From assembly GCA_024278555.1 (NCBI GenBank), contig JAJRSX010000001.1, positions 1 to 20,815 on the forward strand: a stretch of 20,815 nt of DNA, written 5' to 3'. The first letter of the stretch is position 1. Every line of letters begins with the position of its first letter. Positions 1 through 20,815 of this stretch are shown here, piece by piece. The stretch is from a bacterium (GTDB taxonomy: Bacteria; CG2-30-53-67; CG2-30-70-394). A program made the position numbers and the translations under genes. The notes below the pieces were generated by a model, which saw only the letters and a program-made list of their open reading frames with translations, was not told where the DNA came from and did no database searches.

Positions 1-687
1 TCCATCTCCGCCGCCACCACCGGCAGCGGCACCGGCCTCGATCCCCTGGTCCAGGCGATCAACGACGCATCCTCGACCACCGGCATCGTGGCCGAGCGGA
101 GCGGCAACAACATCACCCTCACCAACTCCAATGGCGCGAACATCGCCATCCAGGACGTCCTCATCGCCGGCACCGGTACTCTCAAGTTCACCGGCGACAA
201 CTCCGGTGACTCGGGCCAGACCCTCGGTGGCGCGACCAGCACGGACAGCGCGGTGGTCGGGGGTACGGTCACCCTGGCATCGGAGAAATCCTTCTCGGTG
301 AGCTCCACGGTGGCCGACTCCGCCGGATCCCTGGTGGCCGTCGGCGCCAACACTGCGAAGGGCTCCTCCCTGTCGAAGGTCTCGGACATCAACATCGGGA
401 CCCAGTCCGGGGCGAACGCGGCGCTCGATGTCATCGATGGGGCGCTCTCCTTCGTGAACTCGGTGCGAGGCGACCTCGGTGCGATCCAGAACCGGTTCAC
501 CTCGACGATCTCCAACCTGCAGAACGTCACCGAGAACGTCTCTGCAGCCCGCTCGCGTATCCAGGATGCGGACTTCGCCCAGGAGACATCGAACCTGACG
601 AAGAACCAGATCCTCCAGCAGGCCGGCATCTCGGTCCTCGCCCAGGCGAACCAGTTGCCGTCGTCGGTCCTCTCCCTCCTCCAGTAG
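1..687 (+). CDS. fliC: flagellin, C-terminal part (5' truncated by window edge)
   Basis: This is the filament subunit, exported by the flagellar type III system and polymerised outside the cell. The frame is open from base 1, so only the last 228 residues are present and the conserved N-terminal D0/D1 helices lie upstream. The first ~135 visible residues are Gly/Ser/Thr/Ala-rich and fit the variable surface-exposed D2/D3 region. The C-terminal ~85 residues are the classic flagellin C-domain: ALDVIDGALSFVNSVRGDLG, the QNRF motif, the SRIQDADFAQE motif, and an amphipathic end (ILQQAGISVLAQAN...VLSLLQ) that forms D0. A strong hairpin lies 17 bases after the stop, and flaG, fliD and fliS follow. 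The Ser/Thr-rich surface region could be O-glycosylated; this is inference. Whether it is the only flagellin gene cannot be seen. Confidence 0.96.
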   Translation, partial: SISAATTGSGTGLDPLVQAINDASSTTGIVAERSGNNITLTNSNGANIAIQDVLIAGTGTLKFTGDNSGDSGQTLGGATSTDSAVVGGTVTLASEKSFSVSSTVADSAGSLVAVGANTAKGSSLSKVSDINIGTQSGANAALDVIDGALSFVNSVRGDLGAIQNRFTSTISNLQNVTENVSAARSRIQDADFAQETSNLTKNQILQQAGISVLAQANQLPSSVLSLLQ

Positions 688-704
688 GCAGGGACCACAG
701 CCCA

Positions 705-734
705 GGGCCACCGGGGGGAGACCCCCGGTGGCCC
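705..734 (+). terminator. 13-bp perfect hairpin after flagellin (attenuator or 3' stabiliser)
   Basis: Bases 705-717 (GGGCCACCGGGGG) pair perfectly with 722-734 around the 4-base loop GAGA. No T-run follows; the next bases are GTAAGGGG and then the flaG start region. It is therefore not a textbook intrinsic terminator. More likely it partially attenuates transcription or protects the 3' end of an abundant flagellin mRNA, while letting some transcription into flaG-fliD-fliS. Confidence 0.7.
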
Positions 735-748
735 GTAAGGGGTGAGCC

Positions 749-1126
749 ATGGCTGACATCAGTAGCATCTCCCTCCCGCAGACCCCGCCCACCGCCGTCG
801 CAAAGCCGGCGACAGGAGCGGAAGAGCAGGTCGGACTCAAAGTCAACGAGCTCGCAAGCATCATCGATGGCATGGGTGGCACAACGGTCGACCCCAATCG
901 ATCAGACCATCGCCCAGCGGTGACACCCCAAGCCCTCGATGCCGCGATCGCCCAGTTCAACCGCTCGGTAAACTTCCGCGTTGACCCGGGTAGCGGCCAT
1001 CAGGTGGTCACCATTCGCGATCGTGCCACCGGTGAAACGATCCGCCAGATCCCATCAGACGCCTTTCTTGCCCTCGCCAAACGCATGGATGAGATGCGCG
1101 GCATCCTCTTCGAAAAGGTAGCCTGA
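749..1126 (+). CDS. flaG: FlaG family flagellar protein
   Basis: Encodes 125 residues, the usual size for FlaG, a small protein that in Vibrio, Pseudomonas and Campylobacter affects filament length or stability; its mechanism is poorly defined. The first ~60 residues are disordered and low-complexity. The conserved C-terminal domain (about 65-125) carries LDAAIAQFNRSVNFRVD, then a GHQVVTIRDRATGETIRQIP strand pair, and ends in the helix AFLALAKRMDEMRGILFEKVA. The ATG at 749 is preceded by AAGGGGTGAG, an adequate ribosome site. The stop is two bases before the fliD ATG, so the two are probably translationally coupled. Position between flagellin and fliD matches the order fliC-flaG-fliD of many polarly flagellated gammaproteobacteria. 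Confidence 0.93.
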   Translation: MADISSISLPQTPPTAVAKPATGAEEQVGLKVNELASIIDGMGGTTVDPNRSDHRPAVTPQALDAAIAQFNRSVNFRVDPGSGHQVVTIRDRATGETIRQIPSDAFLALAKRMDEMRGILFEKVA

Positions 1127-1128
1127 CC

Positions 1129-2523
1129 ATGTCGTTTTCCGTCGGCGGGCTGGTCACCGGCCTCGACACCCAGAAGATCGTCGATGCCCTGGTACAGGCG
1201 GAGCGGATCCCCATCGACCGCCTCCAGGTCCGTGAGCAGGGGTTCACCGAACAGGTAACGGCGTTACAACAGCTCAACACCTTGGTCAAGGCGGTCCAAG
1301 ACGCAGCGGACGCATTGAAGGACTCCACCGGCCCGCTCCTCGGACGCACCGCAACGGCCACCAACGCCGACGCGGTGGCGGTCTCGGTGACCGACACCAC
1401 CCCCGCGGGGAGCTACTCGGTCGACGTCACCCAGCTCGCTCAAGCCCAGACACTGACCACCCCTGCCGGGCGGTTCGCCGATACCGACACCACCACCGTC
1501 GGCACCGGCACCCTCTCCATCCAGATCGGCAGCGCAACAGCGGTCGACATCACCATCGACTCGACCAACAACACCCTGGCCGGGGTGCGCGACGCGATCA
1601 ACAAGGCCGATGCCGGGGTCACCGCGGCGATCGTCAACGACGGCGGTGCCAGCCCGTATCGCCTGGTGCTCACCGCGGACAAGACCGGTCTGAGCAACGC
1701 CGCCACCCTCTCGGTCACCGGCGACGGCGATGGGAACGACACCGATGACGCCGGCCTCTCGCAGCTCATCAACGCCAACCTCGACGAGACCCGGCCCCCG
1801 AAGGACGCGACGCTCACGGTGAGCGGCATCCCCATCACCAGCGCCACCAACAAGGTCACCGACGCCATCCCCGGTGCCACCATCGATCTCGTTGGGACCA
1901 GCGGCGCAACACCGACCACGGTGACCGTGAAGGAGGCAACCGGCCCCTTGGAGTCGAAGCTCTCCGCCTATGTCGCTGCCTTTAACGCAGTCACCGACTT
2001 CAATGCCGCCCAGAACAACATCGACCAACCGGGCGTCCTCTCCGGCGACTTCACCCTCCGCTCGGTGGTCGCACGTCTGAGCTCGACTACCCTCAGCCTC
2101 GGCCACGGGAGCGGCTCGATCCAGTCCCTCTCCGACATCGGCGTGCGGATGGGTGACAGCGGCAAGCTCCAGTTCGACGCCTCCGTCCTAAAAGAGGCGA
2201 TCAGCGCCGACAAGGGGGCGGTGGAGGAGCTCATCCGCGGTGACGGCACCACCACCCACGGCATCTTCGGTGCGCTCTCGACCACAGTCAGCGGCTTCAC
2301 CGATCCCATCAATGGAGCCATCCACGGACGAACCGATGGACTAAACGCCAACGTCAAACGGATCAACCAACAGATATCCACCGCCGAGGTACGCATCGCA
2401 GCCTATGAGCAGCGCGTCACCAAGCAGTACTCCCAGCTCGAGCTGCTGGTGAACGACCTGCAGACCCAGGGCAACTCACTCCTCCAGGCCCTCAGCAACC
2501 TGCCGGCCATCAAGACCAAGTAG
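1129..2523 (+). CDS. fliD: flagellar filament cap protein FliD (HAP2)
   Basis: Encodes 464 residues (E. coli FliD is 468). FliD forms the multimeric cap at the distal end of the filament and guides folding of exported flagellin. The N-terminal FliD_N region starts GLVTGLDTQKIVDALVQAER with a following coiled coil (LQVREQGFTEQVTALQQLNT), the typical opening of the family. Residues ~80-270 are Thr/Ala/Asp-rich beta domains that would form the exposed head. The C-terminal FliD_C region (~270-464) ends in a long helix, ISTAEVRIAAYEQRVTKQYS, followed by LVNDLQTQGNSLLQAL, which forms the leg and filament contact. The start follows the flaG stop by two bases; fliS lies 40 bases downstream. No frameshift or missing segment is seen. 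Confidence 0.96.
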   Translation: MSFSVGGLVTGLDTQKIVDALVQAERIPIDRLQVREQGFTEQVTALQQLNTLVKAVQDAADALKDSTGPLLGRTATATNADAVAVSVTDTTPAGSYSVDVTQLAQAQTLTTPAGRFADTDTTTVGTGTLSIQIGSATAVDITIDSTNNTLAGVRDAINKADAGVTAAIVNDGGASPYRLVLTADKTGLSNAATLSVTGDGDGNDTDDAGLSQLINANLDETRPPKDATLTVSGIPITSATNKVTDAIPGATIDLVGTSGATPTTVTVKEATGPLESKLSAYVAAFNAVTDFNAAQNNIDQPGVLSGDFTLRSVVARLSSTTLSLGHGSGSIQSLSDIGVRMGDSGKLQFDASVLKEAISADKGAVEELIRGDGTTTHGIFGALSTTVSGFTDPINGAIHGRTDGLNANVKRINQQISTAEVRIAAYEQRVTKQYSQLELLVNDLQTQGNSLLQALSNLPAIKTK

Positions 2524-2563
2524 ATACGCCTCCCAATAACGAAGGACGGAAGGGAATCCATCC

Positions 2564-2995
2564 ATGACCACCGGTTACCAGACCTACCGCAAGACACAGA
2601 CCAACACCGCCAATCGCAGTGAGCTGCTCCTGATGCTCTACGACGGAGTGCTGCGTTTCACCCGGCGGGCAATTGAGGCGATCGAGGCGGACGATGTAGC
2701 GGCCAAGTGCGAGGCCCTCTCCCGCGCGGTGGCAATCATCGCCGAGCTCCACTCGACGCTCGACCATGAAGTCGACGAGGAGCTCACCGGCAACCTCTCC
2801 GCCCTCTACCTCTTCTGCCTGGACAGCTACACCCAAGCCAACGCGGAGGGATCGACCACCCCCCTAAGGGCGGTCCTCCCGGTGCTCGAGACCCTGCGGC
2901 AGGGGTGGGGTGAGGCGATCCGCCAGGTTCGCGCGGAGGGTGGCCCACGGCAGGCCGAGCCGGCTCGCCCTGCCCTTTCGGTGGTCGCGGGATGA
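2564..2995 (+). CDS. fliS: flagellin export chaperone FliS
   Basis: Encodes 143 residues of all-helical FliS. In the cytoplasm this protein binds the flagellin C-terminal D0 helix, prevents premature polymerisation and delivers the subunit to FlhA. The diagnostic start is present: GYQTYRKTQ, then SELLLMLYDGVLRFTRRAIE, then the conserved later helix pattern LYLFCLDSYTQAN and VLPVLETLRQGWGEAI. The last ~20 residues are Pro/Arg-rich and probably disordered. A GAAGG element (in GGACGGAAGGG) sits upstream of the ATG at 2564. The last four bases (ATGA) overlap the start of the next gene, pointing to translational coupling with the fliT-like gene. Confidence 0.95.
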   Translation: MTTGYQTYRKTQTNTANRSELLLMLYDGVLRFTRRAIEAIEADDVAAKCEALSRAVAIIAELHSTLDHEVDEELTGNLSALYLFCLDSYTQANAEGSTTPLRAVLPVLETLRQGWGEAIRQVRAEGGPRQAEPARPALSVVAG

Positions 2996-3381
2996 ATGCG
3001 GTCCTCAACCCAATGGCGGGATGCGCCGAGCTCCTTGACCATATCCACTCGGTGGCGCTGGAGGAGGCGGTGGCCATCGAGGAGGGCAATTTCGACGCCA
3101 TCTGGCTCCTGCGTCGCCAGCGCGAGGAGCTCACCCATCGGGTCGCAGAGGCGTGTGCGCGCCTAGCGACCAGCGGTGGAGCGGACCCGCAGACCACCCA
3201 AGAGGTGTTGGCGTCGATGGCACGGATCGAGCTGTGCGTCCAAAACAACCGGATGCACCTGGAACGGAACCGGCAGCGCCTCGCCGACGAGCTCGCCCAT
3301 TTGGGTGCGGGACGGCGCGCCGTGGGCGGTTACCGGGTCCCGGACGAGCCAATCCCTACCTATGTCGACCGTCGGGGGTAA
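2992..3381 (+). CDS. FliT-like flagellar chaperone (putative)
   Basis: Encodes 129 residues, predicted mostly helical with two long amphipathic helices. The first runs from HIHSVALEEAVAIEEGNFDA into WLLRRQREELTHRVAEACAR; the second is SMARIELCVQNNRMHLERNR, continuing into QRLADELAHLG. This size and layout match FliT/FlgN-type export chaperones, which bind FliD or the hook-associated proteins. Sequence conservation is low across these families, so the call leans on position: it overlaps fliS by four bases (ATGA) in a fliD-fliS-fliT order. The tail (GGYRVPDEPIPTYVDRRG) is probably flexible. Which substrate it chaperones cannot be told from the sequence. Confidence 0.65.
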   Translation: MNAVLNPMAGCAELLDHIHSVALEEAVAIEEGNFDAIWLLRRQREELTHRVAEACARLATSGGADPQTTQEVLASMARIELCVQNNRMHLERNRQRLADELAHLGAGRRAVGGYRVPDEPIPTYVDRRG

Positions 3382-3386
3382 AGGCA

Positions 3387-3815
3387 ATGAGAAGGCGCAC
3401 CGTGAGCTATCGCACCACCCACCTGGAACGGGCCGACCATGGCCAGCAGGTCCTCGCCGTCTACGACCAGGCGATCCGGATGGCACAAAGGGGCATCGTC
3501 CATCTCGCCAAGGGCAACCGGCGACAGGCCCTCGACCCCCTCTTTGGGGCCAACCAATCCGTCGCCGAGCTGGAGACCGCCCTCGACTTTCCCCACGGGG
3601 AAGAGATCGCCGTCAACCTGTGGCGTCTGTACGAGTTCGTGCGGGAGAGCCTGCAGGTGGCGTGGGAAGACGGCGCCCCCGGTGCTGCCGAGGACGCCCT
3701 CTTTGTCCTCGAGTCGCTGCGCGAGGGATGGCTCCAGTGGGTCGACCGCAAGCAGCCGTCCGCGGCCATCGTCTGCACCTACCGTGAGCCGATGAACGAG
3801 GGGCTGAGCTGTTGA
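3387..3815 (+). CDS. second, divergent FliS-like protein
   Basis: Encodes up to 142 residues resembling FliS without being a copy of the upstream gene. It has YRTTHLERADHGQQVLAVYD, then a helix containing ALDPLFGANQSVAELETALD, then NLWRLYEFVRESLQVAW and ALFVLESLREGWLQWVD. These align by pattern with the FliS helices (compare VLETLRQGWGEAI in FliS). The canonical N-terminal segment and the LLMLYDG motif are altered to VLAVYDQ. Two starts are possible: ATG 3387 (MRRRTVSYR) or GTG 3402 (MSYRTTHLE), the latter looking more like a FliS N-terminus and preceded by GAGAAGG. It begins five bases after the fliT-like stop, so it is in the same operon. It may serve another flagellin or act as a regulator. 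Confidence 0.7.
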   Translation: MRRRTVSYRTTHLERADHGQQVLAVYDQAIRMAQRGIVHLAKGNRRQALDPLFGANQSVAELETALDFPHGEEIAVNLWRLYEFVRESLQVAWEDGAPGAAEDALFVLESLREGWLQWVDRKQPSAAIVCTYREPMNEGLSC

Positions 3816-3839
3816 ACCACGGTCCACGATAGCCGAAAG
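3813..3839 (+). promoter_or_regulatory. possible sigma-28 (FliA) type promoter
   Basis: TGAACCAC at 3813-3820, an 11-base spacer and GCCGAAAG at 3832-3839 resemble the flagellar sigma-28 consensus (TAAA, about 15 bases, GCCGATAA). One mismatch is in the -35 core and two are in the -10. It lies ~50 bases before the ATG at 3891 and overlaps the end of the fliS-like gene. If real, it would make the small DHp and receiver genes late flagellar genes. Confidence 0.35.
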
Positions 3840-3890
3840 ATCGCGACACTCGGCGACCCGCCGTCGTCGCCGTACGAAGGAGCACGCACC

Positions 3891-4157
3891 ATGGATACAG
3901 CCAAGGGGATCGAGGATCGGGTGGCGGCGCTGGAAGCGAGCTGTCAGACAATCCGTCGTCTCGTCCACGACCTCAACCAACCGCTGACCGCGGTACTGGG
4001 CAACGCCGAGCTTCTCTCCATGGACGTGGACAAGCCGGAGATGGTGGAGAGCGTCGAGCGCATCGTCAGTGAGTCGAGACGGATGTCGGAGATCGTCCAA
4101 CGGCTGGCGTCAGAGGCGCGCAAAAGCACCGGCGAAGAGGCGCCGTTCGCCGCCTGA
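3891..4157 (+). CDS. stand-alone DHp (HisKA-like) protein without ATPase domain
   Basis: Encodes only 88 residues. Residues 20-40 read TIRRLVHDLNQPLTAVLGNAE, a clear histidine-kinase H-box with H26 as the candidate phospho-accepting histidine (family form H-[DE]-L-N-x-P-L-T). The second helix (about 50-78, MVESVERIVSESRRMSEIVQ, then RLASEARK) completes a DHp hairpin that would dimerise into a four-helix bundle. There is no N, G1, F or G2 box and no room for one, so it cannot bind ATP or autophosphorylate. Sensor and membrane segments are also absent. It is followed after 72 bases by a receiver-domain gene on the same strand. By analogy with phosphotransferases such as Spo0B and ChpT it could relay phosphate or act as a phosphatase partner; this is inference. 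Start ATG 3891 follows AAGGAG. Confidence 0.75.
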   Translation: MDTAKGIEDRVAALEASCQTIRRLVHDLNQPLTAVLGNAELLSMDVDKPEMVESVERIVSESRRMSEIVQRLASEARKSTGEEAPFAA

Positions 4158-4229
4158 TCCTGCCGCCGCCGCTCCCAGAAAAGTCGGCCGGTCAAGCCTG
4201 GGGGGCAAGGAGGCGAAAAGGGGGAAGAG

Positions 4230-4880
4230 ATGACCTCCGCCCCGCCAACCCAGTTTTCCATCCTCATCGTCGACGATGAACGTGCCTCTCGCGATCTGCT
4301 CGAACGCGCCCTGGCCACACCGCAACGCACCGTCACCGTCGCTCGCGATGGCGAGGAGGCCCTCGCTCACCTGGAGCGTGACCCCTTCGACCTACTGGTG
4401 ACCGACCTCTCCATGCCCAAGCTGGGAGGGCAGGAGCTCTTTCAACGGGCGATCCTCCTGCAACCGTCGATCCAGGTCATCTTCATCACCGGCTATGGTT
4501 CCCTGGAGACAGTCCTCGGGGCGATCAACGCCGGCGCCTTCGACTTCGTCGCCAAGCCGTTCAAGCTGGCGGAGATCCAACTGGTGGTGCGCAACGCATG
4601 TGACAAGGTTGCGCTGATGCGAGAGGTCGCCACCCTGCGGGACGGTCAGCAGGGCCACGAACCGACCACAGAGGTTGTCCAAGACGACGGACTCTCCCGC
4701 GACCCGCCCCCCGTACGGGCGAATCCCGCCGGCCTCGGCCGCTACCAGCAGGCCTCGGAGGAGGGGTGGATCGACGCCGACACCCGCCTCGCCCTGGAAC
4801 GCCTACGCGCCGACGGCGGTCTCACCGGAAAAGAGGTCGAGCGGCTGGAGGAGCGGCTCCGCAGGCCACCATGCGGATGA
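4230..4880 (+). CDS. response regulator: receiver domain plus unclassified C-terminal helix region
   Basis: Encodes 216 residues. Residues 9-125 form a complete receiver domain: acidic pair D15/D16 (ILIVDDE), phospho-acceptor D59 (LLVTDLSMPKLGG), switch Thr87 (FITGYG) and Lys109 (VAKPF). Residues ~140-165 are a Pro/Asp-rich linker. Residues ~168-213 are a short helical region (YQQASEEGWIDADTRLALER, then a helix ending VERLEERLR) with no recognisable HTH, AAA+, GGDEF, EAL or HD-GYP motif. The output is therefore unknown and may be a protein-protein contact. The upstream neighbour is the 88-residue DHp protein, a likely cognate partner. Position in the flagellar block suggests control of motility or filament assembly. 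The start follows GGGGGAAGAG closely. Confidence 0.85.
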   Translation: MTSAPPTQFSILIVDDERASRDLLERALATPQRTVTVARDGEEALAHLERDPFDLLVTDLSMPKLGGQELFQRAILLQPSIQVIFITGYGSLETVLGAINAGAFDFVAKPFKLAEIQLVVRNACDKVALMREVATLRDGQQGHEPTTEVVQDDGLSRDPPPVRANPAGLGRYQQASEEGWIDADTRLALERLRADGGLTGKEVERLEERLRRPPCG

Positions 4881-4965
4881 CTCAAGGATGAGTCGATAGC
4901 GCCGAAGAGGAGGGACAACGAAGAGCAACCTCGGCCCCAATTCCGAGACCATGAGGAGCACCCGA

Positions 4966-5523
4966 ATGTCTTCGAAACGTGAGTTCGTCCGCATCCAGGC
5001 CGAGGTCGGTCTCGCCTACCAGCCGATCTCCGACGACGACTGGCCGCGCTGGGAGTCCGGTTCCCTGCTCGTAAGCCGACGGCAGGCAGCATCTCCGACG
5101 CGCTCCACCGACTACGCCCTCGGTCGCCTTCTCTCCGATACCTTCGACCCGGAGGTGGCACGATTCCTAGAGGGGCTCGACCACAAGGTCAACGCGCTCC
5201 TGGAGCTCGCCAGCGACAAGGAGGACGACGGCGAGCTCGCCACCACCACCGTGGAGATCTCCGCGTGCGGCATCTCCTTCCCGTGTACCGACCTCAACGA
5301 GGGGGACCGCGTCTTGCTCACCGTTGCCCTACCCGGACGGCCACGGCGTACGGTCGAGGTCATCGCCTCGGTTCTCCGCACCATCGACAACCGTACGGAT
5401 CGCTGGGTGGCCGCCTCCTTCGACCAGATCACCGGCGCCGATCGCGAACGCCTCGTACGCTTCGCCCTCCAGCTCCAGCGTCAGCTTGCCCAGCTCCACG
5501 GGACATGTAGCGACTGCGGTTAG
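4966..5523 (+). CDS. atypical PilZ domain protein with long insert
   Basis: Encodes 185 residues from ATG 4966, chosen over ATG 4951 because GAGGAG lies eight bases upstream of it. PilZ domains bind c-di-GMP through RxxxR and (D/N)xSxxG. Here R5-E-F-V-R9 (KREFVRIQAEV) is at the extreme N-terminus and E98-I-S-A-C-G102 comes ~90 residues later, with Glu replacing the usual Asp/Asn. The intervening stretch contains two probable helices (YALGRLLSDTF and VARFLEGLDHKVNALLELAS). Helical insertions of this kind are known in tetrameric, atypical PilZ proteins of Xanthomonas. Beta strands and a C-terminal helix (RERLVRFALQLQRQLAQLH) complete the fold. Next to flagellar genes, a flagellar brake or c-di-GMP adaptor role is plausible. 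Whether it still binds c-di-GMP is uncertain given the Glu. Confidence 0.82.
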   Translation: MSSKREFVRIQAEVGLAYQPISDDDWPRWESGSLLVSRRQAASPTRSTDYALGRLLSDTFDPEVARFLEGLDHKVNALLELASDKEDDGELATTTVEISACGISFPCTDLNEGDRVLLTVALPGRPRRTVEVIASVLRTIDNRTDRWVAASFDQITGADRERLVRFALQLQRQLAQLHGTCSDCG

Positions 5524-5584
5524 CCGTCTGCGGCAATGCCGACCAGCGCTACGAGGCAGCGCCGCCGGCCTTCGCGACCACGCC

Positions 5585-5613
5585 TTGCCGCGCCGTGTCC
5601 GCGCCACTACGAT
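5585..5613 (+). promoter_or_regulatory. possible sigma-70 promoter for the epimerase
   Basis: TTGCCG (5585-5590) and TACGAT (5608-5613) are separated by exactly 17 bases, ~30 bases before the epimerase ATG. Each hexamer keeps 4 of 6 consensus positions, and it lies in the only gap before the sugar-nucleotide genes. Such pairs are common by chance in a high-GC genome. Confidence 0.4.
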
Positions 5614-5642
5614 CCGCCCCCGCTTCACTCTGAGAGGATCTC

Positions 5643-6590
5643 ATGCACTACCTGGTCACCGGCGGCGCCGGTTTCATCGGCTCCAACCTCACCGAGGCGC
5701 TGCTGGCGCGCGGCGACTCGGTCTGCGTCCTCGACAACTTCTCCACCGGCAAGCGGGAGAACCTCACCTTCGTCGATGAGGGCGGATACGGCGATCGCTT
5801 CCGCCTCGTCGAGGGGGATATGCGTGACATGGGCGTCGTGACCGACGCCATGGAGGGGGTCGACTACTGCTTCCACGAGGCGGCCCTCGGCTCGGTCCCC
5901 AAGTCGGTGGCCGATCCCATCACCACCCACGACGTCAACCTCAACGGCCACATGAACGTCCTGGTGGCGGCACGCGACGCAGGGGTCAAACGGCTCGTGT
6001 GCGCCGGCTCCTCCTCCTCCTACGGCGACACCCCAACCCTGCCGAAGGTGGAGACGATGCCGCCCCTGCCGCTGTCGCCGTATGCGGTCACCAAGTACGG
6101 CCAGGAGGCGTACTGCCAGGTCTTTACCCGGGTCTACGGCCTGGAGACCGTGGTCCTGCGCTACTTCAACATCTACGGTCGCCGCCAGGACCCCTACTCC
6201 CAGTACTCGGCGGTGATCCCGCTCTTCGTCAAGGCGCTGCTGGCCGGCGAGGCGCCGACAATCAACGGCGACGGCGAACAGACCCGCGACTTCACCTACA
6301 TCGACGACTGTGTCCAGGCGAACCTGAAGGCGGCGACCGCCGACGGGGTCGCCGGTGAGGTCTTCAACGTCGCCACCGGCAAGCGGGTGCAGCTCCTCGA
6401 GCTCTACCACCTCCTCGGCAAGCTTCTCGATTGCGACATCGCCCCCCACCACGGGCCGCCGCGCGCCGGCGACATCAAGCACTCCCTAGCGGACATCGAT
6501 AAGGCCCGCCGGCTCCTCGGCTACGAGCCGGCCTATGACATCCACGCCGGCCTCGCCGCGGCGATCGACTGGTACCGGGAGTACCTGTAA
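5643..6590 (+). CDS. UDP-N-acetylhexosamine 4-epimerase (SDR; TviC/WbpP-like)
   Basis: Encodes 315 residues of an extended short-chain dehydrogenase/reductase. The Rossmann motif GGAGFIG (7-13) binds NAD. The catalytic triad is visible as the Ser run in CAGSSSSYGD and Y147-x3-K151 (SPYAVTKYGQ). RYFNIYGRRQDP and the NGDGEQTRDFTYIDD segment are typical of UDP-GlcNAc/GalNAc 4-epimerases of the WbpP/TviC group. The family interconverts UDP-GlcNAc and UDP-GalNAc in the cytoplasm. The ATG follows GAGAGGA. A nucleotide-sugar dehydrogenase comes next on the same strand, so the pair probably makes UDP-GalNAcA for a capsule, O-antigen or flagellar glycan. No glycosyltransferase is in the window. Length is slightly below that of WbpP (~341), with no missing core motif. 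Confidence 0.87.
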   Translation: MHYLVTGGAGFIGSNLTEALLARGDSVCVLDNFSTGKRENLTFVDEGGYGDRFRLVEGDMRDMGVVTDAMEGVDYCFHEAALGSVPKSVADPITTHDVNLNGHMNVLVAARDAGVKRLVCAGSSSSYGDTPTLPKVETMPPLPLSPYAVTKYGQEAYCQVFTRVYGLETVVLRYFNIYGRRQDPYSQYSAVIPLFVKALLAGEAPTINGDGEQTRDFTYIDDCVQANLKAATADGVAGEVFNVATGKRVQLLELYHLLGKLLDCDIAPHHGPPRAGDIKHSLADIDKARRLLGYEPAYDIHAGLAAAIDWYREYL

Positions 6591-6610
6591 GAGAAAGGGA
6601 TGAGGATTGG

Positions 6611-6640
6611 GGGGTGGGGGGTGGTCGGCCCTGCGGGCCG
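6611..6640 (+). repeat. G-rich tract plus small hairpin in intergenic gap
   Basis: Positions 6609-6624 are almost pure G with single T interruptions (a GGGGGGTGGGGGGTGG tract), which could fold as a G-quadruplex. It is followed by the hairpin CGGCCC-TGC-GGGCCG (6626-6640). No T-run follows, so terminator function is doubtful. The gap 6591-6742 contains no gene. Confidence 0.5.
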
Positions 6641-6742
6641 TCCCACGATCTCGACTTCAACCACCTACCACCGTCCACCCAATATCCTCCACCGTTCGCC
6701 CTGCAAAGAGCGTCGACTACCCCCTAAGGAAAAGGAAGAACC

Positions 6743-8059
6743 ATGGGCACCCTCGCCACCCGCCTCGTGAATCGTGAAACCCAGATCGCGGTGATCGGCC
6801 TCGGCTATGTCGGACTGCCCCTCGCCGCCGCCTTCAGTGCCCACTGCCCGGTGATCGGCCTGGACATCAGCGAACGCAAGATCCGTGAACTGAAGGAGGG
6901 GTTCGACGCCACCGGTGAGCTCAACGCGACAGAGATGGCAGCGGCGAAGATCACCTACACCACCGACCCGGCGGACATCGCCCCCGCCTCCCTCTACCTG
7001 ATCACCGTCCCCACCCCCATCGACAGCCACAAGACGCCCGACCTCGGCCCGGTCATCTCCGCCTGTCGCACCATCGCCCCCTACCTTGCCAAAGGGGACA
7101 TCGTCGTCCCCGAATCCACCGTCTATCCCGGGGTGACCGAGGAGGTGTGCGGGCCGATTCTGGAGGAGGGTTCAGGGCTGGTGTGCGGCGAGGACTTCTT
7201 CCTCGGCTACTCGCCGGAACGGATCAACCCGGGCGATCGCGAGCACCGCGTCGACACCATCGCCAAGGTGGTGAGCGGCCAGACCCCGGAGATCCTGGAG
7301 GAGGTTGCCGAGGTGTACGAGCTGGTGGTCAAGGCGGGGGTCCACCGGGCGCCGACGATCAAGACCGCCGAGGCCGCGAAGGTGATTGAAAACACCCAGC
7401 GCGACCTCAACATCGGCCTGATGAACGAGCTCTCCATCATCTTCGACCGGATGGGGATCGAGACCCAGGCGGTGCTCAAGGCGGCGGGCACGAAGTGGAA
7501 CTTCCTCCCCTTCACGCCGGGGCTGGTGGGTGGCCACTGCATCGGCGTCGACCCCTACTACCTTACCTACAAGGCGGAGTCTCTGGGGATCAACCCGCAG
7601 GTGATCATGGCCGCCCGGCGGATCAACGACTCGATGGGCAAGTACGTGGCCGAGGCGACCGTGAAGCAGCTCATCCGGGCCGGACGTGCGGTACAGGGGG
7701 CACGAGTCCTCATCCTCGGTCTCACCTTCAAGGAGGACGTCCCCGACCTGCGTAACTCCCGGGTCGTCGACATCATCGACGAGCTCCGCGACTACGGCAT
7801 CGAGGTCTACGCCCACGAGCCGCATGCCGATGCGCAAGAGGCCGAGGCGGAGATGGGAATTGAGGTCACCCCGCTCGATGTGGTGCCGCCGGTGGACGCC
7901 ATCATCATGGCGGTCAGCCACGCAGACTACCGTGACCTCTCCGACGCGCAGCTTCGTGATCTCTGTCGCAAGGATGGCCGGCCGGTCTTTGTCGACGTGA
8001 AGACCTGCCGTGACCGCGCCGCCCTGGAGGCCAACGGATTCACCTACTGGTGCCTGTAG
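6743..8059 (+). CDS. UDP-N-acetyl-hexosamine 6-dehydrogenase (TviB/WbpO-like)
   Basis: Encodes 438 residues of the UDP-glucose/GDP-mannose dehydrogenase superfamily. The family performs two successive NAD-dependent oxidations of the C6 hydroxyl to a carboxylate. The N-terminal Rossmann domain has IAVIGLGYVGLPLA (GxGxxG at 19-24), followed by VPTPID and VPESTVYPGVTEE. The central helix carries KTAEAAKVIENTQRDLNIGL. The catalytic cysteine is C266 in GLVGGHCIGVDPYYLTYKA. The C-terminal domain contains LILGLTFKEDVPDLRNSRV and ends normally. GHCIGVDPYYLTYKAE and the N-terminal motif are those of the TviB/WbpO/WbpA group acting on N-acetylated sugars, not of UDP-glucose dehydrogenase. The start follows AAGGAAAAGGAAGA. 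With the preceding epimerase it would give UDP-GalNAcA; exact substrate is inferred. Confidence 0.9.
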   Translation: MGTLATRLVNRETQIAVIGLGYVGLPLAAAFSAHCPVIGLDISERKIRELKEGFDATGELNATEMAAAKITYTTDPADIAPASLYLITVPTPIDSHKTPDLGPVISACRTIAPYLAKGDIVVPESTVYPGVTEEVCGPILEEGSGLVCGEDFFLGYSPERINPGDREHRVDTIAKVVSGQTPEILEEVAEVYELVVKAGVHRAPTIKTAEAAKVIENTQRDLNIGLMNELSIIFDRMGIETQAVLKAAGTKWNFLPFTPGLVGGHCIGVDPYYLTYKAESLGINPQVIMAARRINDSMGKYVAEATVKQLIRAGRAVQGARVLILGLTFKEDVPDLRNSRVVDIIDELRDYGIEVYAHEPHADAQEAEAEMGIEVTPLDVVPPVDAIIMAVSHADYRDLSDAQLRDLCRKDGRPVFVDVKTCRDRAALEANGFTYWCL

Positions 8060-8155
8060 GGCGCGCCGCACTCGCGGAGGCCGGCCCCCATTTCTCACCG
8101 GGTGTCGTCGCGACAACGCGCAGAATTCTTCGATGCCACCCGACCCGTGGTAAGA

Positions 8156-8235
8156 GGGGGTTGCACCCCCGATTCCGGCCCGCAGGGCCGGCCGCGGCCC
8201 AAAGCCGCGGGATCGCGGCTACAAGCCGCTCCTAC
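8156..8235. repeat. run of four GC-rich hairpins, REP-like (BIME-like) cluster
   Basis: Four consecutive stem-loops are visible: GGGGGT/ACCCCC (8156-8161 with 8165-8170), CCGGCCC/GGGCCGG (8175-8181 with 8185-8191), CCGCGGC/GCCGCGG (8192-8198 with 8204-8210) and GCGGCT/AGCCGC (8215-8220 with 8224-8229), the last followed by CCTAC. The last unit, read on the minus strand as GTAGGAGCGGCTTGTAGCCG, matches a REP form common between genes of Pseudomonas-like and other gammaproteobacteria. The cluster follows the dehydrogenase stop by ~100 bases and may end or stabilise its transcript. Confidence 0.75.
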
Positions 8236-8321
8236 TCTCGCAAGGATCGCAGACGAGGACGCGACCCGCAGATTCGGCTAGACACACGCTCGCAGCAACC
8301 ATCCGGTGCGAGCGAAGCAAG

Positions 8322-8489
8322 CTAGGAGTCTGTCGGACTTATGCGATCGTCGCGAGGGAAAGCGGGCTCGAGCCAGAATTGCGCTCCGTTCGAGCGCTAC
8401 GTGAGCCTATGCAACGAAGAACGGGGCACAATTCTGGCCGAGATCCGCTTTTCCGCAGTAGATCGTGCATAAGTCCGACAGGCTCCTAG
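8322..8489. mobile_element. MITE-like long imperfect palindrome (~168 bp)
   Basis: The left end CTAGGAGTCTGTCGGACTTA (8322-8341) matches the reverse complement of the right end (8470-8489) with one mismatch. Complementarity continues inward through 8342-8390 and 8415-8469 with small gaps; for example GCCAGAATTG on the left faces CAATTCTGGC on the right (8428-8437). Only ~20-25 central bases are unpaired. Both ends lie at CTAG. There is no open frame. This is the architecture of a non-autonomous insertion element; no source transposase is in the window, so the parent family is unknown. The right end overlaps the stop codon of a small minus-strand gene. The rest of 8060-8485 holds no gene apart from this and the hairpin cluster. 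Confidence 0.7.
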
Positions 8490-8638
8490 GCAATGAGGCG
8501 GCGTGCCTCAACGGCAGCGCGCCCCTCCGCTAGGACGCAGTGGTCACAACCGGGGTCTGCGGTGGGCGCGGAGAGGAGCGCGGCGACCACGATTCCGAGG
8601 GCAAATCCCACGGCCATGCCAGCAAAGAGGACGATCAC
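8486..8638 (-). CDS. 50-residue single-span membrane microprotein (unknown)
   Basis: On the minus strand a GTG start (8636-8638) follows a near-perfect ribosome site, AAGGAGGTGAGCA, and opens a 50-codon frame ending at TAG (8486-8488). The product begins with a hydrophobic segment, roughly residues 2-23 (IVLFAGMAVGFALGIVVAAL), probably one membrane helix. A short polar part follows with a C-D-H-C motif (residues 31-34) and a helix-forming Arg/Glu/Ala tail (EGRAAVEARRLIA). Cys-x-x-Cys after a membrane helix might bind metal or form a disulfide; this is inference. It lies ~90 bases downstream of the polyprenyl synthase on the same strand. Its stop codon is inside the terminal CTAG of the adjacent palindromic element, so the original C-terminus may have been different. 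I do not recognise a family. Confidence 0.6.
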   Translation of the reverse strand: MIVLFAGMAVGFALGIVVAALLSAPTADPGCDHCVLAEGRAAVEARRLIA

Positions 8639-8651
8639 TGCTCACCTCCTT

Positions 8652-8674
8652 GGCCGGTGACCCACCGGCCTTTT
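8652..8674 (+). terminator. hairpin with T-run (plus strand), abutting a minus-strand ribosome site
   Basis: GGCCGGT (8652-8658) pairs with ACCGGCC (8664-8670) around a five-base loop, followed by TTTT. Read in plus direction it looks like a short intrinsic terminator. On the minus strand the same hairpin ends two bases before AAGGAGG of the microprotein gene, where it could instead influence that gene's translation. Confidence 0.45.
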
Positions 8675-8709
8675 CGACCTCTTCGGCGGCGGCGGCCGGG
8701 AGCTTTAGC

Positions 8710-8730
8710 GTTTTTTCGTCCCGAAAAAAC
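8710..8730. terminator. AT-rich perfect palindrome at the 3' end of the polyprenyl synthase
   Basis: GTTTTTTCG (8710-8718) and CGAAAAAAC (8722-8730) are perfect reverse complements around a three-base loop. The site overlaps the stop codon of the minus-strand synthase gene. It stands out in a GC-rich region. The stem carries A and T runs and could act as a weak bidirectional terminator or a factor-binding site; function is not shown. Confidence 0.4.
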
Positions 8731-9704
8731 TACAGATCGCGCTCAATCACATAGTCCGCGAGGGCGAAGCAGGCGGCGCGCGCCTCGCTGTCGGGGAAGG
8801 GGGCGAGGGCCTCCTTCGCCTGCCGCACGTGGTCACCGCTCACCTCCAGACAGGCGGCGAGGATGTCGTAGCGCCCGAGGAGAAGCATCACCTCCTGCAG
8901 GTCGTGGGGTTCGAGATTGTCCTTTAGGATGACCTCCTCCACCCGCGCCCGATCCGCCGCGCTGGCGTGCTGGAGCAATAGGATCAGCGGCAGGGTCACC
9001 TTCCCCTCCATCAGGTCCTTGCCCACCAGCTTGCCGAGGCGCTCCTCCTCGGCGACGTAGTCGAGGGTGTCGTCGACCATCTGGAAGGCGATCCCGAGGT
9101 GGCGACCGAAGGCGCGCAGCCCCTCCTTCATCTCCCCCTCCACCCCCGCCGCCACCGCCGGCAGGGCACAGGCGGCGGCCATGAGGTTGGCGGTCTTGCA
9201 GGTGATGATCCCCTCGTACTGCTCGCGGTCGGTCTTCACGTCCTTGGTGTGAGCCATCTGGAGGAGCTCGCCCTTCACCATGTAGGCGGTGGCGGCGGAG
9301 AGGATCTCCATGATCTCCAGGCTGTCCTCGGCCACCGCCAGGTGCAGCGCCATGGCGTAAAAATAGTCCCCCACCAGGCCACACACCTGGTTGCCCCAGA
9401 TGGAGTTGGCGGCGGCGTGGCCGCGGCGGAGCTGGGCCATATCGACCACGTCGTCGTGCAGGAGGCTGGCGGTGTGGAGGTACTCGACGATCGCCGCCAG
9501 GGTATAGAGGCTCTCCCGCTGGTAGCCGCACAGGCGCGCCGACAGCAGCGCCATCAGGGGCCGAACCCGCTTGCCGCCGCCCTCCAAAAGGTAGCCACCC
9601 ACCTCCGGAATGATCGCCGCATCCGAGTGGAGGTGGTGGCGAATCTCCTCCTCGACTCGGTCGAGGTCACCGTGAAAGGTCTTCCAGACTGCCTCGATAC
9701 GCAC
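8730..9704 (-). CDS. ispB: polyprenyl (octaprenyl) diphosphate synthase
   Basis: Encodes 324 residues of the trans-isoprenyl diphosphate synthase family (E. coli IspB is 323). The enzyme adds isopentenyl diphosphate units to make the ubiquinone or menaquinone side chain. Key sites are GGGKRVRP (42-49, diphosphate binding), the first Asp-rich motif DDVVD (84-88, in LLHDDVVDMAQLRRG) and the second DDTLD (211-215, in FQMVDDTLDYVAEE). GKDLMEGKVTLPLI is also typical. The start is GTG at 9704 (reads MRIEAVW); upstream only a weak GGGGGC is seen. It is divergent from miaB across a ~230-base gap. Chain length cannot be fixed from motifs alone; similarity in length and context favours the octaprenyl type. 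Confidence 0.92.
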   Translation of the reverse strand: MRIEAVWKTFHGDLDRVEEEIRHHLHSDAAIIPEVGGYLLEGGGKRVRPLMALLSARLCGYQRESLYTLAAIVEYLHTASLLHDDVVDMAQLRRGHAAANSIWGNQVCGLVGDYFYAMALHLAVAEDSLEIMEILSAATAYMVKGELLQMAHTKDVKTDREQYEGIITCKTANLMAAACALPAVAAGVEGEMKEGLRAFGRHLGIAFQMVDDTLDYVAEEERLGKLVGKDLMEGKVTLPLILLLQHASAADRARVEEVILKDNLEPHDLQEVMLLLGRYDILAACLEVSGDHVRQAKEALAPFPDSEARAACFALADYVIERDL

Positions 9705-9874
9705 GCGGTGCCCCCAAAGTCGATTGGCGAAGCGTAGGGGCAGCCCCGCGGCTCGTCAAACCGGGTGGCGACCACCGGCTTCAGGACCGCCGCCCCCGAC
9801 CGGTTTTTCCCCACCTGCCGGGTCCGGATGCCTGATCGCCCCCATGGCTGCTCGCCGAGCGCGCCGCGCCCCCC

Positions 9875-9880
9875 TACAAT
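9875..9880 (+). promoter_or_regulatory. possible -10 element (TACAAT) of miaB
   Basis: TACAAT stands in an otherwise strongly GC-rich stretch, with a predicted start of transcription near 9887. This is almost at the first possible ATG (9890), which would then be leaderless, and ~50 bases before ATG 9938. It therefore favours 9938 as the miaB start. The corresponding -35 (near 9852-9857, TCGCCG) is poor. Confidence 0.4.
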
Positions 9881-9937
9881 CGCGCCGCCATGAAACGCCA
9901 CCCGACCTCGACGACGGCCGCACCGGAGGCAACCGGG

Positions 9938-11251
9938 ATGAGGCGCATCTTCGTCCACGCCTTCGGCTGCCAGATGAACGCCCACGAGGGCGAGAGGCTC
10001 CTCGGCCTCGCCCGTGACCACGGCTACCAGGAGGCGCTGTCGGCCGAGGAGGCGGACCTTATCGTCCTCCACACCTGCGCGGTGCGCGACCACGCGGTGC
10101 AGCGGATCATCGGCGAGGTCGGCCGCCTCACCTCCCTCAAACGGCAGCGCCCGCGGCTGAAGATCGGCGTCACCGGCTGCGTCGCCCAGGCCGACGGCGC
10201 CGCCCTGCTGGCGCGCGCCCGCGGCCTCGACTTCGTCGTCGGCACCCGGGCGGTGGGGCGGCTGCCGTCCACCCTGCGCCGGGTGGACGCAGGCGAGCGG
10301 GTGGTGGACGTGGCCGACGGTGCCTACCTGGAGGTGGGCGACGGCCCGATCCGCAGCGCCACCACCTGCGCCTACGTCACCGCGGTGGAGGGGTGCGACA
10401 AGTTCTGCACCTTCTGCATCGTCCCCTATACCCGCGGCCGCGAGTACTCGCGCCCCGCCGCCCACATCCTCGACGAGGTACGCCGCCTCGCCGCCACCGG
10501 CTGTCGCGAGGTCACCCTCCTGGGCCAGACCGTCAACGCCTACGGCCGCAAGGGCGGTGGGCGCGGCGAAGGCGAGGTCTCCTTCGCCGAGCTCCTCCGA
10601 CAGGTGGCGGCGGTCGACGGGATCACGCGGGTACGCTTCCTCACCTCCCACCCAAGCCACCTCGGCGACGACCTGATCGAGGCGATGGCCACCACCCCGG
10701 AGATCTGCCCCCACCTCCCCCTCCCCCTCCAGTCCGGCTCCGACCGCATGCTCGCGGCGATGCGCCGCGGCTACACGGTGGCCGAGTATCTGGAACGGGC
10801 GGCGGCGGTGCGTGCGGCCCTCCCGGAGCTGGCGCTCCTCTCCGACTTCATCGTCGGCTTCCCAGGCGAGAGCGACGCCGACTTCGAGCAGACGGTGGCG
10901 GTGGTCGGGGAGCTGCGCCTCGCCGGCCTCTACGGCTTCAAGTACTCCCCCCGCCCGCACACCAAGGCCGCACCCCTCGGCGACCCGATCCCCGAGTCGG
11001 TGAAGGCGGAGCGCCTGGAGCAGATCCTCGCCCTCCAGCGACAAATCGCCGCGGAGCACAACCAGGCCCTCCTCGGAAGCCGCCAGGAGATCCTCGTGGA
11101 GGAGGCGAGCGACGGCTGGGTCGAGGGCCGGACGCGGACCAACCGCAGGCTTCGCGCCGCCGCCGTCGCCGCCCCGGGTGAGCTGCTCCAGGTCCGGGTG
11201 AGCGGCATCGACCACGGGCGGCTGGTGGGCACCACCGAGACGGCTCCATGA
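9938..11251 (+). CDS. miaB: tRNA-2-methylthio-N6-isopentenyladenosine synthase MiaB
   Basis: Encodes 437 residues from ATG 9938, chosen because MRRIFVHAFGCQMN is the family's normal N-terminus and a GGAGG lies just upstream. ATG 9890 would only add a low-complexity leader (KRHPTSTTAAPEATG). MiaB is a radical-SAM enzyme that adds a methylthio group to i6A37 of tRNA. The N-terminal MTTase cluster cysteines are C11, C47 and C81. The radical-SAM motif CxxxCxxC is C153-C157-C160 in EGCDKFCTFCIVPYTRGRE. PLQSGSDRMLAAMRRGYT and LSDFIVGFPGES are conserved. The C-terminal TRAM domain (~370-435) ends TNRRLRAAAV...LVGTTET. The E. coli protein is 474 residues. Its last four bases (ATGA) overlap the VanZ-like start. 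Confidence 0.95.
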   Translation: MRRIFVHAFGCQMNAHEGERLLGLARDHGYQEALSAEEADLIVLHTCAVRDHAVQRIIGEVGRLTSLKRQRPRLKIGVTGCVAQADGAALLARARGLDFVVGTRAVGRLPSTLRRVDAGERVVDVADGAYLEVGDGPIRSATTCAYVTAVEGCDKFCTFCIVPYTRGREYSRPAAHILDEVRRLAATGCREVTLLGQTVNAYGRKGGGRGEGEVSFAELLRQVAAVDGITRVRFLTSHPSHLGDDLIEAMATTPEICPHLPLPLQSGSDRMLAAMRRGYTVAEYLERAAAVRAALPELALLSDFIVGFPGESDADFEQTVAVVGELRLAGLYGFKYSPRPHTKAAPLGDPIPESVKAERLEQILALQRQIAAEHNQALLGSRQEILVEEASDGWVEGRTRTNRRLRAAAVAAPGELLQVRVSGIDHGRLVGTTETAP

Positions 11252-11637
11252 TCGGCGGGCACCGGTTGCGCTGGGGACGCCCCCTGCGCTGGACGCTGGT
11301 CGCGATCTACGCGGCGGCCATCTTCGGCCTCTCCGCCCAATCGGAAATCACCGCCCCCGACCTGGTCTCCAACTTCGACAAGGTGTGCCACGGGATCGAG
11401 TACGGGGGCTTCACCGCGGTGCTCGCGGCCGCCCTCACCGCTGGCGGCTCACCCCTGGTCCTGACCCGGGCGGCCCTGCTCGCCACCCTCTACGGGGTGA
11501 GCGACGAGTACCACCAGGGCTTCACCCCGCATCGCGACTCGAGCGTCTGGGACGTGGCCGCGGACGCCAGCGGCGCCGCCGCCGTCGCCGCCCTCCTCGC
11601 CCTTCGACGTCGCCGACAGCGGCGGGAGAGGAGTTAG
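11248..11637 (+). CDS. VanZ-like family membrane protein
   Basis: Encodes 129 residues with three or four predicted membrane helices (about 14-28, 47-66, 70-82 and 103-118). The VanZ-like signature is clear: SNFDKVCHGIEYGGF and, later, SDEYHQGFTPHRDSSVWDVA. Members of this family are integral membrane proteins. The name comes from a teicoplanin-resistance accessory protein, but chromosomal proteobacterial members have no established function, and no antibiotic role should be assumed. The gene starts inside the miaB stop (ATGA overlap) and ends four bases before the glnD ATG, so it is embedded in a tight miaB-vanZ-glnD operon. Confidence 0.88.
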   Translation: MIGGHRLRWGRPLRWTLVAIYAAAIFGLSAQSEITAPDLVSNFDKVCHGIEYGGFTAVLAAALTAGGSPLVLTRAALLATLYGVSDEYHQGFTPHRDSSVWDVAADASGAAAVAALLALRRRRQRRERS

Positions 11638-11641
11638 GCGG

Positions 11642-14401
11642 ATGGGAGAGACACCACCGACCCACCCCATCCCGCCACCACGCGAGGGGTGGCTCCTCCC
11701 GGAGGTGGCCGACCTCGGCGCCCTGGCGGCGTGGGAGTGGACCGACGCGCCGCCGCGTCTGGACCGCGACCGAGCGGCGATGCTGGCCCAGGCGCGCAAC
11801 CTGTACGACCGCCGTCGCGCCGAGATCGCCCGCCACCACCGACACGGCGGTCAAGGGGCCGTGGTGGTCGCCGAGCTCACCGAGGCGGCCGACCAGCTCG
11901 TGGGCGCCCTCTTCCGCTTCCTCGGTGCCAGCAGCGGACTCACCCCGGAGGCCGACCTGGCGGTCGTGGCGGTGGGCGGCTACGGCCGCGGCGAGCTCAA
12001 CCCCGGCTCCGACCTCGACATCCTCTTCGTCACCCCGCGCCGCTTCTCCTCTACCACGAAGGAGGTGGTGAGTGAGCTCCCCACCCTCCTCTTCGACCTC
12101 GGCGCCCAGGTGGGCGGTGCGGTGCGCACCTTCCGCGACTGTGTCGACCAGGGGCTCGCCGACCTCACCGTGCGCACCGCCCTCCTGGAGACCCGGCAGC
12201 TCGCCGGCAACGCCGAGGTCTACACCGAGCTGTGTCGCCAGGTGGGCCGCAAGGTGACCGCCCGCCACGCCCACCGCTACATCGAGACCAAGGTCGCCGA
12301 GCACGAGGCCATGCTCTCCCGCCAGGGAGGTTCTATCTTTGTGCGCGAACCGCATATCAAGGAGGGGGTCGGCGGCCTGCGCGACATCCACCTCGCCGGT
12401 TGGGTGGGCAAGACCCGCTTCAAGACCAATAGCTTCGATGAGTTGATGAAACGGGGCTCCATCACCCGCAACGAGCGCGAGTACCTCACGGAGGCACGCT
12501 CCTTCCTGTGGCGGGTGCGCAACGACATCCACTTCCGCACCGGCCGCAAAGAGGACCGTCTCACCTTCGACCAGCAGCAGGAGGTGGCGCGCTACCTCGG
12601 CTACGAAGAGCAGGAGGGTCGCCCCGCCTCCACCTCCTTCATGCACCACTACTACTGCCACGCACGGCAGATCCACTTCCTCTCCGGGGTCCTGCTGCGC
12701 CGCTTTGCCCACGACTTCGGCGTCGGCGCCCGTATCCGCACCCACCTCGGCATGCGCCACGTGGGCGACGGCTTTCTCCTCTTCCGTGACCGCATCTCCA
12801 TTCCCCTCGCCGCCAAGGAGCGCTTCCGCGAACGGCCGGAACGAATGCTCGAGCTCTTTGAGCTGTCCGCCAAACACCACGTCCCCCTGTCACCGGAGAC
12901 CCTCCTCAAGCTCCAGGGCGAGCTTCCCTTCATCGCCGACGAGGCAGTGCGCTCCCCCGACAACCTGGCAACGTTACGTCGCCTCTTCGCCGCCGCCGGT
13001 CCGGTCGGCTTCTGGCTCCGCCCGATGTATGAGGTCGGCCTCTTCCGCCGCCTCGTCCCCGAGTTCGCGACCATCGAGGCGCTCTGCCAACCGGGCCCCT
13101 ACCACCTCTACACCGTGGACGAGCACACCCTGCAGGTCATCGACGCCATCGACGCGGTGCGGGAATCGGGCGACGGCGAACGAGCCGCCTTCCACCGCAC
13201 CTTCCGCGAGCTCAAGCGCCCCCACCTCGCCTACCTCGGCGCCCTCTTCCACGACCTCGGCAAGGGGTACCCGGGCGACCACTCGGCGGTCGGCGAGCGC
13301 CTCACCGGCCAGGTCATGCGCCACCTCGGCTACCCGCCGGACGAGATCGACGTGGTGGAGCGGATGGTCGCCAACCACCTCCTCTTTCCGCACGTCTCCC
13401 AGCGGCTGGAGATCCACGACCACGAGGTCCTCAACCGCTTCGTCGATCAGATCGGTGACACCGAGACCCTCGCCCTGCTCCTCGTCCTCTCCTACGCCGA
13501 CGCCCGCGCCACCCACCCCGACATGTGGTCGGCGTGGAAGGAGGCCCTCCTGTGGGAGCTCTACGACCTCGCCCAAAAACAGATGAACGACCACGACGCC
13601 GACACCCTCGCCGAGCTGCGCATGGCCAAGGAGCGCACCGTGCGGGCGGAGGCAGAGGGCAAGCCGGTGGCCGACCTCCTCGACCGCTACCTGCCGCAGA
13701 TCGACGACCAGGAGATCCTCGGCAAGACCGTCACCCAGCTCCTCACCGACCTGGAGATGATCCACCGCCTCGGCGAAAAGCCGCTCCAACTCCGCCTGGT
13801 AAACCCGCGCGGCCGCCCCTACACCCAGCTCACCGTCTGCACCCTGGATGTCGACCAACCCGGCCTCTTCTCCAAGATCACCGGGGTGCTGGTGAGCCAC
13901 CGGGTGGACATCAAGGCGGCCCAGGTGCGTACCCACCGCGGCGGCTTCGTCCTCGACACCCTGCAGGTGACCCGCCGCGACGGCAGCCGCGTCGAATCCA
14001 AGGGCGAACGCAAAGCGCTCCTCGACGACCTGCGGGCGGTCATCGAGGGACGCAAGAAGCTCCAGGCGGTCACCGCCCGCCGGGAGCTCTCCGCCCGACT
14101 CCCCGACCACGTGCGCCACCTGCCGGCGGAGATCCGTGTCGACAATGAGATCTCCCACCGCGCCACCGTGCTCCTCCTCAACGCCGAGGACCGCCCCGGT
14201 CTGCTGCACGACGTCACCACCACGATGGCGGCGCTCAACCTCTACATCCGCGGCGCCAAGATCGACACCCAGGCAGAGCGGGTGGTGGACAGCTTCTTCG
14301 TCACCGACATCTTCGGCCACCAGATCATCGACCCCGCCAAGCTCCGCTACATCTGCCGCCGCCTGGAGGCGGTGGCGGAGGGAAACAGCAATAGGCAGTA
14401 G
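11642..14401 (+). CDS. glnD: bifunctional PII uridylyltransferase/uridylyl-removing enzyme GlnD
   Basis: Encodes 919 residues (E. coli GlnD is 890). GlnD senses glutamine and uridylylates or deuridylylates the PII proteins GlnB/GlnK, setting the nitrogen state of the cell. The nucleotidyltransferase motif GGYGRGELNPGSDLDILFV (112-130) has catalytic D124 and D126. EPHIKEGVGGLRDIH is conserved in the central domain. The HD hydrolase domain has H537-D538 in LFHDLGKGYPGDHS, plus VANHLLFPHVSQR. Two ACT domains follow, near 730 (LTVCTLDVDQPGLFSKITGV) and 842 (TVLLLNAEDRPGLLHDV). All activities look intact. GGAGAGGAG lies upstream of the ATG. The last codons (NSNRQ-stop) run into an intergenic repeat (AATAGGCAGTAGGCAG), so the extreme C-terminus has been rewritten. 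Confidence 0.97.
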   Translation: MGETPPTHPIPPPREGWLLPEVADLGALAAWEWTDAPPRLDRDRAAMLAQARNLYDRRRAEIARHHRHGGQGAVVVAELTEAADQLVGALFRFLGASSGLTPEADLAVVAVGGYGRGELNPGSDLDILFVTPRRFSSTTKEVVSELPTLLFDLGAQVGGAVRTFRDCVDQGLADLTVRTALLETRQLAGNAEVYTELCRQVGRKVTARHAHRYIETKVAEHEAMLSRQGGSIFVREPHIKEGVGGLRDIHLAGWVGKTRFKTNSFDELMKRGSITRNEREYLTEARSFLWRVRNDIHFRTGRKEDRLTFDQQQEVARYLGYEEQEGRPASTSFMHHYYCHARQIHFLSGVLLRRFAHDFGVGARIRTHLGMRHVGDGFLLFRDRISIPLAAKERFRERPERMLELFELSAKHHVPLSPETLLKLQGELPFIADEAVRSPDNLATLRRLFAAAGPVGFWLRPMYEVGLFRRLVPEFATIEALCQPGPYHLYTVDEHTLQVIDAIDAVRESGDGERAAFHRTFRELKRPHLAYLGALFHDLGKGYPGDHSAVGERLTGQVMRHLGYPPDEIDVVERMVANHLLFPHVSQRLEIHDHEVLNRFVDQIGDTETLALLLVLSYADARATHPDMWSAWKEALLWELYDLAQKQMNDHDADTLAELRMAKERTVRAEAEGKPVADLLDRYLPQIDDQEILGKTVTQLLTDLEMIHRLGEKPLQLRLVNPRGRPYTQLTVCTLDVDQPGLFSKITGVLVSHRVDIKAAQVRTHRGGFVLDTLQVTRRDGSRVESKGERKALLDDLRAVIEGRKKLQAVTARRELSARLPDHVRHLPAEIRVDNEISHRATVLLLNAEDRPGLLHDVTTTMAALNLYIRGAKIDTQAERVVDSFFVTDIFGHQIIDPAKLRYICRRLEAVAEGNSNRQ

Positions 14402-14526
14402 GCAGTCTGTAGGGTGCGCCAAGCGAAGCGCGGCGCACCGCAGGGGCGAAAAAGGGTCCTATCGCCTTTTCCCGTGCCGAAAGCCAAAAGCTGTTCGCTG
14501 TTCGCTGAAAGCTGTTAGCTGCCCCC
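14390..14526. repeat. composite repeat patch between convergent glnD and ntrY
   Basis: This gap consists of repeat-like pieces: direct TAGGCAG copies at the glnD stop, the hairpin GGTGCGCC (14413-14420) with GGCGCACC (14432-14439), and a run of short imperfect CTGTTCGCTG/AGCTGTTAGCTG units (about 14489-14521). Similar short dispersed repeats are common between genes in gammaproteobacteria. No gene is seen. Confidence 0.55.
14445..14470. terminator. weak bidirectional terminator candidate
   Basis: GGCGA (14445-14449) pairs with TCGCC (14462-14466), followed by TTTT; an alternative stem is AAAAGG (14450-14455) with CCTTTT (14465-14470). It lies between the ends of convergent glnD and ntrY, where a bidirectional terminator would be expected, but the stems are short. 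Confidence 0.3.
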
Positions 14527-16734
14527 TCACCCAAGGACCGGCAGCTCGATCTCGAAGATGGCGCCGTGTGGCGGGTTGTCGCGCACCCGCAGGTAGCCGC
14601 GGTGGTCGGCGACCACGTGCTTGACGATCGCCAGCCCGAGGCCGGTGCCGTTCACCTTGGTGGTGTAATACGGCAGGAGGATGTCGTCGCGCCGGCCCGG
14701 ATCGACCCCCGGACCGGTATCGGCGATGGACACGGTGAAGACCTCGGCGGTCCCATCGTAGTGGGTGGCGACGGTGATCTCCCCGCCCCCCTCCATCGCC
14801 TCCACCGCATTCTTCAGCAGGTTCACAAAGCAGCGGCGGAGCTGCGCCGCGTCGACCCGCACCTCGGGCATCGAGGAATCGAACACCCTGCGCACGGTCA
14901 CCCGGTCGCCGAGCTCCACCAGCTCCAGCGCATCGTCGAGGATACGGTGGAGGTCGGCGGGGGCGAGCTGCGCCTCGGCCATGCGCGAGAAATCCGAGAA
15001 TTCACTCACCAACCGCTCCAGGCCGGTCACCTCCTCAAGGATGATCCGCGACGCCTCGTCGAAGGCCTCGGCGAAGTCCTCGTCACCACGGGCGAGCTTG
15101 CGCCGCAGCCGCTGAGTGGCGAGGCGGATCGGGGTAAGGGGGTTCTTGATCTCGTGGGCGATGCGCCGCGCCACCTCGCGCCACGCCGCCATCTTCTGGG
15201 CCCGCACCAGCTCGGTGTAGTCGTGCAGCGCCACCACCGTCCCCACCGCAGCGCCGGCCTCGTCGTGGAGCGCCCGGGCGGTGACCCGCAGGCGCCGCTC
15301 GCTGCCCTGGTGATCGAGGGTGACATACCCCTGGCGCCACCCCTCCCTCCCCGAGACCACCGGCGCCACCACCTCCACCAGCGCCTCGGAGGCAAAGAGC
15401 TCACCGTACAGCCGCCCCACAACCTCCTCATCCTCCTCCAAGAGGAGCATCTCGCGCGCCACCGGGTTGACCGTGAGGACGCGGCCGCCGCCGTCCACCG
15501 AGACCACCCCGGAGCCGATGCTCGCGAGGATGGTGCCGATGAGCTCGTTGCGCTCCTGCAGGGCGCGGAGGCTGGCGGCGAGCTCGGCGTGCGCCTCGTC
15601 GGTGGCGGCGCGAGACCGCTTCAGGTCCTCCACCATGCGCGAAAAGGAGCGCACCAAACGGCCGATCTCGCCGCCGGAGAGGGGGGTGAGGCGGACGTCG
15701 AGGTCGCCGTCCGCCACCCGCTCGGTCGCCTCGGTGAGGTGGAGGACCGGCTCGGTGATCCGTCGCGCCAGGTAGAAGGCGAGCCACACCGCCGCCACCA
15801 GGACCAACAGGGTCGCCACCGTCAGGTTCAGCAGATAGGTCCCCTTCACCAGACCGCGATACCGCTCCACCCGGCCGATCGAACTGAGGGCGTCCTCCAC
15901 CCCGGCGCGGGTACGGGTCACCTCCTCCGACACCAGCCCCCGCACCACCACCACCGCCTCCTCACCACTGCTCAGACGGATGGCCAACGCCCCGGTCGCC
16001 CCCCACCGGCCACCGTCGTCCTCCGTCCACACCACCGGCTTGCCGCGCCGCGCCGCCGCCAGCCGCGCCGGCGCCACCTCCATCCGACCGCGACCAAACC
16101 ACGACGCCGACGCCCGCGCCACCACCGCGCCGTCCCCGCCGATGGCGACAATCTCATTCACCCCGAAACGGGCAAGCCACGCCCCGAGCAGCCCGCGCAG
16201 CTCCTCGACACTCGCCGGAGGCGGAGTCTCCCCCACCGCTGCCAGGGCGTCCTCGACCCGCTCGCGCACCGCCGTCAGCTCCCGATCGAGAAACCGCTCC
16301 ACCTGCACCAGGGTCGGCTTGAGGTCCTGCGACTTCGTCTTCAGGGGCGCCTGGATCCGGTAGGCGAAGTAGTTATCGATAGAGCGGTGGATGAGGAGCG
16401 ACCCGACCCCGAACAGCAGCAACGACGGGAGGATCGACAGGAGGAGAAAGGAGAGGAGGAAGCGGGTCTTGAGGTTGGAGCCGGCCAGGGAGTGGCGGCG
16501 CTCGAAGGCATAGGTAATCAGGGCGCGGAGGAGGACAAAGAGGAGGGCCAGGATGACCAGCACCTCCACATTCACCAGCACCAACAGCGCCACCCCCTCG
16601 CCCACCGGCAGGGCCAGGGCGCCACGCCGCACCTCCGACATGAGCAGGGAGATCCCGAAGGCCAACAGGGCGAGGAGGACCAACACCGCGATCCGCTGCG
16701 GCGAGAACCGAGGGCGTTTGAGGGGACGCTTCAT
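14527..16734 (-). CDS. ntrY: NtrY-type nitrogen-regulation sensor histidine kinase
   Basis: Encodes 735 residues with the NtrY layout. Three N-terminal membrane helices (about 15-33, 46-71, 91-114) are followed by an extracytoplasmic region (~115-298), TM4 (~299-322), HAMP (~323-375), PAS (~395-505, NELIGTILASIGSGVVSVD) and HisKA with H527 (ARRIAHEIKNPLTPIRLATQ). The HATPase part has N641 (NLLKNAVEAM), D672-TGPG and GTGLGLAIVKHVVADH. NtrY phosphorylates the sigma-54 regulator NtrX, in several proteobacteria affecting nitrogen, redox or envelope functions. Here no ntrX follows: the next gene downstream is convergent glnD. The start ATG 16734 has no clear ribosome site, but MKRPLKRPRFSPQRIAVLVL is a plausible N-terminus. 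The partner regulator must be elsewhere. Confidence 0.9.
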   Translation of the reverse strand: MKRPLKRPRFSPQRIAVLVLLALLAFGISLLMSEVRRGALALPVGEGVALLVLVNVEVLVILALLFVLLRALITYAFERRHSLAGSNLKTRFLLSFLLLSILPSLLLFGVGSLLIHRSIDNYFAYRIQAPLKTKSQDLKPTLVQVERFLDRELTAVRERVEDALAAVGETPPPASVEELRGLLGAWLARFGVNEIVAIGGDGAVVARASASWFGRGRMEVAPARLAAARRGKPVVWTEDDGGRWGATGALAIRLSSGEEAVVVVRGLVSEEVTRTRAGVEDALSSIGRVERYRGLVKGTYLLNLTVATLLVLVAAVWLAFYLARRITEPVLHLTEATERVADGDLDVRLTPLSGGEIGRLVRSFSRMVEDLKRSRAATDEAHAELAASLRALQERNELIGTILASIGSGVVSVDGGGRVLTVNPVAREMLLLEEDEEVVGRLYGELFASEALVEVVAPVVSGREGWRQGYVTLDHQGSERRLRVTARALHDEAGAAVGTVVALHDYTELVRAQKMAAWREVARRIAHEIKNPLTPIRLATQRLRRKLARGDEDFAEAFDEASRIILEEVTGLERLVSEFSDFSRMAEAQLAPADLHRILDDALELVELGDRVTVRRVFDSSMPEVRVDAAQLRRCFVNLLKNAVEAMEGGGEITVATHYDGTAEVFTVSIADTGPGVDPGRRDDILLPYYTTKVNGTGLGLAIVKHVVADHRGYLRVRDNPPHGAIFEIELPVLG

Positions 16735-16930
16735 GAAAGGCAGGTCAGCGATGGGGTGTGGGGATCGCGACGGCCCGATTTCTTACCACGGATCGACCGG
16801 CGTGTGTCGGTCACCCCGGGGTCGCACCTCGCTGAGCCAGCCGGTTCGGGCATAGAATCCCCCCGGACGCGACCGGCGCCCCGTGTCTCCCCCCCAACGC
16901 GCGCCACCACCCCACAAACGGAGAGTCCCA

Positions 16931-17173
16931 TTGACCAGGACCAACTACCAGTTCGAGCGACGCCAGAAGGAGTTGGCAAAGAAGAAAAAAAGGGAGGAGA
17001 AACGGAAAAAGAAGCTGGAGCGCAAGCAGCAGTCGCTGCCCACGGAGGGCGCAACCGACACCACCGGGAAGGGCCCCGAAGCGGCGGACGCGCCGATCGT
17101 CCCGAAACCACTGGAGGCCCCCGGGCTCCCCGAAGCCCTGGAGGCGCCCAAACCTCCGGAGCCCACGCCGTAG
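16931..17173 (+). CDS. Lys/Arg-rich coiled-coil small protein (TTG start)
   Basis: Encodes 80 residues from TTG 16931, preferred because GGAG (16920-16923) sits seven bases upstream; ATG 16883 in the same frame would add 16 Pro/Arg-rich residues. The first half reads MTRTNYQFERRQKELAKKKK followed by a highly basic helix (REEKRKKKLERKQQ), probably nucleic-acid or ribosome binding or simply a charged single helix. The second half is Pro/Glu/Ala-rich and disordered, with repeating PLEAP/ALEAPKPPEP units. Short proteins opening TNYQFE(K/R)RQ(K/R)ELAKKKK are widespread hypothetical proteins in proteobacteria; function is unknown to me. It stands between divergent ntrY and a downstream transporter gene. 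Confidence 0.72.
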   Translation: MTRTNYQFERRQKELAKKKKREEKRKKKLERKQQSLPTEGATDTTGKGPEAADAPIVPKPLEAPGLPEALEAPKPPEPTP

Positions 17174-17243
17174 CACCAGAGCCACCCCCCTGCACGATCG
17201 ACTGACTCACGGTTGCGCCACCCCGTGCCTTTGGCGTCTCCCC

Positions 17244-18134
17244 ATGGCCCGTGACCACGATCCACGCCGCGGTGCCGTCTACGTGGCGCTCTCCTCGCTG
17301 CTGTTCGCCGGCATGGGGGTGTGCGTGCGCGCCGCCGGCCACCACCTCCCCAACGAGATGGTGGTCTTTTTCCGCAACGCCAGCGGCCTCGTTGCCCTCG
17401 CTCCGTGGCTGGCACGCCGAGGCATCGGCCAAGGGGTGCGCGGCCTCGCCACCCGCTTCCTCCACCTCCACCTGGTGCGCGGCCTCTCCGGTCTGGCGGC
17501 GATGTACTGCTTCTTCTACGCCCTCGCCCGCCTGCCGCTCGCCGAGGCGATGCTCCTCAACTTCACCATGCCCCTCTTCATCCCCCTGGTGGCGTGGCTC
17601 TGGCTGCGTGAGCCAATCACCCCGACCCTCGCGGCCGCGGCCCTGATCGGCTTCATCGGCCTCCTGTTGATCCTCCACCCGACCGTCACCGGCATCCCCT
17701 CGGCGGCCGCGATAGGACTCTTCTCCGGCCTCTTCGCGGCCATCGCCATGGTCTCCATCCGCCGCCTCACCCGCAGCGAGCCCACCACCCGCATCGTCTT
17801 CTACTTCGGACTCATCGCCAGCACCGTCTCCGCCGTGCCCCTGGTGTGGCGGTGGCAGACCCCGCCCGCCGCCCTCTGGCTGCCGCTCATCGCCAGCGGC
17901 GTCCTGGCCACCGGCGGCCAACTGCTGCTGACCCGCGCCTACGCCTGCGCCCCGGCCGCCCAGATCGGCCCCTTCGTCTACCTCGCGGTCGTCTTCGCCG
18001 GCGCCATCGGCTGGGTCGCCTGGGACGAAGTCCCCACCCTCCCGGCGATCGCCGGCATGCTCCTCGTCTGCCTCGCCGGCGGCCTCGCCCTGCGCAGCCG
18101 CGCCGCCGGGGCAACACCGGCCGCGGTCGAATAA
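17244..18134 (+). CDS. EamA/DMT-family membrane transporter
   Basis: Encodes 296 residues with about ten predicted membrane helices as two EamA repeats (roughly 10-140 and 150-285). Features typical of the drug/metabolite transporter superfamily are visible: the opening VYVALSSLLFAGMGVCVRAA, the first-repeat segment ARLPLAEAMLLNFTMPLFIP followed by LVAWLWLREPITP, and the second-repeat TRAYACAPAAQIGPFVYLAV with DEVPTLPAIAGMLLVC. The two-repeat form with REPIT and DEVPT suits small-solute exporters or S-adenosylmethionine-type carriers; the substrate cannot be read from the sequence. The ATG has no strong ribosome site. The tail is short and cytoplasmic (RSRAAGATPAAVE). Confidence 0.88.
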   Translation: MARDHDPRRGAVYVALSSLLFAGMGVCVRAAGHHLPNEMVVFFRNASGLVALAPWLARRGIGQGVRGLATRFLHLHLVRGLSGLAAMYCFFYALARLPLAEAMLLNFTMPLFIPLVAWLWLREPITPTLAAAALIGFIGLLLILHPTVTGIPSAAAIGLFSGLFAAIAMVSIRRLTRSEPTTRIVFYFGLIASTVSAVPLVWRWQTPPAALWLPLIASGVLATGGQLLLTRAYACAPAAQIGPFVYLAVVFAGAIGWVAWDEVPTLPAIAGMLLVCLAGGLALRSRAAGATPAAVE

Positions 18135-18203
18135 CCGACGCGGAGCGGCATCCAGTCGAGCGGATGACCGCTCGGGTCAACCGCGAACGTGACACGGAAA
18201 AAA

Positions 18204-18229
18204 CCCAGCGCGGCCTGGGAGGCGTTTTT
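18204..18229 (+). terminator. candidate intrinsic terminator after the DMT transporter
   Basis: CCCAG (18204-18208) pairs with CTGGG (18215-18219) and is followed after four bases by GTTTTTC. An A-run (18198-18203) precedes the stem and can extend pairing with the T-run. It lies ~70 bases after the transporter stop and separates it from lpxA. Confidence 0.5.
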
Positions 18230-18304
18230 CGCCACCGGCGAGCTCATCGCCCCCATGGGTTCACCACCTCCAGACCGGGGTAATCAAAGTCCGCCGCAAC
18301 CCCT

Positions 18305-18346
18305 TTGCCAGCCGCCCCTTTTCCGGTAGAGAGTGAATCTTCTCTA
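18305..18346 (+). promoter_or_regulatory. possible lpxA promoter with overlapping inverted repeat
   Basis: TTGCCA (18305-18310) and TAGAGA (18327-18332) are spaced by 16 bases and lie ~35 bases before the lpxA ATG. TAGAGA also forms a perfect inverted repeat with TCTCTA (18341-18346), a possible operator or 5' hairpin. It is the most promoter-like stretch in this gap; the match is moderate. Confidence 0.35.
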
Positions 18347-18366
18347 ACCCTCACAGGAACCGCGCC

Positions 18367-19158
18367 ATGACCAAGATCCACCCAACCGCCGTCATCGAAG
18401 AGGGTGCCGAGCTCGCCGACGAGGTGGAGATCGGCCCCTTTGCCATGATCGGTCCTGAGGTACGCATCGGAGCGCGCACCGTCGTCGGCCCCCACTGCGT
18501 CATCCAGGGCGACACCACCATCGGTACGGACAACCGCTTTCACCAGGCGGTCTCGGTGGGCGACGTACCCCAAGACCTGAAATTTTCCGGCGAGCCGTCA
18601 AAGGTGCGGATCGGCAACCACAACACCGTCCGCGAGTTTGTCACCATCCACAAGGGGACCAAGGGCGACCAGATGGAGACCACCGTCGGCGACCACAACC
18701 TCATCATGGTCGGCGCCCACCTGGCCCACGACGTGGTGGTCACCCACCACTGCATCCTCGCCAACACCGTCGCCCTCGCCGGCCACGTCCACGTGGGCGA
18801 GTACGCCATCGTCGGCGGCCTCTCCGCGGTCCACCAGTTCGTCCGAGTCGGCCCCCACGCGATGATCGGCGGCGCCTCGGCGGTGGCCAACGACGTCCCC
18901 CCCTTTCTCACCGTCCTCGGCAACCGGGCCGTCGCCCAGGGGCTCAACCTGGTGGGGCTGCGACGGCGCAAATTTCCGCGCGACACCATCAACGCCATCC
19001 GCGACGCCTTCGAGATCCTCTACCGCTCCGCCCTCCCCCAATCCGAGGCCCTGGAGCGGGTCCGCGAAGAGATCCCCGACCTCCCGGAGATCCGCACCTT
19101 CCTCGACTTCCTCGACACCTCCACCCGCGGCATCGTCCGCTGCGTCGACTGCGTGTAG
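18367..19158 (+). CDS. lpxA: UDP-N-acetylglucosamine acyltransferase LpxA
   Basis: Encodes 263 residues (E. coli LpxA is 262). LpxA catalyses the first step of lipid A synthesis, moving a 3-hydroxyacyl chain from ACP to UDP-GlcNAc. The N-terminal two thirds is a left-handed beta helix of hexapeptide repeats (IHPTAVIEEGAEL, IGPFAMIGPEVRIG, VGPHCVIQG). QDLKFSGEP and FVTIHKGT are family signatures. The catalytic His is H121 in GAHLAHDVVV, equivalent to E. coli H125. The position matching the E. coli acyl-length ruler Gly173 is also Gly (HAMIGGASAV), compatible with a long (C14-type) chain, an inference. The C-terminal helices (INAIRDAFEILYRS) end in TRGIVR. AGGAAC lies upstream of the ATG. It stands alone: lpxD, fabZ and lpxB are not adjacent, unlike the usual cluster. 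Confidence 0.95.
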   Translation: MTKIHPTAVIEEGAELADEVEIGPFAMIGPEVRIGARTVVGPHCVIQGDTTIGTDNRFHQAVSVGDVPQDLKFSGEPSKVRIGNHNTVREFVTIHKGTKGDQMETTVGDHNLIMVGAHLAHDVVVTHHCILANTVALAGHVHVGEYAIVGGLSAVHQFVRVGPHAMIGGASAVANDVPPFLTVLGNRAVAQGLNLVGLRRRKFPRDTINAIRDAFEILYRSALPQSEALERVREEIPDLPEIRTFLDFLDTSTRGIVRCVDCV

Positions 19159-19171
19159 ACGCCCCGGCGAG

Positions 19172-19590
19172 GGGGAACCACGAAGAGCACGAAGAGCACG
19201 AAGGGCGAGGCGCTGACGAACGCCAGAGCGGCGGGACGATTTCAACGCCGAGGGAGAGAATTCAACGCAAAGGCGCAAGGGCACAAAGACGCAAAGGGAG
19301 GGCGTCGTCGGTGGTTGGCCGGGAGGTCGTGCCGAATGGGGTTTTTGACGCAGAGACGCAGAGGGGCGGGAGGCACGGAGGGGGGGGGCGTCGGGGAGCC
19401 GGCGTCATCGGTGCGGAGCCGGGCAGGGTGACGACCTTGAAGGCGGGCCTCGCGCAGAGAGGCGGGGACGCAGAGGGGGGAGATACGGGAGTCGGGCGTC
19501 ACCGGCGGATCGCCAGAGCACAGTGAGGGCCAGGAAGGCCAGGGTTCACCACAGCGACGCAGAGGACGCAGAGAACGGCATCGGAAGGGC
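19172..19590. repeat. degenerate low-complexity repeat tract (no gene)
   Basis: The 430 bases after lpxA consist of short purine-rich degenerate repeats. Copies of AGCACGAAG (19185-19201) come first, then GGCGCAAGGGCACAAAGACG (about 19271-19290), then GACGCAGAGACGCAGAGG (19349-19366), then further CGCAGAG units to ~19570, with a G9 run at 19380-19388. Such 'ACGCAGAG/CACGAAG' repeats are scattered between genes in several proteobacteria; their origin is unclear. Open frames here are by-products of the repeat. It marks the boundary between core chromosome and the right-hand accessory region. Confidence 0.75.
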
Positions 19591-20073
19591 CTACCGGCCC
19601 ATCACCCACCAAGGGGCTTTCCTCACCGTCCCACCCATCCTGTCAGTCCTGTCCATCCTGTCTGTGCGGTCCACGTCGGCGCGCGAGTAACCGTGGAGTA
19701 TAAGGTAAAGAACTGACCCCGAGCTACTGTGTTGATGCTTATGCCGGCGAGTGATTATATAAATAGTTGATGCAACGACAAGCACGCACAGGAGTATGAT
19801 GCCAATACCCATCTTCGACACCAGTGTGCTATCGTGGTTGATAGCCATTTTTCCTGCGGACAGTAAAGCGTCAACAACCCGGTTCATCTCTGCGGGAGTG
19901 GAGGCCCCATGGAGCGCGTCCGCCGCTGGTGGCAACACGGGCTTGTCACTCAGAAGGCTTCCGATGAAAGCGAAGAGTGAGCCGAAAGCCGCAGCCATGA
20001 AACCCCAAATGAAGGCCTGGATGATTGTCGGTCCGGAACTGGGTCGAGTTTGGTCTGGTGTTTCGTTACTCAT
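19591..20073 (-). CDS. two-helix membrane protein, 3' end rewritten by repeats (unknown)
   Basis: Encodes 160 residues as read. Residues 1-15 are polar; helix 1 is about 18-41 (FIWGFMAAAFGSLFAFIGSL); a loop of ~45 residues contains two amphipathic stretches (STPAEMNRVVDALLSAGKMA); helix 2 is ~88-107 (MGIGIILLCVLVVASTIYII), ending in RRHKHQH. From about residue 117 the product is translated repeat: GSVLYLILHG comes from a GGGGTCAGTTCTTTACCTTA motif, and DRTDRMDRTDRMGG from a TGGACAGGACTGACAGGATG-type repeat. The native C-terminus, and any attC that followed, is thus probably lost. A good AAAGGAG lies before the ATG at 20073. A palindromic attC-like site is immediately upstream. Family not recognised; it may be a decayed cassette gene. 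Confidence 0.55.
   Translation of the reverse strand: MSNETPDQTRPSSGPTIIQAFIWGFMAAAFGSLFAFIGSLLSDKPVLPPAADALHGASTPAEMNRVVDALLSAGKMAINHDSTLVSKMGIGIILLCVLVVASTIYIITRRHKHQHSSSGSVLYLILHGYSRADVDRTDRMDRTDRMGGTVRKAPWWVMGR
19701..19720 (-). repeat. GGGGTCAG-type dispersed repeat inside the 3' end of the membrane gene
   Basis: Read on the minus strand this is GGGGTCAGTTCTTTACCTTA. It resembles the GGGGTCAG(G/T)TCTT motifs that recur around REP-associated and IS200-like transposase elements in proteobacteria. No transposase is present here. It coincides with the point where the membrane protein stops looking like native sequence. Confidence 0.45.
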
Positions 20074-20109
20074 AAGGCTGTCTCCTTTGGATCGTTTCCT
20101 TCATCTATT

Positions 20110-20181
20110 GTCGAACGACCAAGCTGTGCGGCGCAAACGAAGCGCAGCGTAGTTTGCGTCCGAACGAGCGCCTTGTTATGC
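20110..20181 (-). other. integron attC-like recombination site (72 bp)
   Basis: Read on the minus strand the site begins GCATAAC (20175-20181, R''-type core), continues AAGGCGCTC, folds through GGACGCAAAC (20153-20162) against GTTTGCGCC (20131-20139), and closes with AGCTTGGTCGTTCGAC, whose last seven bases (GTTCGAC, 20110-20116) fit the R' core GTTRRRY with one mismatch. Order, orientation, length and imperfect palindromy are those of cassette attC sites. R'' begins seven bases after the stop of the upstream gene, and the next gene starts ~36 bases after R', both normal for cassettes. No integrase is in the window. Confidence 0.7.
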
Positions 20182-20188
20182 GTTTTGA

Positions 20189-20626
20189 TCATAGTGCTTC
20201 GACCATAAGTTCTAGCCCTAAACGACCCCCCTCCTCTAGTACGGCCTTTCGTAACCCTTTTTTGTAACGATTAGCCGCTTGTTCTGGACACACAAAACAA
20301 AAAGACTTTATCTGAGGTGTTGATTTATCCCTTGCAATCAATACCTTAAATACATCCCGATAAAACTCAAAATGATCATTATTTGGTGAAACTTTTAATT
20401 CGTAGGCTATACCTGCTTCCAAGTCTACAAGATCAATTCTTTCATTAAGATGATCTGCAATAGGATGTTCGGCAGAAAATCTATGAGGGTATCTTGATAG
20501 AACAGCATTTTGCCAATCCGTAGTTACTGCTGCTGCCAGCTTGTCCCCCGTCCCCGCATCGCCACTCATTCGCCAATGCTTGGAATGGGCCTCTCGACAT
20601 AATTGGATGACTGATTCATGGAGCAT
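20189..20626 (-). CDS. putative PD-(D/E)XK-fold protein, cassette-borne
   Basis: Encodes 145 residues in DNA clearly richer in A/T than the rest of the window. The central part reads ADHLNERIDLVDLEAGIAYE followed by LKVS, giving D65-x10-E76-x-K78, the D...ExK arrangement of the restriction-endonuclease-like (PD-(D/E)XK) fold. E76-L-K78 is on the expected second strand, and the next helix FEFYRDVFKVLIARDK fits the helix after the core. The N-terminal half (residues 1-50) is helical, and FCFVCPE forms a further strand. No DNA-recognition domain is evident. It may be a small nuclease or a non-catalytic relative; defence function is only inferred. The start ATG 20626 lies 11 bases after a GTTAGGC core, and the stop is seven bases before the attC, so the gene fills a typical ~460-bp cassette. 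No clear ribosome site. Confidence 0.65.
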   Translation of the reverse strand: MLHESVIQLCREAHSKHWRMSGDAGTGDKLAAAVTTDWQNAVLSRYPHRFSAEHPIADHLNERIDLVDLEAGIAYELKVSPNNDHFEFYRDVFKVLIARDKSTPQIKSFCFVCPEQAANRYKKGLRKAVLEEGGRLGLELMVEAL

Positions 20627-20637
20627 GGTTTATATAC

Positions 20638-20690
20638 GCCTAACGCTGATTCGACGGATCCTCGTAATATGCGTGGATCTGGTTGTTGTC
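20638..20690 (-). other. second attC-like core (GTTAGGC) upstream of the cassette gene
   Basis: On the minus strand GAATCAGCGTTAGGC (20638-20652) matches the 3' end of many attC sites (GCGTTRRRY), and GTTAGGC is a perfect R' core. Upstream, GGATCCG and CAGATCC (about 20655-20661 and 20675-20681) could form the inner arms of a short stem. The left core is not convincing (GACAACAAC near 20682-20690). The right-hand core is solid; the full extent of the site is uncertain, and a reading frame runs through it. Confidence 0.45.
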
Positions 20691-20815
20691 CGTATAGCGT
20701 CCGTGATCGTTCGTTCTGGATTTACGGTAACTCTTTGTATTCATTCTTTGTGGGTTGTCCCGCGGAAGTTCGAAGGGGGGTTTATGCGGGTCGTCATAGC
20801 ATGCCTCCTTCCGGA
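20640..20815 (-). CDS. 3' end of an unidentified reading frame running in from the right edge
   Basis: A minus-strand frame is open from the window edge (first full codon ending at 20813) for 57 codons to TAG at 20640-20642. The product is very polar, with YDDPHKPPFELPRDNPQRMN, then TKSYRKSRTNDHGRYTDNN, and ends AYYEDPSNQR. The stop codon is inside the GTTAGGC core. An alternative ATG at 20797 has an excellent AAGGAGG but in another frame, giving only 18 codons. One extra C in the run at 20775-20780 would join it to this frame as a 52-residue protein. No family recognised. It may be the end of the preceding cassette gene or of the gene into which cassettes were inserted. Confidence 0.35.
   Translation of the reverse strand, partial: RKEACYDDPHKPPFELPRDNPQRMNTKSYRKSRTNDHGRYTDNNQIHAYYEDPSNQR

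Follow-up and report, generated by a model that had tools for sequence, protein, structure and literature searches.

RESULTS

Features at the right end of the contig

The DNA analysed here (the window) is one whole contig of 20,815 nucleotides (C73). The left chromosomal flank of the locus is lpxA (18367..19158, plus strand), recognized by Pfam hits. Convergent with lpxA, and extending to the right end of the contig, are a truncated integron integrase gene (intI), a putative attI region, one complete gene cassette ending in an attC site, and the start of a second cassette that runs into a dispersed repeat. As all parts of the array are on the minus strand, its reading order runs from 20815 down to about 19600. 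The attC, the cassette, the truncated intI and their layout were observed directly, as was the location of the site between two core genes, ppdK and lpxA. The base composition of the cassette end is foreign. A sharp compositional difference had been reported in the first-pass annotation of this DNA, and the G+C content is indeed 0.51 at the right end of the window, down from about 0.67; third-position G+C is 0.31 in ORF 20626-20189 versus 0.91 in lpxA and 0.94 in ppdK.

An attC site at 20110-20181

The first-pass annotation had placed a palindromic attC site between two co-oriented ORFs and a GTTAGGC core 11 bases before the first gene. All of these elements were found exactly there. The 72-bp site (20110..20181, minus strand) has the cores R'' GCATAAC (20181-20175) and R' GTTCGAC (20116-20110). 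The R' core differs from the GTTRRRY motif at one base, and GTTC cores are also present in sites of three other loci (L043, L035 and L080). The annotation had further proposed folding of the site as a check, and this did not separate it from shuffled sequences; its single-strand folding energy was ordinary (z -0.57 and +0.31), and the palindrome taken by itself is weak evidence.

As the folding energy was uninformative, we collected 15 verified attC sites, of which 7 belong to resistance cassettes of annotated plasmids and 8 to arrays in the loci compared here, each checked against its source. With the site from the window excluded, this set was used to train an arm scorer that combines 25-base arms at both ends with stem energy. 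The scorer took the place of an initial simple filter on R''/R' pairing. Pairing between R'' and R' is weak in this site and its L arms are offset, so that the filter had passed it over. The site scored 57.2, compared to 39-77 for the known sites when each was left out in turn. The maximum for 150 dinucleotide shuffles of the window was 47.3 (median 29), and no other candidate in the window scored above 38. A second set of 15 attC sites, which largely overlaps the first and again excludes the site from the window, was used to build a covariance model; this model matched 20110-20181 end to end (40.6 bits, E 3.8e-7). The annotation had named a failed covariance search as grounds for rejecting the site, and the match removes this objection. 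From the covariance and arm scores we conclude that 20110-20181 is, by its sequence, a genuine attC. A search of the window against Rfam gave no match.

The genome-wide covariance search scored 150 of 5964 candidates, such that the attC tallies per genome are lower bounds; this also explains why the site from the window was absent from the genome-wide results. Another solitary attC-like site was observed in this genome (L058; C199:3468-3597, minus strand; 36.4 bits, arm score 63.5). The genes immediately downstream of it form a small pair that looks like a MazE/MazF toxin-antitoxin system.

Cassette 1 and its relatives in other lineages

Cassette 1 extends for 528 bp (20116..20643, minus strand) from the cut point in the putative attI core to the cut point in attC, and contains a gene for a protein of 145 aa (20189..20626, minus strand). 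Related proteins were found in a gammaproteobacterial clam symbiont (L034, 88% identity) and in a Planctomycetaceae MAG (L035, 89%), and a copy with about 70% identity and an internal stop was found in a Gallionellaceae MAG (L036). The planctomycete and Gallionellaceae copies are each part of a clear attC array and have different neighbour genes, while the symbiont copy has kept a decayed attC arm. DNA similarity to the planctomycete copy (80% identity) extends from the CGTT core before the gene into the attC 5' arm GCATAACAAG, with no alignment outside of these boundaries. Similarity to the symbiont copy extends from the ATG through to the attC 5' arm, which is the decayed arm in that genome. 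The codon differences in the gene were 54-59 silent and 16-18 amino-acid-changing. As most of these are silent, the protein family is under purifying selection.

Cassette 1 thus has the properties of an integron gene cassette, with an ORF followed by an attC, module boundaries at R' cores, and presence in other arrays and hosts (the L035 and L036 arrays, and L034). The cassette assignment of the first-pass annotation therefore holds, since the similarity between lineages stops at the recombination cores, and these comparisons lead us to regard cassette 1 as a real mobile integron cassette. Conservation of the two small genes as a syntenic pair, which would have spoken against an array, was not seen; relatives of cassette 1 are beside other genes, and the ORF of the second cassette has no relative in the class. 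The host range given here comes from a scan of named genomes and is a minimum. No relatives of cassette 1 were found in plasmids, phages or viral contigs, and a search for a promoter for cassette 1 found none. A further candidate relative (L037) was dropped, as it is a larger, different protein that matches around HPNNDHFEFY by chance.

Two side observations concern the arrays that carry these relatives. The in-frame stop in the Gallionellaceae gene (L036:6001-6435) is at codon 55, and the remainder of the gene is still conserved. The planctomycete array (L035:1584-8429) has about seven attC sites in which short palindromic and long types are mixed, and the attC sequences vary strongly within this one array.

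A probable nuclease fold for the cassette 1 product

An AlphaFold2 model of the cassette 1 protein, built from a shallow alignment, had a pLDDT of 74 and the order helix-helix-strand-strand-helix-strand-helix-helix-strand. The VIA-align list for this model consisted mostly of restriction endonucleases and other PD-(D/E)XK proteins, with BamHI as the best match (Z 9.8, 127 residues, rmsd 3.6), and the best Foldseek match was EcoT38I (E 0.039). The motif IDLVDLEAGIAYELKV supplies D65/D68, E76 and K78 in the arrangement D65/D68 ... E76-x-K78, and these residues are identical in the aligned relatives. The model therefore suggests that the cassette 1 product likely has a PD-(D/E)XK nuclease fold. 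The predicted fold is shared with nucleases of the BamHI/BstYI kind (1bhm, 1sdo) over most of the protein, as is the D ... E-x-K motif. However, the cassette 1 protein has 145 aa and is 9-12% identical to these enzymes, and it has neither an adjacent partner methyltransferase nor a Pfam family. A role in restriction or phage defence is a guess. A PADLOC match to Cas10d (E 0.009) and a Pfam match to PTase_Orf2 (E 0.18) were too weak to use.

Cassette 2 is truncated by a dispersed repeat

The second cassette (19721..20115, minus strand) comprises the start of ORF 20073-19591, of which about 118 aa are of cassette origin. This ORF starts beyond the attC and has a plausible ribosome-binding site (AAAGGAG); two hydrophobic stretches resembling membrane helices were read by eye from its translation. 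Residues 116-160 match a dispersed genomic repeat (19545..19720, plus strand) with copies that are 84-87% identical on contigs C97 and C149. The repeat tail of the ORF, together with the lack of a further attC to close the cassette, indicates that cassette 2 is truncated. Searches of plasmids, viral contigs and the class yielded no relative of this ORF.

The repeat ends at ATAAGGTAAAGAACTGACCCC, and this motif is present on several contigs, including C199 and C148. Intergenic regions (19180-19720 of the window; L010:11820-12010; L014; L015) abound in repeats (AACGCAAAGGCGCAAAG... and TCCTGTCAGTCCTGTCCATCCTGTC...) that are dispersed and partly in tandem, and ATAAGGTAAAGAACTGACCCC with reiterated TGACCCC-plus-variable tails is found on many contigs. 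These intergenic repeats are possibly REP/RAYT-type elements.

The integrase gene continues on a second contig and has lost its 5' half

Positions 20675-20815 of the window are identical over 141 bp to the end of contig C121 in reverse orientation (C121:13324-13184). An end overlap of this sort is typically left by a k-mer assembler at a branch. The last codons of intI are at 20794..20815 (minus strand; stop TGA at 20796-20794), and the remainder of the gene is on C121 (L010:12640-13205, plus strand), the translation ending in ...GPEGGML* within the overlap. The first-pass annotation had expected the array to continue beyond 20815, with any integrase gene located there. Integrase sequence is adjacent, just past the contig end, which also disposes of the objection that no integrase might be nearby. 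The array does not continue in that direction; the putative attI and the 3' end of intI are at the right, so this is the integrase-proximal end rather than the far end of an array. The further attC sites predicted beyond 20815 were likewise not there, as neither the arm scorer nor the covariance model found a second attC in the window or on the C121 stretch searched with it.

The intI fragment matched the integron-specific model TIGR02249 over positions 136-315 only (259.6 bits; curated cut-off, 265), and is 77% identical to the full-length IntI of a class relative. Alignment to the IntI4 structure (2a3v) starts at residue 140, which means that the first catalytic arginine is missing. The first in-frame start codon of the fragment is a TTG at C121:12750. 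No trace of the N-terminal half was found upstream on C121 or elsewhere in this near-complete genome. Complete integrons have a full-length integrase with all catalytic residues, and the integrase gene at this locus does not encode one.

In a genome of the same genus (G001, contig C113), ppdK and lpxA are adjacent, and the 270 bp that separate them contain no integron. The corresponding gap in this genome, measured across the joined contigs, is 3050 bp. This comparison of gene order supports the C121-C73 join independently of the 141-bp overlap. As the assembler left the two contigs unjoined, a branch reflecting strain variation is probably present at the join, and the population may contain another variant of the array.

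G001 itself had no integrase match at E 1e-40. At least four of its contigs carry a single attC site (L079, L080, L081 and L082, on C144, C48, C31 and C18), and one of these sites adjoins type I restriction-modification-like genes. Plasmid pB of the cyanobacterium Kovacikia minuta (L047) encodes a full-length integron integrase with 59% identity to the remnant, and attC-like sites on this plasmid are near genes for hypothetical proteins and a DNA cytosine methyltransferase.

A putative attI and a reverse layout

The GTTAGGC core at 20644-20638 follows the intI stop by 150 bp, and 11 bases separate this core from the ATG of ORF 20626-20189. GTTAGGC occurs twice in the window, so the weight of this core comes from its position. 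We identify it as a putative attI, recognized by position and core alone, and infer that the full attI region extends over 20638..20793 (minus strand). The 3' end of intI points at the attI core and the cassettes, with which intI is co-oriented. Thus, intI is transcribed towards attI in the cassette direction, as in the definition of the reverse integron (PMC3607928). This atypical or "reverse" layout is known from Treponema (PMC3607928, PMC4909258), and the layout seen here is therefore a known form.

Full-length IntI is encoded in four other genomes of the class (G003, G004, G005 and G006). In G005 (L043) and G004 (L044), GTT cores are 176 and 166 bp, respectively, after the stop of a full-length intI, and the attC sites of both arrays have the same orientation as intI, like those of the remnant. 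No attC was found next to the full-length IntI of G003 or G006. Judged from G005 and G004, the reverse layout is found in class relatives too and is not confined to the remnant.

DISCUSSION

The features at 19545-20815 are best explained as a chromosomal integron remnant between ppdK and lpxA in which intI is truncated, cassette 1 is whole and cassette 2 is cut; we put the probability of this reading at roughly 0.92. The locus is best called an integron remnant. Integrons are platforms that capture genes, and one with a dead integrase is a well-known kind of element, of which this is a tidy but fairly ordinary example.

Other explanations were considered. The integron could be intact in the living population; the truncated intI would then be one variant among strains, or an artefact of assembly, and the array would vary at the break point. 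That C73 and C121 stop, unmerged, at a shared 141-mer is what a graph branch would produce, and the four full-length IntI proteins in the class are compatible with this view. However, C121 covers ppdK, the deletion point and the 3' part of intI without a break, and the N-terminal half is found nowhere else in a near-complete genome, making this explanation improbable. We give considerably less credence to the idea that a solitary cassette was inserted off target into a secondary site and that the integrase fragment is close to it by chance. Single attC sites do occur without intI on at least four contigs of G001, and this genome has one on C199 beside the MazEF-like pair, but the cassette starts at GTTAGGC 150 bp after the intI stop, an arrangement also found in two class relatives with intact intI. 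Finally, the unexceptional folding energy of the site would be in keeping with there being no integron whatsoever, and just an imperfect palindrome that arose by chance between the two small genes. This idea has virtually nothing left to recommend it, as it is already refuted by the covariance and arm scores, the cassette-bounded homology in other lineages and the adjacent integron integrase.

The integron remnant suggests the following history. While intI was intact, the substrate of the integrase would have been the folded bottom strand of attC, and circular cassettes would have been joined into attI, downstream of the integrase's own gene. The N-terminal half of intI would next have been deleted, including the catalytic arginine equivalent to R135 of the Vibrio cholerae integrase. 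The distal end of the array would have been removed by a rearrangement involving the dispersed repeat. The present platform would be unable on its own to capture or excise cassettes, and cassette 1 appears to survive as an ordinary resident chromosomal gene.

The closest parallel in layout is the reverse integron of Treponema denticola and its relatives, where a GTTRRRY-type motif located between the first cassette and intI likewise served to recognize the attI core (PMC3607928, PMC4909258). The remnant differs in belonging to another lineage, in the deletion of the N-terminal half of intI and in having one complete cassette only. It is the intI deletion, not the layout, that sets it apart from the class relatives. 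Integrase loss with residual arrays has been documented in the chromosomal integrons of Xanthomonas (PMC12444791). There, as here, a truncated integrase is beside a short residual array, which fits cassette loss after integrase inactivation, although the Xanthomonas integrons are downstream of ilvD whereas the remnant is between ppdK and lpxA (PMC12444791). Loss of intI is also one proposed origin of CALINs, clusters of attC sites lacking an integrase (PMC8618304). The locus resembles a CALIN in having an attC without a functional integrase. It differs in that a recognizable intI remnant and a putative attI remain, and in that there is one attC in the window and C121; as the current CALIN default is two attC sites (PMC9024848), the locus is not a CALIN.

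Taken jointly, the observations allow a broader and quite tentative reading, which we consider doubtful as a whole. The reverse layout might be ancestral in the phylum, here sampled by 8 genomes, with the integrase lost repeatedly and the cassettes persisting, and cassette 1 might found a small new family of stand-alone nuclease cassettes, possibly for phage defence, that crosses phyla via integrons.

The locus adds reverse-layout integrons and their decay to what is known of a lineage with very few genomes. For functional studies of nuclease-like cassettes, the cassette 1 gene is a good choice. As a whole, the remnant provides a clear natural case of decay, in which the integrase is dead and a cassette is kept whose family is under selection, with an integron-free sister locus available for comparison.
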